A stretch of 64,000 nt of DNA, taken from positions 1 through 64,000 of the forward strand of contig WHST01000023.1 of the NCBI GenBank assembly GCA_009379955.1, in the 5' to 3' direction. Position numbers and translations under genes: made by a program. The stretch comes from Streptosporangiales bacterium. GTDB lineage: Bacteria > Actinomycetota > Actinomycetes > Streptosporangiales > WHST01. The notes beneath the pieces are model-generated. The model had not been told where the DNA came from and did not search any database. It saw only the letters and a list, made by a program, of their open reading frames with translations. Below, piece after piece: positions 1 through 64,000 of this stretch. Positions within the stretch are counted from its first letter, which is position 1; every line of letters starts with the position of its first letter.

Positions 1-91
1 AGGACTTCGCCCGCCGAGACCAGCCGATCAGTTGCTCCCGCTCGGCACCGGTCAACACCAACTCCGCCTTCGGACGCCCAGTTCTCGGCAT
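1..91 (-). CDS. IS630-type transposase, N-terminal fragment cut by window edge
   Basis: Thirty codons are visible, read leftward from an ATG at 91, and the frame is open to base 1. The protein begins MPRTGRPKAELVLTGAERE and continues with a basic stretch, which is the usual opening of IS630-family DDE transposases (N-terminal helix-turn-helix). The catalytic part lies outside the window, so it is unknown whether the element is intact. Bases 92-136, between this start and the thioesterase stop, are AT-richer than the surroundings and could hold the terminal inverted repeat, but the other end is not available to compare. Recognition rests on the N-terminal motif only. Confidence 0.65.
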   Translation of the reverse strand, partial: MPRTGRPKAELVLTGAEREQLIGWSRRAKS

Positions 92-136
92 GCCACCACC
101 ATACCGACTTAACCTACGAATTAACGACGGGACACA

Positions 137-550
137 CTAGCTCTCCGCGCCAAACGCGCCGAGGCGGGCCTTCTCGTCCGCGGTCAGCCGGCGGGGGCGG
201 GCGGCGGCGAAGTCGTACGGCACCAGCGTCGTGGAGGCGGTCGCGTAGACCGCATGGTCGCCGTCGTGGATCTCGTACGCCACGTCGAACGCCGCCGCGC
301 CGATCCTGGTCACCCACACGTCGATCGGGACCGGCGCGGACCGGTGCTCCAGCGGCCGCCGGTACCTGATCTCGTGGCCCGCGACCAGGACGCCTGTGGT
401 GAGCATGTCCCACGGGCCGTCCTGCGCGAGGCGCTCGAAGAGGTCGACGCGCGCCTCCTCGAGGTACTGCACGAACACCACGTTGTTGACGTGCCCGTAC
501 CTGTCCATGTCTCCCCAGCGGAGTGGACAGCGGAACCGGTGCCGCGCCAC
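137..550 (-). CDS. acyl-CoA thioesterase, 4HBT hotdog family
   Basis: The 137-residue protein has the length and opening motif of single-hotdog 4-hydroxybenzoyl-CoA-type thioesterases: RWGDMDRYGHVNN at residues 11-23, where the Asp and the HVNN segment form the active-site region, followed by an EEAR helix. It should hydrolyse an acyl-CoA thioester in the cytoplasm; the acyl group cannot be told from sequence. It starts with GTG three bases after the stop of ettA and is very probably co-transcribed with it. A thioesterase beside EttA is also known in mycobacteria (Rv2475c/Rv2477c), so this is a conserved actinobacterial pairing. Its downstream end abuts the IS630-like fragment. Confidence 0.85.
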   Translation of the reverse strand: MARHRFRCPLRWGDMDRYGHVNNVVFVQYLEEARVDLFERLAQDGPWDMLTTGVLVAGHEIRYRRPLEHRSAPVPIDVWVTRIGAAAFDVAYEIHDGDHAVYATASTTLVPYDFAAARPRRLTADEKARLGAFGAES

Positions 551-553
551 GCG

Positions 554-2230
<1,677 letters not shown>

Positions 2231-2290
2231 GTCTCCAGGCTACAGGGCATGCCTCGCACCTGAGTCGTCAGCGCGGCATAGGCTTCCTCC

Positions 2291-3418
2291 GTGCGGGTCA
2301 CCGATGTCGAGGTCCACGTCGTCAACGTTCCCTTGCGCAACCCGTTCGCCAGCTCCTTCGAGACCAAGACCGGCAACACCAGGACGGTGGTGCGGCTGCG
2401 CACCGACGACGGCCTGGAGGGCTGGGGCGAGACGATGGCCGGCCGGCCGGTTGCCGCGCTCGTCGGGGAGCTCGCGGCCGAGCTGCTCGACCGGAGCCCG
2501 TTCGACCTCGAGGCGTTCCACCGGCGCGTGCACATGGTGCCGTTCTTCCACGGGTACCTGGGCTACGCGGCGATCGCGGCGCTCGACGTCGCCTGCTGGG
2601 ACCTCATCGGCAAGGCCACCGGCCGGCCGCTCGTCGACCTGCTCGGCGGACGGTTCCGCGAGACCGTGCCGCTCACCGCACTGGTCACCCGCGCCGACAC
2701 CGGCGACGCCGCCCCCGAGCGGCTGCCGGAGACCCTCGCACAGCACGCGGCGCGCGTCGTGGAGTCCACCGGGTTCCGCGCGGTCAAGCTGAAGGGCACG
2801 TCCGACGTACGCGGCGACGTCGCGATCCTGCGGGCGCTGCGCACCGCCCTCCCCGACATCGCGCTGCGCGTCGACCCCAACGCCGCGTGGTCGGTGCAGG
2901 ACACCGTCAGCGCGGCCGCGGCCATCGAGGAGCTCGACCTGGAGTACCTCGAAGACCCGTGTGCGGGCATCGAGGGCATGAGCGCCGTCCACGAACGCGT
3001 GCGGGTGCCCCTCTGCACGAACATGTGCGTGGTGCGGTTCGAGGACTTCGCGCCCGCGGTCCGCGCCCGTGCGGTCGACATCGTGCACGGCGACGTCTTC
3101 AAGTGGGGCGGCGTTGCCGTCACCAAGGCGCTCGCTGCCCACTGCGAGACGTTCTCCCTCGGCATGAACATGCACAGCGGCGGCGAGCTCGGCGTCGCGA
3201 CCGCGGCCCATCTCGCCCTGGTCGGCAGCACGCCGGTGCTCGACCGGTCCATCGACAGCATGTACTACCTGCACAGCGACGACATCGTCACCGAGCCGTT
3301 CACCGTCGCCGGCGGCGCGCTCGCGGTGCCGCACGCGCCGGGCCTCGGGGTCACCGTCGACGAGGACAAGCTGGGTCACTACGCCGAGCTCAACCGCACC
3401 CAGGGCGACCTCGCCTGA
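2291..3418 (+). CDS. enolase-superfamily enzyme with glucarate-dehydratase-type active site
   Basis: A 375-residue mandelate racemase/muconate lactonizing enzyme-like protein: N-terminal capping domain (about 1-125) then TIM barrel. The barrel shows KLK at 166-168, metal ligand Asp195 in RVDPNAAW, Glu in EYLEDP, then TNM where the third ligand falls, then an Asp in HGDVFKWGG and MHSGGELG at the last strands. KxK plus Asp/Glu/Asn ligands and an Asp-His dyad match the glucarate dehydratase subgroup better than classic mandelate racemases, so proton abstraction followed by dehydration of an acid sugar is likely; substrate unknown. The length is shorter than true glucarate dehydratase. GTG start; it is divergent from ettA and stands alone before a shared terminator. 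Confidence 0.8.
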   Translation: MRVTDVEVHVVNVPLRNPFASSFETKTGNTRTVVRLRTDDGLEGWGETMAGRPVAALVGELAAELLDRSPFDLEAFHRRVHMVPFFHGYLGYAAIAALDVACWDLIGKATGRPLVDLLGGRFRETVPLTALVTRADTGDAAPERLPETLAQHAARVVESTGFRAVKLKGTSDVRGDVAILRALRTALPDIALRVDPNAAWSVQDTVSAAAAIEELDLEYLEDPCAGIEGMSAVHERVRVPLCTNMCVVRFEDFAPAVRARAVDIVHGDVFKWGGVAVTKALAAHCETFSLGMNMHSGGELGVATAAHLALVGSTPVLDRSIDSMYYLHSDDIVTEPFTVAGGALAVPHAPGLGVTVDEDKLGHYAELNRTQGDLA

Positions 3419-3434
3419 CGCCGGACGACGAAGA

Positions 3435-3473
3435 AGGGCGCCCGCCCCGCCGACCGGCGGGTGCGAGCGCCCT
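3435..3473. terminator. bidirectional hairpin terminator between convergent genes
   Basis: AGGGCGC at 3435-3441 pairs with GCGCCCT at 3467-3473, and an inner CCGCC/GGCGG stem extends the hairpin. It lies in the 71-base gap between the convergent enolase-superfamily gene and the M6 protease gene, so it can serve both. There is no long T run, as is common in high-GC actinobacteria. Confidence 0.6.
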
Positions 3474-3489
3474 CTCCTCGGGCTGATAC

Positions 3490-5772
3490 CTACTTCGCGG
3501 GCACGACCCGCACCTTCATGGTGTTGCCACCACCGGTCTGCCCCGTGACCTGGATCTTGACGCCGACGCCGGCGACCTTCACCGAGTGCTGCGGGTTCTT
3601 GCCCGACCAGTAGGCGTTCGGCTTGCTGTCGTCGAACGTCCTGACGGCCGGCTGCGCCTTGACGTTGGCCACGACCACCTGCCAGTGCTCGCCCTTCTGG
3701 ACCTCGTTGCTCAGCCTGATCGGGTCGGTGCGCTCGACGCCGAAGGTCGCGTCGAACGGCTGCCTGCGGTTGCTCAGCAGCGACCCGTCGCTGAAGGTGA
3801 TCGGCTTGTAGTGCGCGTCGACCGGGAGGACCAGGCCCTTGCCCGGATGGACGCTGGTGTTGTTGTCGGCCTGGGTCTCGTCCCAGTAGGTGATCAGCAG
3901 GCCGTTCTGGTACGGGAACTGCTGCACCCAGTCGGGCTTGGAGTTCGCGTGACCGTACAGGTACGGACCGGTCTTCAGGGTCCTGTCGTAGTCGACGTAC
4001 TGCCGGTTCTCGGCGAGGTAGTAGCGACCCTTCATCTCGGTGTTCGTCCCGGTCATCCGGGTGAATCCCCGAGCCGTCCAGCCGTTGGTGCCGCTCTCGA
4101 CGTCGTCGGAGAAGACCGTCTCGTCACCGGCCTTGACCGCGAAGTCGTCGAGGAAGATGCCCGCGCCGTGGGTGTTGGCGTCGGAGGCGTAGCGGAACCT
4201 GACCTCGACCTCCTTGCCGGCGTACGCCGAGAGGTCGTACGAGAGGTCGGTCCACTTCTCGTCGGACGAGCCGTCGATCGGGTCGCCGACCTTCTCCCAC
4301 GAGGCGCCGCCGTCGGTGGACGCCTCGACGTAGCCGAAGTCGTAACCCTCCTCGGTGTCGTACCAGGCCTTGGCCGACAGCGTCGCCCCGGTGGCACCGG
4401 TCAGGTCGACGGACCTGGCGAGCGTGTTGTTCAGCTCGTCGCCCTCACCGCTCCACCACTCGTACTCGCCCGAGGCTGGTTTGTTGTAGTCGGTGACGAC
4501 CTTCTTCTCCGGCAGCACCACCACGAGGGCCTGCGGGTTGGCTGTCGTGCGTTCGGCCACGCCGAGCGTGTGCTTCGACGTGTCGTCGTGCACCGCGACC
4601 TCGTAGTCGAGCCAGCCGAGCTGCAGCTTCTCCCACGCGCCCATGTAGCCCGGCGTCGTGCCGATGGTGCCCTTTCCGTGGCCCAGCCACGAGCCCGCCG
4701 ACATCAGCGACCAGAACCCGGTGCCGTTCTCGCCGCCCTGGGTGTCGTACAGGTCGGGCAGGCCGAGGTCGTGGCCGTACTCGTGCGCGAACACGCCGAG
4801 ACCGCCGTTCTCCGGCTCGGTCGTGTAGTCGCGGACGAAGATGCCGCTGTCGCCGATCGGCGTGCCGCCGCTCTGGTTGAACTCGGGGCCGGTCGCGTCG
4901 TTGGGGAACGCGGACCAGCGGTGCGACCAGATCGCGTCCTCACCCTGGGCGCCGCCGCCTGCCTCCTCGCCCTCACCCGCGTGGATCAGCTGGATGTGGT
5001 CGATGTAGCCGTCGGCCTCGTCGAAGTTGCCGTCGGCGTCGAAGTCGAAGCGGTCCCACTTGTCGAACGTGGCGAGGTACTGCTTGATCTCCTCGTCGGT
5101 CTTGCCCTGGGCCTTCTCGTTGTCGAACCAGGCGGTGCTGCAGTCCTTGACGAAGTTCCAGTAGGCGTCGGACTCGGGGATCTCGTTGGAGCCGTAGCGG
5201 GCCTCGTTGTACGGCACCTTCACCCAGGCGCTCACGTCGCCGTCGACGGTGTACTTGCCCGAGGACTGCTTGAGGTAGAAGTCGGCGAAGGACTCGCCGG
5301 TCTTGCCGAAGAACATCTTCTTGAAGTGGTCCTGGCTGAAGTCCTTCTCCCAGTACGTCGAGTTGTCGACCTTCTGGTCGGGCGCCGGGATCTCGTTACG
5401 CACCGGGCCGGCCTCGCCACCGGTACGCGGGTCGGTCTGGTCGCCGAACTCGCACAGGATGGTGAAGAGCTGGTCGGTCTTCGGTGCGGACATCTGGGCG
5501 TACCGGCCCTTGCCCAGCTTGACGACGTTGGACTCGCCGCGGCGTTCGGTCTTCACCTCGCCGCGCAGCACCTTCTCCAGTGCCTCCCGCTTGTTAGCGC
5601 GGCGCTTCGACTCCTTGGGGTCCGGGAGGTCGTCGTGCCGATGTTTGGCCGACGTGCCCTGGTTGCCGTCGTGCGCGGGCGGCGGCGACGCGGACGCCGT
5701 CCCCTGCAGCAACGCACCGCCGAGCGTGGCGACGGCCGCAGCGGCCACCACACCCCTCGTCAGGTTCCTCAC
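3490..5772 (-). CDS. secreted M6 metalloprotease, immune inhibitor A type
   Basis: The 760-residue precursor begins with a Sec signal peptide (MRNLTRGVVAAAAVATLGG, cleavage near ASA at about 28), then a propeptide rich in charged residues. The zinc site is HEYGH (His330, Glu331, His334) followed by DLGLPDLYD, the signature of M6 peptidases. The region before it has TILCEFGDQ and the conserved GYIDHIQLIHAGEGEE segment of immune inhibitor A proteins; after it come a MAM/jelly-roll-like part (DDFAVKAGDE) and a C-terminal beta domain. It is expected to be an extracellular protease that degrades proteins or peptides. GTG start at 5772 is preceded by AAGGAG. It is a single gene ending at a terminator shared with the enolase-family gene. 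Confidence 0.92.
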   Translation of the reverse strand: MRNLTRGVVAAAAVATLGGALLQGTASASPPPAHDGNQGTSAKHRHDDLPDPKESKRRANKREALEKVLRGEVKTERRGESNVVKLGKGRYAQMSAPKTDQLFTILCEFGDQTDPRTGGEAGPVRNEIPAPDQKVDNSTYWEKDFSQDHFKKMFFGKTGESFADFYLKQSSGKYTVDGDVSAWVKVPYNEARYGSNEIPESDAYWNFVKDCSTAWFDNEKAQGKTDEEIKQYLATFDKWDRFDFDADGNFDEADGYIDHIQLIHAGEGEEAGGGAQGEDAIWSHRWSAFPNDATGPEFNQSGGTPIGDSGIFVRDYTTEPENGGLGVFAHEYGHDLGLPDLYDTQGGENGTGFWSLMSAGSWLGHGKGTIGTTPGYMGAWEKLQLGWLDYEVAVHDDTSKHTLGVAERTTANPQALVVVLPEKKVVTDYNKPASGEYEWWSGEGDELNNTLARSVDLTGATGATLSAKAWYDTEEGYDFGYVEASTDGGASWEKVGDPIDGSSDEKWTDLSYDLSAYAGKEVEVRFRYASDANTHGAGIFLDDFAVKAGDETVFSDDVESGTNGWTARGFTRMTGTNTEMKGRYYLAENRQYVDYDRTLKTGPYLYGHANSKPDWVQQFPYQNGLLITYWDETQADNNTSVHPGKGLVLPVDAHYKPITFSDGSLLSNRRQPFDATFGVERTDPIRLSNEVQKGEHWQVVVANVKAQPAVRTFDDSKPNAYWSGKNPQHSVKVAGVGVKIQVTGQTGGGNTMKVRVVPAK

Positions 5773-5942
5773 CCGGGAACTCCTTCTCTGCCGGACATGT
5801 CGTCACGCGTTCGTGCGCGCGACGCTACAGCGAGACCAACGGCACGGTAGAACCCCCCGAGCGGGTTGTCACGCCACCACGCAACGTACCGACCGACGGT
5901 GACCGTCGCCACGCGGCCACGGGTGACGGGAGCGTGAGGGGG

Positions 5943-7601
5943 TCACGCCCGGACGGCGACGGCGAGCTCGCGACGGATCTCGGCGTGGGCGTCGAGCTCG
6001 TTCTCGACGGGCCCGACGACGTGCTCTCGCACACTGCGTGAGACCTCGTCACGCAGTGACGTGACGAGGCCTTCGCGGCGGTGCCGCGCGGTCGAGCGCA
6101 CGCCCAGCCGGGAGAGCAGGTCGATGCCCAGGCCAAGGACGATCGCCCCGCCCGCGAGCACGGCGGCCACCAGCGACCAGGCGCCGTTGCCGAGGACGAG
6201 GCCGGCGACGGCCACCACCGGTGCGGCGCAGAGCGCGCACAGCAGCAGCAGCAGCTGGGCCAGCCACGCCAGCCGCCACCAGACCGGGATGCGCCCGATA
6301 CCGACGTCGGCGTCGGCGAGCACCCGGTCGACGACGTCGACGAGCTCGTCGGCGCGCGAGCGGCTCGCGTCGCGCAGCAGGCCCGGCCACGGGACCGGCA
6401 GGCCGGCCGAGGCCGACGCCGAGACCACGCGCAGCGCCCCGTCGACCTGCGCCAGCTGGATCGGCGCGCCGGACGGCGTGTGGTCGCCGGAGAGGCCGGT
6501 GAGCGCCTCGCCGCCCGGCAGCCGCAGCGTCGGCGTGCGGCGGAGCCTGCGGGCGAGGCGGAACGGCGGCCAGCCCGTGACGCGAAGGCCGTGCCGGCGG
6601 GTGCCCTCGGCGACCGCGGTCGCCAGGGTGCCGACGCCGGCGGCGTCGCTGATCGTCGTCACGAGCTCGTCGCGTGCCCGCGACCCGACGGTCTCGGTCC
6701 CGGAGAACACGGACTCGGTCACCCCGAGCCCGTCCGGCTCCTGCTCCTCGTCGGGCTCGACGGGGCGTTCGGAGTCGCAGTACGCGTCGAGGCGGCTGCC
6801 GATGCTCGCGATGTCGGCGGTGAGCCGGTCGGCGGCGGCCCGCTTCTCGCGGACGGTCTGCTCGAGCAGGGTCCGCAGCCCCTCCGCTCCCGCCTCGGCC
6901 GTGGCGGACGTCGGGACGACGCGGACCCCCTCGAGCCCGTCCTCCTCGACGAGCAGCCGGCGCAGGTCGGCCTCGCAGGCGGCGACCTCGTCGGCCTCGA
7001 GCCGGTCGACCTGGTTGAGCGCGACGATGACGACGTTGCCGTGTCCCGCCATCGGCTGGAGGAACTCCTCGTGGACGACGCGGTCGGCGTACTTCTGCGG
7101 GTCCATCACCCAGACGAGGGCGTCGACGAGGTCGACGAGGCGCTTGACCTCGTGCAGGTGCGACGGGTCGTCGGAGTCGTGGTCGGGCAGGTCGAGCAGG
7201 ACCAGCCCCGCCAGCGGGGACGGTGCGGTGTCGAGCACGGTGTCTCTCGCGACCCGGTGCTGCGCGGGGACGCCGAGCCAGTCGAGGAGGGCGGCGGCGC
7301 CGTCGAGTCCCCAGACGCAGGCGTGGACCGCGCCGGTGGTCGGGCGGCGGACGCCCACCGCCGAGAGGTCGATGCCGGACAGGGCGTTGAACAGCGACGA
7401 CTTGCCGCTGCCCGTCGACCCCGCGAGCGCGACGACGGTGTGGTCGGCGGAGAGCCGCTGCCGGTCCCTGGCCCGCTCGAGGACGCGGACGGCGGCCGCC
7501 AGCTCGGCGGCGGGCAGGCGCCCCTCGCCGAGGTCGACCGCGCGAGTAAGGGCGTCTATCCGCTCCGCCAGCTCGCCCGACGGCGGCGGGTGCTCAGTCA
7601 C
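5943..7601 (-). CDS. dynamin-like GTPase with C-terminal membrane segments (second of pair)
   Basis: A 552-residue protein with a GTPase domain: G1 GSTGSGKSS at 61-69, G3-like LLDLPDHDSDD near 135, and NQVD (G4-like) in IVALNQVDRLE. Two hydrophobic segments near residues 420-480 (LAQLLLLLCALCAAPVVAVA and WSLVAAVLAGGAIVLGLGI) anchor it in the membrane, followed by a helical tail. Such YfjP/dynamin-like GTPases are often miscalled ABC proteins. GTG start at 7601 overlaps the stop of the upstream GTPase by GTGA, so the two are translationally coupled. The soluble-plus-membrane pair resembles Streptomyces DynA/DynB, which act at the division septum; that link is inference. Confidence 0.8.
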   Translation of the reverse strand: MTEHPPPSGELAERIDALTRAVDLGEGRLPAAELAAAVRVLERARDRQRLSADHTVVALAGSTGSGKSSLFNALSGIDLSAVGVRRPTTGAVHACVWGLDGAAALLDWLGVPAQHRVARDTVLDTAPSPLAGLVLLDLPDHDSDDPSHLHEVKRLVDLVDALVWVMDPQKYADRVVHEEFLQPMAGHGNVVIVALNQVDRLEADEVAACEADLRRLLVEEDGLEGVRVVPTSATAEAGAEGLRTLLEQTVREKRAAADRLTADIASIGSRLDAYCDSERPVEPDEEQEPDGLGVTESVFSGTETVGSRARDELVTTISDAAGVGTLATAVAEGTRRHGLRVTGWPPFRLARRLRRTPTLRLPGGEALTGLSGDHTPSGAPIQLAQVDGALRVVSASASAGLPVPWPGLLRDASRSRADELVDVVDRVLADADVGIGRIPVWWRLAWLAQLLLLLCALCAAPVVAVAGLVLGNGAWSLVAAVLAGGAIVLGLGIDLLSRLGVRSTARHRREGLVTSLRDEVSRSVREHVVGPVENELDAHAEIRRELAVAVRA

Positions 7602-9268
7602 CGGCGAGCCGCGTCGAGGCCGAACTGCACCTCGCGCAGGCGATCGGCACCGTTGTCCGGCACCTGGGTACGGCGGAGTAGATCCCGGTATCGCTCCGCT
7701 TCGGCCTCGAGTAGCCCATGCGTCTCCCCCTGCAGGTCCCTTCGGACGGTCGCCGCGTGCCGGCGTACCGCCTCCCCCCCGAAGATCGACTCGAGCAGCT
7801 TCCTTGACGCCCGGGTCGCACTGCGCGCCACCGCGACCTCGGTGCCCGTGGCGGCACCCACCGGTGTCACGGTGACAAGCACGAGGATAAGGCCAAGGAC
7901 CACCGCGTCGTAGTCCGGAGTGGGCGAACCGTCGTCGGACGACGCCTCGTGCACGAGCTGTGTCACTCGGTCCTGCCAGCCATTCACGACGTCACGGACA
8001 GAAGCAGTCAGCTCGGCGGATACGCGACGCGGGTCATCCGGCGCGCCCGCCAGCACGGCCTCGCCGGCGGATCCCTGTGCCCACCGCCCGCTCACGTGTT
8101 CGACGAGTTGCGCGGCGTGAGCGAGCAGCATCGCCTGGACACCCTCGGCGAACGCGGCACGGAGCTCGGTGACCTGGGTCGAGGTGGCACCAGCGTGCAC
8201 CGCCCGCACCATCTCGCCGGAGCCGACGAGCTCGCGCCACCGGGTGAGCACGTCACCGCGGACCAGCGAGCCGTCGAGCGTCGCGTTGTCGACGCCCTGG
8301 CCCGCCACCGCGGACGCCTCGTCGACGACAGACAGGAGCTCGGCGACGATCTCGTCCTGCTGCTCGGCGACCCGCGTCACCGGGATGAGCCGTTCGCCGA
8401 AGCTGTCGATCGCGCCGTCGAGCGTCTCGCGGACGAGGGTCTGCCTGGCCTCGTCGTCCGAGGCGACGTGCGCGAGCCAGCCGCGCAATGACGCGATGGC
8501 CTCCTCACCGAGCAGCTCGCCCCGCTCGACCTCGGGGAGGACGAAGAACGGCGCGTCACCGAGCCCCCGCGCGTGGAGCAACTGCGCCAGGTGCTCGCTC
8601 GCCTCCTGCCTGCTGCCCTCGGGACAGCGGTCGATGACGACGGCGACCGCCACGCCGCGGTCGCGGGCGGTGTGGAGGAACGACCACGGCACCGCATCGG
8701 CGTAGCGTGCTGCGGTGGTGACGAACAACCACAGGTCGGCCGCGGCGAGCAGCTGGACGGCGAGCTCGCGGTTGGGTTCGACGACGGAGTCGAAGTCGGG
8801 CGCGTCGACGACCGCGAGGCCGACCGGCAAGGTGTCGCACCTGACGAGGTGCAGGATCCCCTCGTCCTCGGTGGCGTCGGTCACCTCGCCCCTCGACCTG
8901 GGCAGGGACGGCAGCACCCGGTCGTCGGCGAACCACGCCTCGTCACCCTCGCCGCAGATCAGCACCGGCGACCTGGTGGTCGGGCGGAGCACGCCCGCCG
9001 GGCTCACGGTGCGGCCGGCCAGCGCGTTGACGAGGGTGGACTTGCCCGAGCCGGTCGACCCGCCCACGACGGCGAGCAGCGGGGCGTCGAGCCGGGCGAG
9101 GCGGGGGAGCACGTAGTCGTCGATCTGCCGCGAGATCTCCGAACAGGCGCGCTGGGCGTCGTCGGCGCCCGGGATGCGGAGCGGGAACAGAGGTTCGGCG
9201 AGCCGATCGCGGAGGCGCCTCAACGCCTCCCCCATCTTGGCCCCGCCATGATCCACGCTGGGTAGCAT
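7598..9268 (-). CDS. dynamin-like GTPase (first of pair)
   Basis: A 556-residue GTPase read from ATG at 9268; a second in-frame ATG at 9235 (MGEALRR) is also possible. G1 is GSTGSGKST at 70-78; a switch region VLRPTTRSPV follows, then VVDAPDFDSV as the G3 DxxG equivalent, and AVVIDRCPEG in the G4 place. A short hydrophobic stretch (VVLGLILVLVTVTPVG) lies in the C-terminal third, followed by helices with Arg/Glu pairs typical of dynamin stalks. The frame is open further upstream to about 9950, but that part is antisense to the ligase gene and low-complexity, so it was not used. The GTGA overlap with the next gene suggests a stable heteromeric complex. Confidence 0.8.
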   Translation of the reverse strand: MLPSVDHGGAKMGEALRRLRDRLAEPLFPLRIPGADDAQRACSEISRQIDDYVLPRLARLDAPLLAVVGGSTGSGKSTLVNALAGRTVSPAGVLRPTTRSPVLICGEGDEAWFADDRVLPSLPRSRGEVTDATEDEGILHLVRCDTLPVGLAVVDAPDFDSVVEPNRELAVQLLAAADLWLFVTTAARYADAVPWSFLHTARDRGVAVAVVIDRCPEGSRQEASEHLAQLLHARGLGDAPFFVLPEVERGELLGEEAIASLRGWLAHVASDDEARQTLVRETLDGAIDSFGERLIPVTRVAEQQDEIVAELLSVVDEASAVAGQGVDNATLDGSLVRGDVLTRWRELVGSGEMVRAVHAGATSTQVTELRAAFAEGVQAMLLAHAAQLVEHVSGRWAQGSAGEAVLAGAPDDPRRVSAELTASVRDVVNGWQDRVTQLVHEASSDDGSPTPDYDAVVLGLILVLVTVTPVGAATGTEVAVARSATRASRKLLESIFGGEAVRRHAATVRRDLQGETHGLLEAEAERYRDLLRRTQVPDNGADRLREVQFGLDAARR

Positions 9269-9354
9269 GCCCGGTTCGCGTGGCCTGCGGCACGCCGGGG
9301 GCGGGTAAAGGGCAGGAAAACGCACGGTTGCTCGGACGGAGGGTGCGCGCGCGC

Positions 9355-10908
9355 CTACTCGTCCGCCGCGGCGGAGGCGTGGGCGGCCGTGTAGATGGCA
9401 CGGACCGTGTCGACCGTGTCCGCTTCCGTAGCGGGCTTGTCCTCGCGATAGCGGAGCACCCGTGCGAAGCGCAGTGCCATGCCACCGGGATACCTGGTGC
9501 TGTGCTGCACGCCGTCGAACGCGATCTCGACCACCAGCTCCGGGCGGACGTGGACGACCCAGTCGCCCCGCTCGGTGGCGAGGGCGAGCAGTCGCTCGGT
9601 CTGCCAGGCGAGCATCTCGTCGGTGAGCCCCTTGAACGTCTTGCCGAGCATCACCCAGCCGCCGTCGGGGTCGCGGGCGCCGAGATGAAGGTTGGACAGC
9701 CTGCCCCTGCGGCGGCCGTGTCCCCACTCCACCGCGAGCACCACGAGGTCGAGGGTGTGGCGCGGCTTCACCTTCAGCCACGCCGCGCCGCGCCGGCCGG
9801 CGTCGTACGGCGAGGCGGGCGACTTGACCACGACGCCCTCGTGCCCTGCGGCGATCGCGGACTCGAAGAACGCCGCCGCCTCGTCCGCGGACCCGGTGAC
9901 GGTGCGCGGCACGAGGAAGCGCTCGGGCACACGTTCGCGCAGCGCCGCCCACCTCGTCTCCGCCGGCTCGTCGAGGAGGTCGGTGCCGTCGACGTGGAGG
10001 ACGTCGAAGAAGAACACGGTCACCGGGAGCTCGGCGCGCAACGTGTCGGCGTCGCCCCGTGACCCGGTGCGGCTCGCCGTGACCCCGAACGGCTCCGGCG
10101 TGCGGTCGGGCCGCAGCACGATCGCCTCACCGTCGAGCACGACCTCGGAGACCGGGAACCGCGCCACGGCCTCGACGATCTCGGGCAGCCGCGCAGTGAC
10201 GTCGTCGAGGCTGCGGGTGTAGACGCCGATCCGGTCGCCGGACTTGTGCACCTGCACCCTGATGCCGTCGAGCTTCCACTCGAGCGCGGGCACGGGCACC
10301 CGCACCTTGGCCAGCGCGTCGGTCAGGTCGGTCGCGGGCTGCGCCAGCATCGGCGCGAGCGGCCTGCCGACCTCCAGGCGGAACGCGGCGAGCCCGTCGG
10401 CGCCCTCGGTCAACGCGACCGCGCCGACGACGCGCAGGTCGCCGCGGAGCAGCAGCGCCCGGCGCACCTCGCCGACCGGGATGCCGGCCGCCTTGCCGAT
10501 CGCGTCGGCGGCGATCCCGGCCAGCGCGCCCTGACGTACCTCGCCGGTCAGCAGGCCGCGCAGGTAGTCCTGCTCCTGCGCCGTGGCGCGGGCGAACAGG
10601 TCGCCGAGCAGTGCGGCACGGCGCGCCTTCGACCCCGGCCCGCTCGTGCCGCCGACGGTCTCCAGGAGGGCGTCGACCTCGGCGACGGTGAGGCTCGCCG
10701 TGCCGGCGGGCGCCGGTATCTCGCGCAGGCTCGCCCACCCGACGCCGATCTGCCGCTGCCTGAGCATGCCGGCGAGGTACGCCACGGCCGCCTCCGCCTC
10801 GTCCGCCTCGGCGGTGCCCAGGCACGCGGCGATGAGGTCGATCTTGGCGCGGCGTGACGACGTGGCGGCGACCGCCGCCGACGTCCGCGCGATCTCTGCG
10901 AAGAGCAC
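9355..10908 (-). CDS. ligB: ATP-dependent DNA ligase LigB-type
   Basis: A 517-residue ATP-dependent ligase, read from GTG at 10908 (VLFAEIARTSAAVAATSSR). The N-terminal DNA-binding domain carries the QRQIGVGWASL segment; the catalytic lysine is Lys212 in motif I EWKLDGIR; YTRSLDDVTARLPE, DGEAIVL, VFFFDVLH, GHEGVVVKSP and GAAWLKVKP are motifs Ia-V, and the OB domain ends near DTVDTVRAIY. Length and motifs match the actinobacterial LigB group (for example Rv3062). These enzymes are accessory to the NAD-dependent replicative ligase and probably act in repair. The frame extends upstream to 11007 into tandem repeats, which is unlikely to be coding. Confidence 0.92.
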   Translation of the reverse strand: MLFAEIARTSAAVAATSSRRAKIDLIAACLGTAEADEAEAAVAYLAGMLRQRQIGVGWASLREIPAPAGTASLTVAEVDALLETVGGTSGPGSKARRAALLGDLFARATAQEQDYLRGLLTGEVRQGALAGIAADAIGKAAGIPVGEVRRALLLRGDLRVVGAVALTEGADGLAAFRLEVGRPLAPMLAQPATDLTDALAKVRVPVPALEWKLDGIRVQVHKSGDRIGVYTRSLDDVTARLPEIVEAVARFPVSEVVLDGEAIVLRPDRTPEPFGVTASRTGSRGDADTLRAELPVTVFFFDVLHVDGTDLLDEPAETRWAALRERVPERFLVPRTVTGSADEAAAFFESAIAAGHEGVVVKSPASPYDAGRRGAAWLKVKPRHTLDLVVLAVEWGHGRRRGRLSNLHLGARDPDGGWVMLGKTFKGLTDEMLAWQTERLLALATERGDWVVHVRPELVVEIAFDGVQHSTRYPGGMALRFARVLRYREDKPATEADTVDTVRAIYTAAHASAAADE

Positions 10909-10945
10909 GGGAGCAGCATGCCACCGGTCGCCGACACCCAACCCT

Positions 10946-11031
10946 CGTTGGGGTCCCCGGCGGGGGTGCCCACCACGACCGGGGTCCCCAACGGGTGCGG
11001 GCACCACGACCGGGGACCCCAGCGGGTGTGG
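10946..11031. repeat. tandem 31-base repeats and imperfect hairpin after the Gfo/Idh operon
   Basis: Bases 10971-11000 (CACCACGACCGGGG...) recur at 11002-11031 with 27 of 30 identities, a 31-base period. CGTTGGGGTCCCC at 10946-10958 can also pair with 10981-10993 with one mismatch. The array sits between the end of the leftward dehydrogenase operon and the start of ligB, so it may end transcription; the repeated layout is unusual for a simple terminator. Confidence 0.55.
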
Positions 11032-11053
11032 CCGGCGGCGAGGCGACGCGGTG

Positions 11054-12082
11054 TCAGGTGGTCAGGTCGACGGGAAGGCCGGTCTCGGCCGACGCGTCGG
11101 CGGCCTGGTAGACGCGCATCACCGTGCGGGCCTGCCGTGCCGTGGCGAGCACGGGACGGTCGTACGCCACCGCCTCCAGGAAGTGCACGGTCTCGGCGGC
11201 CATCGGGCCGGCGTACACGTGGCCGACCCGCTCGCCCGGCATCGTCGACAGCGGCAGCGAGATGCCGCCGTCCATCCGGTTGAGCAGGACGTCGCGGTGG
11301 CTGTCGTCGACGAGCAGCGCCGCGTCGGAGCCGACGAGCTCGATGGTCGTCGTCGAGAAGTTGGGGTACCCGGGCGGCAGGATCCAGCCGGCGCCGATGA
11401 CGACCACGACGCCGTCGTCCATCGTGATCGTGATCCAGGTGCAGTCGGCGACGTCGTGGGCGTCGCGCATGACCTGGTAGACCGACTGCGCGTAGACCCG
11501 CACCGGACGCGCCGGCTCGAGGCACCACAGCACGAAGTCGATGTCGTGCGTGGCCTCCATCGCCGCGGGCGACAGCTTGATCCTGCCGCCGATCTTGTTG
11601 CCGAGGCTCCGCGTGACGTGACGGCTGACGAGCGCGCTCACCGGACGACCGATCGTGCCGTCGTCGACGCACTGCTTCACGTACGCCTGTTTCGGGTTGA
11701 ACCGCTGCGAGTACCCGATGGCCAGCTTGAGGCCGGACGCCTCGGCGAGCGCGATGAGCTCGTCGGCCTCGTCGAGGGTGAGCGCCAGCGGCTTCTCCAG
11801 CAGGACGTGCTTGCCGGCGTGCAGGGCGTCGCGCGTCATCGGGAAGTGCGTCGTCTCCGGCGTCGCGGAGATGATGACCGCGTCGACGCCCTCGTCGGCG
11901 AGGATCTCGTGGTAGTCGTCGGTCAGCAGCTTGGCGTCGGTCTGGTCCGCCACCTCGCTGAGCCGGTCGGGGCGGATCTCGGCGAGGTGCACCCGGTCGA
12001 CCAGCGGGCTCGCCGCGCAGACGTTCGCCCTGATGCCGCCACACCAGCCGGGGCCGATGATCCCTACGTCGATCGTTCGCAT
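11054..12082 (-). CDS. Gfo/Idh/MocA-family NAD(P)-dependent oxidoreductase
   Basis: The 342-residue protein has an N-terminal Rossmann fold with GIIGPGWCG at residues 7-15 and the family hallmark EKP at 96-98 (VLLEKPLA), where the Lys acts in catalysis. The C-terminal alpha/beta domain with ATHDIDFVLWCLE is typical of sugar or inositol dehydrogenases. It should oxidise or reduce a polyol, sugar or related hydroxy compound; the substrate cannot be read. It lies 22 bases after the other Gfo/Idh gene and is most likely in the same transcript. The two share family features but are not close copies. Confidence 0.85.
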   Translation of the reverse strand: MRTIDVGIIGPGWCGGIRANVCAASPLVDRVHLAEIRPDRLSEVADQTDAKLLTDDYHEILADEGVDAVIISATPETTHFPMTRDALHAGKHVLLEKPLALTLDEADELIALAEASGLKLAIGYSQRFNPKQAYVKQCVDDGTIGRPVSALVSRHVTRSLGNKIGGRIKLSPAAMEATHDIDFVLWCLEPARPVRVYAQSVYQVMRDAHDVADCTWITITMDDGVVVVIGAGWILPPGYPNFSTTTIELVGSDAALLVDDSHRDVLLNRMDGGISLPLSTMPGERVGHVYAGPMAAETVHFLEAVAYDRPVLATARQARTVMRVYQAADASAETGLPVDLTT

Positions 12083-12104
12083 CCGGTCTCCTGGAAGGTC
12101 GGTG

Positions 12105-13217
12105 TCACAGGTCCACGGAGATCTCTGCGCCCTTCGCGGCCGCCTCGTCCATCGCCAGGCACATCAGCAGCGCGCGGTGTCCGTCGGCGGCCGTGGCGTG
12201 CGGCGTGACCGCGCCGGACGCGACGCGCACGAACCACGCGTTGGTCTCCTCGCGCATCGGGCCCCACAACTGGCCCTGGTACTCGTCTCCCGGCGGGTAG
12301 CTGGTGAGGAAGTCGACGTGGCGTGGCGCCTCCGGCGCGAACCCCTCCGGTTGGTAACCCGCCCCCTGCGGCGCCTCAGATGCGAGAACGAGGTCGCGGT
12401 GCGTGTCCTCGATGTCGAGCACGCCTGTCGTCCCGACGATGCCGATCTCGAGGCCGTACACCGATCCCGGCCAGATCGTCGGCAGCGCCCAACTGATGTT
12501 CATGCTCCACACGGTGCCGTCGGCCATCGTGACGATGGCCAGCGTCGCGTCCTTCGTGCCGAGTGCGCCGAGCACCTTGTCGACGGACCGCGCGTAGACG
12601 TGCGCGGGGGTCTTGTCGCTCATCAGCCACAGGCAGAGGTCGACGGAGTGGGTGCCGGAGACCACGATCGGCGTGAGCGCCTCGCGATCCTCCGCACGAG
12701 GTAGCGTCGCCAGCGGCACCATCCGGTTCATGAAGGCCCGGGTGACGACCGTGGTGACGTCACCCACCGCCCCGGCCTCGAGCCGGGCCTTCGCTGCGAG
12801 GAAGCGGCGCCGGAACCGTTGCGTGTAGCCGACGACGGCGTCCACGCCCGCAGCGTCGATCGCGTCGAGCACCCGGCGCGACGCGTCCTTCCGGGTGGCG
12901 AGCGGCTTCTCGATGAACAGGTCCCTGCCCGCGTTCGCGGCCTCGACGACGGGACGCTCGTGCTCGTTCTCGTCGGTGGCGACGATCACCGCGGCGACCT
13001 CGGGGCGCCGCACCAGCTCCGCCGCGTCGGTCGTGAAGAAGTCCGCGCCGACGTCCGCCGCGAGCCGCCTGCCGACGGCCTCGTCGCGGTCGCAGAGCCC
13101 GAGCCAGCCCACGGCCGGATGCTGTCGCGCCAGGACCGCGCGGATCCTGCCGATCGTCCCGCATCCCACGACGGCGAGGCCGAAGCCGCCGCCCTTCTCC
13201 CGACTCGAGTCCGGCAT
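12105..13217 (-). CDS. Gfo/Idh/MocA-family oxidoreductase
   Basis: A 370-residue dehydrogenase read from ATG at 13217, which has GGAAGGCGG upstream; the frame is open a little further but covers the promoter region. The Rossmann motif is GCGTIG (18-23) and the catalytic EKP is at 103-105 (FIEKPLATRK). Later it has the family helix with GTHSVDLCLWLM. It is first in a two-gene leftward operon with the 342-residue paralogue. The divergent neighbour is a lipoprotein binding protein, and the shared intergenic region contains a good promoter for the other side. A role in the oxidation of an imported polyol or sugar acid is inferred from context. Confidence 0.85.
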   Translation of the reverse strand: MPDSSREKGGGFGLAVVGCGTIGRIRAVLARQHPAVGWLGLCDRDEAVGRRLAADVGADFFTTDAAELVRRPEVAAVIVATDENEHERPVVEAANAGRDLFIEKPLATRKDASRRVLDAIDAAGVDAVVGYTQRFRRRFLAAKARLEAGAVGDVTTVVTRAFMNRMVPLATLPRAEDREALTPIVVSGTHSVDLCLWLMSDKTPAHVYARSVDKVLGALGTKDATLAIVTMADGTVWSMNISWALPTIWPGSVYGLEIGIVGTTGVLDIEDTHRDLVLASEAPQGAGYQPEGFAPEAPRHVDFLTSYPPGDEYQGQLWGPMREETNAWFVRVASGAVTPHATAADGHRALLMCLAMDEAAAKGAEISVDL

Positions 13218-13242
13218 GAGCAGCCGCCTTCCGCCCGCAACG

Positions 13243-13271
13243 TTGACAGTGGGTAAAACGACAGTACATGA
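13243..13271 (+). promoter_or_regulatory. candidate sigma-70 promoter of the orphan binding-protein gene
   Basis: TTGACA at 13243-13248 is followed, after 17 bases, by ACATGA at 13266-13271. Downstream, ATGATACATGATCGATGAT contains repeated CATGAT half-sites that could bind a regulator. The gene starts at 13348. The same -35 and spacing with a GCATGA -10 occurs upstream of the binding-protein operon at 38507, so the two may be co-regulated. Confidence 0.5.
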
Positions 13272-13347
13272 TACATGATCGATGATGCCTCCAGACGCTT
13301 CATCGTCACCGACCGCCACCGGGGGTCACGACAGGAGGCGAAGACCG

Positions 13348-14439
13348 ATGCGCCAGGTCCTCCGAAACAGGGTTCTCGCCAGCACCGTCCTCGCCGGGTT
13401 CGCGGCGACGACCGTCGCCGCGTGCGGCGCCGGGCCGCAGGACACCCCGACCGAGGCGACGGGCAGTTCGTCGATCCGCACCGTGCACCTCGCGACGGTG
13501 CAGAACATGCTGCACGTGCCGGAGTTCGTCGCCGCGCAACGCGGCATCTACGTCAAGCACGGGCTCGACGTGAAGCTCGACATCCTGCAGGGAGGTGCCG
13601 ACGTCGGCAAGGCGCTGGAGTCGGGCACCGCCCAGTTCGGCAGCATCGGCTCGTCGACGGTACCGACCCAGCGCGCGTCCGGGCTGATGGTCAAGGTCGT
13701 CGCGCCGGTCATGAACGACGCGACGACCGACACGTACGCGGGACCGCTCGGCATCGTCGGCCGCAAGGACAGCGGGGTGAAGGCGAACGACGTCGGCTCG
13801 CTGGTCGGCAAGCGCGTCGGCTTCCAGGAGGCCAGTACCAACCACGACTACCTGCTGTTCCTGCTGAAGGAGAAGGGCATCGACCCCAAGCGGCTCGACC
13901 TGGTGCCGCTGACGACGACCGACCATCCCGTCAGCCTGAAGCAGGGAGACATCGACGCCGTGGCCTCCTGGGAACCGTTCGTCTCCCAGGAGATCCGCGA
14001 CCTCGGCGACAACGCGGTCGTGGTCTCCCGGGGCGAGCCCACGCTGGGCTACGTCATCGGCGTCGTGGCCACCGACGAGGAGATCGAGAAGGATCCGGAG
14101 CTGATGACCCGCTTCGCCAGCGCGACCGCCGAGGCCATGCAGTGGACGCGGAAGAACCGGGACGGGGCCGCGAAGATCAGCACCAACTACATCAACGGCC
14201 TCGAGCTCCCCGTCGCGAAGGACGCGATGAAGCACCTGCGGTTCGACCCGCGGCTGAGCAGGTGCACCCAGGACGCGCTGGACAAGACCGGCGTCGACCT
14301 CGTCCGCTCCGGCCAGCTCAAGAAGTCGGCCAAAGGCCCGGCGATGGTGGCGCCGGACCACATGACCGAGGTCGAGAAGAAGCACCCCGAGTGGTTCTCA
14401 GACCTCCCCGAGCTGCCCGAGAAGTGCCGCTTCTCCTGA
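13348..14439 (+). CDS. orphan ABC substrate-binding lipoprotein, NrtA/SsuA/TauA type
   Basis: A 363-residue lipoprotein read from ATG at 13348, which has AGGAGG at 13332-13337. The signal peptide ends in the lipobox TTVAAC with Cys26. The mature part has the periplasmic-binding type 2 fold of nitrate/sulfonate/taurine receptors: an N-terminal strand with VQNMLHVPEFVAAQRGIYVKHG, then FGSIGSSTVPTQ, and SLKQGDIDAVASWEPFVSQE. No permease or ATPase gene is adjacent. It is a clear paralogue of the binding protein at 33101-34168 (shared TDHPVSLKQGD/WEP.VSQEI and C-terminal EKKHPEWFSDLP/EKENPEWFADLP), so it may feed one of the SsuABC-like importers of that operon. Confidence 0.85.
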   Translation: MRQVLRNRVLASTVLAGFAATTVAACGAGPQDTPTEATGSSSIRTVHLATVQNMLHVPEFVAAQRGIYVKHGLDVKLDILQGGADVGKALESGTAQFGSIGSSTVPTQRASGLMVKVVAPVMNDATTDTYAGPLGIVGRKDSGVKANDVGSLVGKRVGFQEASTNHDYLLFLLKEKGIDPKRLDLVPLTTTDHPVSLKQGDIDAVASWEPFVSQEIRDLGDNAVVVSRGEPTLGYVIGVVATDEEIEKDPELMTRFASATAEAMQWTRKNRDGAAKISTNYINGLELPVAKDAMKHLRFDPRLSRCTQDALDKTGVDLVRSGQLKKSAKGPAMVAPDHMTEVEKKHPEWFSDLPELPEKCRFS

Positions 14440-14472
14440 ACCGGCCGCGGGTACGCCATAGCGTCCAGCAGC

Positions 14473-14532
14473 GAACCCGTGAGGGGCACCCTCACCGTGC
14501 CAGAGCACGGTGAGGGTGCCCCTCACGGGTTC
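14473..14532. repeat. perfect 28-bp hairpin; dispersed palindromic repeat, terminator-like
   Basis: Bases 14473-14500 and 14505-14532 are perfectly complementary, with a CAGA loop. The core GTGAGGGGCACCCTCACCG recurs in the hairpin at 28347-28402. It lies 33 bases after the stop of the rightward binding-protein gene and before the end of the leftward LVIVD gene, so it is a good bidirectional terminator, but its length and recurrence point to a mobile or structural repeat as well. Confidence 0.8.
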
Positions 14533-14578
14533 AGCGGCGGTAGCCTCCGCCGGCGAGGACCGCGGCCGCGGGTACGCC

Positions 14579-14628
14579 GTTGCGTCCGAGGTACTGGTGG
14601 CCATGGCCACCAGTACCTCGGACGCAAC
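14579..14628. repeat. 50-base perfect palindrome
   Basis: The stretch is identical to its own reverse complement over all 50 bases, with centre CCATGG and no loop; arms carry GTCCGAGGTACTGGTGG. It lies 15 bases from the stop of the LVIVD gene, in the same convergent gap as the 28-bp hairpin. The 24 bases at 14443-14466 and 14564-14587 are also near-identical (22 of 24), so the gap is built from repeated pieces. Confidence 0.8.
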
Positions 14629-14642
14629 AGTAAGCGTGCCGG

Positions 14643-15977
14643 CTACCGGTCCTGCGTCACCGGGGAACGCATGACGTACAGGCCGCCGGCGAACCTGTCG
14701 ACACTGAAGATCAGGCCGCGGTCGTCGACGTAGACGTCGTTGATCTGCACCGAGCCCGCGGGCGAGCCCTCGGGCGCCGGCGGGATGTTGTATGCCACCT
14801 CGCGCGGGTTCCGGGGATCGCTGATGTCGTACGCGCGCACACCTCCGTTGAAGAAGCTGGTGAAGATGACGTCGTCGGAACGGAACGTCGGCTCGTCGGC
14901 GGCGTGCTCGAACACGTTGTGCGCGCCGAACCGTCCGCCCCGCTGGCACAGCTCCGCGGCGTTCTCCGGCAACGGGATCACCGACACCTGACGGAGGCCG
15001 GAGGCACGGTTGGACCAGATGGTGTTGCGCTTCGGGTAGTCCTCGCACGAGTCCATGTTGCTCTCGTGGGTCGCGACGAGGTAGCGCCCGCCGCGCACCG
15101 GCCACAGCGTGTGCAGGAAGCCGACCTCGGGGGGCGAGTCGTCCATGCTCGCGACCAGACGCGGGCTCTTCTTGTTCGCGATGTCGAGCACCACGCCGCC
15201 GCAGTCCATGTAGCCGAGGTAGGCGCGATTCGGCGTCGCCTGGTCGAAGTCGACGTTGTGCAGCCGGCAGCCCTCGTCGAAGCCCTCGTTGGGCGGCGGC
15301 AAGGGTTCCTGGTCGCCCTCACGGGTGCCCGGGTACCACCATCGGCCCGCCTCCTTCGGCTTCGTCGCGTCGAGCAGGTCGACGATGACGTAGATCTGGT
15401 CGTCGTTGCCGGGCCGCCGGGGGACGAAGTCCGGCATGCCCGAGGAGATGTGCGCGTACCGGCCGTCGGTGATCCAGACGTAGTGCACGCCCCTCGAGTA
15501 GCCCCCCGAGGTGTCGAAGAAGCCGATCTCGCGCGGGGCGGTCGGCTCCGCGATGTCGAACACACGCAGGCCGGCGTTCGGCTGCCCGGCCTCGAGCACC
15601 TGGTTGGCCACGGTGAGCAGGTGGCCGGAGACGTCGAGGGAGTTGCACCTGGTGTTCTCGTCGGGCACATCGGTCTGCGACAGCAGGACCGGGTCGGTCG
15701 CCTTGGTGACGTCGAGGACGCTGAAGCAGGTCGGCCCGCTCTCGTGCGCGACGTAGAGGATCCGCCTGCCGTCGGGCGTCTTCACCTCCCCGAAGCCCTC
15801 GCCGCCGTTACCGTTGCCGCCGAGGTCGTTCTGCGCGATGACGCGCATCGCCTTCTGTTCCGGCATCGCGCCGCGCGCGTCGTCGCCCGCGTCCGCCGAC
15901 GCCGAGCCGGCGAGCCCGAGCGTCATGAGCGTGGCCGCCGCGATCGCCAGCGACCGTCCGCCTGTGGTCCTCATCAC
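14643..15977 (-). CDS. secreted LVIVD-repeat beta-propeller protein
   Basis: The 444-residue precursor begins with a Sec signal peptide (cleavage near ASADA at about 29). The mature part is made of repeats of the form VxDVTKATDPVLLSQTDV, VFDIAEPTAPREIGFF, YDISDPRNPREVAYNI, which are LVIVD-type blades of a beta-propeller. Several Cys and His residues (HESGPTCFSV, CRLHNVDF, HESNMDSCED) could form disulfides or bind metal. No enzyme activity can be assigned. It starts with GTG at 15977 or ATG at 15974, overlapping the stop of the amidohydrolase gene, so the two are coupled. It may be a cell-surface binding partner for a substrate of the catabolic cluster; that is inference. Confidence 0.75.
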   Translation of the reverse strand: MMRTTGGRSLAIAAATLMTLGLAGSASADAGDDARGAMPEQKAMRVIAQNDLGGNGNGGEGFGEVKTPDGRRILYVAHESGPTCFSVLDVTKATDPVLLSQTDVPDENTRCNSLDVSGHLLTVANQVLEAGQPNAGLRVFDIAEPTAPREIGFFDTSGGYSRGVHYVWITDGRYAHISSGMPDFVPRRPGNDDQIYVIVDLLDATKPKEAGRWWYPGTREGDQEPLPPPNEGFDEGCRLHNVDFDQATPNRAYLGYMDCGGVVLDIANKKSPRLVASMDDSPPEVGFLHTLWPVRGGRYLVATHESNMDSCEDYPKRNTIWSNRASGLRQVSVIPLPENAAELCQRGGRFGAHNVFEHAADEPTFRSDDVIFTSFFNGGVRAYDISDPRNPREVAYNIPPAPEGSPAGSVQINDVYVDDRGLIFSVDRFAGGLYVMRSPVTQDR

Positions 15978-16972
15978 GCCTCCTCGATCTTGAGGCCGAA
16001 CAGATCGGCCGCGTTGCCGCCGCGGATGGCGGCGTCGTCTGCTGGGTCGAGCTCGATGCCGGCCAGCTGCTCCGCGTACGGACCGCCGGCCATGTCGAAC
16101 GGGAAGTCGCTGCCGTAGACCACCCGGCTCGCGCCGACGAGCCCGATCAGGTAGCGCAGCGGCTCGGTCGCGTGGGTGATGGTGTCGTACCAGAACCTCG
16201 TCAGGTAGCTGGACGGGTCGTGCGCGCAGTCACGCGCCTCGGGACGCACGTGGTGCCCGTGGTCGAGCCGACCGAACTGGTACGGCAGGTAGCCGCCGCC
16301 GTGCATGAGCACGATGCGCAGGCCGGGCAGCTCGTCGAGCACGCCGCCGAAGATGAGGCGCGCGGCGCAGATCGTCGACTCCAACGGGTTGCCGACGAGG
16401 TTGGTGAGGTAGAAGTCGCCGAGCCCTCGCCGGACGCCGACATTCGACGGATGGACGATGAGCGGCACGTCGAGCTCCGCCGCCGCAGCGAGGAGCGGAC
16501 GGAAGCTCGAGTCGTCGAGCGACAGGTCCCCGACGACGGGACCGATCTGGGCGCCGCACATGCCGAGGTCGGCCACCGCGCGGCGCAGCTCGGCGACCGC
16601 CGCGTCGGGGTCCTGCATCGCGAGGTTCGCGACGGGCCGGATGCGACCGTCCGCCTCGGCGGCGAAGGCGGCCAGCGCGTCGTTGGTCCGGCGCGCGAAG
16701 TCGGCGGCGCCGCTCGCCTCGGTCCAGTACATGAAGAGCGTGGGAGCGATCGAGAGCACGCCGACGTCGACGCCTCGCTCGTCCATCGCCGCGAGCCTGG
16801 TCTCGTGGTCGTGGAACGCGGGCAGGAGCGGGTACCGGTAGCCCTGCCGGTGCACCACCCACTCCTGACCGTCGACGACCTCCGTCCGCATCCCGTCGAA
16901 CCCGTCACCCCGTCGCGCGTCGTCGGCGACCTCCGGAGGGACGTAGTGGTTGTGCACGTCGATGGTCAGCAC
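15974..16972 (-). CDS. ACMSD/amidohydrolase_2-family metal-dependent hydrolase or decarboxylase
   Basis: A 332-residue TIM-barrel protein read from GTG at 16972, with GGAGG six bases upstream. The metal site is complete: DVHNH (His7, His9), LIVHPSN, VLMHGGGYLPYQ, and GSDFPFDM with the barrel-end Asp. This is the amidohydrolase_2 family, which contains aminocarboxymuconate semialdehyde decarboxylase and gamma-resorcylate or 5-carboxyvanillate decarboxylases; non-oxidative decarboxylation of an aromatic or muconate acid, or hydrolysis of a lactone, is expected. It is followed by the LVIVD gene with overlap. The promoter element at 17011-17022 resembles that of the neighbouring FadR-type regulator gene. 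Confidence 0.82.
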   Translation of the reverse strand: MLTIDVHNHYVPPEVADDARRGDGFDGMRTEVVDGQEWVVHRQGYRYPLLPAFHDHETRLAAMDERGVDVGVLSIAPTLFMYWTEASGAADFARRTNDALAAFAAEADGRIRPVANLAMQDPDAAVAELRRAVADLGMCGAQIGPVVGDLSLDDSSFRPLLAAAAELDVPLIVHPSNVGVRRGLGDFYLTNLVGNPLESTICAARLIFGGVLDELPGLRIVLMHGGGYLPYQFGRLDHGHHVRPEARDCAHDPSSYLTRFWYDTITHATEPLRYLIGLVGASRVVYGSDFPFDMAGGPYAEQLAGIELDPADDAAIRGGNAADLFGLKIEEA

Positions 16973-17010
16973 GGGGCGCCTCCAAGGGTCAGCGGGCAGT
17001 GCAGCAGCAG

Positions 17011-17022
17011 AATATATTGCAA
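17011..17022 (-). promoter_or_regulatory. candidate -10/operator element of the amidohydrolase operon
   Basis: Read leftward the sequence is TTGCAATATATT, 39-50 bases before the GTG start. It matches TTGCATTATATC in front of the FCD regulator gene at 10 of 12 positions and at almost the same distance. Next to it is TGCATTGTGC, sharing CATTGTGC with the palindrome ahead of the alcohol dehydrogenase operon. This suggests control by the nearby FadR-type protein. Confidence 0.45.
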
Positions 17023-17083
17023 CCTGCATTGTGCGCACTAAGAAAGAGACGCCGTCTCACAACGTGACGACGGGAACTGGTGC

Positions 17084-17131
17084 GTGAAGGGCGCCGCGAT
17101 GTCACCCTGACCGCGTCAAGGTGCCCATCAC
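17084..17131. terminator. weak hairpin after the FCD regulator gene
   Basis: GTGAAGGGCGCC at 17084-17095 pairs with GGTGCCCATCAC at 17120-17131 with two mismatches. It lies just after the stop of the leftward regulator gene. The outer sequence is a degenerate relative of the GTGAGGGGCACC palindromes elsewhere in the window. Confidence 0.4.
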
Positions 17132-17143
17132 GGGGTCGAGGCG

Positions 17144-17863
17144 CTAGCGGCGGGAGGACCTCGTGCGCTTGGTCGCCTGCTCCGGCTCAGCTTGGTCCTC
17201 GGTGCTGTTGGCCGTCACGATGGTCTCGAGCGTGGCGTCGAGGTGCGACTCCAGAATGGTGGCGGCCTTCTCGCCGTCACGCTTGCGCAGGGCCTGGATC
17301 AGGCTGCGGTGCTCGCGGTTGCCCTCCTTGATACGCCCCGGCGACACCGCGAGCGAGTGCGCGACGTAGATGGTCGCGGCGTCCTGCACGCTCTCGACGA
17401 GCGAGAAGAGCCGCGGCGACACGGCGGCGCGGTAGAGGAGCGAGTGGAACTCGCTGTTGAGCTGGACCCAGAGACCCACGTCGGACTCGCGGTCCATGCG
17501 GTCCTGCAGCTCGGTCGCCGACTTCAGCTGCGCCTCGGTGATCTCGCCCGCGGCCTTGCGGACGGCGAGCGACTCGAGGGCCTTGCGGATGTCGTAGAGC
17601 TCGACGAGCTCGGTCATGTCGAGCTCGCGGACGATCGCACCGCGGTGCGGGTCGAAGTGGATCAGGCCGTCGGCGGCGAGGTCACGCAGTGCCTCGCGTA
17701 CCGGGGTGGTACTCACCTCGAGCTGCGCCGCGATGTCGGCCTGCACGAGACGGGTGCCACCGTCGAGCGCACCGGTGAGGATGGCACGCCGAAGCGTCTC
17801 GCGGACGAACTGATGGGCGGTCCGTCGTGGCTGCGAGAACTCGAGGAGAGCGCTGTCCGGCAT
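17144..17863 (-). CDS. GntR-family regulator, FadR/FCD subfamily
   Basis: A 239-residue regulator. The winged helix is at about 15-80, with LVQADIAAQLEVSTTPVREALRDL as the recognition part and RGAIVRE as the wing. The FCD effector domain follows (about 85-215), with RKALESLAVRKA, Asp and His positions in NSEFHSLLYRAA and a final EHRSLIQAL; in this family Asp and three His often bind a metal and a carboxylate ligand. A basic tail (KRTRSSRR) ends it. It sits between two catabolic operons and probably represses them until a carboxylate intermediate appears. The element at 17901-17912 in its own promoter suggests autoregulation. Confidence 0.88.
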   Translation of the reverse strand: MPDSALLEFSQPRRTAHQFVRETLRRAILTGALDGGTRLVQADIAAQLEVSTTPVREALRDLAADGLIHFDPHRGAIVRELDMTELVELYDIRKALESLAVRKAAGEITEAQLKSATELQDRMDRESDVGLWVQLNSEFHSLLYRAAVSPRLFSLVESVQDAATIYVAHSLAVSPGRIKEGNREHRSLIQALRKRDGEKAATILESHLDATLETIVTANSTEDQAEPEQATKRTRSSRR

Positions 17864-17900
17864 GGCCCCTTCCGCTCATCTGAGTCGATCGTTGCTAGCT

Positions 17901-17912
17901 GATATAATGCAA
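17901..17912 (-). promoter_or_regulatory. candidate -10/operator element of the FCD regulator gene
   Basis: Read leftward this is TTGCATTATATC, 38-49 bases before the regulator start, with TATATC in a -10-like place. Only two bases differ from the element in front of the amidohydrolase gene. A palindromic GATCGTTGCTAGC...GTTGCTATC setting surrounds it. The shared motif makes binding by the regulator itself plausible. Confidence 0.45.
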
Positions 17913-18010
17913 AGTCGTTGCTATCCTATCGTACTTTCCCGGAGGCACGAATACTGCGCCAGCCGCCGGAGGCAGCACATACTGTACGACTCGCCGGCCG
18001 GGCGCACGCC

Positions 18011-19762
18011 TCAGACCGGGGGGATCACGGGGAGCACCAGGTACGACGCGTGCGCGCCGCCCGTGTGCACCGTGGTCGTGCCCGCGAACGGGTCGGCCGG
18101 ACGGTCGCGCGGGTCGTCGTGCAGGAACGGACCGCAGCCGGTGAGCTCGTTCTTGAAGTTCGAGAGATGTCCCCCACCACCACCTGGATACACGTAGTCC
18201 ACGCCGCGGACGCTGAGCGACAGCCGGTAGCCGGCCGGCATCACCAGGCAGGTCGGCCAGATCTCGACGTCGACCTCGTACACGGTGCCGGGAGTCAGCG
18301 GCTGCGGGGAGTCGTGGCGGTGGTACGGCCGGTACGGCTCCGACAGCTCCTCGTCGAGCGCGCGGTGCGACGCGCGCAGCCATCCCTGGGCCACCGGCGT
18401 GTGCGGGTCGATCGCGCCCTGGAAGGTGACCTCCTCGCCGTCCGGCGCGAACACGCGGACGACGAGGAACAGGTCGGCGTCGGCCGTGGTCGAGCTGACG
18501 AACAGCCTGGCCGCGACCGGTCCGGTCACCTCGGTCTCGGTCGTGAACGCCGGGGCGTCGAACGTCACGCCCTCCCCCGCGGCGTCGAACGCGACGGAGC
18601 CCACGCCCGGTGCCTCGGAGGTCAGCGAGCCCGACCCCGCGTCGAGGTACGCACGGGTCCACCGCGTGCGCGGGATCGGCCAGGCCGTCTCCATCCGTTG
18701 TGTGAAGGCGCCGTCGACGTGCCGGATCTGCAGCTGCAGCGCGGGCTGGTCGGCCCAGCCGTTGTCCTCGCCCTTCAGGAAATGGTCGAAGAACCGCTTC
18801 TGCAGCGCGACCCCGTAGTCGGTGTAGAACGGTGTCCAGTGCGAGTGGCCGTGCATCTCCAGCCACTTCTGCGGCGTCGCGGCACGCACGTACCCCTCGA
18901 CGTTGCCGCGCAGGTGCAGCCCCTGGCCGCCCCAGTTGCCCGCCGACAGCAGCGGGACCGTCAGCCTGCTCCAGTCCGGAGAACGTTCCCTGTGGTACGT
19001 GTCGTCGAGCGGGTGCGCGAGGATCTCGGCGCCGAAGTCGACCCTGGACTTCGCGAGCTCGTCGTCGTCGCGGGTCTCGTCGCCGCAGACGAGCTGCCCC
19101 GTGTTCGGGTTGCGCGCGCCGCGCTCCCCCAGGCCGTACTGCACGGTCTTGACCTGCATGTCGTACCAGTTGGCCCAGAACGTCGACACCATGCCGCCGT
19201 GGTGCGTCGCGTCGCGGTACCAGTCCGACGAGCCCTCCCACGGGCAGATGGCGGCGAGGTGCGGCGGCTGGCGCGACGCCACCTGCCACTGGTTCATCGC
19301 GTAGTACGAGATGCCGGTGAGACCGACCCTGCCGTTGCTCCAGTCCCGCGTGCCCGCCCACTCGATCGACTCGTAGAGGTCCCGCGTCTCGCGGTCGGAG
19401 AAGTGGTCGATCAGGCCAGGCGAACGCCCGCAGCCCCGCGAGTCGACCCGGACGCACACGTAGCCGTCGGGAATCCACTTCTCCGGGTCGACGACCTCCC
19501 AGTTCTGGTACTTGTTCGTCGTGCCCGCGACCGTGTCGGGGTGGCTCGCCGCCATCGACTCCCACGCGCTCGGGTAACCCTCCTCGAACGGCAGGCCCTT
19601 CGCGTAGGGGCCGTAGCTCACCAGAACGGGGTACCGCCCGTCCCCCGGCGGCCGGAAGACGTCGGCACGCAGGACGGCGCCGTCGTCCATCAGGACGGGC
19701 ACATCCCAGTCGATCCGCATGCCGTCGGCGATCTCGCTGCGGTACGGCTCACCGGTCGCCAT
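18011..19762 (-). CDS. CocE/NonD-family (X-Pro dipeptidyl-peptidase-like) hydrolase
   Basis: A 583-residue alpha/beta hydrolase of the S15/CocE family. The nucleophile elbow is GLTGISYYA with Ser152; RVDSRGCGRSPG lies before it, and the partner Asp and His are expected near LSAGNWGGQ and MHGHSHW. The C-terminal half is the jelly-roll (PepX_C) domain with GTVYEVDVEIWPTC and GYRLSLSVRGVD. Relatives hydrolyse cocaine, glutaryl-7-ACA or X-Pro peptides; substrate here is unknown, an amide or ester. No signal peptide is seen. It is last in the nine-gene leftward operon and overlaps the end of the cyclic amidohydrolase gene by 14 bases. Confidence 0.85.
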   Translation of the reverse strand: MATGEPYRSEIADGMRIDWDVPVLMDDGAVLRADVFRPPGDGRYPVLVSYGPYAKGLPFEEGYPSAWESMAASHPDTVAGTTNKYQNWEVVDPEKWIPDGYVCVRVDSRGCGRSPGLIDHFSDRETRDLYESIEWAGTRDWSNGRVGLTGISYYAMNQWQVASRQPPHLAAICPWEGSSDWYRDATHHGGMVSTFWANWYDMQVKTVQYGLGERGARNPNTGQLVCGDETRDDDELAKSRVDFGAEILAHPLDDTYHRERSPDWSRLTVPLLSAGNWGGQGLHLRGNVEGYVRAATPQKWLEMHGHSHWTPFYTDYGVALQKRFFDHFLKGEDNGWADQPALQLQIRHVDGAFTQRMETAWPIPRTRWTRAYLDAGSGSLTSEAPGVGSVAFDAAGEGVTFDAPAFTTETEVTGPVAARLFVSSTTADADLFLVVRVFAPDGEEVTFQGAIDPHTPVAQGWLRASHRALDEELSEPYRPYHRHDSPQPLTPGTVYEVDVEIWPTCLVMPAGYRLSLSVRGVDYVYPGGGGGHLSNFKNELTGCGPFLHDDPRDRPADPFAGTTTVHTGGAHASYLVLPVIPPV

Positions 19763-21125
19763 CGTCGCTCACCTCCGTGTGTCCCTGGCCGGGCAGGAAC
19801 CGCCCCGGCAGCTCCTCGGTCGGGCGTCCGTCCTCGGCGACCAGGTCGCCACGCAGGTACGTCGCGACGACCCGTCCGCGCACCGTGCGTCCGGCGTACG
19901 GTGTCCAGCCGGCACGGGAGATCACGACGTCGTCTGAGAGCGTCCACGACGCCTCGGGGTCGACGAGCGCGAGGTCGGCGTCGCCGCCCGGTTGGAGGGA
20001 ACCCTTGCGCGGGTGGAGCCCGTACCTCTTCGCCGGGGCCTCGGCGTAGACCCGGACGACGTCCTCGACCGACAGCAGTCCGGCGGCCGCGGCGTCGAGC
20101 ATCAGGGGCAGCGTCGTGTCGAGGCCGGGCAGGCCGAAGTGGACGTCCCAGAATCCGCCGGACTCCTTCTGCTCCCTGGTAGCGGGCGCGTGGTCGGTCG
20201 ACAGGTGGTGGAACACGCCGGTACGCAGTAGTCGCCACATCTCCGCCTGGTCCGCATCGCTGCGCGCCCTGGCGGGCGGGGTGAACTTGCGCAGCGCGCC
20301 GTGCTCGATCACCTCGTCCTCGCGCAGCAGGAAGTACTGCGGGCACGCCTCGGCGACCACGTCGGCCCCGTCGAGCCGCGCACGGCGGACGACCTCGGCG
20401 ACGTGCGGGTCGCTCACGTGTGCGACGTTCACGCGTGCGCCCGTCAGGCGGGCGAGCAGGCACACCGTCTGTACCGCGACGAGCTCGGCCTCGCGCGACC
20501 GCCAGCGCGGCAGCAGCGACCCGTCGCGCCATCCCTCCGCGCGCAGGTCGCGCTCGGCGGCGGCCGTGATGCTCTCGTCCTCGCCGTGTACGAGGCAGAC
20601 GCCGCCGAACGACGCCAACGCCGTCATCGCCGCACGGAGGTCGGCGGGTGTCAGGCCGGGCACGCCGTGCGTGGTGCAGGTGAACGCCTTGAAGTACGTG
20701 ATGCCCGCCCGCCACAACGCGGCGAGCTCACCGATGCGGTCCGGCCAGACGTGCGCCGCCAGGCCGTAGTCGACCCGCGAGCGTCCGCGCAGGTGAGCCC
20801 GCTTGGCGTCGAGCTCCTCGACCGTGCGCACCGGGTGGGCATGGGTGTGCTCGACGATCGTGGTGACGCCGCGGGCGGCCGCCGCCGCGGTGCCGGTCGG
20901 GAAGTCCTCCCGCATCGGATCACCCGGGTCCATCAGGTGCACGTGGGTGTCGACCATGCCGGGCAGCACGAGGAGCCCTGAGGCGTCGACCGTCCGGTCG
21001 GCATCATGGCGCTCGTCGCCGACGTGCACCACGCGTCCGCCGCGGACGTGGACGTTGGCGCGGGCACGACCGCGCGCGGTGACGACGGTGCCGCCGTGGA
21101 CGGCCAGGTCGAAGCGATCCGTCAC
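19749..21125 (-). CDS. cyclic amidohydrolase, dihydroorotase/allantoinase/hydantoinase-like
   Basis: A 458-residue binuclear-metal amidohydrolase. DTHVH gives His61 and His63, Lys146 in TYFKAFTC is the likely carboxylated lysine, then VHGED, NVAHVSD and LSTDHAP complete the metal site. The composite-domain beta sandwich is formed by both ends (FDLAVHGGTVV and the C-terminal GRVVATYLRGDLV). The family opens cyclic amides such as allantoin, hydantoins or dihydropyrimidines. Start GTG at 21125 overlaps the binding-protein stop by GTGA and has GGAG eight bases upstream; an ATG six codons earlier is possible. In the operon it would act on the imported compound. Confidence 0.85.
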   Translation of the reverse strand: MTDRFDLAVHGGTVVTARGRARANVHVRGGRVVHVGDERHDADRTVDASGLLVLPGMVDTHVHLMDPGDPMREDFPTGTAAAAARGVTTIVEHTHAHPVRTVEELDAKRAHLRGRSRVDYGLAAHVWPDRIGELAALWRAGITYFKAFTCTTHGVPGLTPADLRAAMTALASFGGVCLVHGEDESITAAAERDLRAEGWRDGSLLPRWRSREAELVAVQTVCLLARLTGARVNVAHVSDPHVAEVVRRARLDGADVVAEACPQYFLLREDEVIEHGALRKFTPPARARSDADQAEMWRLLRTGVFHHLSTDHAPATREQKESGGFWDVHFGLPGLDTTLPLMLDAAAAGLLSVEDVVRVYAEAPAKRYGLHPRKGSLQPGGDADLALVDPEASWTLSDDVVISRAGWTPYAGRTVRGRVVATYLRGDLVAEDGRPTEELPGRFLPGQGHTEVSDDGDR

Positions 21126-22402
21126 TTCTTGGGCTCCGGCCACACACCCTCGCCCTGGTAGCTCTTGCTGTAGACGGGATGCTTCAGGAACTCCTCGGGG
21201 TCGTAGGTCCAGAACTGGCTGACGTCCTCGTACGTCTTGATCGGCACGTTCATCGAGCCGTTCAGGCCCTTCCTGACCTCGCGAATGTAGACGTTGAGCA
21301 CCGGGTTGCCGCGCGAGTCGAGGTGTTCGGGACCGAACGGCGTCTTCTCCAGCTTCACGCCCTTGAGCGTGTCGACGAACTTCTTGGCGTCCGAGGTGTC
21401 GCCCTTCAACTCTTCGAGCGCCGAGACGATCCCCCCGGCCGCCGTGTACGTCGCGGCCGAGTAGTACGACGGGTACTCGTCGTACCGCTCGTGGTACGCG
21501 TCCACGAACTTCTTCGTGTCCTGTGCGTCACTGCCGTCGGCGAAGTGGCCCACCGAGACGATGCCGTCGGCACTGCTCCCGAGGCTCCGCAACGCGGCCT
21601 GGTCGACGACAGTCTCGTTGGTCAGCAGCTTGATCCCCGTCGCCTCCATGCCGAAGTCGTTCCACGCCTTGACGAACCGGACGCTGTCGGCTCCGACCTG
21701 TTCGGTGAAGACGACGTCTGGCTTCACCTGCTTGATCTGCGCCATGTAGGTGCTGAAGTCCTGCGTTCCCAACGGGTTCCACAGCTTCTTGCGGACCTTG
21801 CCACCCTTGTCGGTGAACGTGTTCGTGAAGCCGCCGCAGCTCTCGTGGCCGAACGCGTAGTCGTTGCAGATCGTCACCGCGGTCTTGTACTTGCGGTCGA
21901 CGGCGGCGTACTCGCCGAGCGGATGGGTGGTCTGGCTGCTCGTCCATCCCGCGAGGCGCACGACGTACGGCAGCGGCTTGCGCTGGGTGAGGTCGTCGGC
22001 CGAGACCACAGGCACGACCATCGGCACCTTGCGCCGGTTGACGGCGTCGGACACCGCGAGCCCGACGTTGGCGAGCATCGGACCGACGATCATGTCCGCC
22101 TCGGAGTTCGTCATCAGCTCGCGGGCCTTGTTGAGTCCGATCGACGGGTTGCCCGCGTCGTCCTCCATCACGGTCTTCACCTGCTTGCCCGCGACCTTGC
22201 TCCCGTTCTCCTCCCAGAACAGCTTCCAGCCGCGCTCCATGTCCCTGCCCGGAGCGGCGTTCGGCCCCGTCGCGGGTCGGAGGAAGCCGACGGTCACCGT
22301 GTCGTCGCCCCCACCGCCCGACTCGTTCTGGTCCGGTGGCGCGCAGGCCGCCGCCACGAGTGCGGCGAGGGCGACGCCAACGAGGGCTGTGCGGTGTCTC
22401 AT
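21122..22402 (-). CDS. branched-chain amino acid/amide-type ABC binding lipoprotein (copy 1)
   Basis: A 426-residue lipoprotein from ATG at 22402, with AGGAGG upstream. Signal peptide and lipobox LVAAAC place Cys20 at the mature N-terminus. The mature protein is a type 1 periplasmic-binding fold of the LivK/AmiC/UrtA group: GFLRPATGPNAA, VEDDAGNP-like MEDDAGNPS, IVGPMLANVGLA, RLAGWTSSQTTHPLGEYA. It is a paralogue of the binding protein at 23925-25205; long identical blocks include VSADDLTQRKP and the C-terminal HPVYSKSYQG. Having both in one operon with a single LivHMGF set suggests two ligands or two affinities for one transporter. It overlaps the amidohydrolase gene by GTGA. Confidence 0.88.
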   Translation of the reverse strand: MRHRTALVGVALAALVAAACAPPDQNESGGGGDDTVTVGFLRPATGPNAAPGRDMERGWKLFWEENGSKVAGKQVKTVMEDDAGNPSIGLNKARELMTNSEADMIVGPMLANVGLAVSDAVNRRKVPMVVPVVSADDLTQRKPLPYVVRLAGWTSSQTTHPLGEYAAVDRKYKTAVTICNDYAFGHESCGGFTNTFTDKGGKVRKKLWNPLGTQDFSTYMAQIKQVKPDVVFTEQVGADSVRFVKAWNDFGMEATGIKLLTNETVVDQAALRSLGSSADGIVSVGHFADGSDAQDTKKFVDAYHERYDEYPSYYSAATYTAAGGIVSALEELKGDTSDAKKFVDTLKGVKLEKTPFGPEHLDSRGNPVLNVYIREVRKGLNGSMNVPIKTYEDVSQFWTYDPEEFLKHPVYSKSYQGEGVWPEPKK

Positions 22403-22416
22403 CTGGATTCCGCCTC

Positions 22417-23139
22417 CTAGACGCCGAGGTGCGTCTTCTTGGTCGTGCTGTCGTCGTCGAGCTCGGCGGGCGTGCCGTGCCAGACGATCCGTCCGTGCTC
22501 GCCGAGGATGTAGATGCGGTCGGCCACCCGCATGGCGAGACCGAGATTCTGCTCCACGAGCAGAATCGTGAGTTCGCCGCCCTTGAGCGACTCGATCCGT
22601 TCCCTGATCTGGCCGACGACGATGGGGGCGAGTCCCTCCGACGGCTCGTCCATCAGGACGAGCCGCGGGTTGGTCATCAGCGCCCGCCCGATCGCGAGCA
22701 TCTGCTGCTCGCCTCCGGACAGGTTGCCGCCGGAGTTGTCGAGACGCTCGCGGAGGCGGGGGAAGAACTCCAGGACGCGGTCCATCGTCCAGCACGAGCC
22801 GTTACGCGCCGGCCGTGCCGCGACGGTCAGGTTCTCCCGCACGCTCAGGCTGCCGAAGACGTGGCGTCCCTGCGGCACGATGCTGATGCCCTTCCGGGCG
22901 ATGACGTGGCTCGGCGACCGCGAGATGTCGATGCCGTCCCACGTCACTGTGCCGCCGGCGAGGTCGGGCGGCCGCATGCCGACGATGCTGCGGACGAGGC
23001 TCGTCTTGCCCATGCCGTTGCGGCCGAGGAGCGCGACGACCTCGCCCTCGGCCACCTCCAGGTCGACGCCGCGGAGAATCTCGGCGGCACCGTACCGGCA
23101 CCGCACGCCCTCGGCACTCAACACGGCCACGTCGGTCAC
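22417..23139 (-). CDS. LivF-type ABC transporter ATPase
   Basis: A 240-residue ATPase with Walker A GRNGMGKTS (39-47), the Q-loop in SIVPQGRHVFG, signature LSGGEQQMLAIGRAL, Walker B RLVLMDEPSEGLAP and H-loop LLVEQNLGLA. The EPSEGLAP segment and short length are typical of LivF. With LivG it energises the LivHM channel for import of branched-chain amino acids or amide-like compounds. GTG start at 23139 overlaps the LivG stop by GTGA and follows CTGAGGAGC. The copy 1 binding protein gene begins 14 bases after its stop. Confidence 0.88.
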   Translation of the reverse strand: MTDVAVLSAEGVRCRYGAAEILRGVDLEVAEGEVVALLGRNGMGKTSLVRSIVGMRPPDLAGGTVTWDGIDISRSPSHVIARKGISIVPQGRHVFGSLSVRENLTVAARPARNGSCWTMDRVLEFFPRLRERLDNSGGNLSGGEQQMLAIGRALMTNPRLVLMDEPSEGLAPIVVGQIRERIESLKGGELTILLVEQNLGLAMRVADRIYILGEHGRIVWHGTPAELDDDSTTKKTHLGV

Positions 23140-23897
23140 TCGCTCCTCAGGTAGACGGCCTGCACCTGCTCGTCGGCACGGATCTCGTCCGGCGTGCCCT
23201 CGGCGATCGGGGTGCCGTTCTCCATGCACAGCACGCGTTCGACGAGGTCGAGCGCCAGCGTCATGTCGTGCTCGATCAGGACGATGGAGAGATCGGCCGG
23301 CAGCCGTTCGATGAGTCCGCGCATGAGCACCCGCTCCGACGCGGACAGCCCGGCTGCCGGCTCGTCGAGCAGGAGCAGCCGCGGCGAGCCGGCCAGGCCG
23401 AGGGCGAGCTCGAGCTGACGCTGCTCGCCGTGCGACAGCTCGCCGGCCGGGTGGTCGGCACGACGCGCGAGGTCGACCTGGCTCAGCGCGTGGTCGACCC
23501 GGTCGGCGAGCGCGCCCGTCATCCGCAGCGGCCACCAGCAGCGCAGCCGGGATCGGTCGAGCGCCTGCGCCGCGACCGCGACGTTCTCGCGCACGGTCAG
23601 CCCGGGCATGATGTTGGTGATCTGGTAAGTGCGACCGAGACCGGCCCTGGCCCTGCGGTTGGGCGGCAACCTGGTCACGTCGCGGCCGAACAGGCGCACG
23701 TGCCCCGACGACGCGATGCACTCACCCGTGATGGTCTTGAACAACGTCGTCTTGCCCGCGCCGTTCGGCCCGATGACCGCCCACCGCTCCCCCGCGCCGA
23801 CGCGCAGGGAGACGCCGGAGACCGCGGTGACGCCGCCGAAGCGCATCGTCACCGCGTCGAGTACCAGCGTCTCGTCAGGCGTGGCGCCCGCGGTCAT
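23136..23897 (-). CDS. LivG-type ABC transporter ATPase
   Basis: A 253-residue ATPase: Walker A GPNGAGKTT (43-51), LGRTYQITNIMPGLTVREN as the Q-loop region typical of LivG, signature LSHGEQRQLELAL, Walker B LLLLDEPAAGLS, and LIEHDMTLAL as H-loop. The LSHGE form of the signature is usual for LivG. It pairs with the LivF protein encoded immediately downstream with overlap. Its start ATG lies 27 bases after the stop of binding protein copy 2, within the same operon. Confidence 0.88.
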   Translation of the reverse strand: MTAGATPDETLVLDAVTMRFGGVTAVSGVSLRVGAGERWAVIGPNGAGKTTLFKTITGECIASSGHVRLFGRDVTRLPPNRRARAGLGRTYQITNIMPGLTVRENVAVAAQALDRSRLRCWWPLRMTGALADRVDHALSQVDLARRADHPAGELSHGEQRQLELALGLAGSPRLLLLDEPAAGLSASERVLMRGLIERLPADLSIVLIEHDMTLALDLVERVLCMENGTPIAEGTPDEIRADEQVQAVYLRSE

Positions 23898-23924
23898 CCG
23901 ACCTCCCTTCTCGCATGCACGCCG

Positions 23925-25205
23925 TCACTTCCGCGGGTTCGGCCAGACGCCGGCGCCCTGGTAGCTCTTGCTGTAGACGGGATGGCGGAGGAACTCCTTC
24001 GGGTCGTAGTGCCAGAACTGGCCGACCCGGTCGTAGGTCTTGGTCGGGACGTTCCACAGGCCGTGCGGCCCCTTGGCGACCTTGCGGATCGAGACGTCGA
24101 AGACCGGGTTGCCGTGCGAGTCGAGCTTCTGGGGTCCCATCGGTGTCTGTGTCAACGACACGCCCTTCAACGCCTTGACGACGGCCGCGGCGTCGGAGAC
24201 GTCCCCGTTCAATGCCTCGAGCGCCTTGGCCACGCCACTCGCCGCCGCGTATGTGTTGGCCGAGTAGTACGACGGGTACTTCTTGTACTTCGCATAGAAG
24301 TCCTCGACGAACTGCTGGGTCTCCGGCGCGTCGGCGCCCTCGACGAAGTGCCCCGAGGAGACGAGCCCCTCGGCACCGTCGCCGAGGCTCTTCAGCACGG
24401 ACTGGTCCGTCAGCGTCTCCCCGCCCAGGAGCGGGATCGTCTTGCGCAGGCCGAAGTCGTTGTAGGCCTTGAAGAAACGCGACGCGTCCGCACCGGACAG
24501 CATCGCGAAGACGGCGTCGGGCTTGCTGTTCTTGATCTGCGCGACGTACGTGCTGTAGTCCTGGGTGTTCGTCGGTGACCACAGCTGCTTCACCACGCGT
24601 CCACCCTTGTCGGTGAACGTGTTGACGAACCCGCCGACGCCCTCGTAGCCGAAGGCGAAGTCGTAGCCGATCGTCACGATCTTGCGGTAGCCCCTGGAGT
24701 GCGCGTACTCACCGAGCGGATGCGTGGTCTGGCTGCTCGTCCAGCCGGCCAGCCGGACGACGTTCTGGACCGGCTTGCGTTGCGTGAGGTCGTCGGCCGA
24801 CACGATCGGCATGACGATCGGGACGTCCTTGCGGCCCATGGCATCGGCCACGGCCAACCCTTCGTTGGCTGCCAATGGTCCGACGAGCATGTCGACGTGG
24901 CGGTTGTCGAACAGCAGGTTGGCCTTGTTGATCGCGACGGACGGATTGCCCGCGGTGTCCTCCACCGTCGTCTCGACCGTCTTGCCCGCGGCGCGGTTGC
25001 CGTGCTGCGACCAGTACAGCTCCCAGCCGTGTTCCATGTCGAGACCGTTGGCCGCGAACGGGCCGGTCGAGGGTCGCAGGAAACCGATCTTCACGCTGGA
25101 GCCCGTCTCGCGTTCCTGTTGCGCCTGCGGCGGGCTGCACGCGACGATCACGGTGGCGATCACGGCGATCGACACCGCGAGCCTCAGCTGCCGGGAGAGT
25201 GTCAT
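23925..25205 (-). CDS. branched-chain amino acid/amide-type ABC binding lipoprotein (copy 2)
   Basis: A 426-residue lipoprotein of the same length as copy 1. Signal peptide with lipobox VIVACS gives Cys23. The type 1 binding fold shows GFLRPSTGPFAANGLDMEHG, VEDTAGNPS, MLVGPLAANEGLAVADA and the block RLAGWTSSQTTHPLGEYA, identical to copy 1. Differences lie in the second lobe and pocket-lining stretches (for example MLSGADASRF here versus EQVGADSVRF), so ligand preference may differ. The ATG overlaps the LivM stop by ATGA. It is followed by LivG after 27 bases. Confidence 0.88.
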   Translation of the reverse strand: MTLSRQLRLAVSIAVIATVIVACSPPQAQQERETGSSVKIGFLRPSTGPFAANGLDMEHGWELYWSQHGNRAAGKTVETTVEDTAGNPSVAINKANLLFDNRHVDMLVGPLAANEGLAVADAMGRKDVPIVMPIVSADDLTQRKPVQNVVRLAGWTSSQTTHPLGEYAHSRGYRKIVTIGYDFAFGYEGVGGFVNTFTDKGGRVVKQLWSPTNTQDYSTYVAQIKNSKPDAVFAMLSGADASRFFKAYNDFGLRKTIPLLGGETLTDQSVLKSLGDGAEGLVSSGHFVEGADAPETQQFVEDFYAKYKKYPSYYSANTYAAASGVAKALEALNGDVSDAAAVVKALKGVSLTQTPMGPQKLDSHGNPVFDVSIRKVAKGPHGLWNVPTKTYDRVGQFWHYDPKEFLRHPVYSKSYQGAGVWPNPRK

Positions 25206-26314
25206 GTCGTTTCCCGCCCTTCCTGGGCGTCGATGGGTTGCGCATCGTCGTCGGACGCGTCGTCATCCGCGCCCTTCGGGGTCTTGACGGTCGCCGGCCC
25301 GCCGGAGCCGAGCGCGGCGCCGACGTCGGAGGTGACCACCGCGCGTCCGGTGCGCCTGGCGACCAGCCGCGCCCAGAGCTTCGTCACCGCGCCGACGAAC
25401 CCGGTGCGGGCGAAGAGGACCATCGCGATGAAGATGAGCCCCATGACGGTGGGCCACCTGTCGATCTCGATGCTCAGCACGTTTTGGATGAACACGATCA
25501 CGAACGCGCCGAATAGCGGGCCCGACAGCGTGCCGATGCCGCCGAGGATGATCATCAGGATCGCCTGCGCCGAGGTGTTGAACTCCGCGACCGACGGGCT
25601 GACGAACTCGTTGTTGTATGCGAAGAGCACCCCGGCGACGCCGGCGAAGAAGCCGGACAGCATGAACCCGTACAACCGGTACGCGGTCACGTTGTAGCCG
25701 AGCATCCGCAGCCTGCTGCTGCTCTCCCGCAGCCCTCTGAGCGCGAGGCCGAACGGCGACCTGACGACGATCCACATGAGTACGCCGGAGATCAGGACGA
25801 CCGCGAGGCACATGTAGTAGAATTGCCAGTCCTCGGTGAGGAACTCGGGACGGTAGATGCCGGTGAGTCCGTTCTCGGCGCCGGTGACGGGCGCGAGGCT
25901 GTGGGCGAGGCCGTAGACGATCATCCCCTGCGCGAGGGTGACCATGAGGAAGTACACGCGGCTCGTACGCATCGCCATCAGGCCGAAGAGCAGGCTCGCG
26001 ACGAGAGCCGCGGCCATCCCCGTCACGATCTGCTGGAGGTAGCCGCCCTCCAGGCGCGAGGCGACGTAGCCGACGCCGTACGCGGACATCGCCATGATGC
26101 CGGCCTGGCCGAGCGAGAGCAGGCCGCTGTAGCCGGCGAGCAGGTTGATGCTCATCGCGAACAGCCCATAGATCAGCGCGAGCGTCGCGGTGCCGAGGAT
26201 GAACGGGCCGACGACGTACGGCACGGCGCACCCGAGGGCGACCGCGACGGCGAGCAGCCCGAGCTGCACCCACTGCGTCAGCGTCACGCCTCTGACCGAC
26301 GGGAGCGCCTTCAT
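25202..26314 (-). CDS. LivM-type ABC transporter permease
   Basis: A 370-residue integral membrane protein with about eight to ten hydrophobic segments, starting TLTQWVQLGLLAVAVALGCA, and the LivM signatures NLLAGYSGLLSLGQAGIMA and the coupling-helix region RGLRESSSRLRMLGYN. An 60-residue hydrophilic tail (about 310-370) rich in Asp/Glu is longer than usual. It forms the channel with LivH. Its ATG overlaps the LivH stop by ATGA and its stop overlaps the binding protein start by ATGA, so translation is coupled on both sides. Confidence 0.88.
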   Translation of the reverse strand: MKALPSVRGVTLTQWVQLGLLAVAVALGCAVPYVVGPFILGTATLALIYGLFAMSINLLAGYSGLLSLGQAGIMAMSAYGVGYVASRLEGGYLQQIVTGMAAALVASLLFGLMAMRTSRVYFLMVTLAQGMIVYGLAHSLAPVTGAENGLTGIYRPEFLTEDWQFYYMCLAVVLISGVLMWIVVRSPFGLALRGLRESSSRLRMLGYNVTAYRLYGFMLSGFFAGVAGVLFAYNNEFVSPSVAEFNTSAQAILMIILGGIGTLSGPLFGAFVIVFIQNVLSIEIDRWPTVMGLIFIAMVLFARTGFVGAVTKLWARLVARRTGRAVVTSDVGAALGSGGPATVKTPKGADDDASDDDAQPIDAQEGRETT

Positions 26315-27180
26315 TCCGACCGTCCCAACAGGCCGGCGGGCCGCAGGATCAGCACCAGGGCCATCGGCAGGAAGATCATCACCGAGGCCAGCTGCGGCAC
26401 CTCGGACGTGCCGAAGACGTTGATGAGCCCGACGATCAGGCTGCCGAGCGCCGCGCCAGGCAGGCTGCCCAGCCCACCGATGATGACCACGACGAGGCTC
26501 AGCAGCAGGATCTCGGTGTCGGCGCCGGGCAACAGGCTGAGGAACGCGCCGCCGATCACCCCCGCCGCGCCCGCGAGCAGCGCACCGAAGATGAAGACGC
26601 CCGTGAACACCCGGTTGATGTTGATGCCGAGCGCCGCGATCGTCTCCCTGTCGTCGACGCCGGCGCGGACGATCGCACCGATGCGCGTACGCCGCTGCAG
26701 CAGGTACATCGCGACGCCGACGACGATCGCGAGCACCGTCACGAAGATGCGGAACCGCGGATACGTGAACGAGCCGATGCTGATGGCGCCGTCGAGGTAC
26801 GACGGCGGGGTGACCGTCTTCGGGTCACCGCCCCACACCGCGAGCGCGACGTCCGCGAGGACGGTCGCGATGCCCACCGTCAGCAGGACCTCGGGCAGCT
26901 CCTGCCCGCGCAGGCGTCGCAGCAGCACGCGTTCGGTGAGCACGCCGACGACACCGATGGCCAGCGCTGCCGCGAGGATCGCCAACCAGAAGCTGCGCGT
27001 GGCGACGGCGGTGGTGAACCCGATGTACCCGCCGATGAGGTAGAAGCCACCGTGGGCGAGGTTGACGATCCGCATCAGCCCGAAGATGAGGGTCAGCCCG
27101 CTCGCCAGGAAGAACAGCAGCCCGCCGAGGCTGATCCCGTTGAGGATCTGGGTGAGGAGGAACTGGCCGCTCACGTGCAC
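26311..27180 (-). CDS. LivH-type ABC transporter permease
   Basis: A 289-residue membrane protein with about eight segments. LivH signatures are GISLGGLLFFLASGLTLIFG, MRIVNLAHGGFYLIGGYIG and the coupling loop RAGVDDRETIAALGINI. GTG at 27180 was taken as start because GGAGAGG lies a few bases upstream; a second GTG at 27174 is possible. The frame continues upstream without an ATG. It follows the alcohol dehydrogenase gene by 30 bases and overlaps LivM by ATGA. Confidence 0.87.
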   Translation of the reverse strand: MHVSGQFLLTQILNGISLGGLLFFLASGLTLIFGLMRIVNLAHGGFYLIGGYIGFTTAVATRSFWLAILAAALAIGVVGVLTERVLLRRLRGQELPEVLLTVGIATVLADVALAVWGGDPKTVTPPSYLDGAISIGSFTYPRFRIFVTVLAIVVGVAMYLLQRRTRIGAIVRAGVDDRETIAALGININRVFTGVFIFGALLAGAAGVIGGAFLSLLPGADTEILLLSLVVVIIGGLGSLPGAALGSLIVGLINVFGTSEVPQLASVMIFLPMALVLILRPAGLLGRSE

Positions 27181-27210
27181 CTGACCTCTCCGTCGATGTC
27201 GCAAACACGC

Positions 27211-28215
27211 TCACTCGGTCGTCAATGCCACCTTGAGCTGGGCCGGGTCACGACAGGCCGCGAACGCCTTGTCGGCGTCGGCCAGCGGATACGTGCCGGT
27301 GACCAGGCGACCGAGCTCGAGCGAGCCGCCCGCGGCGAGTCGCACGGCCCGGGCGTAGTCGCGAGGACGCGCCGCGCGCGGGTTCCGGATGGTGAGCTCC
27401 TTGTAGTACCACTGGTACGTCGGCATGTCGTCGGCCGACGGTGACGTGGTGCCGAAGACGAGCACCGTGCCACCGATGCCGGCCAGCAGCATCGCCTGCC
27501 GCAACGTGTGCGCGGTGCCCGCGCACTCCACCGCGAGCTCCACGCCGAGCCCGTCGGTCATGTCGGCCGTCGCGGCCGGTGCGTCGTCCGGGGTCACCAC
27601 GGCGGTCGCACCGAGCTCGAGCGCGAGGTCGCGCTTCCACCCGGCGCGGGTGACCGCGAGGATCGGGTCGGCGCCGCGGAGGCGGAGCAGCTGCAGGTGC
27701 AGGAACCCCGCCACTCCCAGGCCGAGCACCGCGGCCGACTGCCCCGCGGTCACCGTCACGCTCTCCTGCGCGTGCACACAGGTCGCGAGCACCTGCATCA
27801 TCGTCGCGTCGTCCTCGCCGATCCCGTCGGCAACCGGATGCAGCTGCGTCTCGTGCACCGCGACGAACTCGGCCGCGCCACCGTCGGAGTCTCGTCCCAT
27901 CAACGCGCCGTGCGGGCACAGGTGCACCCGATCGGCACGACATGTCGGGCACCGGCCGCAGGACGCGCTCGGGTCGACGAGCACGCGCGTGCCCACCGCG
28001 GGCGAGCCGGTGGACCCCGCGACGGCCACGCGACCGATCACCTCGTGCCCGATCACCCGCGGCAGCTGTACGGGGATCTTGCCGCTCAGGATCTTCAGGT
28101 CGGTCCCGCACAACCCGGACCGCTCGACCCGCACCACCGCACGCTCGTCCGCGATCGGGGCCGCCATGTCGCGTACGGCGACGGCGTTCTCACCCTCGAC
28201 GAAGACGGCCCTCAT
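27211..28215 (-). CDS. zinc-dependent medium-chain alcohol dehydrogenase
   Basis: A 334-residue MDR enzyme. Catalytic zinc ligands are Cys36 (SGLCGTD) and His57-Glu58 (GHEVIG); the structural zinc site is Cys86, 89, 92 and 100 (CGRCPTCRADRVHLC). The Rossmann motif is GLGVAG in SAAVLGLGVAGFLHLQ. It belongs with threonine/sorbitol/L-idonate-type dehydrogenases and oxidises a secondary alcohol with NAD(P). It is first in the nine-gene operon, so the promoter region with the palindrome at 28266-28277 controls uptake and hydrolysis genes together with this oxidation step. Confidence 0.88.
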   Translation of the reverse strand: MRAVFVEGENAVAVRDMAAPIADERAVVRVERSGLCGTDLKILSGKIPVQLPRVIGHEVIGRVAVAGSTGSPAVGTRVLVDPSASCGRCPTCRADRVHLCPHGALMGRDSDGGAAEFVAVHETQLHPVADGIGEDDATMMQVLATCVHAQESVTVTAGQSAAVLGLGVAGFLHLQLLRLRGADPILAVTRAGWKRDLALELGATAVVTPDDAPAATADMTDGLGVELAVECAGTAHTLRQAMLLAGIGGTVLVFGTTSPSADDMPTYQWYYKELTIRNPRAARPRDYARAVRLAAGGSLELGRLVTGTYPLADADKAFAACRDPAQLKVALTTE

Positions 28216-28265
28216 GGACGACTCCCGAGCGGAGCTCGACGCGGGTCACAGCCCCTGACCTACGA

Positions 28266-28277
28266 CATTGCACAATG
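28266..28277. promoter_or_regulatory. inverted repeat upstream of the nine-gene operon, candidate operator
   Basis: CATTG at 28266-28270 and CAATG at 28273-28277 form an inverted repeat with a two-base spacer, 51-62 bases before the alcohol dehydrogenase start. The reverse strand reads CATTGTGCAATG; CATTGTGC also occurs in front of the amidohydrolase gene at about 17027. A GntR/FCD operator is plausible. Confidence 0.4.
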
Positions 28278-28346
28278 GAGAATGCCGGGTGTCAAGCGTC
28301 GCCGTCCGCGCCGCTCCACGTGGGTGGTGAGACGGCGAGGCATCGA

Positions 28347-28402
28347 AACCCGTGAGGGGCACCCTCACCGCGCCAGGACGGTGAGGGTGCCCCTCACGGG
28401 TT
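28347..28402. repeat. 24-bp perfect hairpin; second copy of the dispersed palindromic repeat
   Basis: AACCCGTGAGGGGCACC... at 28347-28370 is fully complementary to 28379-28402, with an eight-base loop. The stem is the same sequence as in the hairpin at 14473-14532. It starts seven bases after the stop of the leftward desaturase gene, so it can act as its terminator and insulate the downstream operon promoter. Confidence 0.8.
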
Positions 28403-28408
28403 CAGCTC

Positions 28409-29518
28409 TTAGGCCGGCGCGCGGAGCTGCGCGGCCAGGGGACAGCCGAACGGGTCGCGCGCCGCGAGTCCGACGTTGTTCAGGTAGCGGACGACGATCG
28501 CGTACGAGGCGAGCAGGCTCTTCTCGGTGTACGCGACACCGTGTTCCTCGCAGAACCTGCGGACCAGGGGCTGCACGTGCCGCAGGTTCGGCCGCGGCAT
28601 GCTCGGGAAGAGGTGATGCTCGATCTGGTAGTTGAGTCCGCCGAGCGCGAAGTGGACGAACCATCCGCCTGTCACGTTGCGGGACATCAGCACCTGGCGG
28701 CGCAGGAAGTCGACCTTCTGGTTCGGCGGGACGATCGGCATCCCGACGTGGTTCGGCGTGAACGCGCCGCCCATGTACAGGCCGTAGAGCCCGAGCTGGA
28801 CACCGAGGAACGCCGCCGCCTTGCCCGGCGACATGACCAGCAGCAGCGCCGCCACGTACCCGCCGAGACGCACCGCGAGGAACGCGATCTCCCACCCGCG
28901 CCTCTTCATCGGAGCCCTGCTGGCGAGCCGCACGACGCTCTGGACGTGCAGCTGCAGTCCCTCGAGCAGCATCAGCGGGAAGAAGAACCAGCCCTGCCGA
29001 TCAGCCAGGAACGCGGCCAGTCCGCGCTTCTTCGCCCGCGCGTACGGGGTGAAGGCGACGACGCCCGCGGCGATGTCGGGATCCTTGCCCTCCTTGTTCG
29101 GGTTCGCGTGATGCCTGCCGTGCTTGCTCTGCCACCAGCCGACGCTCAACCCGCCGAGCAGCGTGCCCTGGAGCAGCCCAGCCCAGTCGTTCGCCCGGCC
29201 GGACCGGAAGATCTGCCGGTGCGCCGCATCGTGTCCGATGAACGCGAGCTGCGCGAACACCACCGCCAGGGCACCGGCCATCAGCAGCTGGAACCACGAG
29301 TCGCCCAGCAGCACGAACCCGACGACCACCCCGCCAAGGGCGAGGACCGTCAGCGACATCTTGGCCCAGTAGTACCCGTAGCGCCGATGCAGCAGGCCGG
29401 ACTCCCTCACCTGCTCGGCCAGCCGCGTGTAATGGTGTGCGTACTGCTCCTGCACACCGCCACGCCGGCGGACACCGTCGCGTGGCTCGGAAGAATGGAC
29501 AGGTGTCTGGGTGGTCAC
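28409..29518 (-). CDS. membrane fatty acid desaturase (acyl-lipid/acyl-CoA type)
   Basis: A 369-residue membrane protein read from GTG at 29518 (GAGGA upstream); the frame is open to 29605 but without a good start. The three His boxes of the diiron site are HDAAH (96-100), HGRHH (133-137) and QIEHH near residue 300, where Gln replaces the first His as in front-end (delta-6/linoleoyl-CoA-like) desaturases. Two pairs of hydrophobic segments surround them. It should introduce a double bond into a membrane acyl chain using oxygen and an electron donor. It stands alone; no ferredoxin or reductase gene is adjacent. A hairpin follows. Confidence 0.9.
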   Translation of the reverse strand: MTTQTPVHSSEPRDGVRRRGGVQEQYAHHYTRLAEQVRESGLLHRRYGYYWAKMSLTVLALGGVVVGFVLLGDSWFQLLMAGALAVVFAQLAFIGHDAAHRQIFRSGRANDWAGLLQGTLLGGLSVGWWQSKHGRHHANPNKEGKDPDIAAGVVAFTPYARAKKRGLAAFLADRQGWFFFPLMLLEGLQLHVQSVVRLASRAPMKRRGWEIAFLAVRLGGYVAALLLVMSPGKAAAFLGVQLGLYGLYMGGAFTPNHVGMPIVPPNQKVDFLRRQVLMSRNVTGGWFVHFALGGLNYQIEHHLFPSMPRPNLRHVQPLVRRFCEEHGVAYTEKSLLASYAIVVRYLNNVGLAARDPFGCPLAAQLRAPA

Positions 29519-29758
29519 GGCGACCGTCCTCGGCTCGGCGGAACGACGGATGCCAGGGTCCAGGACACCAGAAGAAGCTGACTCTGCCCTGCCGACTATA
29601 CGCACCCGCGCACGTCCAGGGCAGTGCCGCTGCGTGTGCGGTACGCGACAGTCGCTCGTCGTCCACGTTCGCCGGGTAGGGTGGGGGAGTCCGAGGACAT
29701 CTCGTGCGTCAGCATCCAGGCCGGCGTCGCCCTAGGGCGATCGACAGGTCAGGTGACC

Positions 29759-30154
29759 ATGCGTCGTAGACCTTCCGCCTCCCTCGTGACCTACCCCGTG
29801 ACCGCAGGCTCGCGTGCCGATCCCATCGTCATCGCGTTGCACGGCGAGCTCGGCGTGGCCACCAACTCGGCCCTGCGCGAGCAGTTGCTGCGTGCGCTGC
29901 ACCGGACCGACCGGCTGATCCTCGACCTGGCCGCCGTGACCCGCTGCGACATCTCCACCCTGGCCGTCCTCGTCGGCACGCAACGTCGTGCCCGGCTGCT
30001 CGGCACGACCTTCCACCTGGCTGCGCCCGGACCGGAGCTCGCCGCCCTGCTGAACGTCACCGGTCTGGACCGGAGCCTCACGATCCTTCCCACCCTCGCG
30101 CGGGCGCTCGGCCAGGCGCGCGCCGACGGGCTGCGACCCGTCCAAGCCGCCTGA
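29759..30154 (+). CDS. STAS-domain anti-sigma factor antagonist
   Basis: A 131-residue STAS protein. The strand-helix order is visible: IVIALHGELGVATNSALREQLL, then LILDLAAVTRCDISTLAVLVGTQRRA, then TFHLAAPGPELAALLNVTGLDRSLTI. The phosphorylatable residue normally follows the DLAAVTRCD strand; here ISTL puts a Ser in that place. Such proteins release a sigma factor by binding its anti-sigma kinase, as SpoIIAA or RsbV do. No partner kinase gene is nearby. ATG at 29759 was chosen; the frame is open upstream, and a GTG two codons earlier is possible. Confidence 0.8.
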   Translation: MRRRPSASLVTYPVTAGSRADPIVIALHGELGVATNSALREQLLRALHRTDRLILDLAAVTRCDISTLAVLVGTQRRARLLGTTFHLAAPGPELAALLNVTGLDRSLTILPTLARALGQARADGLRPVQAA

Positions 30155-30179
30155 GACGCGCCCGCCGCCGGGACGTTCA

Positions 30180-30518
30180 CTACATGGGCTCGATCGAGCT
30201 GATCCAGTAGACGTAGCTGAGGGCGCGGACGTTGGCCGGGCTGACGTTCACGAGGATCACCTTGTCGTCGCTCGGAGTCCCGCCGAAGACCCCGTACTCC
30301 GACAGCTGCCGTACGTGGAACGTCTGCGCGGGGAACGACAGGTTCACCTCGATGCCGGTCGGGCCGGAGACGTTCGCCAGCTGCGGCGAGAGCTTGCTGC
30401 CCGCGGTCACCATGCCGTACAGCGTGGGACCCTCGATCAGCGCGGCGATGAGGAACACCCCCGCCAGCATCGACGCCAGTGGCGCGAGCATGGCGCGCCT
30501 GATCCGCGGTCTCGCCAT
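30180..30518 (-). CDS. small membrane-anchored protein of unknown function, end of importer operon
   Basis: A 112-residue protein from ATG at 30518 (AGGAAGG eight bases upstream; GTG at 30527 also possible). One hydrophobic segment at about 6-26 (MLAPLASMLAGVFLIAALIE) is followed by an extracytoplasmic part predicted to be beta-rich (GIEVNLSFPAQTFHVRQLSEYG). No family was recognised. It begins 16 bases after the stop of a permease gene and is therefore probably the last gene of the eleven-gene operon, perhaps an accessory of the transporter. Confidence 0.55.
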   Translation of the reverse strand: MARPRIRRAMLAPLASMLAGVFLIAALIEGPTLYGMVTAGSKLSPQLANVSGPTGIEVNLSFPAQTFHVRQLSEYGVFGGTPSDDKVILVNVSPANVRALSYVYWISSIEPM

Positions 30519-30534
30519 CGGCCTCACCTTCCTC

Positions 30535-31356
30535 TCATACCTTCGACGCGGCCGACACCAGGCCCCACCGCTGCACGGTCCTGCGTTCGATCGGTACGAG
30601 GATCAGCAGGTCGATGGCGAGGCCGAGCAGGCCGATCACCAGGTTGCCGCCGATGATCGTGTCGGACCGCAGGTACTCCGCCGCCCGGTAGATCATCGCG
30701 CCGAGACCCGCCGTCGCGCCGATGATCTCGGCGGCGATCAGCGCACGCCACGCGAAGCCGATGCCGGAACGCAGCCCGGACACGATGTGCGGCAGGGCAC
30801 CGGGCACGATCACCTGGCGGACCACGTGCCACCAGCCGCCGCCGAGCGTGCGAACGGCGGCCTCGAGGACGGGCGGCACCGACCGGACGCCGAGCACGGT
30901 GTTGGCGAAGACGATGAAGAAGATCGAGTTCCAGATGATGAAGACGACGGTCTCCGTGCCGATGCCGAACCAGACGATGGCGAGCGGCAGCCACACGATG
31001 CCGGAGATCGCGGTGAAGAACGTCGCGAGCGGCTCCACCATCCGCGCGACCACGCGGTTGAGACCGACGACCAGTCCGAGTGCCACGCCCGTGACGACGC
31101 CGACGGTGACGGCGAGCGCCATCCGGCCCATGCTGGCTCCGACGTGTGCGAGCAGCTCGCCCGACGTCGCCAGCTCGGCGAGCCGTCCGGCGACGGCGGC
31201 GACGCTCGGCAGCGTCGCGGGACTCGGCCGCACGATCGCCCACCCGACGAGCCAGGCGACGACCAGCACCGCGAACGGCACAACGGGCAGCAACCGCTGC
31301 CAGCGCGCTGCCTGTCGCGCGCGGGTGAGCGCTTCGGGGCTGCGTAGGGAGGTCAT
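30535..31356 (-). CDS. SsuC/TauC-type ABC permease (second importer, subunit B)
   Basis: A 273-residue permease from ATG at 31356 (GGAGG seven bases upstream). Six hydrophobic segments and the BPD_transp_1 coupling motif RTLGGGWWHVVRQVIVPGALPHIVSGLR are seen, matching the EAA loop of nitrate/sulfonate/taurine permeases. Next to it is a second, different permease gene at 31490-32314; both carry full-length coupling loops, so a heterodimeric channel is likely. It would work with the ATPase at 32316-33086 and the lipoprotein at 33101-34168. Confidence 0.85.
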   Translation of the reverse strand: MTSLRSPEALTRARQAARWQRLLPVVPFAVLVVAWLVGWAIVRPSPATLPSVAAVAGRLAELATSGELLAHVGASMGRMALAVTVGVVTGVALGLVVGLNRVVARMVEPLATFFTAISGIVWLPLAIVWFGIGTETVVFIIWNSIFFIVFANTVLGVRSVPPVLEAAVRTLGGGWWHVVRQVIVPGALPHIVSGLRSGIGFAWRALIAAEIIGATAGLGAMIYRAAEYLRSDTIIGGNLVIGLLGLAIDLLILVPIERRTVQRWGLVSAASKV

Positions 31357-31489
31357 GAGCCATCCTCCAGTGCTGATTGCCTCCGGCGGTCTTGCGACAG
31401 AGCGAGCATCGCAGTGGCTCGGAGCACGCACCGCTCCCACGCACCCACCGAACGAGGAGCGGAACGACGGAGGACGGCAGGACACACGG

Positions 31490-32314
31490 TCATCGCACCA
31501 CCCCCCAGCGCTGGATGGTCAGCCGTTCCACCGAGGCGAGGATGAGCCGGTCCACGACGAGGTAGAGGGCGCCGATCATGACCATGCCGGCCATGATGGT
31601 GTCGAGGACGTGGAAGCGCCGCGCGTCGAAGATGAGGAAGCCGAGACCCGACTTGCCGACCAGCATCTCGCCGGCGATCAGCGCGCGCCAGCCGTACCCG
31701 ATGCCGAGCCGCACCCCGACGACGATGCTCGGCAGCGCACCGGGCAGGAAGACGTTCCACGCGACACGTGCCCGCCCGCCGCCCATCGTGGCGACCGCCT
31801 GCCGGTAGACGTCGGGGATCGTCCGCACGCCGACCATCGTGTTGAAGACGATCGGGATGACGGCGGTGTAGACGATGACCGCGAGGATCGTCTGGTTGGT
31901 GAAGCCGAACCAGATGATCGCCAGCGGCAACCACGCGATGCCCGACACGGCCTGGAAGAACCGCAGGAACGGCTCGAACATCACCGCGCCGTACCTGGTG
32001 AAACCGAGCAGCAGCCCGAGCGGCACGCCCACGGCCACGGCGAGCAGCGCGCCGAGGGCGAGGCGTCCGATGCTCGCCGAGACGTATGCGGGCAGCACCC
32101 CCGTGCGGACCAGCTCCCAGGCCGCGGCGGCCGACGCCCCGGGCGAGGCGATGACGTCGTCGTCGAGGCTGAGACCACCCTTGAGCATCCCCCACACGAC
32201 GACGAGCAGCACGAGCGGCAGCAGGAACGAGCCAGTGTCGAGGACCGCACGCCACGACCGCACGGCGGCCGACCACGGCTTCGGCGCCGTCGCCCGTACG
32301 GTCTCGCTCGACAC
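31490..32314 (-). CDS. SsuC/TauC-type ABC permease (second importer, subunit A)
   Basis: A 274-residue permease with six hydrophobic segments (LLPLVLLVVVWGMLKGG first) and the coupling loop ATMGGGRARVAWNVFLPGALPSIVVGVR. GIGYGWRALIAGEMLVGKSGLG is the usual sequence after the loop. GTG start at 32314 lies one base after the ATPase stop, so translation is coupled. It is similar to, but clearly distinct from, the permease downstream. The 133-base gap to that gene holds no coding frame with a start. Confidence 0.85.
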   Translation of the reverse strand: MSSETVRATAPKPWSAAVRSWRAVLDTGSFLLPLVLLVVVWGMLKGGLSLDDDVIASPGASAAAAWELVRTGVLPAYVSASIGRLALGALLAVAVGVPLGLLLGFTRYGAVMFEPFLRFFQAVSGIAWLPLAIIWFGFTNQTILAVIVYTAVIPIVFNTMVGVRTIPDVYRQAVATMGGGRARVAWNVFLPGALPSIVVGVRLGIGYGWRALIAGEMLVGKSGLGFLIFDARRFHVLDTIMAGMVMIGALYLVVDRLILASVERLTIQRWGVVR

Positions 32315-32315
32315 G

Positions 32316-33086
32316 TCAGGTCACCTCCTCGCGCACGAGGCGGAGCACGTGCTCGTTCTGCTCGCGCACCGCGGGATCGCTGAGCATGACGCCGATCTCG
32401 CGGTCCGCCCGCGGCGTGGCGACCTCGACGATCTCCTTGACCCTGCCCGGTCGTCTGCTCATCACGACGACGCGGTCGCCGAGGAACACCGCCTCCTCCG
32501 TGTTGTGGGTGATGAACAGCAGCGTCCTGTCGGTCACCTGCGAGACCTTGAGCAGCTCCTCCTGCAGCGTGAGGCGGGTCTGCGCGTCGACGGCCGCGAA
32601 CGGCTCGTCCATCAGGATCGCGTCGGCGTCGGACGCCCACGTCCGCGCGACCGCGACGCGCTGCTTCATGCCACCCGACAGCTCGTGCGGGTACTTGTCC
32701 TCGAACCCGCCGAGCTTCATCAGGTCGACGTAGTACGCGACCCGCTCGTCGCGTTCGCGGCGCGGCACCCCCTGGATCTCGAGGCCGTGACCGATGTTGC
32801 GACGCACCGTGCGCCACGGCATGATCGCCAGCTCCTGGAAGACGACACCGCGGTCGCGGCCGGGGCCGGTGACCTTCGTCCCGTCGCAGGTGATGGTCCC
32901 CGAGGTCGGCGTCAGCAGACCCGCGATCGCCTTCAACAGCGTCGACTTGCCGCACCCGCTCGGGCCGACGACGGTGACGAACTCGCCCGAGCCGATGGTG
33001 AGGTCGAGCTCGTGCACGGCCTCCACGCTCTCCCCCGTGTGCGGGGAGCGGAAGACGTGTGAGAGCCGATCGACGGTGATCTCCAC
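32316..33086 (-). CDS. SsuB/TauB-type ABC ATPase (second importer)
   Basis: A 256-residue ATPase. Walker A GPSGCGKST, Q-loop VVFQELAIMPWRTV, signature LSGGMKQRVAVARTW, Walker B AILMDEPFAAVD and H-loop LFITHNTEEAVFL are all present; GPSGCGKST plus LMPW-like ELAIMPW is typical of nitrate/sulfonate/taurine importers. GTG start at 33086 (VEITVDRLSH) was chosen; the frame upstream overlaps the binding-protein gene. It energises the two permeases encoded just downstream. Confidence 0.87.
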   Translation of the reverse strand: MEITVDRLSHVFRSPHTGESVEAVHELDLTIGSGEFVTVVGPSGCGKSTLLKAIAGLLTPTSGTITCDGTKVTGPGRDRGVVFQELAIMPWRTVRRNIGHGLEIQGVPRRERDERVAYYVDLMKLGGFEDKYPHELSGGMKQRVAVARTWASDADAILMDEPFAAVDAQTRLTLQEELLKVSQVTDRTLLFITHNTEEAVFLGDRVVVMSRRPGRVKEIVEVATPRADREIGVMLSDPAVREQNEHVLRLVREEVT

Positions 33087-33100
33087 ACTGGTCCCCCGAT

Positions 33101-34168
33101 TCAGTCGCGACAGGTCTCGGGCAACGGCGGGAGATCCGCGAACCATTCGGGGTTCTCCTTCTCCACCTTCTCCATGAACGACGTGTCGACCATGTCCTCG
33201 CCGGGAACCTTCTTCTCGATCTGCCCGGCACGGAGGTACTCGGCACTGACCTCGTCGAACGCCTTGACCGTGCACTTCGTGATCCGCGGGTCGAACTTCA
33301 GGTGCGGCATCGCGGCCTTGGCGTCGGCGAGCTTGAGTCCGTTGATGAAGTTCACCGCCTGTGCCGCGGCCTCCTCGGGGTGCTGCCGCATCCAGTGCAT
33401 GGTCTCGGCCATCCCGGCGGCGAACTTCGCCATCACGTCACCGCGCTTCCCGATGGTGTCCCGAAGAGCGCCGACGCCGAGGAAGTAGCCGATGAGCGGG
33501 TCACCGCGCGAGACGACGGCGGCGTTGTTGCCGAGCTCGCTGATCTCCTGGGAGACGTACGGCTCCCAGGACGACACGGCGTCGACGTCGCCCTGCTTCA
33601 GGCTCACCGGGTGGTCCTCGGTCGTGAGCGGCACGATCGACACGTCGTCCAACGCGATGTCGTGCTTCTCCAGGTACCGCTTCAGGTACTCCTCGTTCGT
33701 GCTGCCGGAAAGCGCTGCGATCTTCTTCCCGACGAGACTGCTCGGGTCGTTCGGCCTCACTCCGCGGTCCTTGCGCCCGATGATGCCGAGCGGCCCCGCG
33801 TACCTGACGGTCGTCGCGTCGTTCATCGCCGGCGCCACGAGCTGGGCGTCGATGCCGCCGTTGCGGGCCAGCGGGATGCTCGTCGACCCCGTGCCGGTGA
33901 ACTCGGCGTTTCCGCTCTGCAGCGCCTTGTTGAGCGCGGAGCCACTCGACAGCACGTCGAGCCTGACGTCGAGACCGTGCTTGGTGAAGAAGCCCTTCTG
34001 CACCGCGACGAAGTCGGCGAGGTGCATCATGTTGTTGACGCTCGCGAGCGTGACCTTGGTGTACTTCGTCGCCGCCGTCCCGTCACCCTTGCCGCCGTCG
34101 TCGACGGGTCCCGCACAGCCGACGAGTGCCGCACACAGCATGGCGGCGCCTAGTGTCCTGGCGCGCAT
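33101..34168 (-). CDS. NrtA/SsuA/TauA-type ABC binding lipoprotein (second importer)
   Basis: A 355-residue lipoprotein from ATG at 34168 (GAGGGG upstream), lipobox ALVGC with Cys18. The type 2 binding fold has VNNMMHLADFVAVQKGFFTKHGLDV, FTGTGSTSIPLARNGG and SLKQGDVDAVSSWEPYVSQE. It is a paralogue of the orphan receptor at 13348-14439, with conserved blocks along the whole length. Ligand is unknown; sulfonates, nitrate, pyrimidine precursors and phthalate-like acids are all carried by this family. It lies 14 bases ahead of its ATPase and 19 bases after the second cupin gene. Confidence 0.87.
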   Translation of the reverse strand: MRARTLGAAMLCAALVGCAGPVDDGGKGDGTAATKYTKVTLASVNNMMHLADFVAVQKGFFTKHGLDVRLDVLSSGSALNKALQSGNAEFTGTGSTSIPLARNGGIDAQLVAPAMNDATTVRYAGPLGIIGRKDRGVRPNDPSSLVGKKIAALSGSTNEEYLKRYLEKHDIALDDVSIVPLTTEDHPVSLKQGDVDAVSSWEPYVSQEISELGNNAAVVSRGDPLIGYFLGVGALRDTIGKRGDVMAKFAAGMAETMHWMRQHPEEAAAQAVNFINGLKLADAKAAMPHLKFDPRITKCTVKAFDEVSAEYLRAGQIEKKVPGEDMVDTSFMEKVEKENPEWFADLPPLPETCRD

Positions 34169-34187
34169 GATGGAATCCCCTCGGTCG

Positions 34188-34565
34188 TCAGCTCTTGCCG
34201 AGCTCGTCGAGTCGGTCGGTCTCCCCCGGCGCGAGCTTGTGGCCCACACCGTCGATGACGTTCTTGCAGCTGATGACCACCGTCGGCTCGAGTGCCGTGA
34301 CGCCGTGCAGGACGTTCGGCGGCGCGAGGAAGCCCTCGCCGGGACCGACCTCGCCGCTCTCGTCGGGGAACGTCACGCGCAGCCGCCCGGAGATGACGTA
34401 CAACACCTGTTCCTGCGGATGTGCGTGCTCGACCGCTCCCTCACCAGGATCGAAGGACAGCCGTCCCACCTCGATCCGTTCGCCGGTGACGAGCTCACCG
34501 AACGCCGTCGAGTACTTCGGCGTGACGTACTGCTTCTCCATGCGGTCCATGGTGATGATCGGCAT
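34188..34565 (-). CDS. single-domain cupin protein
   Basis: A 125-residue cupin_2 protein. The first motif is EHAHPQEQVLYVISGRLRV, giving His and Glu metal ligands, and the second is GPGEGFLAPPNVLHGVTAL with the last His. ATG at 34565 has GAGGAGG upstream. Cupins of this size include dioxygenases, isomerases and sugar-acid epimerases, or ligand-binding proteins. It is adjacent to a second, different cupin gene 13 bases upstream; both lie between two transporter modules. An enzyme on the imported compound is likely. Confidence 0.8.
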   Translation of the reverse strand: MPIITMDRMEKQYVTPKYSTAFGELVTGERIEVGRLSFDPGEGAVEHAHPQEQVLYVISGRLRVTFPDESGEVGPGEGFLAPPNVLHGVTALEPTVVISCKNVIDGVGHKLAPGETDRLDELGKS

Positions 34566-34578
34566 CGCTGGGTCCTCC

Positions 34579-34932
34579 TCAGGTAAGCCGGCCGGTCTGC
34601 TCGTAGCCGGTGGGGTCGACGACGTTCTTGAAGCTGATGCCCAGGGTGTCCTCCATCGCCTCGACGCCGTGCGGGACGTTCGACGGGTGGAAGCTCGCCT
34701 CGTCGGGTCCGACGTCGTACGGCTCGTCGTCACCGAGCCACACCCGCAGCCGGCCGTACACGACGTAGAAGGTCTGCTCCTCCGGGTGCTGGTGCCGCTG
34801 CGCGCCCGAGCCCTTGGCGAAGAACACGCGCGTGACCTCCTGCTTGTCGCTGCGCAGGACGGGACCACGGGCCTGCGAGTAGTGTCCGGCGACGACGTTG
34901 TCCTGGTCCTTGTCGAACGTCACGTGCCCCAT
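34579..34932 (-). CDS. single-domain cupin protein
   Basis: A 117-residue cupin with motif 1 RHQHPEEQTFYVVYGRLRVWLGDD and motif 2 GPDEASFHPSNVPHGVEAM. All expected metal ligands (two His, Glu, last His) are kept. It is related to the downstream cupin in layout, including a shared final CKNV/FKNVVD stretch, and may be an old duplicate that could pair as a heterodimer. It begins 21 bases after the ATPase gene of the first importer. Function beyond the fold is unknown. Confidence 0.8.
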   Translation of the reverse strand: MGHVTFDKDQDNVVAGHYSQARGPVLRSDKQEVTRVFFAKGSGAQRHQHPEEQTFYVVYGRLRVWLGDDEPYDVGPDEASFHPSNVPHGVEAMEDTLGISFKNVVDPTGYEQTGRLT

Positions 34933-34953
34933 GGGTCTCCCTCCAGTCGGTGG

Positions 34954-35694
34954 TCAGGTCGCGATGAGATCGAGCGTCTCGAAGGTGCGGAGGATCTCTG
35001 CCTTCGCCAGCGCGACGCGGTCCGATGACGCATCGCGCGGGAACGGCAGATCGACGCGCATGTCGTCACGCAGGTGCCCGCCCTTGGCGAACATCAGGAT
35101 CCGTGTCGACAGCTCGACCGCCTCGCTGACGTCGTGGGTGACGAAGAGGATCGTCTTCTTCGTCGCCGCCCACAGGTCATGCAGCTCACTGCGCAGCGAG
35201 CGTCCGGTGATGGCGTCGAGGTGGCTGAACGGCTCGTCCATCAGCAGCAGGTCGGGCTCGATGGAGAACGCGCGCGCGATGCCGACGCGTTGCTGCATGC
35301 CGCCCGACAGCTGCCCCGGGTACTGCTTGGCCGTCTGTCCGAGCCCGACGAGCTCGAGGTACTTCGTGCAGCGTTCGCGGGCGGCCGCGTCGTGACCGTC
35401 CTGGACGAACATCAGGTTGTCGTGGACCGAACGCCAGGGCAGTAGTCGCGCAGCCTGGAAGACGTACCCGAGCCGCGCCCGCCGGTCGCCCTCGGTGATG
35501 GTCAGCTGTCCCGACGTCGCCGTCTCGATCCCGGAGAGGATGTTCAGGAGCGTCGACTTGCCGCAACCGGATGGTCCGACGATGCTCACGAACTCGTGCC
35601 CGGAGACGGAGAACGTGACGTCATCGAGCGCGACCATGGTCGAGTCGGGCCCGACGAACTCCTTGCGCATGTTCACCACGTCGACGGATGCCAT
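34954..35694 (-). CDS. SsuB/TauB-type ABC ATPase (first importer)
   Basis: A 246-residue ATPase with Walker A GPSGCGKST, Q-loop YVFQAARLLPWRSV, signature LSGGMQQRVGIARAF, Walker B LLLMDEPFSHLD and H-loop LFVTHDVSEAVEL. It belongs with the two permeases encoded immediately upstream (one base gap) and the Tat-type binding lipoprotein at 37416-38507. It is clearly different from the ATPase of the second importer at 32316-33086. Confidence 0.87.
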   Translation of the reverse strand: MASVDVVNMRKEFVGPDSTMVALDDVTFSVSGHEFVSIVGPSGCGKSTLLNILSGIETATSGQLTITEGDRRARLGYVFQAARLLPWRSVHDNLMFVQDGHDAAARERCTKYLELVGLGQTAKQYPGQLSGGMQQRVGIARAFSIEPDLLLMDEPFSHLDAITGRSLRSELHDLWAATKKTILFVTHDVSEAVELSTRILMFAKGGHLRDDMRVDLPFPRDASSDRVALAKAEILRTFETLDLIAT

Positions 35695-35695
35695 C

Positions 35696-36577
35696 TCACG
35701 CTCCCTGCACCTTGCTGGGGGGACCCACGGACGACTCCGACGGCGCCGACTGGATCGCGGGACGCCAGCGGAACACGTACGCGGACAGCCGGCCGAAGAC
35801 GCCGCGCTCGATCAGCAGCGCGACGACGATGAAGAACAGCGCGTACCCGACGATGCCCTGCGCCCGGTGCGCGTCGTACCAGAACTTGATGACCCAACCC
35901 GCGCCCGCGGTCGAGGCGTAGACCTCGGCGAGCACCAGGCCCTTCCACGCGTTCGCCAGGCCGTACCTCAGTGCCGCGAAGAAGAACGGCATGAGCGACG
36001 GGAAGATGAGCTGCCGGACGACCCGGCTCCGCGGCACCCCGTACGCCTGCGCCATGTCGAGGAGGTCCTTCGGCACGTTGCGCACGCCCTCGGAGATGTT
36101 GAGGATGACGAACGTCACCGCCGCGAGCGTGACCGTCACGATCGGAGCGGTGCTGCTGAACCCGAACCACATCGCGGCGATCAGCGCCCAGACCAGCGAC
36201 GGCATGGCCAGCCCCACCACGACGAAGTCGTGCAGGAACCACTCGGCACGCTTGGACATCCCCATCAGCAGCCCGATGGGGATGCCTATCGCGAACGCGA
36301 GAGCGAGCCCGGCTGCCAGCCGCAGGAAGCTCAGCCCGAACGACGCGTAGACCGTCTGCGGGGTAAGCGTGTCGCCGACCAGCTCGCTCAGCATGAACCT
36401 GCCGACCTCGAGCGGCATCGGCACGAGCTCGGTGGGCAGCACGGGGACCACGAGCTGCCAGGCGACGAGTGCGAGGACCAGGGACAGCACCCGCGCGAAC
36501 CGGGGATGCGACAGCACCTGCCGAACCCGCGGCAGCGGGAGGACGGGTCGACCGGCGTGCCCGGCCTGGACCGTCAC
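35696..36577 (-). CDS. SsuC/TauC-type ABC permease (first importer, subunit B)
   Basis: A 293-residue permease from GTG at 36577, overlapping the upstream permease stop by GTGA. Six hydrophobic segments, with the coupling loop AQAYGVPRSRVVRQLIFPSLMPFFFAALR. LANAWKGLVLAEVYASTAGAGW follows as usual. A 25-residue hydrophilic C-terminal tail extends past the last segment. Together with the upstream permease it forms a probable heterodimeric channel. Confidence 0.85.
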   Translation of the reverse strand: MTVQAGHAGRPVLPLPRVRQVLSHPRFARVLSLVLALVAWQLVVPVLPTELVPMPLEVGRFMLSELVGDTLTPQTVYASFGLSFLRLAAGLALAFAIGIPIGLLMGMSKRAEWFLHDFVVVGLAMPSLVWALIAAMWFGFSSTAPIVTVTLAAVTFVILNISEGVRNVPKDLLDMAQAYGVPRSRVVRQLIFPSLMPFFFAALRYGLANAWKGLVLAEVYASTAGAGWVIKFWYDAHRAQGIVGYALFFIVVALLIERGVFGRLSAYVFRWRPAIQSAPSESSVGPPSKVQGA

Positions 36578-37383
36578 CGCGCCACCTCCGGCCGCCACCG
36601 GAACATGTGCCTCATCTGGCGCTGCAGGACGACACGTTCGAGGAAGAGGGCGAAGGCGAAGAACAGCAGGACCCAGGCCAGGAACCCGGCCATCGAGAAC
36701 TGCTGGAACTCGCTGCGCATCATGAACCCGATGCCCGCGGTGCCGACGATGATCTCGGTCAGCGTCGCGATCTTCCACGCGATGGAGAAGCCGTACCTGA
36801 GCGCGGTGACCAGGTACGGCGCGAGCGCCGGGATGTAGACGTGCCTGAGCAGCTGCCACCGCGACCGGTCGAACGCATTGGCCATGTCGACCAGGTCCTT
36901 GGGGACCGCGCGCACGCCTTCGGTCACGTTGACCGCGACGTACGAGAAAGACGTGATGACGACGGCGACGATCGGACCCTCGCGACCGAGCCCGAACACC
37001 ATCGCCGACACCAGCGCGAAGACGAGGCCGGGGGTCGTCATCGTGCTGACGACCCAGTCGCCGAGGAACCCGTCCCACCAACGGCTCCGGCCCATCGTCA
37101 GGCCGATCGCCGTGCCGAGGAAGAAGGAGATGCCGAACCCGATGGCGATGGTGCTCAGGGTCGCGACGAAGTGCTTGACCAGGAGGTTGGAGGCGGCGAT
37201 CTCGCCGATCTCGGTGACGATCGCCGCGGGGGGCGGCACGATGAAATCGGCCACCAGGAACGTCGACGTCAGCTGCCAGACGGTGAGGAACGTGACGTAG
37301 CCCGCGATCCGCCAGAACCACTTGCGTGCCCGCTCCCGTGCCGCGGGCGACCTCTCCTTGCGCAATGCCACCTGGGCGCTCAC
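36574..37383 (-). CDS. SsuC/TauC-type ABC permease (first importer, subunit A)
   Basis: A 269-residue permease from GTG at 37383, which has GGAGGTGA upstream. Six hydrophobic segments; the coupling loop is ANAFDRSRWQLLRHVYIPALAPYLVTALR, followed by IAWKIATLTEIIVGTAGIG. It overlaps the downstream permease by GTGA. It begins 32 bases after the binding-protein gene. The two permeases of this importer differ from each other and from the pair of the second importer. Confidence 0.85.
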   Translation of the reverse strand: MSAQVALRKERSPAARERARKWFWRIAGYVTFLTVWQLTSTFLVADFIVPPPAAIVTEIGEIAASNLLVKHFVATLSTIAIGFGISFFLGTAIGLTMGRSRWWDGFLGDWVVSTMTTPGLVFALVSAMVFGLGREGPIVAVVITSFSYVAVNVTEGVRAVPKDLVDMANAFDRSRWQLLRHVYIPALAPYLVTALRYGFSIAWKIATLTEIIVGTAGIGFMMRSEFQQFSMAGFLAWVLLFFAFALFLERVVLQRQMRHMFRWRPEVAR

Positions 37384-37415
37384 CGTTCGCTCACCTCCGT
37401 TCGCCGCGAAAGTCC

Positions 37416-38507
37416 CTACTTGTCGGCGTCGGCGGCCGTCAACGTCTCGAAGCGTGGCGTCGGCGCGTCCTTCTCCATGAACTCGGTCTCCTTCATTGAC
37501 GAGTAGAGACCGGTCTCGGTCTTGATCCACTCGTCGTCGAGGTACACGGAGTCGACGAACCAGTCGTGCTTCTTGATGTAGTCCTGCATGGCCTTGATGT
37601 CCGCGTCCTCCTCGACCGAGAAGTGCTGCGGGAAGGTCCTGATGATCTCGGCCTGGTTCTTCCGCCAGAGCTTGATGCCCTCCTCCCACATCGCCAGGAA
37701 CGCGGCCGCCTCCTTGCGGTGGGAGTCGAACCAATCGGCGGTGGCCGTGAAGTTGTTGCCCATCACCCCGGCGTGCTCGTGCTTGGTGATGCCCTCGTAG
37801 ACCTCGAACGGAAGCTTGCCGTCGTACATCACCACGAGCTTCTTCTGCCGCATCAGACCGATCGCGGCCTCGGGGATGACCAGCGCGGCCTCGAGCTCGC
37901 CGCGCTCGACGTGCTCGCCCATGACGAAGTGGTCCTCGACGACGAGCTCGAAGTCACCGCCACCGACCCGGAAGTCGAGGTCGTGCAGCTTCCGCGCGAA
38001 CATGCCCCATACGAGGGTGGACGAGACAGCGCTCGGAACCCCGATCTTGGAGCCCTTGGGGATGTCGGCGAGCGTCTTGTAACCGGTGTCGGACCTGGTG
38101 ACCGGCGTGATGCGGAGCAGGTTGTACTTGCCGAACGTCACCGTCTTCTTGCCGGTCTTCTCCTCCAGCAGCGGCAGCTCGTACGTCGCCGTCGACACGA
38201 TCTCGCCGTGCCCACCGGCGAAGTACGCGAACTCGTCCCACGTGGAAGAGGTCACGACCTTGATGCCGTACTGCTGCTCGAACTTCGCGATGGTGTTCCG
38301 GCGCTTCATGAAGTCCCACACCGGATCGGGCGCGAAGGCGAAGCGCACGCGGGACACGCCGCCCTCCTCGTCCCCGCCCCCGCCGCACGCGGCCACCAGT
38401 GGCGCGCTCGTCGCCACGGCGGCACCGAGAGCGGCCGTCCGCAGGAACCCGCGTCGTGTCGTCAGTCGTGTCTCGGGTGAGATCGTTCGGAAGGCGTCAT
38501 TGCCCAT
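37416..38507 (-). CDS. Tat-exported ABC binding lipoprotein (NMT1/SsuA-like, first importer)
   Basis: A 363-residue lipoprotein from ATG at 38507. The N-terminus has a twin-arginine motif, TTRRGFLRTA (Arg18-Arg19), and a lipobox LVAAC with Cys41, so it is exported folded and lipid-anchored. The mature part is a NMT1/THI5-like or SsuA-like type 2 binding protein (SRVRFAFAPDPVWDFMKRR, STWDEFAYFAGGHGEIVSTA, IPKGSKIGVPSAVSST). Such receptors bind pyrimidine precursors, sulfonates or aromatic acids. It is the first gene of the eleven-gene operon, and the promoter at 38567-38595 lies ahead. Confidence 0.83.
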   Translation of the reverse strand: MGNDAFRTISPETRLTTRRGFLRTAALGAAVATSAPLVAACGGGGDEEGGVSRVRFAFAPDPVWDFMKRRNTIAKFEQQYGIKVVTSSTWDEFAYFAGGHGEIVSTATYELPLLEEKTGKKTVTFGKYNLLRITPVTRSDTGYKTLADIPKGSKIGVPSAVSSTLVWGMFARKLHDLDFRVGGGDFELVVEDHFVMGEHVERGELEAALVIPEAAIGLMRQKKLVVMYDGKLPFEVYEGITKHEHAGVMGNNFTATADWFDSHRKEAAAFLAMWEEGIKLWRKNQAEIIRTFPQHFSVEEDADIKAMQDYIKKHDWFVDSVYLDDEWIKTETGLYSSMKETEFMEKDAPTPRFETLTAADADK

Positions 38508-38566
38508 GGTCAGCCCCGCTCCAGGCTCCCCCGGTAGCACCGCATGTCGGTCTGGACGATGTCCGA

Positions 38567-38595
38567 TCATGCAAGATGCATCATCGAATTGTCAA
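38567..38595 (-). promoter_or_regulatory. promoter with overlapping palindrome ahead of the eleven-gene operon
   Basis: Read leftward, TTGACA (38595-38590) is 17 bases from GCATGA (38572-38567). ATGCAAGATGCAT at 38569-38581, an inverted repeat with five-base arms, overlaps the -10 and spacer, a good position for a repressor. Layout and -35 match the promoter at 13243-13271. Confidence 0.5.
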
Positions 38596-38699
38596 CGTCG
38601 GCGAGTGGGCCCTACACACGGATCACGAGGTCGGGCGCGCCCGCTCCGGCGACGCATTACGCTTGCGTCCTGGGTCGGGTCAGGCCGCGACCCGGGCAC

Positions 38700-38776
38700 G
38701 CGCCCGTAGCTCAGTTGGATAGAGCGGCTGCCTTCTAAGCAGCGGGCCGGGGGTTCGAGTCCCTCCGGGCGCGCCA
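38700..38776 (+). tRNA. tRNA-Arg (anticodon TCT)
   Basis: The acceptor stem GCGCCCG (38700-38706) pairs with CGGGCGC (38766-38772), then discriminator G and encoded CCA. The anticodon stem GCTGC/GCAGC encloses loop CTTCTAA, with TCT anticodon reading AGA. D-loop AGTTGGATA and T-arm GGGGGTTCGAGTCCCTC are standard. No integrase gene lies beside it. Confidence 0.95.
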
Positions 38777-38842
38777 CTCCCCCACGCGCAGGACCCGCCG
38801 TCGGCACCCGAGAGAAAAGGTTCTCGAGAAAGTTCGCCGGGG

Positions 38843-38870
38843 TGTCGTATCGGGACGACGGTGTTCGTGG
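38843..38870 (+). promoter_or_regulatory. candidate ECF42-type promoter of the DGPF gene
   Basis: TGTCGT at 38843-38848 is followed after 17 bases by CGTGG at 38866-38870. ECF42 sigma factors are reported to use a TGTCGA-like -35 and a CGTC-like -10, so this region is a good candidate for autoregulated expression of the DGPF/ECF42 pair. The match is approximate. Confidence 0.35.
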
Positions 38871-38920
38871 AGAGAGTGAAAGGCAGCCACTCGGGCGGCC
38901 CGTGATCAAGGAGAACCATC

Positions 38921-39307
38921 ATGACGCAGTACTTCCTGTCCCTGCCGCACGACTCGGCCGAGGAGCCCACGATGGAGTCGATGCAGGAGATGGACCCGGC
39001 AGCCCTCCAGGAGATCTTCGCCGCGGTCGACGGGTTCAACACCAAGCTCAAGAACGACGGCGCCTGGGTCTTCGCCGGTGGCCTGCACCCGCCCTCGGCC
39101 GCCACCACGGTCGACGCCACCGGCGACACGCCGATCCTCACCGACGGACCGTTCGTCGAGGCGAAGGAGTACCTGGGAGGCTTCTGGATCATCGAGGCCC
39201 CGGACCTGGACGCCGCGCTCGAGTACGCGAAGCTCGGCTCGAAGGCGCTGCAGAGCCGGATCGAGGTGCGACCCCTCCAGGAAGAGCGGCCGCAGGACGA
39301 GTCCTAG
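38921..39307 (+). CDS. DGPF-domain (YCII-related) protein paired with ECF42 sigma
   Basis: A 128-residue YCII-related protein. The family motif is LTDGPFVEAKEYLGGFWIIEAPDLDAALEYA, with DGPF near residues 81-84. These small alpha+beta proteins are encoded next to ECF42 sigma factors in many actinobacteria and their expression is driven by that sigma; their biochemical role is not known. A GGAGAACC sequence precedes the ATG. It ends 11 bases before the sigma gene. Confidence 0.88.
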   Translation: MTQYFLSLPHDSAEEPTMESMQEMDPAALQEIFAAVDGFNTKLKNDGAWVFAGGLHPPSAATTVDATGDTPILTDGPFVEAKEYLGGFWIIEAPDLDAALEYAKLGSKALQSRIEVRPLQEERPQDES

Positions 39308-39318
39308 GCCGAGCCTGA

Positions 39319-40548
39319 GTGTCGACCCCCGCCGCGCCCGCTGCCCATGCCGCGATCGAACAGATCTTCCGCGAGGAGTACGGCCGGGTGATCGCCTCGC
39401 TGGTACGCCGCTTCGGTGACATCGACGTCGCCGAGGAGGCGGCCGGCGAGGCGCTCGTCGTCGCCCTCGAACGCTGGCCGGTCGACGGCACGCCGCCCAA
39501 CCCGGGCGGCTGGCTGACGACGACCGCCGGACGCCGGGCACTCGACCGGCTCCGCCGGGAGCAGCGGCGCGACGCCAAACATCAGGCGGCCCAGATGATC
39601 CACGACGACACCCCCCACGAGTCGACCGGTCCCGTGGAGGACGACCGGCTACGGCTTGTCTTCACCTGCTGCCACCCGGCCCTGTCCCCGGAGGCGAGAG
39701 TGGCCCTGACCCTGCGACTACTCGGCGGTCTGACCGTCGCCGAGGTGGCCCAGGCCTTCCTGGTCCCCGAGACGACGATGGCCCAGCGGATCACCCGCGC
39801 CAAGGCGAAGATCCGCGACGCCAGGATCCCCTACCGCGTGCCGGCCGAGACCGACCTGACCGACCGGCTCTCCGCCGTCCTGGCCGTGCTGTTCCTGATC
39901 TTCAACGAGGGCTACCTTGCCAGCGGAGGCGACGAGCCGCTCCGCGACGAGCTCACCGGCGAGGCCATCCGGTTGACCCGGGCCCTGCATACCCAACTGC
40001 CTCGGGCGGTCGAGGTGACGGGGCTGCTCGCGCTGATGCTCCTCATCGAGGCCCGCCGCGCGACCCGGGTCTCCCGTGGCGAGCTGGTCCCGCTCGACGA
40101 GCAGGACCGCGGACGGTGGGACCGCGCGCTGATCGCCGAGGGTCACGCACTGGTGCGCGCCTGCCTCGCCGCCAACCGGCCGGGTCGCTACCAGCTCCTC
40201 GCCGCGGTCAACGCGGTGCACACCGACGCACCCACCGCGGCCGACACCGACTGGTCCCAGATCGCCACCCTCTACGACCAGCTCGCCGCGATCGACCCGT
40301 CGCCGATCGTCGCTCTCAACCGCGCTGTCGCGGTGGCCGAGCTCGACGGCCCGAAGGTCGCCCTCGCCCTCGTCGACCGACTCCCGTTGACGACGTATCA
40401 CGCCTGGCACGCCACCCGCGCCGACCTGCTGCGCCGGCTCGGCCGCAGCGACGAGGCGCGTGCCGCATACGACGCCGCGATCGCCGCCACGGAGAACGAC
40501 GCCGAGCGCGGCTACCTCGGACGGCGTCGGGACCAGCTCGGCCCCTGA
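39319..40548 (+). CDS. ECF42-group RNA polymerase sigma factor with C-terminal TPR-like extension
   Basis: A 409-residue protein. Region 2 is at about 15-80 (IFREEYGRVIASLVRRFGDIDVAEEA then GWLTTTAGRRALDRLRREQ), region 4 at about 115-165 (LRLLGGLTVAEVAQAFLVPETTMAQRITRAKAKI). Then a 230-residue helical extension (DUF6596, TPR-like) starts with AVLFLIFNEGYLAS and includes DPSPIVALNRAVAVAELDGP. This long extension replaces an anti-sigma factor as the control part in ECF42 proteins. GTG start at 39319. It is linked with the DGPF gene upstream; the signal sensed is unknown. Confidence 0.9.
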   Translation: MSTPAAPAAHAAIEQIFREEYGRVIASLVRRFGDIDVAEEAAGEALVVALERWPVDGTPPNPGGWLTTTAGRRALDRLRREQRRDAKHQAAQMIHDDTPHESTGPVEDDRLRLVFTCCHPALSPEARVALTLRLLGGLTVAEVAQAFLVPETTMAQRITRAKAKIRDARIPYRVPAETDLTDRLSAVLAVLFLIFNEGYLASGGDEPLRDELTGEAIRLTRALHTQLPRAVEVTGLLALMLLIEARRATRVSRGELVPLDEQDRGRWDRALIAEGHALVRACLAANRPGRYQLLAAVNAVHTDAPTAADTDWSQIATLYDQLAAIDPSPIVALNRAVAVAELDGPKVALALVDRLPLTTYHAWHATRADLLRRLGRSDEARAAYDAAIAATENDAERGYLGRRRDQLGP

Positions 40549-40696
40549 CGCCGGGCCGGAGGCGCCGGTGCTGCTTGGGCGGCTCGGTCGACCGCTGCCG
40601 TCGAGCGGTTCGGTGCACGTCCAGGGCGGCGTAGACGGCCCGTTATTGTCTGGGGCCACGTCTCTCGTGGTGTGGTGAGCGAAAGGGAGGGCCCGG

Positions 40697-42196
40697 GTGT
40701 TGGCGAGGCTGTCGATGAGTACCGCGCTGACGGCGGCGGCGGTGACGGCGGTCTTGTTCGTCGCGGCCGGGCTCGTGGTCACGTCGGTCCGCGCGGAGCC
40801 GATGTCCGGGGGGAAGCCGAACATCGTCTTCGTGCTGACCGATGACCTGGATTCCGAGCTGCTGACCTACATGCCGGAGGTGAAGAGGCTCCGCGCCGAC
40901 GGCGTGAGCTTTACGAACTACTCGGTGACGGACTCGTTGTGCTGCCCGTCCCGGGCGTCCATCTTCACCGGAAGGTTCCCGCACAACACCGGGGTGTTCA
41001 CCAACGACCCGGAGGACGGCGGGTATGCGGCGTTCCAGCGGAAGAACCTGGAGGAGGTCACCTTCGGCGTCGCGCTGCAGAAGCAGGGCTACCGCACCGC
41101 GATGATGGGCAAGTACCTCAACTCCTACGAGCCGGTCGGCACGCTGCCGGGCAAGGCCTACGTGCCCCCAGGCTGGGACGACTGGGCCGTCAGCGGCAAG
41201 GAGGGGTACCGCGGGTTCGACTACACGCTGAACGAGAACGGCTGGTTGATCCGGTACGGCCACCAGCCGTCCGACTACCTGACCGACGTCCTCTCCGCCA
41301 AGGGCAGCAGGTTCATCAGGGAATCCGCCCGTTCCGGAGACCCGTTCATGCTGGAGATCGCCACCTACGCGCCGCACAGTCCGTACACCCCCGCGCCGCG
41401 GGACCGGCACAAGTTCCCCGGGCTCGAAATGCCACGCGATCCGTCGTTCGACGAGCGTGACGTCTCCGACAAACCGACCTGGGTGCACGAGATGCCGCGG
41501 CTGTCGCGGGCCGACATCGCGCAGATCAACAGAGACCACCGCAAGCGGGCGCGGTCGGTGCTGGCGGTCGACCGGATGCTCGGGAAGCTGCGCGCCACAC
41601 TGGAAAAGACCGGCCAGGCGGACAACACCTACGTCGTGTTCAGCTCCGACAACGGCTACCACCTCGGCCAGCACCGGCTGCTCACCGGCAAGAAGACGGC
41701 GTTCAGCACCGACGTCAGCGTGCCGCTCATCGCCGCCGGTCCGGGCCTGCTGGCGGGCCAGACCAGGCGACAGGTCGCCGAGAACATCGACCTCAACCCC
41801 ACGTTCACCGACATCGGCGGTGCGCCGGGCAGGGACGTCGACGGGGTCAGCCTGCTGCCGATCATGCAGGGCCGGAAGGTCCCCGCCTGGAAGACCGCCG
41901 CGCTGGTCGAGCACCACGGGCCGAACAACGACAAGTCCGACCCCGATTTCCAGCAGACCCGCAATGCGAACCCGCCGACCTACGCAGCGCTGCGCACCGC
42001 GATGACCACCTACGTCGAGTACGACACCGGCGAACGGGAGTACTACGACCGCAGGCGCGACCCGTACGAGCTCACCAACACCTACCCAACCCTGCCCACG
42101 GCGAAACGCAGGTCGCTGCATCGCCAGCTGACTGCGCTCCGTCGGTGCCAAGGCAGCACCTCCTGTACCACAGCCGCCGGCGGCCGCATCGGTTAG
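40697..42196 (+). CDS. sulfatase-family enzyme, exported
   Basis: A 499-residue protein with an N-terminal hydrophobic signal/anchor (about 8-30). NIVFVLTDD (Asp49, Asp50) gives metal ligands; the sulfatase signature CCPSRASIFTGRFPHNTGV places the C-x-P-S-R motif at 82-86, with Cys82 as the residue converted to formylglycine by a maturase. SSDNGYHLGQHRL supplies the second set of metal ligands. It should hydrolyse an organic sulfate ester outside the membrane. No formylglycine-generating enzyme gene is adjacent in the window. GTG start with GGGAGGG upstream. Confidence 0.9.
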   Translation: MLARLSMSTALTAAAVTAVLFVAAGLVVTSVRAEPMSGGKPNIVFVLTDDLDSELLTYMPEVKRLRADGVSFTNYSVTDSLCCPSRASIFTGRFPHNTGVFTNDPEDGGYAAFQRKNLEEVTFGVALQKQGYRTAMMGKYLNSYEPVGTLPGKAYVPPGWDDWAVSGKEGYRGFDYTLNENGWLIRYGHQPSDYLTDVLSAKGSRFIRESARSGDPFMLEIATYAPHSPYTPAPRDRHKFPGLEMPRDPSFDERDVSDKPTWVHEMPRLSRADIAQINRDHRKRARSVLAVDRMLGKLRATLEKTGQADNTYVVFSSDNGYHLGQHRLLTGKKTAFSTDVSVPLIAAGPGLLAGQTRRQVAENIDLNPTFTDIGGAPGRDVDGVSLLPIMQGRKVPAWKTAALVEHHGPNNDKSDPDFQQTRNANPPTYAALRTAMTTYVEYDTGEREYYDRRRDPYELTNTYPTLPTAKRRSLHRQLTALRRCQGSTSCTTAAGGRIG

Positions 42197-42308
42197 GACG
42201 TCGACGGCCGCACCGACCCGTTCGAGCAGACTGGACCATCTTCGAGGTGTCCCGGCAGTGGTCCTGTGGGTCTGCTCCACCGGGGAGCACGAGTCAGGGA
42301 GGACACGA

Positions 42309-43628
42309 ATGACAGCCACACGGGCCCCGACGGCACGGCGCACCCGCGTGCGCTATGCCGTGCTCGCCTCGGACTTCGCCATCCTCGCGCTCAGCCACGC
42401 TGACCGCGCAGTGATGGGCGTGGCCGCGCCGCTGATCATCGCGGATCTCGGGTTCGGCAGGCCGACGTTCGGTTGGATCCTGGCCGCGGTCGCGTTCACC
42501 TCCTCGCCGTTCGCGTTCCTCGGCGGGCTGCTCGCCGACAAGGTAGGGCCGCGCAAGGTGATGGGTTGGGCGACCCTCGTCTGGTCTGTCTTCACGGCGC
42601 TGACCGCCGCGGGCATCGGCTTCGTCACCCTGCTGCTCATCAGGCTGTTCTTCGGCGCGGGCGAGGGACCGCAGACGACGGCGACCGCCAAGATCCTGCA
42701 CAACTGGTTCCCGAAACATGAGCTCGGCACCGCGGTCGGCATTGCCAACGCCGCCACCCCGCTCGGCGGTGTGATCGCCACGCCTCTCGTCGTGGCGATC
42801 CTCTCCGCGACACACAACAACTGGCGGGTGGCGTTCGTCATCTTCGGCGCGCTGGGCGTCCTGTTCACGATCGGCTGGTTCGTCGTCGTCAGGGACCGGC
42901 CGGGGAACCACCCGCGGGTCTCGCCCGCGGAGCTCGAGCACATCCACGCCGACACCGCCCCCGCCGCGGAGGTGCGCGGACGAAGGCGGGAGGGCGATCA
43001 CCGCTGGTGGCGGTTCCTGGCCGTGCCGGCCGTCTGGGCGACCGCGGTCGCGTTCTTCGGATACGCCTGGATCCTCTGGACGTTCGTCAACTGGTTCCCC
43101 ATGTACCTGGTGCAGGAGCGTGACGTCGACATCACCGGGCTCGCCGTCAGTGGTGCGATCCCATGGGTCGGTGGCTGCGTCGGGCTCGTGCTCGGCGGCC
43201 TGTTCACCGACGCGGTGGCGCGCAGGACCGGCGCGTCGTACGCCTCCCGTCGCTGGACCGTCGTCGCCGGCCTGCTGCTGACGGGCCTGCTGTTCGCGCT
43301 GATCGGTGTCGTCGACGGCGCGGCCGGCGCGGTCGCGCTGATGTCGGCCGTCGTGTTCCTGCTGTACTTCACCGGCGCGCAGTACTGGCTGATCGTGGGC
43401 GAGGCGGTGCCCGGCGCAAGCTACGGCGCGGTGTCCGGAGCCGTGCAGATGGTCGCCACCACCGCCGCGATCATCGCGCCGGCGACGACCGGCTACCTCG
43501 TCGAGTCCGCGGTCGGTTGGGGCGGCACCTTCGCGATCGCGAGCGGCATCGCGGTCGTCGGCTCGGTCCTGCTCGCCGCCTTCGGCCGGCTCCCCATACA
43601 ACCAGCTGGAGACGCAAGCGCCCGATAG
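42309..43628 (+). CDS. MFS transporter, anion:cation symporter-like
   Basis: A 439-residue carrier with about twelve membrane segments and the loop 2-3 motif GGLLADKVGPRKVMG. The N-terminus SHADRAVMGVAAPLI and FFGAGEGPQTTATAKILHNWFPKHELGTAVG match the ACS family (phthalate, hexuronate and glucarate permeases). It probably imports an organic acid with protons or sodium. ATG at 42309 has GGGAGGAC upstream; the frame is open earlier. It follows the sulfatase gene by 112 bases, and the two may be functionally linked. Confidence 0.87.
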   Translation: MTATRAPTARRTRVRYAVLASDFAILALSHADRAVMGVAAPLIIADLGFGRPTFGWILAAVAFTSSPFAFLGGLLADKVGPRKVMGWATLVWSVFTALTAAGIGFVTLLLIRLFFGAGEGPQTTATAKILHNWFPKHELGTAVGIANAATPLGGVIATPLVVAILSATHNNWRVAFVIFGALGVLFTIGWFVVVRDRPGNHPRVSPAELEHIHADTAPAAEVRGRRREGDHRWWRFLAVPAVWATAVAFFGYAWILWTFVNWFPMYLVQERDVDITGLAVSGAIPWVGGCVGLVLGGLFTDAVARRTGASYASRRWTVVAGLLLTGLLFALIGVVDGAAGAVALMSAVVFLLYFTGAQYWLIVGEAVPGASYGAVSGAVQMVATTAAIIAPATTGYLVESAVGWGGTFAIASGIAVVGSVLLAAFGRLPIQPAGDASAR

Positions 43629-43695
43629 CGCGCCGATAGCCCGGTTCTGTACAAGGAGGTGACATCAGTTCGGATCGAGATCACGGGAGGTGGAA

Positions 43696-44271
43696 GTGTC
43701 TGCATCAGTGCTCTACATGTCGATGTCTCTCGACGGGTACATCGCCGACCTCAACGATTACCTCGGCGGCGACGATGACCACCGGCTGCACAACTGGTTC
43801 GCTCCGGGCGGGGAGTTCGTCGAGCTGTCCGGGCCGGTCAAGGAGTTGATGGACGAACTGAATAGCGCATCGGGTGCTGTCGTTGCGGGGCGGCGGACTG
43901 CCGAGCTCATGGATCACTGGGGCGGTGACCACAACGGTCTCCCGATCTTCGTGCCCAGTCACCGCCCGCCCGGCCCTGCCGCCCGTTGGGGCTATCCGCT
44001 GGTGACGTACGTGACCGACGGGATCGCCAGCGCGATGGAACAGGCGAAGGCCGCCGCCGGGGACAAGAACGTGCACGTGGTTGGCGGGTACACGGCGCAA
44101 CGGGCGCTCGAAGCCGGGGTCCTGGATGAAGTGCAGATCCATCAGATCCCGGTGCTGCTCGGTCGTGGCCGTCGGCTGTTCGACGAGTTGCCGTCGCTCA
44201 TCGAGCTCGACATCGTCCGGGTGATCGACACGCCAGAAGCCACCCACATCCGCTACCGCGTCCGTCGCTGA
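43696..44271 (+). CDS. dihydrofolate reductase-fold protein (RibD C-terminal family), paralogue 1
   Basis: A 191-residue protein from GTG at 43696 (GGGAGG upstream; GTG at 43690 possible). The RibD_C/DHFR-fold shows VLYMSMSLDGYIADLNDYL at the start, VVAGRRTAELMDHW, and NVHVVGGYTAQRALEAGVLDEVQIHQIPVLLGRGRRLF as nucleotide-binding and dimer parts. Many such proteins are called DHFR-like but their substrate is unknown. Two more paralogues lie at 44404 and 46820. It is preceded by the MFS gene and may be in its operon. Confidence 0.85.
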   Translation: MSASVLYMSMSLDGYIADLNDYLGGDDDHRLHNWFAPGGEFVELSGPVKELMDELNSASGAVVAGRRTAELMDHWGGDHNGLPIFVPSHRPPGPAARWGYPLVTYVTDGIASAMEQAKAAAGDKNVHVVGGYTAQRALEAGVLDEVQIHQIPVLLGRGRRLFDELPSLIELDIVRVIDTPEATHIRYRVRR

Positions 44272-44403
44272 GCCGGTCGACCGGCGGACTCTCGAGACCG
44301 ATGAGTCTGCCGGTTGCCTGAGGTCTTGCCATGTGACATTCCCGCCGCGACGGGACCAGGAGACGGCGCATTCCCATGTCGTCGAGGAACGACGGAGGCC
44401 ACG

Positions 44404-44985
44404 ATGGACAATCCGATTCGGCTGTACATGTCGATGTCGCTCGACGGCTACATCACCGGTCCGGACGACCGAAAGGGTCAGGAGCTCGGACGCGGCGGTG
44501 GACGACTCTTCAACTGGCTCGACGATCGGGAGTCCGACGGCCCGAACGGGCAGGTCTACCGCGAAGCGCTCGCGACCGGCGCGGTGATCTCCGGCCGGCG
44601 GACCTTCGAGCTCGCCGGGCGTTGGCAGGGCGACCATCACGACGGCGTGCCGATCCTCGTCCTCACCCACCACGTCGACGACGGGGACGTGCCACCCGGC
44701 CAGGCGCGATTCGTCACCGACGTCGAGGCCTGCGCCCGTGAGGCTCGCGCGGCCGCCGGAGACCGCGCGGTCATGGTCCACGGGGCGGGCGCGGCCCAGG
44801 CGCTTCTCCGAGCGGGGCTGATGGACGAGATGGAGATCCACCTGGTCCAGGTCCTCCTCGGCGACGGCCGACGGCTGTTCGACCACCTCGGTGGCGACCG
44901 CACCGAGCTCGAGCTCGTCCGACAGCTCGAGGATCGCGACGTCACGCACCTCCGCTACCGCATACGCCGAGAGACCCATGACTGA
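44404..44985 (+). CDS. dihydrofolate reductase-fold protein (RibD C-terminal family), paralogue 2
   Basis: A 193-residue protein from ATG at 44404, which has GGAGG four bases upstream. It repeats the layout of its neighbour: RLYMSMSLDGYITGPDD, VISGRRTFELAGRW, VMVHGAGAAQALLRAGLMDEMEIHLVQVLLGDGRRLF. LYMSMSLDGYI is identical or nearly so between the two, so a local duplication is likely. A reductase using NADPH on a pterin- or flavin-like compound is only a family-level guess. Confidence 0.85.
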   Translation: MDNPIRLYMSMSLDGYITGPDDRKGQELGRGGGRLFNWLDDRESDGPNGQVYREALATGAVISGRRTFELAGRWQGDHHDGVPILVLTHHVDDGDVPPGQARFVTDVEACAREARAAAGDRAVMVHGAGAAQALLRAGLMDEMEIHLVQVLLGDGRRLFDHLGGDRTELELVRQLEDRDVTHLRYRIRRETHD

Positions 44986-45004
44986 GGGGGCCGCGAGGAG
45001 ACTC

Positions 45005-45874
45005 CTAGAACGGCATGCTGACGAACGGCGACGAGTACTCGGCGTCGCGGTCGAGCACCGCCTCGGCGTCCGCCATGGTCCAGCGTTCCCGCTCTCGTTC
45101 GGCGCGGACGAAGGGGGCGAGCAGCCGCACGTCGGACGGTGTCGCGATGCCGGTGATCACCTCGTGGGCGAGCACCCAGGCGACCGTCGCGTCGATGTGC
45201 TCCTGCTCCCGCAGTGGCTCGTACCAGGTGGTGAACGACCTCTCGTCGCCCGGCCAGTTGCGCCGCGAACCGGACTTGATCACCATCAGGCCGGCGTCCT
45301 GCCTACGGATCTCGGCGACGAGCGCGTCGTACGCCGCGCGGTAGTCGGGCCGTCCGGCCAGGGCGTGGTTCAGCGGGGTCAGGACGGTGTCGAACGGGAA
45401 GCGGTGCAACGCCTCCAGGTGCGTGGCCGGTGCCTCGTGCCCGTGCCCGGTGATGCCGATGGCCCCGGCGAGTCCCTCGTCCCTGGCGCGCAGCGCTGCC
45501 TCGAGCGAACCGTCCTTCCCGGTGACGCGGTCGAGGTCGGCGACGTCGCACACGGCGTGCATCTGGATGAGGTCGACGTGGTCGGTGCCCAACCGTTCGA
45601 GCGACCGGTTGATCTCGGCCCAGGCCTCCTCCCGGCCGCGCCTGCCGGTCTTGGTCGCGAGAAAGATGCGGTCGCGCATCGCGGGGACGAGAGGACCGAG
45701 CCGGAGCTCGGCGTCGCCGTAGTCGGCGGCGACGTCGAAGTGGTTGATGCCCGCGTCCAGCGCCTCCTGCACGGACCGGTCGGCGACGTCCTGGCTGACG
45801 TCGGACAGCGCGGCCGCGCCGTAGATGAGGACCGTGCTCTGGTGAGTGAGACGCCCAAGCCTTCGGGTCTCCAT
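45005..45874 (-). CDS. aldo/keto reductase
   Basis: A 289-residue TIM-barrel reductase from ATG at 45874 (GGAGG seven bases upstream). The catalytic set is visible: Asp and Tyr in NHFDVAADYGDAE, Lys in FLATKTGRRG, and His in LIQMHAVCD. The C-terminal GIATPSDVRLLAPF would contact NADP. It should reduce or oxidise a carbonyl/alcohol. It is divergent from the ArsR operon and convergent with the second RibD-like gene, with only 19 bases between stops. A control by the ArsR protein is possible because they share an intergenic region. Confidence 0.87.
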   Translation of the reverse strand: METRRLGRLTHQSTVLIYGAAALSDVSQDVADRSVQEALDAGINHFDVAADYGDAELRLGPLVPAMRDRIFLATKTGRRGREEAWAEINRSLERLGTDHVDLIQMHAVCDVADLDRVTGKDGSLEAALRARDEGLAGAIGITGHGHEAPATHLEALHRFPFDTVLTPLNHALAGRPDYRAAYDALVAEIRRQDAGLMVIKSGSRRNWPGDERSFTTWYEPLREQEHIDATVAWVLAHEVITGIATPSDVRLLAPFVRAERERERWTMADAEAVLDRDAEYSSPFVSMPF

Positions 45875-45919
45875 GAGGTCTCCTCCACTCGTCGGGTGCG
45901 ACCACATCGTAGGTCGCCC

Positions 45920-45963
45920 TTGACGGCAGCATCGGCCTTGCGCATACTCAACCTATTAGTTGA
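45920..45963 (+). promoter_or_regulatory. promoter and candidate ArsR operator
   Basis: TTGACG (45920-45925), 17 bases, CATACT (45943-45948) forms a promoter toward the ArsR gene. Overlapping its end, TCAAC (45948-45952) and GTTGA (45959-45963) make an inverted repeat with six-base spacer, as expected for an ArsR-type autorepressor site. A further GTTGA lies at 45975-45979. Confidence 0.5.
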
Positions 45964-45984
45964 TTAACCACGGAGTTGATTACG

Positions 45985-46329
45985 ATGCCGACGGACGAGC
46001 TGAGCGTCACCTTCGCCGCTCTCGCCGACCCGACCAGGCGAGCGATCCTCGCCCGCCTGGCCGACGGCGAGGCGACGGTGAACGAGCTCGCCGAGCCCTT
46101 CGAGATCAGCCTCCAGGCGATCTCCAAGCACCTGAAGGTGCTCGAGCGCGCGGGCCTGATCAGCCGGGGCAGGGACGCCCAGTGGCGGCCGTGCCGGCTG
46201 GAGACCGCACCACTCGATTCGGCGACCAACTGGATCCAGCAGCACGCACGACTCCAGTCGGAGCGGCTCGACCGGCTGGACCAGCACCTCACCACGATCC
46301 AACGCAGACGCAGAGAGGCACGACCATGA
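45985..46329 (+). CDS. ArsR-family transcriptional regulator
   Basis: A 114-residue winged-helix protein: FAALADPTRRAILARLADGEATVNELAEPFEISLQAISKHLKVLERAGLISRGRDAQWRPCRL holds the helix-turn-helix and wing. The metal-binding CxC of classic arsenic sensors is absent; this is the type that is encoded with AHSA1-domain genes. ATG at 45985 lies nine bases after GGAG; a TTG three codons earlier is possible. Its stop overlaps the next start by ATGA. It likely represses its own operon. Confidence 0.88.
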   Translation: MPTDELSVTFAALADPTRRAILARLADGEATVNELAEPFEISLQAISKHLKVLERAGLISRGRDAQWRPCRLETAPLDSATNWIQQHARLQSERLDRLDQHLTTIQRRRREARP

Positions 46330-46820
46330 CCAGCACCGACGGCAACCTGCACGTCACCGCCGAACCCGGCCGCCACGACATCGTCATCACCCGCGAGTTC
46401 GACGCTCACCGCGACCTCGTCTTCGACACCTTCACCGACCCCGAGGCCGTCCCGCTCTGGTGGGGCCAGACCGGCAGCAACACCGTCGTCGACGTGATGG
46501 ATGTCCGTCCCGGCGGCCGCTGGCGCTACGTGGAGAAGAGTGACGACGGCGCAGAGTACGCCTTCAACGGCGTCTACCACCAGGTCAAGCCGCATGAGCG
46601 ACTCGTCTACACCTTCGAGTTCGAGGGCATGCCGGGCCACGTCCTGCTCGAGACCATCGACTTCGTCGACCTGGGCGACGGCAGGACGCGTCTCGTCGAC
46701 ACCTCCGTCTTCCAGGCGATCGAGGACCGCGACGGCATGCTCCAGTCGGGCATGGAGAGCGGTGCGCGCGAGAGCATGGACCAGCTGGCCGCGCTGCTCG
46801 CCGAACGTCTGGCCAGCTGA
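46326..46820 (+). CDS. SRPBCC (AHSA1/START-like) domain protein
   Basis: A 164-residue protein. The fold is seen in ITREFDAHRDLVFDTFTDPEAVPLWWGQ, VDVMDVRPGGRWRYVEK, HERLVYTFEFEGMPGHVLLETIDFVDLGDGRTRLV and GMLQSGMESGARESMDQLAALL, all standard for Activator-of-Hsp90-like SRPBCC proteins. The family has a deep hydrophobic cavity and may bind a small ligand; it is frequently paired with ArsR regulators. It overlaps both neighbours (ATGA and TGATG), so the three proteins are produced together. Confidence 0.87.
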   Translation: MTSTDGNLHVTAEPGRHDIVITREFDAHRDLVFDTFTDPEAVPLWWGQTGSNTVVDVMDVRPGGRWRYVEKSDDGAEYAFNGVYHQVKPHERLVYTFEFEGMPGHVLLETIDFVDLGDGRTRLVDTSVFQAIEDRDGMLQSGMESGARESMDQLAALLAERLAS

Positions 46821-47413
46821 TGTGCGCCGTCTTCTCCAGCTTCTCGACATCCCTCGACGGCTTCATCGCCGATCCGCACGACCAGGTGGGTCCGCTGTTC
46901 GACTGGTACTGGAACGGGGACGTCGAGGTGAAGCCGGCGGGTTACCCGATCACCTTCAGGATGTCCGAGGTGAGTGCCAGGTACTGGGACGGGCTCGACA
47001 AGGAGGGCGCGTTCGTCACCGGCAGGCGGCTGTTCGACTTCACCAAGGGGTGGGGCGGCAACCCGCCGAACGGCGCCCCCACGTTCGTGGTGACCCACCG
47101 GCCACCGCCGGAGGACTGGCCACCTCGTCCCGACGCGCCGTTCACCTTCGTCCCCGACGGGCTGGAGAGCGCCCTGGACCAGGCGAAGGCCACGGCCGAC
47201 GGCCACGACGTCGGTGTCGCGGGAGCCGACCTCGCCCAGCAGTGCCTGAACGCGGGACTGCTCGACGAGGTGCGGATCGACCTGGTGCCGGTGCTGCTGG
47301 GCAAGGGAATCCGCTACTTCGACAACCTCGACGCCGGGGTCATGCTCGAGGACCCGACGGTGGTCGAGGGCACGCGTGTCACCCACCTGCGCTACCGCGT
47401 GCGGAAGGGCTGA
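46820..47413 (+). CDS. dihydrofolate reductase-fold protein (RibD C-terminal family), paralogue 3
   Basis: A 197-residue protein of the same family as those at 43696 and 44404 but more distant: FSSFSTSLDGFIADPHDQVGPLFDWY, FVTGRRLFDFTKGW, VGVAGADLAQQCLNAGLLDEVRIDLVPVLLGKGIRYF. Its ATG overlaps the SRPBCC stop (TGATG). It ends in an ArsR/SRPBCC/RibD operon that is terminated by the hairpin at 47431-47477. Enzyme activity is unknown. Confidence 0.85.
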   Translation: MCAVFSSFSTSLDGFIADPHDQVGPLFDWYWNGDVEVKPAGYPITFRMSEVSARYWDGLDKEGAFVTGRRLFDFTKGWGGNPPNGAPTFVVTHRPPPEDWPPRPDAPFTFVPDGLESALDQAKATADGHDVGVAGADLAQQCLNAGLLDEVRIDLVPVLLGKGIRYFDNLDAGVMLEDPTVVEGTRVTHLRYRVRKG

Positions 47414-47430
47414 ACCCGGCCCGGGAGCAT

Positions 47431-47477
47431 GTGAAGGGCACCTCGCCACGTCATCGCGTGGCGGAGGTGCCCTTCAC
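47431..47477. terminator. long hairpin between convergent genes
   Basis: GTGAAGGGCACCTCGCCACG at 47431-47450 pairs with the sequence ending at 47477 with a single bulge. It lies between the convergent RibD-like gene and the sigma-factor gene. Its outer arm resembles the GTGAGGGGCACC core of the palindromic repeats at 14473 and 28347. Confidence 0.7.
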
Positions 47478-47501
47478 CGCGTCGTCGTCGAGCCGGTCGC
47501 G

Positions 47502-48440
47502 TCAGGCCGCGTCGCGGCCGTCGAACCCCTCGAGACTCGCGTACTTCTTCAGCTTCGCGAGCGCCTCGCGCTCCAGCTGCCTGATCCGCTCGCGGGTGAG
47601 GCCGAGGTTGCGACCGATCTCCGACAGCGAGTGCTGCCGGCCGTCGGAGAAGCCGAAGCGCGCCCGCACGATCGTGGCGGACCGCGGGTCGAGCCGTTCG
47701 ATGAGCTCGTCGAGGTTCTCCCGCTGCGACGCCGCGAGCACGATCGCCTCGGGGGACGGGGCGTCGTCCTCCTCGACGAGCTCGCCGAGACTGGTGTCCT
47801 CGTCGTCGCCGACCTTGGCGTCGAGGCTCAGCGGCTCGCGCGCCCAGGCGACGAGCTCCTCGACCCGGTCGAGCGGCATCTCGAGGGCGACGGCGAGCTC
47901 TTCGATCTCCGGGTCGCGACCCAGCTGCCTGGTCAGTGCACGCCGGGCCGAGCCCATGCGGTTGAGTTCCTCCACGACGTGGACGGGCAGCCGCACCGTA
48001 CGCGCCGTCTGCGCGATGGCACGGGAGATGGCCTGCCTGATCCACCAGGTGGCGTAGGTCGAGAACTTGAAGCCGCGCATGTAGTCGAACTTCTCGACTG
48101 CGCGGACGAGACCGGTGTTGCCCTCCTGCACGAGGTCGAGCAGGGGCATCTGGTGACCGCCGTAGCGGCGGGCGACCGAGACCACGAGACGCAGGTTGGC
48201 CTGGATGAACCGCTGCTTGGCGGCCCGGCCGGTCCTGGCGATCTCCTCGAGCTCGGCCCTCTTCAGACCGCGCCTGCGGACACGCTCCTCGAGGAGGTGC
48301 TCGGCGTAGAGTCCGGCCTCGACGGCCTTGGACAGCTCGACTTCCTGGACGGCGTCGAGCAACGGAGTGCGGCTGATCTCGTCGAGATAGGTACCGACGA
48401 GGTCGCGCTCCGGAATCTGCTCATCGTACTGAATCGTCAC
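47502..48440 (-). CDS. group 2 sigma-70 RNA polymerase sigma factor (SigB/Hrd-like)
   Basis: A 312-residue primary-like sigma factor without a long N-terminal region 1.1. Region 1.2 is [16 protein letters not shown]; region 2 [57 protein letters not shown]; region 3 [14 protein letters not shown]; region 4 [31 protein letters not shown]. It should recognise normal -10/-35 promoters, probably in stress or stationary phase. The 333-base upstream region includes a LexA-like box at 48592-48605, about 150 bases before the start. Confidence 0.9.
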
Positions 48441-48773
48441 TGGCCGAACTTTCCCCTCGTTCTAGCCCCACCGGCGTCACAGGTGAGAACGCACGACGGG
48501 CACCGGAGATTCCGCTCGACGGTCCCCGTCTCGCAGCGTGATTTCCTCGATACGAGGGCAGTCCCCGGGCTGGCGTGGCCAACGTCACAGACGAACATTT
48601 GTTCGATCCTATCGATGGGTTCCCCGCTCTCCCGTGCCGGGCCCCTTCGCGTCGTAGGGTGACGCCATGACCGCGCTCCCCGCCGATCTCCTCCGCTCCG
48701 CTCCTCGCTCCGCGGTCAACCGGGCGCGCAGAGCGCTCCGAACCGCTGCGATGCTCACTTCGGAGGACGGCTC
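48441..48773. other. 333-base gap between sigma factor and SppA genes
   Basis: The gap between two divergent genes contains a LexA-like box (48592-48605) and a 36-codon frame leading into SppA (48667-48777). An AT-richer stretch at about 48585-48615 probably holds the promoters. No RNA gene or other coding frame was recognised. Confidence 0.6.
48592..48605. promoter_or_regulatory. LexA (SOS) box
   Basis: CGAACATTTGTTCG is a perfect GAAC-N4-GTTC palindrome with the flanking C/G of the actinobacterial and Gram-positive LexA consensus. It lies between the divergent group 2 sigma gene (start 48440) and SppA (start 48774), so it could place either under SOS control. Confidence 0.6.
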
Positions 48774-48777
48774 ATGA
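48667..48777 (+). CDS. possible 36-residue leader peptide ahead of SppA
   Basis: A short frame begins at ATG 48667 and ends at a TGA that overlaps the SppA ATG (ATGA). The peptide is arginine- and alanine-rich (MTALPADLLRSAPRSAV...). No good ribosome-binding site is seen before it, and it may be chance in GC-rich sequence. If translated, it would couple to SppA synthesis. Confidence 0.25.
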   Translation: MTALPADLLRSAPRSAVNRARRALRTAAMLTSEDGS

Positions 48778-50495
48778 CCGGACAGGCCTCCCTCCTCCTC
48801 GACCAGCTCCGCGCGGCACGGCGCAAGCGCACCGCGCCCCTCGTCCTCGAGGTCGACCTCACCCAGCCGCTGGTGGAGGGTGTGCCGCACGATCCCCTCA
48901 CCGCTGCCCTGTCGTTCCGGAAGCAGACCCTGCGCGGCACCGTCGACGCGCTGCACCGGGCGGGACGCGACCCGCGGGTGCGCGCCTTGGTCGCCAAGGT
49001 GGGCGGCAACGACGCGATGGGGCTCGCCAGGGCGCAGGAGCTGCGCGAGGCCGTCACCGCGTTCCGCTCCGGCGGGAAGCCGGCCCTGGCCTGGGCCGAG
49101 TCGTTCGCCGAGTTCGGTCCCGGCAACGGCGCGTACCTGCTGGCCACCGGCTTCGACGAGATCTGGCTGCAGCCCTCGGGCAACGTCGGGCTCACCGGCA
49201 TCGCGGCCGTGCAGCTGTTCCTGCGCGGCGCGCTCGACCAGGTCAACGCCAAGGCACGGTTCGGTCAGCGCCACGAGTACAAGAACGCGGTCAACGCCCT
49301 CACCGAGTCCGGGTTCACCGAGGCCCACCGGGAGTCCGTCCAGGCCGTCGTCACGGCGGGCACCGGTCAGCTCGTCACCAGGATCGCCGAGTCCCGGGGG
49401 CTCGGCGCCGACGAGGTCCGCGCACTCGTCGACCGCGGCCCGTTCCTCGCCGCGGAGGCGCTGGAGGCCCGGCTCGTGGACCGTCTCGGCTACCGCGACG
49501 AGGTCTACGACGAGGTCAGGCACCGCGCCGGCGATGACGCGGAGCTGCTCTTCCTCGGGCGTTACGGCAGGTCAGGGCTCGAACAGCTCACCCGAAGGGT
49601 CGGCAGCGGCTCCCGCGACGTCATCGGGCTCGTGCACGTGACCGGCGGCATCCATCTCGGTCGCAGCGGCGGTGCCCGGCCACTCTCGCGGCAGAGCGCC
49701 GGCTCCGACACGGTCGCGGCGGCCGTCCGCGCCGCGACCCTCACGCCCGAGGTGCGGGCGATCGTCTTGCGGGTCGACAGCCCCGGCGGGTCCTACACCG
49801 CGTCCGACACCATCTGGCGCGCGGTCGGCCGGGCACGCGCCGCGGGCAAGACCGTCGTCACCTCGATGGGCGAGGTCGCGGCGTCCGGCGGCTACTTCGT
49901 CTCGATGGGCACCCACGCCATCGTCGCCGAGCCCGCGACACTGACCGGCTCGATCGGCGTCCTCGGCGGCAAGGTCGTCCTCGACGACCTGGTCGGGCGG
50001 TTCGGGGTGACCCGCGACGCCGTCAGCTCCGGCGAGCACGCGCTCCTCCAGTCGTCGCTGTACGACTACACCGACGCCGACAGGGAGCGCCTCGACGCGT
50101 TCCTCGACCACGTTTACGACGACTTCACGGCGAAGGTCGCCGAGGGCAGGCGACTGTCCCGAGACCGCGCCCACGAGCTCGCCCGCGGCCGCGTGTGGAC
50201 GGGCGAGGACGCGCACACGCACGGACTCGTCGACGAGCTGGGTGGCCTCACCCACGCGATCGAGGTCGCCAAGCGCTACGCCGGCATCCCCGCCACGGTC
50301 GAGACCGAGGTCAGGCTGTTCCCCCGCAGCTCGCCGATCGCCCAGCTGATGCCCGCGCAGTCGAGCGAGGACCCCGCCGCACACGCCGCACGGGTCATGG
50401 CGTCGGGGTGGGGAACGTTCGCCGGCCTCGCCGCCCAGCTCGGCCTGCCCGCGTACGGGCCGCTCAGCCTTCCCGGTGACTGGCGGTTGCGCTGA
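48774..50495 (+). CDS. sppA: signal peptide peptidase SppA (protease IV, S49), no membrane anchor
   Basis: A 573-residue protein with two tandem S49 domains. The catalytic lysine is Lys170 in HEYKNAVNALTE (first domain) and the nucleophile Ser371 in GEVAASGGYFVSMG (second domain), as in E. coli SppA; LRVDSPGGSYTASD gives the oxyanion region. Unlike the E. coli enzyme no N-terminal membrane segment is present (MTGQASLLLDQLRAARRKR), which is usual in actinobacterial forms, so a cytoplasmic or peripheral location is likely. It degrades cleaved signal peptides or other membrane-linked peptides. ATG at 48774 follows GGAGGACGG. Confidence 0.9.
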   Translation: MTGQASLLLDQLRAARRKRTAPLVLEVDLTQPLVEGVPHDPLTAALSFRKQTLRGTVDALHRAGRDPRVRALVAKVGGNDAMGLARAQELREAVTAFRSGGKPALAWAESFAEFGPGNGAYLLATGFDEIWLQPSGNVGLTGIAAVQLFLRGALDQVNAKARFGQRHEYKNAVNALTESGFTEAHRESVQAVVTAGTGQLVTRIAESRGLGADEVRALVDRGPFLAAEALEARLVDRLGYRDEVYDEVRHRAGDDAELLFLGRYGRSGLEQLTRRVGSGSRDVIGLVHVTGGIHLGRSGGARPLSRQSAGSDTVAAAVRAATLTPEVRAIVLRVDSPGGSYTASDTIWRAVGRARAAGKTVVTSMGEVAASGGYFVSMGTHAIVAEPATLTGSIGVLGGKVVLDDLVGRFGVTRDAVSSGEHALLQSSLYDYTDADRERLDAFLDHVYDDFTAKVAEGRRLSRDRAHELARGRVWTGEDAHTHGLVDELGGLTHAIEVAKRYAGIPATVETEVRLFPRSSPIAQLMPAQSSEDPAAHAARVMASGWGTFAGLAAQLGLPAYGPLSLPGDWRLR

Positions 50496-50565
50496 CGGTG
50501 CTCGCACAGACGCCGATGCGGCGACCGCACCGCGGGGGCAGCGACCACCGGTACCCTCGGGTCCC

Positions 50566-51894
50566 ATGAACGACGTCCCCCCCGGCTGGTACCCCGACCC
50601 GTACGGCATGCAGGGGCTGCTGCGGTGGTGGGACGGCGCACAATGGAGCGCCGACACCGCGCCGGTGCCGGCCGATGTTCCCGGATCGCCCTACGACCAG
50701 GGTTCCTACCAGCAGGGCTCCTACGACCAGGGCCAGCAGGCGCCGTACGAGCAACAGCAGGCGGAACAGCTCGGGTGGGAACCGCAGAGCTCGCCGCCGC
50801 CGTGGGACACCCAGCAGGGCCCGCCGGTGGCCGACTGGCAGGCCGACCCCTCCCCCTCGGCGCCGACGACGTCGTGGGCACCGCAGGAGACGGTCGACCT
50901 GTCCGCGGACCCAGGCCCGGCGCCGACACCGGGCGGCCCCACCGACGGGTGGCAGAACCCCCCGGGGGCGTTCGACGACTGGCGGGCGCAGGACTCCGAT
51001 GCGTCCGCGCCGTTCCCCCCGGCCGGCGGACCGGGACCCGCGGACTGGCAGCAGCAGCCTCCCGACGCGTGGGGATATGAGCAGCAGGCGAGCGGGTACG
51101 CCGGTCCCGACACCGGCTGGCCGGCGCCTGACCATCTCAGCAGCGAGCCGGGGGGCGCGCCGCCTGTACCGCCGAAGAAGCGACGCGGCGCACTGGTCGG
51201 CGGGATCGCGGGCGGACTCGCGCTCATCCTCGTGGTCGGCGTGATCGTCGGCGTGGCCTTCGCCAGACGGGGCGACGAGCCGGTGACGAAGCCGAGCTCG
51301 TCGGCGACGTCGCAGTCGTCCCCCGCCTCGTCGGCGTCGAGCACCTCCCAGAGCACGCCGGCCGCGACCGGACCACGGGTGACCTCGGGCCCGGTCTCGT
51401 ACACGAAGTTGGCAGAACCGTGGATGGACAACCCCGAGCCCGGCAACGTGTCGGAACTCGACCCGGCGGCCGGTCAGCTCCTGATCACCCAGCGCGAGGC
51501 GCCGGGGACCGACGGCGGCGACTGGATCGCCAACGTCACCGTCGGCACCATGGCGGACGAGTTCAGCTACATCGGGACGGAAGACCTCGAGACCACGGCG
51601 GTGGTCTTCGCGGACAACGTCCAGAAGAACTACTACAAGCCCTGGCAGCTGACCCGCAAGGACCAGCTGAAGGAGCCGTTCAAGGTGGGCGACAAAGAGG
51701 GGTACAGGATCAAGTACCACCTCGACTTCAAGAACGCTCCTGACGGCTTCACGGCGAAGGGCGAGACGGTCTACATCGCGGTGATCCACGACGATCCCCG
51801 GCCGGTGGGGGTGTACATCTCGATCCCGGACAGCCATCCCAAGCTGCTCCCTACCATCGACCAGGTGATGGCCGGGCTGCAGGTCGGGTCCTGA
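50566..51894 (+). CDS. DUF2510-domain membrane protein with Pro/Gln-rich region
   Basis: A 442-residue protein. The N-terminal DUF2510 motif is [20 protein letters not shown] (about 5-24) with QW following. Then comes a low-complexity stretch to about 200 rich in Pro, Gln, Ser and Asp with repeats of [11 protein letters not shown]. One membrane segment (about 207-229, [19 protein letters not shown]) precedes a Ser/Thr linker and a folded extracytoplasmic domain (about 270-440). DUF2510 is common in actinobacterial membrane proteins; its function is unknown. ATG at 50566 was chosen because it starts the motif; the frame is open 30 codons earlier. Confidence 0.75.
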
Positions 51895-51926
51895 GCCGCA
51901 GTGGGACAGCCCCTAGAGTGGCGCAC

Positions 51927-52583
51927 ATGAACGATCGCCTCGTGTGGGTCGACTGCGAGATGACCGGCCTCGACCTCGAGCACGACGCGCTCGTCGAGAT
52001 CGCCGCGCTGGTCACCGATCAGGACCTCAACGTGCTCGGTGACGGCGTCGACGTCGTCATCAAACCGCCCGACGACGCGATCACGGCCATGACCGAGCTC
52101 GTGCGCGACATGCACACGACGTCGGGGTTGCTCGACGAGCTGGCCGACGGCGTCACGATCGACGAGGCCCAGAGCCTCGTCCTCGACTACATCCGCGCGC
52201 ACGTCGCGGAGCCCGGCAAGAGCCCGCTGTGCGGCAACACGATCGCCACCGACCGCGCGTTCATCGCCCGCGACATGCGCGACCTCGACGGCTACCTGCA
52301 CTACCGCATGATCGACGTGTCGTCGCTGAAGGAGCTCGCCCGCCGGTGGTACCCACGGGTGTACTTCGCCAGCCCCGACAAGCACGGCGGGCACCGTGCC
52401 CTGGCGGACATCCGCGAGTCGATCGACGAGCTGCGCTACTACCGCGAGGCGCTGTTCGTCCCGCCACCCGGCCCGGACAGCGAGACCGCCCGTGGCATCG
52501 CCGCCGGCGTGATGGCGCACCCGACCGGCGGCGCCGGAGAGACCGCGGTTCGCGACGCACCTTCCGCCACCACGGCGGACTGA
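51927..52583 (+). CDS. orn: oligoribonuclease
   Basis: A 218-residue DEDDh 3'-5' exonuclease. Motif ExoI is [10 protein letters not shown] (Asp9, Glu11), ExoII is [14 protein letters not shown], ExoIII is [18 protein letters not shown] with the active-site His and Asp. It degrades the 2-5 nucleotide products of RNA decay and is usually essential. ATG at 51927 was preferred over GTG at 51918 because the homology begins there. A hydrophilic C-terminal tail of about 30 residues is longer than in E. coli Orn. It is followed by tRNA-His, a common actinobacterial neighbour. Confidence 0.93.
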
Positions 52584-52629
52584 GAGAGTCGATTGGTAGG
52601 CTGTCGGTCGCTCGTGTGAAACGAGCCAT

Positions 52630-52703
52630 GGTGGGCGTAGCTCAGCCGGTAGAGCACCAGGTTGTGGTCCTGGGGGCCGCGGGTTCAAGTCCCGTCGCTC
52701 ACC
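52630..52703 (+). tRNA. tRNA-His (anticodon GTG)
   Basis: Acceptor GTGGGCG (52631-52637) pairs with CGCTCAC (52696-52702). The anticodon stem encloses TTGTGGT with GTG. A G at 52630 faces C at 52703, so the G-1:C73 pair typical of histidine tRNA is encoded. CCA is not encoded. An intrinsic terminator follows. Confidence 0.95.
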
Positions 52704-52713
52704 CGCAGATCAG

Positions 52714-52743
52714 AGCCCTCTCCGACACTCGGAGAGGGCTTTC
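52714..52743 (+). terminator. intrinsic terminator of tRNA-His
   Basis: AGCCCTCTCCGA (52714-52725) and TCGGAGAGGGCT (52729-52740) form a perfect 12-bp stem with a CAC loop, followed by TTCTG. It begins 11 bases after the tRNA. Confidence 0.85.
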
Positions 52744-52778
52744 TGCTGCTGTACTGCAGCGAACATCTGGGAGGGAAC

Positions 52779-53255
52779 ATGGTGTCCGGCGAGCGCGAGA
52801 GAGGTCCGCGCACTCCCCCTCGCTGGTTCATCCGCGCCTTCTGGTCGGCGCACCGCGCGGTGTGCCGGGTCAGCGCCGGCCGGGTGGGGCTGTGGCGTCC
52901 GAAGCCGGGACGATGGGGCGCTGCGCGTCTCACGACAACCGGACGCCGCACCGGTCAGCAGCGCAGGGTGATCGTCGGCTACGTCGAGGATGGCGCGAAC
53001 CTGGTCGTCCTGGCCATGAACGGCTGGGGCGCGGGGAAGCCGGCCTGGTGGCTCAACCTGGAGGCGCATCCCGACGCGACCGTGGATCTGGTCAAGGAGT
53101 CCCGACCGGTGCGGGCGCACGCTGCCGAGGGAGAGGAACGGTCGCGCCTCTGGGCCAGGTGGCGCGACATCGACGACCAGCTCGACGCCTATGCGTCGCT
53201 GCGGTCGTCCGAGACTGCCGTCGTGATCCTCGAACCGCGGACCCTGCCCTCCTGA
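52779..53255 (+). CDS. deazaflavin (F420)-dependent nitroreductase-family protein
   Basis: A 158-residue split-barrel protein. RLTTTGRRTGQQRRVIVGYVEDGANLVVLAMNGWG and PAWWLNLEAHPDATV are the standard motifs of the DDN/F420-dependent quinone reductase family. It would use reduced F420 to reduce quinones or aldehydes, near the membrane. The N-terminus has an amphipathic RWFIRAFWSAHRAVCR helix. ATG at 52779 has GGGAGGG upstream. Confidence 0.87.
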   Translation: MVSGERERGPRTPPRWFIRAFWSAHRAVCRVSAGRVGLWRPKPGRWGAARLTTTGRRTGQQRRVIVGYVEDGANLVVLAMNGWGAGKPAWWLNLEAHPDATVDLVKESRPVRAHAAEGEERSRLWARWRDIDDQLDAYASLRSSETAVVILEPRTLPS

Positions 53256-53418
53256 CGACCCAGGTGCTCTGAGGGCCGCCAGGAGACGTCCGATCCTCTC
53301 TGCACCCCCATGGTTGACTACGTGCTCGGCGAACCAGGTGCACTCCGCAGACATCAACACTCTGCAAGTCGCACGCTCGGGTACCGAACCCGTTGGCGGG
53401 AGAGGGCGGGTGTAGGGA

Positions 53419-54027
53419 ATGAGAAGGTTCAGGGGATCCACCGGCGGCCGGACACGCCGGGCGGGCGTCGTCCTGGTCGCGTTGGCTCTTGCCGTCGTCG
53501 GTTGCACCGAGGACCCGAACCCACGGGACCAGAGCAGCTCGCCACCCGGCAAGGCGATGAAGTTCGCGCTGGGCGCCACCGACTACAACACCACCCTCGA
53601 CGTGCCGACGGAGCCGGCCGAGGTGGTCAAGACGAACACACCCGGCATCGAGTTCGAGCTCTACGCGTTGCAGCGGTCGGACAACGTCGTCAGCATCATC
53701 TTCGCCCTGCACAACACGGGCGACTCGAAGCTCGACCTAAACGGTCCGTCCGAGGACCTCGCCGAGAACACCGGGGCCGCCGCCTCGCGCTACGCCGACA
53801 ACGTCGGGCTGATCGACACCGAAGGGCTGAAGGAGTACAAGGTCTTCGAGGCCGACGACCAGTGCCTGTGCACCGCGACGTACGCGACCATCGACCGGGA
53901 GGACATCGGCCCGGACGAGCGTCACTACCACGTCGTCCAGGTGGCCGCCCCTCCCGCGGACGTCACGAAGGTCACGGTGATGGCCGGCACGATGGCCTCC
54001 GTCCACGACGCGACGATCACGGGGTGA
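53419..54027 (+). CDS. lipoprotein of unknown function
   Basis: A 202-residue protein. The basic N-region, hydrophobic stretch VVLVALALAVVGC and Cys29 lipobox mark it as a lipoprotein. The mature part contains SIIFALHNTGDSKLDL and a VVQVAAPPADVTKVTVMA strand, suggesting an immunoglobulin-like beta fold, and a CLC motif (EADDQCLCTATYATID). No family was recognised. It ends four bases before the OmpA-domain gene, so both are one operon; a cell-envelope role is likely. Confidence 0.7.
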   Translation: MRRFRGSTGGRTRRAGVVLVALALAVVGCTEDPNPRDQSSSPPGKAMKFALGATDYNTTLDVPTEPAEVVKTNTPGIEFELYALQRSDNVVSIIFALHNTGDSKLDLNGPSEDLAENTGAAASRYADNVGLIDTEGLKEYKVFEADDQCLCTATYATIDREDIGPDERHYHVVQVAAPPADVTKVTVMAGTMASVHDATITG

Positions 54028-54031
54028 GCTG

Positions 54032-54546
54032 ATGCGCCGCGCCGGAAGGCTGCTCACGATCGTGGTCGCCGCAACGTTTCTCGCCGGCGGTGCCCCGTCG
54101 ACGGCCTCGGCCGTGGCGGACGCGTCGCCTCGTCCGATCCGATTGAAGCCACACATCTACGATCTTCGCCCGAACATCGTCGACCTCAAGCCGAAGAAGG
54201 AACGGAACACCTACACCGTCGACTCCGACGTGCTCTTCGCGTTCGACAGCGCGCAGCTGACACCCGACGCTGCAGCCGTCCTCGACGAGGTGGTCGACGG
54301 CCTGGAAGAGGCCGGTGCGACGCGGGTGGCATCGTCGGCCACACGGATGCCACGGGTACCGACAGCTACAACCAGGACCTGTCCGAGCGCCGCGCCAGGT
54401 CTGTTAGCGGCTACCTGGAGAAGCAGGTGAGCGTCAGCCCGCGGTACTCCTCGACCGGCAAGGGCGAGACGGACCCGGTCGCCGACAACGAGACCGCAGA
54501 CGGCCGCCGCAAGAACCGCCGCGTCACCATCACGTACGACAAGTAG
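54032..54546 (+). pseudogene. OmpA/MotB-domain protein, interrupted by a frameshift
   Basis: The first frame (54032 to about 54330) has a signal peptide (MRRAGRLLTIVVAATFLAGG), then TYTVDSDVLFAFDSAQLTPDAAAVLDEVVDGLEEAGATRV, the beginning of an OmpA peptidoglycan-binding domain. The remainder, IVGHTDATGTDSYNQDLSERR and GKGETDPVADNETADGRRKNRRV, continues in another frame from 54331 to TAG at 54544-54546. One base appears to be missing near CGGGTGGCATC. With the frame restored the protein has about 171 residues and all OmpA motifs. This is either a recent mutation or a sequencing error; no slippery heptamer was found. Confidence 0.8.
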
Positions 54547-54703
54547 CCGACACGACCTGCCCCTGGTCGGCATCGCTGACCGGGGGCACGTCGCCCGGCG
54601 CGGCCTGTCGCCGTTGTGCACCGCGCGGTCGCCCTGCCGCTCCCTCGGCGTAACCTCGCGCCGGGATCATGACGTGTCGGCCCGGCGAGTCGGAGGTCAT
54701 ACG

Positions 54704-55570
54704 GTGAGGACGAGGACGATCCCGCGAGTGGCGGCGGCAGCCCTGGTCGCGTGCGCGACGGCGTTCGTACCGGTCGCGGCGGGGAACGCCAGCCCACCCG
54801 GCGGGGAGGACGTCGACGTGATCGCCCACCGCGGCTCGTCCGGCGTGACCCCGGAGAACACCGCGGTCGCGATCGCGAAGGCCATCAAGCAGCGCGCGGA
54901 CTTCGTCGAGATCGACGTCCAGCGCACCAAGGACGGCCGGCTGGTGAACTTCCACGACTGCACCATGGAGCGGACGACTGACGTCGAGCAGCGCTACCCC
55001 GACCGGCCCTCGTACCGGGTCTCCGACTTCACCTGGGCCGAGCTGCGCACCCTCGATGCCGGCTCGTGGTTCGACGAGCGCTACGAGGGCGAGCCGATCA
55101 TCACCGTCCGCGACGTGATCCGCCGGGTCGACCGCACGAAGACCGGCCTGCTCGCCGAGATCAGCCCGTGCGGCCACTACCAGGGCACGGGCCTGCCGGA
55201 GGACCTCGTCCAGGAGCTCTGGTCCGTCCCCGGCTACGTCGACCGCGCGCTCGCCGACGGCGAGCTCGGCGTCCAGTCGTTCGAGCCGGGCGACGCCAAG
55301 GCGTTCAAGGACGTGATGCCCGAGATCCCCGTCGGCCTGCTCGACGCCGAACGCCCGTCCGACGCCGAGCTCGTCGAGCTCAGTGCGTGGGCCGACCAGG
55401 TCAACACGAGCACCGATGTCACCGACGCCGCGCTCATCGCGCGGATCCAGGAGCTCGGCATGACCTCCAACGTCTGGACCGTCAACGAACCGGGCCGGAT
55501 GCGCCAGCTGATCGACATGGGCGTCGACGGCCTGATCACCGACTTCCCGCAGTCACTGACCCAGCGCTGA
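54704..55570 (+). CDS. secreted glycerophosphodiester phosphodiesterase
   Basis: A 288-residue precursor from GTG at 54704, with GGAGG seven bases upstream. Signal peptide to about residue 27. GDPD motifs: DVIAHRGSSGVTPENTAVAI (catalytic His in HRG), FVEIDVQRTKDGRLVNFHD (metal Glu/Asp and second His), and the C-terminal VNEPGRMRQLIDMGVDGLITDFP. It hydrolyses glycerophosphodiesters to glycerol 3-phosphate and an alcohol outside the cell, and can also act on wall teichoic acid. It stands alone before tRNA-Lys. Confidence 0.92.
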   Translation: MRTRTIPRVAAAALVACATAFVPVAAGNASPPGGEDVDVIAHRGSSGVTPENTAVAIAKAIKQRADFVEIDVQRTKDGRLVNFHDCTMERTTDVEQRYPDRPSYRVSDFTWAELRTLDAGSWFDERYEGEPIITVRDVIRRVDRTKTGLLAEISPCGHYQGTGLPEDLVQELWSVPGYVDRALADGELGVQSFEPGDAKAFKDVMPEIPVGLLDAERPSDAELVELSAWADQVNTSTDVTDAALIARIQELGMTSNVWTVNEPGRMRQLIDMGVDGLITDFPQSLTQR

Positions 55571-55641
55571 TCCGGGCACCGACCACGGGTATCCGGTTGG
55601 CCGACGGGACCGGGCGGCTGGTAGCGTATTGGCGTTCTCAC

Positions 55642-55717
55642 GCGCCGCTAGCTCAACTGGCAGAGCAACAGACTCTTAATCTGTGGGTTCGGGGTTCGAG
55701 TCCCTGGCGGCGCACCA
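55642..55717 (+). tRNA. tRNA-Lys (anticodon CTT); attachment site of the integrated element
   Basis: Acceptor GCGCCGC (55642-55648) pairs with GCGGCGC (55707-55713), followed by A and encoded CCA. Anticodon loop CTCTTAA gives CTT. The integrase gene ends 46 bases downstream, so the 3' half of this gene (about 55675-55717) is the probable attL core and the tRNA has been kept functional by the element. A second copy of this 3' part should mark attR beyond the window. Confidence 0.95.
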
Positions 55718-55763
55718 TCACTGCAGGTCAGCGCCATGATCGCCCCTGGTGATCATGGCTCGC

Positions 55764-56964
55764 TCACACTTTACTCACACTTTTGGGTTCCGACTCGGAA
55801 TCCAGGGCGCCTTCAAGAGCAGCTGCAGCTCGGCCACTCATCACCTTGCGACCGAAGTAGACATCCTGGGTCATCGACGGCCGAGCGTGGCCGAGCTGGT
55901 CCGCTACCTCTCTCGCACTGAGCCCCGCGTCGTCGAGGATGGTGGCGGCCGTCTTACGGAAGTTGTGCGAGGTCACCCAAGCAAAGCCCTCGCTTCCGCG
56001 TGCTTCGCGTAGTTCGCGACGAGTGTTGGGAAGGGTCGCGGAGGCCATCTCGGCTATCTGGGAACACCGGCTCATCGAAACGCGGGTGAGCCAGGAACCT
56101 CTGTTGAAGCATCTCGGCCGCCCAACGAGGTAGGCGCAGCTTCCGCTCTCCGGCTCGGGTCTTGGTGCGCTTTCGTACCAGGCCAACGCCAGTAACGCGG
56201 ATGACCGTCGAGGTGATCATGACCGTGTGTTCCTGGAGATCGACATCTCGCCACTGAACGGCGAGGGCCTCCCCGATCCGGACGCCGGTGGCCAGCATGA
56301 ACCGACAGAGGTCCGGGAGGTCACGGTGCCTAGCCGTCTTGTCGACGTCGAGTTGGGCAAGCCAGGCCACCCGCTCGTCGTGGGTGAGGGCACGCGGCTC
56401 ACGCTGAGTCTTGCCCTCGACACGATCGACCTCTCGGACCGGGTTGGCGACGATGGCGCCATAGCGGACGGCGAGGCCCAGGACACCGGAGAGGATGCTC
56501 CGGCAGCTCTTCGCAGTCGGCGAGCCGGTCTCCGCCGCGATCCGCCGGATGAACCGGTCAAGCAGCGGCGTAGTCATCTCCACTAGTCGAAGATCGCCGA
56601 CTGCAGGATTGACGTGGTTCTTGAGGTGCCGTTGATAAGTCTCAGCACTTGCCGGCGACCGGGCTTCCTTGTCGACCAGCTCCTGAAATCGTGTCAGCCA
56701 CAGATCAGCCGCCTCGTGGAACCTCGTCGAGGCGGACAACTCGCCTTGTTGAGCGAGCGTGGCTCGTTCCGTGAGCGCGGTACGAAGGTTCCTCCTCGCC
56801 ACCGCAGGAGTCTTCCCCCACCGCTCGACACGCCGCGTGCGGCCGTCGAAGTCACGGTAGTTGGCGTTGGCCTTGTGTGCGGTCGGCTTGCCATCTTCGT
56901 CGTACCGACCTGGGTAGACACGAATCTCTCCCCAAGCACCCAAGGGCAACGGTTTTCGCGGCAC
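55764..56964 (-). pseudogene. tyrosine integrase of the AICE, interrupted by a frameshift
   Basis: From GTG at 56964 (AAGGAGGG upstream) the frame runs through the N-terminal arm and core-binding domains to RFDEPVFPDSRDGLRDPS, carrying the first catalytic Arg in ATGVRIGEAL. It then leaves frame near 56027-56035; the other frame continues NTRRELREARGSEGF and holds HNFRKT (HxxR), LGHARPS (His) and the nucleophile Tyr in DVYFGRK, ending at 55764. An extra base in the CCTTCCCAAC stretch explains it. Repaired length is about 399 residues, normal for AICE integrases. Sequencing error or inactivation cannot be told apart here. Confidence 0.85.
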
Positions 56965-56979
56965 TGTCGTCCCTCCTTC

Positions 56980-57156
56980 CTAAGCTGCGCTCTGCTGCAC
57001 TTCAAACCAGGCCACGACGTCGGCAGGGTCGTAGCGGACGTATCGGCCGATCTTGGCGCCGGGCGGGCCGTACTTGCGGGTGCGCCATTGGTAAAGGGTG
57101 TTGACGGGTACTCGGAGGTATGCGGAGACCTCCTCGATGGTCCATAGCGGCGTCAC
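56980..57156 (-). CDS. excisionase-like helix-turn-helix protein
   Basis: A 58-residue protein from GTG at 57156 (AGAGGA upstream). It is an MerR/Xis-type winged helix of the helix_turn_helix_17 (AlpA/excisionase) family: TIEEVSAYLRVPVNTLYQWRTRKYGPPGAKIGRYVRYDPADVVAWF. It is 15 bases ahead of the integrase gene, as xis is in pSAM2-like elements, and should bind at the attachment sites to direct excision. Confidence 0.87.
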   Translation of the reverse strand: MTPLWTIEEVSAYLRVPVNTLYQWRTRKYGPPGAKIGRYVRYDPADVVAWFEVQQSAA

Positions 57157-57203
57157 GCGTTGTTCCTCTCGTATGTGGTCCTTCCTGTCGGTGTCTCGGG
57201 GCG

Positions 57204-58775
57204 TCAGACCGCGACGGTGGTGAGGTCCAGGTGCTCGTGGACGGAGTCGCGGGCGGTCTGTGCTCGGAGCCGGGCGAGTGCGGCAGCGGTGTTGGCGAGG
57301 GTGGCGTCGGCGGTGGTGTGCCAGCCGATTCCGGCGTAGGTGAGGTTGCTGACGATCACGGTGTCGTCGTCCCGGTCGTCGATGGCGCGGACCTCGACGG
57401 TGGTGTCGGGGGTTTGCGAGCGTCGCCAGGTGACGCGGAGGCTGCGCAGGTAGCCGAAGCTGACGGAGTAGGCGCGGGCTTTGGTGAGGAAGTGTCCGCC
57501 GTAGCCGAGCATGTGTGCCCATTTGCCGAGGCTGTGCCAGTGGGCGTGGCGGGACAGCCGCCAGCACGCTTCGATGAGCCGCTCGGGATGGGAGCCGGTG
57601 GGGTCGGCGTAGGTGTTGATGGTCTCCGAGGTCAGCCTGGTGGAGACGTGCCCGGTGGTCTCGGTGCTCTTGGTGGCGTACTTGGCAAGATACCCGGCGA
57701 CCTGGGAGTCGGTGACCGAGTTGTCGCCACGCAGCAGCACCGGCCGCAGGTCCAGTTGCTCACCCCAGCCGATCGGCCAGCCCTCGGGTCGGTAGGTCGG
57801 GTGCGCCGGGGTGCGGAACCGTGTCGTGGTCGCGGCGAGCTGGATGACGTCGGTGAGCAGGTCGACGTCGGCGGCCGGGTCGGGTGGAGTGACCTGGTCG
57901 GGGTGGTAGGGGTCGACGCCGTCCAAGCGGAACAGAACGTGGAAGTGGATCACGCCACGGGTCTGGTATTCGGCGACCTTGGCGTACCGGATCCGCAACG
58001 TGGACAACGACCGGTGTTCGCCGGGGCCGGTTTCGACGTCGAGGAACCCGACACCGCGCTGCCGGGAGACGTGGACGAGGCTGCGAGTGAGCGCCTGGAC
58101 GGTGCGGCGCCACAGTTCGCCGGCGTGGTTGTTCCACACGACTTGGGCGTCGTGGTCGTAGCAGTCCAGGCACAGCGGATGCCCCAGCGCCATGTCATCG
58201 ACGCCGTGCCGCTGAGAACATGAGGTCAACCGGCCGTGCTCACACGTGGTCGCGTCGCGGCGTGCTCGGCAGGGTTCGGAGCGGCACCGGCACCGCTTCC
58301 GGCTCTCACAAGTGTGGTGTTTGACGACGCGGGTGTGCACAGCGCCGAACGAGGGTGCGGTGAAGGTGGCGAAGACGGCGGAGTGCGTAGCAACAGACTC
58401 ATCGATGGTCTTGCCGCCGACGAGGCCGGCGCGGATGAGCTGGTAGGCGTCTTGGCGGTACCGCTCCGCGCAGGAGGGGCAGACGGTGTGGCGGCGGTTC
58501 CCGCAGGCCTTGTAGATCACCCCGTCCGGCAGCGTCGAGGTATGCCGGGAGTCGAGGAGCTGCCCGCTGCGGGTGTCGACGGTGGCCAGGTCGCCACGGA
58601 GCTGAACGGGGCGCTGGCATCCGGCGGCGGGCCACACGTGGCTCAGCCAAGCGTCGTAGCCCTCACCAGCGCGGGCGAGGTACGCGTCGGTGGCGGGGGT
58701 GGGTTCGGTGCTCGCCCCCACGCCCGAGCCCGGATGGGGTTCGGGGGTGAGGGTCAGCATCGATGCTGAACTCAT
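57204..58775 (-). CDS. repSA: RepSA-type rolling-circle replication initiator
   Basis: A 523-residue protein from ATG at 58775, overlapping the previous stop by ATGA. The N-terminal half has Cys/His clusters (CPSCAERYRQDAYQLI, CESRKRCRCRSEPCRARRD, HPLCLDCYDH) forming zinc sites. The HUH motif is GVIHFHVLFRLDG (His277, His279) and the nucleophile region is YLAKYATK (Tyr362, Tyr366). This is the actinobacterial RepSA family used by pSAM2-like elements for replication after excision. Compared with the 459 residues of pSAM2 RepSA it is somewhat longer, mainly at the N-terminus. Confidence 0.9.
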   Translation of the reverse strand: MSSASMLTLTPEPHPGSGVGASTEPTPATDAYLARAGEGYDAWLSHVWPAAGCQRPVQLRGDLATVDTRSGQLLDSRHTSTLPDGVIYKACGNRRHTVCPSCAERYRQDAYQLIRAGLVGGKTIDESVATHSAVFATFTAPSFGAVHTRVVKHHTCESRKRCRCRSEPCRARRDATTCEHGRLTSCSQRHGVDDMALGHPLCLDCYDHDAQVVWNNHAGELWRRTVQALTRSLVHVSRQRGVGFLDVETGPGEHRSLSTLRIRYAKVAEYQTRGVIHFHVLFRLDGVDPYHPDQVTPPDPAADVDLLTDVIQLAATTTRFRTPAHPTYRPEGWPIGWGEQLDLRPVLLRGDNSVTDSQVAGYLAKYATKSTETTGHVSTRLTSETINTYADPTGSHPERLIEACWRLSRHAHWHSLGKWAHMLGYGGHFLTKARAYSVSFGYLRSLRVTWRRSQTPDTTVEVRAIDDRDDDTVIVSNLTYAGIGWHTTADATLANTAAALARLRAQTARDSVHEHLDLTTVAV

Positions 58776-59185
58776 GCAGCCTGCCCGACAGAAGCGTCGC
58801 GGCAGTCGAGGCATTCCCCGTAGCTCTTGGGGATGTAGTACCACTTCTCCACCTGGCAGGTGGGGCAGATCCGGCGCGCTCGAAGCGCCTTCTCAACCGC
58901 AGCGAGCTGCGCGGCTGTCGCGGTCCGCTTGGGTGCGGCCCGGTCGATCCGATAGAGGTATGCGACTCGGAGGCCGCGTCGCCACAGGATCTGCGCGGCC
59001 GGCTCCTGGCCACCAGGGCGAAGGCCCCGTGCCCGGAGTTGCCGGACGGTCGCCAGGCCCTCGGGTGCCCACTTGTAGGGGTAGGTCGGCAGCGGGTGCC
59101 GTTTGCCCTCGGGATCGTAGTAGGCGAAGAAGAACCCACGGGTGCGGATCAGGTGCTCGAGGTACTCGTTCCGCAGCCCGATCAT
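58772..59185 (-). CDS. RRQRL-motif zinc-binding protein of AICE
   Basis: A 137-residue protein from ATG at 59185. It shows FAYYDPEGKRHPLPTYPYKWAPEGLATVRQLRARGLRPGGQ, then LRVAYLYRIDRAAPKR, and a zinc site made of CPTC and CLDC. Proteins of this type, with an RRQRL-like motif (VRQLRARGLRPGG here), are found next to repSA in many Streptomyces elements; their function is unknown. ATGA overlaps on both sides mean it is translated with the GIY-YIG protein and RepSA, suggesting a role in replication or its control. Confidence 0.75.
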   Translation of the reverse strand: MIGLRNEYLEHLIRTRGFFFAYYDPEGKRHPLPTYPYKWAPEGLATVRQLRARGLRPGGQEPAAQILWRRGLRVAYLYRIDRAAPKRTATAAQLAAVEKALRARRICPTCQVEKWYYIPKSYGECLDCRDASVGQAA

Positions 59186-59460
59186 TGGTACACCCCGTGT
59201 CGTGGGGTGATGCCGCACAGGGGGCAGCGGCGTGACGCACCGCCTTGGGTCTTCAGTCGACGTTCCCGGGTGCGGGTGCCAGGCCAGGTGCGAGCCAGTC
59301 GCCAGCCGATGCCGGCTTCGGTGATGACAGTGAGCAGTCGGGCGCCATGGCCGGTGGCGTGCTCGTTCAGGCGAGCGCCGAGGTTGGTGGTCCAGCCGGT
59401 GTAGTGCCGGGCATGCCGGTACGGCTGGTCGAAGTGCAGTAGGTAGACGGTGCCAGTCAT
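59182..59460 (-). CDS. small GIY-YIG-domain nuclease-like protein
   Basis: A 92-residue protein consisting of little more than a GIY-YIG domain: VYLLHFDQPYRHARHYTGWTTNLGARLNEHATGHGARLL, with the first Tyr in VYLL, HYTGW for the second part and Arg in ARLNEH. A C-terminal CPLC pair may bind zinc with another Cys/His. GIY-YIG proteins cut DNA at repair, recombination or homing sites. Here it is embedded between replication and protease-like genes with ATGA overlaps. A role in element processing is inferred. Confidence 0.8.
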   Translation of the reverse strand: MTGTVYLLHFDQPYRHARHYTGWTTNLGARLNEHATGHGARLLTVITEAGIGWRLARTWPGTRTRERRLKTQGGASRRCPLCGITPRHGVYQ

Positions 59461-60140
59461 GACGATGCCCCGTCCTGGTCAGGGGTGAAGTACTCGTCAC
59501 AGACGCTGCAGATGATTGGCCCGAGGTCGAGGACCGTGGTGGAGACGCGGATGCGTCGTGGGCACCCGCATAGGCAGGTAGACCCGTTGTTGCTCGTCGT
59601 CCTGGTCGACGACGCCCTCAGTTCGGGGTGTCGCCAGGCGGTGAGGGCCTTCTCCAGACCCCGGAGCGTCGTCTTGTAGGTGTCGAGGGTGTCGGGTCGG
59701 GCCTTGGTCAGCGACCAGCCGATGGACTCGTCCTTGGCCGTGTCCAGGCCGAGCTCATCGGCGAGGGCGCCGAACTTCTTGTTGTGCCACCGGCCCTGCC
59801 GGGACGTGTCCTTGATCTCCCGCACATCAGCCAGGGCATGCGCGCCCTCATGCAGCAGCGTGGTGAGGATCTCCGGTGCGGGCCGGTTCAGGCCCTCTCC
59901 CGCGATCAGGATCTCGGGGAGCCGGTCGGTGCCGTGCTGCCATTTCAGGGCACCGAAGTGGCCCCACACGGGGTGTTTGCCGAGGGTGCCTGGGCCGACG
60001 ATGAGGACCGCCTGCGGCAGCTCGGGATGCGCGTCGCGGATCGCGGTCCACGCCTTCTCCAACGAGGTGACCACGCGGGCGGTGGTGAAGGTGTCTTGAC
60101 ACGTACGTGTCAACTTCTTCTTCGACGCGGTGGCGGTCAT
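59457..60140 (-). CDS. HExxH metalloprotease-like protein with C-terminal zinc ribbon (SprT-like layout)
   Basis: A 227-residue protein. LLHEGAHALAD gives His97, Glu98, His101; a third ligand is probably in GRWHNKKFGALADELGL. A zinc-ribbon with CLCGC and CSVC lies at about 188-215. HExxH plus C-terminal ribbon is the layout of SprT/SPRTN-like proteins, which cut DNA-bound proteins; ArdC-type antirestriction proteins have a similar metallopeptidase. The assignment is at layout level only. It is coupled by ATGA to both neighbours. The combination with a GIY-YIG gene and RepSA suggests a job on DNA-protein complexes of the element. Confidence 0.65.
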   Translation of the reverse strand: MTATASKKKLTRTCQDTFTTARVVTSLEKAWTAIRDAHPELPQAVLIVGPGTLGKHPVWGHFGALKWQHGTDRLPEILIAGEGLNRPAPEILTTLLHEGAHALADVREIKDTSRQGRWHNKKFGALADELGLDTAKDESIGWSLTKARPDTLDTYKTTLRGLEKALTAWRHPELRASSTRTTSNNGSTCLCGCPRRIRVSTTVLDLGPIICSVCDEYFTPDQDGASS

Positions 60141-60406
60141 GACGCCGCTCCCCGGTCGATGCGGCGCAGTTCACTGGCGTCGCGCCAGCACATCGGGTAG
60201 ACGATGTCACCGTCGATATCGGTCTGGGTGACCCGGTGGTCCTCGACGAGTACGTCCCACTCGTCGGGGCCGACCTGACCGAGGATCACACCGGTCATCC
60301 ATGGCCAGGTATCGCGGTCAGCGCTGTCGCTGGGTCGTGGGTACTTGACGAGCACCGCGGTGTCGTCGGGGAACCGGCCGTCGTTGTCGAGGTAGCCGTT
60401 GTTCAT
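60137..60406 (-). CDS. small hypothetical protein of AICE
   Basis: An 89-residue acidic protein from ATG at 60406 (ATGA with the upstream stop). WPWMTGVILGQVGPDEWDVLVEDHRV suggests a small beta-barrel (KOW/SH3-like). It ends in a charged RDASELRRIDRG tail. No family was recognised. Transcription and translation are linked with the metalloprotease-like gene by a second ATGA. Confidence 0.6.
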   Translation of the reverse strand: MNNGYLDNDGRFPDDTAVLVKYPRPSDSADRDTWPWMTGVILGQVGPDEWDVLVEDHRVTQTDIDGDIVYPMCWRDASELRRIDRGAAS

Positions 60407-60720
60407 GACGGATCTCCGCCCCAACGCTGTTGCGCGGCTTGGCGGGTAGTACCTGTACGGGCAGTGATCTCGGCCCAGGAGTAGCCGAAGCCGTGCAGTC
60501 CGGTGACGGCGTCGGCGAGGGTGTTGTCGAGTTGACAGCGCAAGGTGAGGAGTTGGTCGAGGCCGTCGATGTCGCCGGCGGCAATCCGGCGGCCGTGTGC
60601 ACGCACAGCACGGGCGATGAACGCGGCGTAGGAGTCATTCTCCACGTGCCGTCGTGTCCGTCGATTGGGTGTCAAGCCACGCTTGACGGTGATTTGGGTG
60701 CGGGACAGGCGCGCGGTCAT
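60403..60720 (-). CDS. small HTH protein of AICE, sigma region 4-like
   Basis: A 105-residue basic protein. The C-terminal part LHGFGYSWAEITARTGTTRQAAQQRWG is a helix-turn-helix like sigma-70 region 4 or related DNA-binding proteins. The N-terminus is rich in Arg (SRTQITVKRGLTPNRRTRRH). It may regulate the element's genes or assist at its origin. ATGA overlaps both neighbours. Confidence 0.65.
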   Translation of the reverse strand: MTARLSRTQITVKRGLTPNRRTRRHVENDSYAAFIARAVRAHGRRIAAGDIDGLDQLLTLRCQLDNTLADAVTGLHGFGYSWAEITARTGTTRQAAQQRWGGDPS

Positions 60721-61130
60721 CGGACACCTGCCGTGGTGTGGTGCCGCTTAGCGGCGTTACGCAGGGTCCGGATCACCTGGGCTTGGGTGGTGTCGGGGTG
60801 GTCGTTCCAGGACCAGACGACCTGTCGGGGGGTGACGTCGTCGCGCCAGATCCCGTCGTCGAGGTAGTCGGCGAGGTCGTCGATGACCCGGCCGACGTGT
60901 TCGGCCGCGACGAGGCTGCGCTCGCCGTTGGCCATGGTCTTGCTGAAGGTGACGATGTTCAGTGCGCCGAGCACGCACGCCAGCGGTAGCGGGTCGCCGG
61001 TGTGCTTGAACAGGTCGCCCTGGCACCAGCCGTTGTACTCCAGGTACAGCGCGGCATCCTCGTAGGTGCGGGCGACGTCGAACTCGGGACTGTCAGCCGT
61101 GGGGCTGACGGTAGGGTTGGCAGTCTCCAT
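60717..61130 (-). CDS. DUF6197-like hypothetical protein of AICE
   Basis: A 137-residue protein from ATG at 61130. RTYEDAALYLEYNGWCQGDLF, CVLGALNIVTF and DDLADYLDDGIW...VVWSWNDHPDTTQAQVIRTLRNAAKR are shared by small proteins of actinobacterial mobile elements (DUF6197). Function unknown. The gene begins after an 80-base gap with an AGGAAGG-like site, so it may start a subset of translation within the operon. Confidence 0.6.
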   Translation of the reverse strand: METANPTVSPTADSPEFDVARTYEDAALYLEYNGWCQGDLFKHTGDPLPLACVLGALNIVTFSKTMANGERSLVAAEHVGRVIDDLADYLDDGIWRDDVTPRQVVWSWNDHPDTTQAQVIRTLRNAAKRHHTTAGVR

Positions 61131-61210
61131 GTTGTGTCCTTCCTGGGTTGATGTGGAGTGCTCGGGCACCCGGCCAGCCGCCAAGCAAAGGTCCGGGTGC
61201 CTGAGCGTCT

Positions 61211-61417
61211 TCAGGAGCCATCGCGGCGGGTGCGTGTCTTCTCCCACGCCTCGATGGCGCGGGCGATATGTGCGAGCCGCTGGGTGGGCGTGTAGTTCTT
61301 CCCGCAGAGGTCTTTGCGGGCGTAGAACTCGATCTGCCCGATCAGGTAGTACGGGCTGTGCCCGTAGGTGCGGTCGAGCTTCTTGACCAGGTCCGCCGGA
61401 CTCGTGGTGGTGGTCAT
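61211..61417 (-). CDS. small hypothetical protein of AICE
   Basis: A 68-residue protein from ATG at 61417, with GAGGAGACC upstream and ATGA overlap with the previous gene. It is mainly helical (LVKKLDRTYGHSPYYLIGQIEFYARKDLCGKNYTPTQRLAHIARAIEAWEKTRTR) with a basic C-terminus. No family was recognised. Confidence 0.55.
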   Translation of the reverse strand: MTTTTSPADLVKKLDRTYGHSPYYLIGQIEFYARKDLCGKNYTPTQRLAHIARAIEAWEKTRTRRDGS

Positions 61418-61716
61418 GGCTGGTCTCCTCGCGGGCAGATGATGTGGCGGAACAGTTGTCCGCATTCAGGGGTGTCGATGACGTGACCGACGGGAACGAA
61501 GGCGTGGTCGTCTTCGCCGGAGAGTCGGTCGCAGTGCACGCAGGTGAACCCACGTGCTTGGGTGCCGCGTAGCTGGGTGCGGTAAACCGCCGGACTGGTG
61601 CCCCAAGTGACGGGGTAGAGCCGGACGTACCGCAGCTGCGCGAGGGTGTCGAGGAACGCCTTGTAGGTGCGGAACCTCGACGCGGTGCCCATGGTGTGGG
61701 CGGTGGTGGTGGTCAT
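61414..61716 (-). CDS. small hypothetical protein with possible zinc site
   Basis: A 100-residue protein, ATGA-coupled to the FtsK-like gene. FRTYKAFLDTLAQLRYVRLYPVTWG precedes FTCVHCDRLSGEDDHAFVPVGHVIDTPECGQLFRHIIC, in which CVHC with later Cys and His may bind zinc. Function unknown; expression with the ATPase suggests a transfer or regulatory role. Confidence 0.55.
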   Translation of the reverse strand: MTTTTAHTMGTASRFRTYKAFLDTLAQLRYVRLYPVTWGTSPAVYRTQLRGTQARGFTCVHCDRLSGEDDHAFVPVGHVIDTPECGQLFRHIICPRGDQP

Positions 61717-62570
61717 GCCGCGACCTGCTCTCCGGGAGCATCGGGGCCGGAGTCGCGGCGGGTCCAGGTGACGTAATCGACGATGTGTTCGATGTCGTCA
61801 TCGGACAGCCAGGCGGCCTTGATCTTGGTCGGGTAGCCGCCTTCGGCGAGCAGGTAGCAGACGCCGCGTTCGGTGGGCAGGATCGTGCGGGCGTCGTAGC
61901 CGTCCTTGGCCCAGCCGCGTCCGAGGATCAAGTCACTGGAGTCGGGTGTGGTGCAGCGGAACGCAGCGCGGTAGGCGAACAGGTCCCGCAGGTTCGCCTC
62001 GATTACGGGTGGGTTGCCTGCCCCGGAGGGGCGTTGGGTGGCGGCGATGACGGGCATGCCGCAGGCGCGGCCCCTGGCGACGAGGTCGCGGACGAGGGCG
62101 TTGAACTCCTTCTGCTGGTCTGGGGTGCCGAGGACCGAGGAGTAGACGGCAAGTTCGTCGATCGCGACGAGGATGACCGACAGCGGATCGGTCTTGGTGA
62201 TCTTCCTCTTCCGCTTCGCGGTGAGGTACGCGTACCGGTTGTTCAGGATCTTCTGCAGCCGCCGAAGCGCGATCAACGCGGCTTCGGGGTCGGGGCCGAT
62301 CACGTCGTCGGCGATCGGGCGCCAGGGCTCGAACTCGACGATCTTGCCGTCGAACAGGACGAGTCGGGTGTTCACGCTCATCGCGGCGTGCCCGATGATC
62401 GTGTTGACGAACACGCTCTTCCCGCCGCCGGGCTCTCCCGCGACGAGCATGTTCCGGTACATCAGCGTGGCGTAGGCCGGGTGCCCGGTCTCGGTGTTGC
62501 CGAGGTAGATCGGGTCGTACATCGACAGCATCGGCCCGACCGGGACCGAATCAGTCACTGTCATGCTCAT
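61713..62570 (-). CDS. FtsK/SpoIIIE-like DNA translocase ATPase of AICE
   Basis: A 285-residue RecA-fold ATPase. Walker A is GEPGGGKS (45-52), Walker B SVILVAIDELAV (Asp138-Glu139), followed by RDLVARGRACGMPVIAATQRPS with the TQRPS sensor of FtsK-type motors. No membrane segment and no winged-helix gamma domain are seen; the protein is about half the usual TraB/TraSA length. In AICEs one FtsK-like motor moves double-stranded DNA between hyphae. Here the membrane parts may be encoded separately by the small genes upstream (62551-62742 and 63166 onward), which is inference. Confidence 0.85.
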   Translation of the reverse strand: MSMTVTDSVPVGPMLSMYDPIYLGNTETGHPAYATLMYRNMLVAGEPGGGKSVFVNTIIGHAAMSVNTRLVLFDGKIVEFEPWRPIADDVIGPDPEAALIALRRLQKILNNRYAYLTAKRKRKITKTDPLSVILVAIDELAVYSSVLGTPDQQKEFNALVRDLVARGRACGMPVIAATQRPSGAGNPPVIEANLRDLFAYRAAFRCTTPDSSDLILGRGWAKDGYDARTILPTERGVCYLLAEGGYPTKIKAAWLSDDDIEHIVDYVTWTRRDSGPDAPGEQVAA

Positions 62571-62742
62571 GGTGGTGTCCTTCCAGGGTTGTGGTGGTGC
62601 CTGCGGTGCCGCGTGCGCGGCGCAGGATCCTGCGGACCTGAGTCAGTCCCTCGTCGGTGGCGATGACGTGCGCGGTGAACGCGAGCGTGGCCAGTCCGGT
62701 AGCGAGGTAGAGCACGAGCCAGGTGTAGATCTGTAGAGACAT
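62551..62742 (-). CDS. small single-pass membrane protein of AICE
   Basis: A 63-residue protein from ATG at 62742. A hydrophobic segment (IYTWLVLYLATGLATLAFTAHVIA) is followed by a basic stretch (QVRRILRRARG) and a His-rich end (EGHHHEH). It overlaps the FtsK-like gene by 20 bases. It may recruit the ATPase to the membrane. Confidence 0.55.
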   Translation of the reverse strand: MSLQIYTWLVLYLATGLATLAFTAHVIATDEGLTQVRRILRRARGTAGTTTTLEGHHHEHDSD

Positions 62743-62815
62743 CAGGCGTGGTCCTCTCGGTGAATAGGTGTGTGGGGGCACAAGGGCGCGGTGCCCCCAC
62801 ACGGGATGGATGGGT

Positions 62816-63160
62816 TCACTCCTGGTCGGGTGCGGTGAGCCCGTGGTGTGTTTCGAGGTAGTGCGCGAGCGACCGGAGCAGGAACAGGTCGGCCTGCCAG
62901 CTGTCGATTTCGCCCTCGGTGTCGTCGCCCCTCACGTTGATCGCGTGGGTGATCTCGGTGATCTCGGTGGTGATGGCGCCGTGCACGTCGGCGGGGGTGT
63001 ATCCCTCGCCGACCGGGACTCCGGAGGCGTAGGCGGCGAAATGGGAGCCGTAGCCGCCGGGAGTCTGGAAGAGGCTGGCGATCGTGCGTGCGGCACGTTC
63101 ACTGATGACCTCGTTGCCGAAGACGTGGAGGCTGACCTCGTCGTATCCCATGAGTTCCAT
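62816..63160 (-). CDS. hypothetical protein of AICE
   Basis: A 114-residue protein from ATG at 63160, five bases after the stop of the upstream gene; a TTG at 63175 is possible. It is acidic and helical (VISERAARTIASLFQTPGGYGSHFAAYASG; TEITEITHAINVRGDD; WQADLFLLRSLAHYLETHHG). No family was recognised. A 73-base gap to the small membrane gene has no other feature. Confidence 0.55.
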   Translation of the reverse strand: MELMGYDEVSLHVFGNEVISERAARTIASLFQTPGGYGSHFAAYASGVPVGEGYTPADVHGAITTEITEITHAINVRGDDTEGEIDSWQADLFLLRSLAHYLETHHGLTAPDQE

Positions 63161-63165
63161 GGCGA

Positions 63166-64000
63166 TCAGATCCAATCGGTGATGTCGTTGCCGCCAGGCC
63201 CGGTCACGGTGCCGTTGGCATCGGGGTTGACCGGCTTGGTGTTCTTCGACTTCCTGGCCGGCTTCTCCGGCTGGTGCTCGTCCTTGATGTCGTCGGCGGT
63301 GACGTCGCTGTAGTCCAGGTCCGTCGGAGCCTCGGTGACGGCGCGTTGCAGGGCGGGCACATCGGTGGCGATCTCACCGGTCAGCGGCGAGTCGATGGTG
63401 TCGGTGAACGTGTTCTTGCGGGTCACGTCGAACCGGACCCAGGCCTTGTTGGTGTCCTTGGTGTGCGACACCGTGACCTCTTTGGCCCAGCAAGTGGTCG
63501 TGATCTTCGACGACACCGCCTGGATGTCCTCGATCGAGACACCCGCGCGGAGTAGCACCACGCAGGTGACGCCGGCCTTGGTGGGTGTGGCGCCGAAGAT
63601 GAACGGTTCGGGATCGAACCGGCCGACGACGATGAAGTTGGTGAAGCACTTGCGGATGCGGTGCCGGATGATGAAGCACCACGCGAGTGCGACCACTGCC
63701 TCACGCAGCGGTTTGATGAGTGCCGGGACGCCGACGATGACAGCGATGACGACGACGCGGACCGGCAGTGTGGTGTGTTGGGCGAGGTTCATCCACCCCG
63801 CGGTGAGTAGGACCACGACGGTGATCTCGGGTAGCCACCACCACACGTAGCGGACGATGGGCCACACGTAGATGAACAGGGCGCAGAGCCCGCCGATGAC
63901 GAACCCGGTGAGGCCGCCGAGGATGGCGGCGAGGATCGGGTGGGTGTACTCGCTGGCGATGAGCATCGTGACCAGGCCGAGCACGACTCCGACCAGGACC
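63166..64000 (-). CDS. multi-pass membrane protein of AICE, 5' end beyond the window
   Basis: The frame is open to the window edge; at least 278 residues are visible. Three to four hydrophobic segments (ILAAILGGLTGFVIGGLCALFIYV, WWLPEITVVVLLTAGW, VVVIAVIVGVPALI) lead to a cytoplasmic domain with FGATPTKAGVTCVVLLRAGVSIEDIQAVSSKI and a long charged tail (KDEHQPEKPARKSKNTKPV). The cytoplasmic part resembles regions that precede the motor domain in Streptomyces FtsK/Tra proteins. Together with the soluble FtsK-like ATPase it may form a split transfer machine. ATG at 63984 is internal; the true start may be outside. Confidence 0.6.
   Translation of the reverse strand, partial: VLVGVVLGLVTMLIASEYTHPILAAILGGLTGFVIGGLCALFIYVWPIVRYVWWWLPEITVVVLLTAGWMNLAQHTTLPVRVVVIAVIVGVPALIKPLREAVVALAWCFIIRHRIRKCFTNFIVVGRFDPEPFIFGATPTKAGVTCVVLLRAGVSIEDIQAVSSKITTTCWAKEVTVSHTKDTNKAWVRFDVTRKNTFTDTIDSPLTGEIATDVPALQRAVTEAPTDLDYSDVTADDIKDEHQPEKPARKSKNTKPVNPDANGTVTGPGGNDITDWI

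Follow-up and report, generated by a model that had tools for sequence, protein, structure and literature searches.

Protease, nuclease and zinc-protein genes upstream of repSA in an actinobacterial AICE look like interchangeable accessory genes

Introduction

The genes of a SprT-like metalloprotease, a minimal GIY-YIG nuclease and an RRQRL-motif zinc-binding protein lie directly before repSA, the gene of a rolling-circle initiator, in an AICE on contig WHST01000023.1 of a Streptosporangiales bacterium (assembly GCA_009379955.1; the window analyzed comprises 64,000 nucleotides, positions 1 to 64,000 of this contig). This arrangement raises the question of whether the four genes constitute a machine that processes the covalent link between RepSA and DNA, as was proposed in a preliminary description made from the sequence alone, or whether they are genes of separate origin and function that happen to share an operon. 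The gene content of the element, the conservation of its predicted active sites and the distribution of each gene among other mobile elements are considered here in turn.

Results and Discussion

Organization of the element

Pfam profiles, a tRNA scan and related loci identify an AICE of the RepSA type in the window. Genes for a tyrosine integrase (55764..56964, minus strand) and a small HTH protein resembling the excisionase Xis (56980..57159, minus strand; its homologs adjoin repSA in related loci) sit beside a tRNA-Lys (CTT) gene (55642..55717, plus strand), which is the probable attachment site, and the element also has a RepSA replication gene (PF20199) and an FtsK/TraB-type dsDNA translocase (61713..62570, minus strand; PF01580, E-value 1.5e-13). 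The integrase gene is frameshifted near its C-terminal part and is read as two ORFs (55954-56964 and 55764-56186), so this copy of the AICE may be immobile, or the frameshift may be an error of the draft sequence. The contig ends at base 64500, short of the far end of the element. In its tRNA site, tyrosine integrase, xis, RepSA and FtsK-type translocase, encoded in one operon, it resembles RepSA-type AICEs such as pSAM2 and pMR2 (PMC3218068). It differs from these in the slot before repSA, which is usually occupied by a DUF2637/SpdB-like gene and here holds the SprT-like, GIY-YIG and RRQRL genes. The words nuclease and metallopeptidase are absent from the main text of Ghinet et al., 2011 (PMC3218068).

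The four genes run consecutively on the minus strand, with ATGA overlaps between neighbors, in the order sprT-like (59457..60140), giy (59182..59460), rrqrl (58772..59185) and repSA (57204..58775). At the end of a longer operon, they are preceded by an ftsK-like gene and several small genes and followed by xis and int. Next to the sprT-like gene on its upstream side is a small gene of unknown function (60137..60406), ATGA-coupled on both sides, and beyond it are two genes common to related AICEs, coding for a sigma/HTH-like small protein (60403..60720; phrog_686, HTH DNA binding protein) and a DUF6197 protein (60717..61130; Pfam). A further AICE gene of unknown function (63166..63984), with a hydrophobic N-terminal part to its product, is kept upstream of ftsK in related elements; all of these are likewise on the minus strand. 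Re-reading of the sequence bore out the preliminary description as to the four genes, their coordinates, strand and overlaps, its domain readings agree with the profiles, motifs and models described below, and its placing of the genes in an AICE is confirmed by the tRNA-Lys, int, xis, repSA and ftsK genes.

The overlaps were examined as a possible sign of a functional unit, a criterion that had to be discarded. ATGA occurs at the junctions of orf60137 with sprT, sprT with giy, giy with rrqrl and rrqrl with repSA, and indeed at all eight junctions examined from ftsK through repSA; it follows that coupling of translation characterizes the operon as a whole and does not single out the protease, nuclease and RRQRL genes. 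NTGA junctions were also found in related AICEs with a crude gene caller.

The SprT-like protease

The 227 aa product of the first gene is, by Pfam, alignment and model, a zincin metalloprotease with a zinc ribbon. Its match to PF10263 (E-value 8e-4, 19.6 bits) falls under the gathering score of 25.6, so that motif and profile are the sole grounds for the name SprT-like and the protein is not counted as a certified member of the family; the same profile was matched by 20 of 29 homologs in one alignment and 11 of 23 in another. The HExxH motif is encoded at 59838-59852, the third metal ligand, His119, at 59784-59786 and a C-terminal CxC...CxxC zinc ribbon at 59499-59570. In these alignments of 23 and 29 divergent sequences H97, E98, H101 and H119 are invariant or nearly so, the motif, His119 and the ribbon being kept with rare exceptions. 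HExxH, a downstream His and a zinc ribbon are also features of the SprT-like/Spartan (SPRTN) DNA-protein crosslink (DPC) proteases (PF10263), and the profile match of the window protein spans the active-site helix and the third ligand, although it is without the ubiquitin- or PCNA-binding parts of Spartan. Its AlphaFold model (pLDDT 88) gave weak matches in a fold search, the best being the small zincins 2ejq and abylysin 4jiu (E-value about 0.2–0.4); Spartan was not among the top 50 matches, and a search of PDB sequences with the SprT profile returned chance matches only.

ArdC (PF08401 and PF18818), a plasmid-encoded protein whose zinc metalloprotease domain is similar in structure to Spartan, was also considered as an identity for this protein. 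It was rejected, as the window protein has no match to PF08401, the ArdC-N ssDNA-binding domain, and its third metal ligand is His, not Glu.

The GIY-YIG nuclease

The second gene encodes a stand-alone GIY-YIG nuclease domain of 92 aa with a C-terminal CPxC (Pfam, alignment, model). Its score against PF01541 (E-value 0.006, 17.2 bits) is likewise under the gathering score (22.6), and seven of its 13 homologs match this profile at an E-value of 0.01 or below, the best at 4.7e-7. Across 13 relatives, which come from phages, actinobacteria and cyanobacteria, Tyr6, Tyr20, Arg30, His34, Glu66, Lys70 and the CPxC do not vary. The AlphaFold model (pLDDT 86) has Slx1, HIGLE and UvrC as its top Foldseek matches, while a profile search favored UPF0213 (1zg2, E-value 1.2e-4) with Slx1-like chains weaker; both the fold and the catalytic residues are those of a GIY-YIG nuclease. 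The fold and the catalytic Tyr, Tyr, Arg and Glu are common to the UvrC N-terminal domain, Slx1, UPF0213 and the window protein, which is distinguished from all three by its stand-alone 92 aa form, its VYLLHF and HYxG motifs and the CPxC, and from UvrC and Slx1 by having no UvrB or Slx4 partner domain. On the strength of their conserved active-site residues, both the protease and the nuclease are probably enzymes, whose activity, substrates and roles we infer.

RRQRL and RepSA

The RRQRL protein (137 aa, CxxC...CxxC) is a full member of NF041638, scoring 137.8 bits against a cut-off of 65. Of 20 RRQRL loci chosen by family score alone, 18 have an FtsK gene in the same orientation no more than about 3 kb away, and the other two are near contig ends. 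RRQRL therefore appears to belong to conjugative elements of the FtsK type. No description of its function was found in a literature search.

RepSA matches PF20199 with an E-value of 7e-143 and possesses the HUH motif HFHVLFR and a two-tyrosine stretch, VAGYLAKYATK; HxH and Y-x-x-K-Y are present in most of the 118 RepSA proteins scanned. A two-tyrosine HUH initiator can pass its DNA link between the tyrosines and so free itself, as is established for phiX174 gpA-type enzymes. The motifs of RepSA are related to this group (PMC3218068). With the two tyrosines of its YLAKY stretch, RepSA should accordingly be able to release itself from its DNA link, judging by the sequence.

Distribution of the genes among RepSA loci

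Neither sprT nor giy was found within 6 kb of repSA at any of 116 RepSA loci, and rrqrl was present at four; this set is what remains of about 118 loci once the window and L033, a Kribbella AICE found through its sprT, are removed. It is a non-random sample of high-scoring RepSA matches among 395 genomes of the class, to which some chosen loci were added. In a set of 128 genes, drawn for the most part from the position immediately upstream of repSA in AICEs, DUF2637 was commonest (18), SprT-like proteins numbered two, those of the window and L033 only, and GIY-YIG was not among the families common to several members. L033 has sprT before repSA, with neither giy nor rrqrl.

The picture is softened by a second AICE, L286 (G650:C22), found by a protease search of 347 genomes of the order and reading of the flanks. 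This element lies with its integrase near a tRNA-Pro(GGG) gene, and the integrase is intact and distant from that of the window. Its genes are ordered ftsK, two small genes, sprT, rrqrl, HTH, giy, a DUF2637-like gene and repSA, with identities to the window of 45% for sprT, 73% for giy, 68% for rrqrl, 51% for repSA and 55% for ftsK. The two elements belong to the same RepSA clade and share all four genes in shuffled order (in this RepSA tree the row of L060 is out of frame and its position meaningless). The window and L033 are sister branches of the sprT tree (SH-aLRT 92), which makes it probable that this AICE clade has had the protease for long and has often lost it. The giy tree places the window and L286 in separate groups, both with weak support, and giy was thus perhaps gained twice. 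With the window excluded, giy is found in one of two sprT-bearing RepSA AICEs and in none of the 116 without sprT (Fisher p 0.017), a comparison of tiny numbers with biased ascertainment, since the loci were located by searching for sprT.

A three-gene module conserved with RepSA was thus rejected on the 116 loci, L286 being the one further AICE with all of the genes. Of the preliminary description's replication module it still holds that the genes lie inside an AICE and next to repSA, and that they recur together in L286; what fails is the module itself, the genes occupying a variable slot that in most related AICEs is taken by a DUF2637/SpdB-like gene, and sprT and giy being absent from the other 116 RepSA loci.

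Distribution beyond RepSA

The SprT family is widespread, being found in 82 plasmid records, 12 phage records and 56 viral contigs, and also on the chromosomes of dozens of genomes of one genus, taken as Streptomyces. None of giy, rrqrl and repSA lies within 5 kb of sprT at the 56 phage-borne loci, and the 89 neighbors of phage sprT genes are of mixed functions with nothing consistent. A literature search for SprT in company with HUH initiators or relaxases found nothing relevant.

Members of the GIY subfamily occur at about 36 loci in phages, plasmids and ICEs; besides phages these include plasmids of cyanobacteria and one of Nonomuraea, along with several loci of ICE- or plasmid-like character. 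Just two of them, the window and L286, place a SprT-like gene beside giy. In three Gloeothece plasmids a member directly follows an ArdC metallopeptidase: in an HExxH scan of 19 GIY loci, zincins were confined to the window and two of these plasmids, and in the third, where the gene is split, the zincin is known by annotation. A scan of 12 further loci gave no zincin, and a pairing of GIY with a zincin as a rule is ruled out by the two scans. In Nostoc a member of the subfamily is near a restriction-modification pair, and in the locus L309 a truncated giy directly precedes rrqrl.

Alternative functions

It is possible, though unlikely, that the protease and nuclease form a mobile DPC repair pair, in which the SprT-like protease would trim covalently bound proteins and the UvrC/Slx1-like GIY-YIG nuclease excise the peptide adduct remaining. 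Such a pair would keep the element replicating in stressed hosts, and RepSA need not be its target. Bacterial NER, whose UvrC component contains a GIY-YIG domain, is limited to the removal of DPCs smaller than 12–14 kDa, and pre-processing by a protease has been proposed as a need before NER, in a context of repair in general and not of mobile elements (PMC6945406). With NER limited to small adducts, pre-digestion would help, and the pair is therefore chemically sensible. It is consistent with the catalytic residues kept in both enzymes, with the joint presence of sprT and giy in L286 despite reshuffling and with the zincin (ArdC) that adjoins the same GIY subfamily in Gloeothece. Against it are the scarcity of SprT-like neighbors in the GIY subfamily and the 56 phage sprT loci without GIY. 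A broader form, in which a SprT/ArdC-type protease and a minimal GIY-YIG nuclease make up a mobile repair or establishment cassette that clears the DNA of the element during rolling-circle replication or after entry, would have been assembled more than once (in the window and L286, and as ArdC-GIY in cyanobacterial plasmids), and is given a similarly low probability.

No better placed is an establishment or anti-defense set, in which the SprT-like protein would protect entering DNA in the manner of ArdC and the GIY protein attack host DNA or defense intermediates, both early after transfer. The resemblance of the ArdC metalloprotease domain to Spartan (PMC7213743), the neighbors of the GIY subfamily in Gloeothece and Nostoc and the frequency of the genes in phages are in its favor. 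However, the window protein differs from ArdC in the missing ArdC-N and the His ligand, a PADLOC scan gave no match to known defense systems, and the transfer in which ArdC works is mediated by ssDNA, whereas the usual model for AICEs is movement of dsDNA by an FtsK-type translocase. In addition, the protease active site is dispensable in ArdC (PMC7213743) but conserved in the window protein.

The recycling or release of RepSA, with the protease digesting initiator that rolling-circle replication leaves on the DNA and the nuclease cutting at the origin, is very improbable, since the neighborhood that suggests it (both genes adjoin repSA in its operon in the window, and sprT is also upstream of repSA in L033 and L286) is outweighed by the absence of both from 116 RepSA loci, by the location of most sprT and giy genes in elements without RepSA, including the 56 partnerless phage loci, by an RRQRL that tracks FtsK and not RepSA, by a gene order shuffled in L286 and by conserved YxxKY tyrosines that imply self-resolution through strand transfer. 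The coupled RepSA-processing module of the preliminary description is not supported, though protease and nuclease may be loosely associated.

Accessory genes in an exchangeable slot

As the genes mostly travel apart, the protease, nuclease and zinc protein look like interchangeable accessory genes and not a fixed machine, and independent accessory enzymes in an exchangeable slot of a RepSA AICE clade are considered the probable explanation. The gene content, the conserved active sites, the patchy and separate distribution of the genes and the return of all four in L286 are observed directly. The window would then hold an operon that serves both transfer and replication of an actinobacterial AICE (tRNA-Lys, int, xis, repSA and on to ftsK), with the exchangeable slot lying between repSA and the genes on the ftsK side. 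RRQRL, as a seemingly common gene of FtsK-type conjugative elements, would serve transfer, probably by aiding the translocase side. The SprT-like metalloprotease and the minimal GIY-YIG nuclease would be drawn from a gene pool shared by phages and plasmids, and each most likely acts alone in aiding an incoming or replicating element, the protease potentially by clearing proteins stuck to DNA and the nuclease by nicking branched or damaged DNA. Both would be expressed with RepSA because they are in its operon, and not for the processing of the RepSA-DNA link. It should be mentioned that the recurrence in L286 and the adjacency of ArdC and GIY in Gloeothece indicate an association above pure chance, which counts against genes that are wholly independent.

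The finding suggests that the gene pool from which phages and plasmids take proteases and nucleases is also a source for AICEs. The occurrence of RRQRL with an FtsK/TraB translocase provides a first genomic association for this unstudied protein, and the two AICEs and three cyanobacterial plasmids are places in which to ask whether mobile elements bring their own DPC repair.

Integrase and Second RepSA Element

The integrase gene of the window (55764-56964) is split by a frameshift, leaving an N-terminal ORF of 336 aa (55954-56964) and, in a different frame, the C-terminal catalytic part (55764-56186). This frameshift represents either decay or an assembly error. The genome from which the window derives also has a second RepSA element (L171, G000:C14:22001-39000), and no sprT, giy or rrqrl gene was found near its RepSA gene.

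Homologs of the SprT-like and GIY-YIG Proteins

Homologs of the SprT-like gene are present in dozens of genomes of a single genus, probably Streptomyces. In at least six of the short loci (L016, L017, L018, L020, L022, and L027) the homolog adjoins a prolyl-tRNA synthetase gene; this is a chromosomal member of the family, perhaps with a housekeeping role.

Genes of the window-type GIY-YIG subfamily follow an ArdC gene on three Gloeothece plasmids (L094, 5001-5266; L095, 3998-4266; L103, 3986-4254), and all three are split by an identical -1 frame change past a run of 7-8 A residues, with that of L094 possessing an in-frame stop in addition. Such splitting reflects either shared decay or a programmed frameshift. 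The same type of GIY domain is also found at residues 843-923 of a 1164 aa protein on a 132 kb viral contig (L108, 2478-5972), a polyvalent-type protein which also possesses a 2′-5′ RNA ligase-like domain (the match to Acb1 being weak).

RRQRL Gene Neighborhoods

Three plasmid-like contigs (L067, L068, and L072) carry both RRQRL-like and SprT-like genes, at a distance of 8-10 kb from each other. At locus L054 (17752-18812) an ORF encoding the motif HEAGH comes after the RRQRL gene, and at L257 (5668-6330) an ORF with HELVH overlaps the end of the RRQRL gene; the two are further metallopeptidase-like neighbors of RRQRL.

A gene for the FtsK/TraB translocase lies on the same strand and within approximately 3 kb of the RRQRL gene in 18 of 20 loci (L257-L276), which suggests that the gene of the RRQRL zinc protein belongs to the core of FtsK-type conjugative elements.
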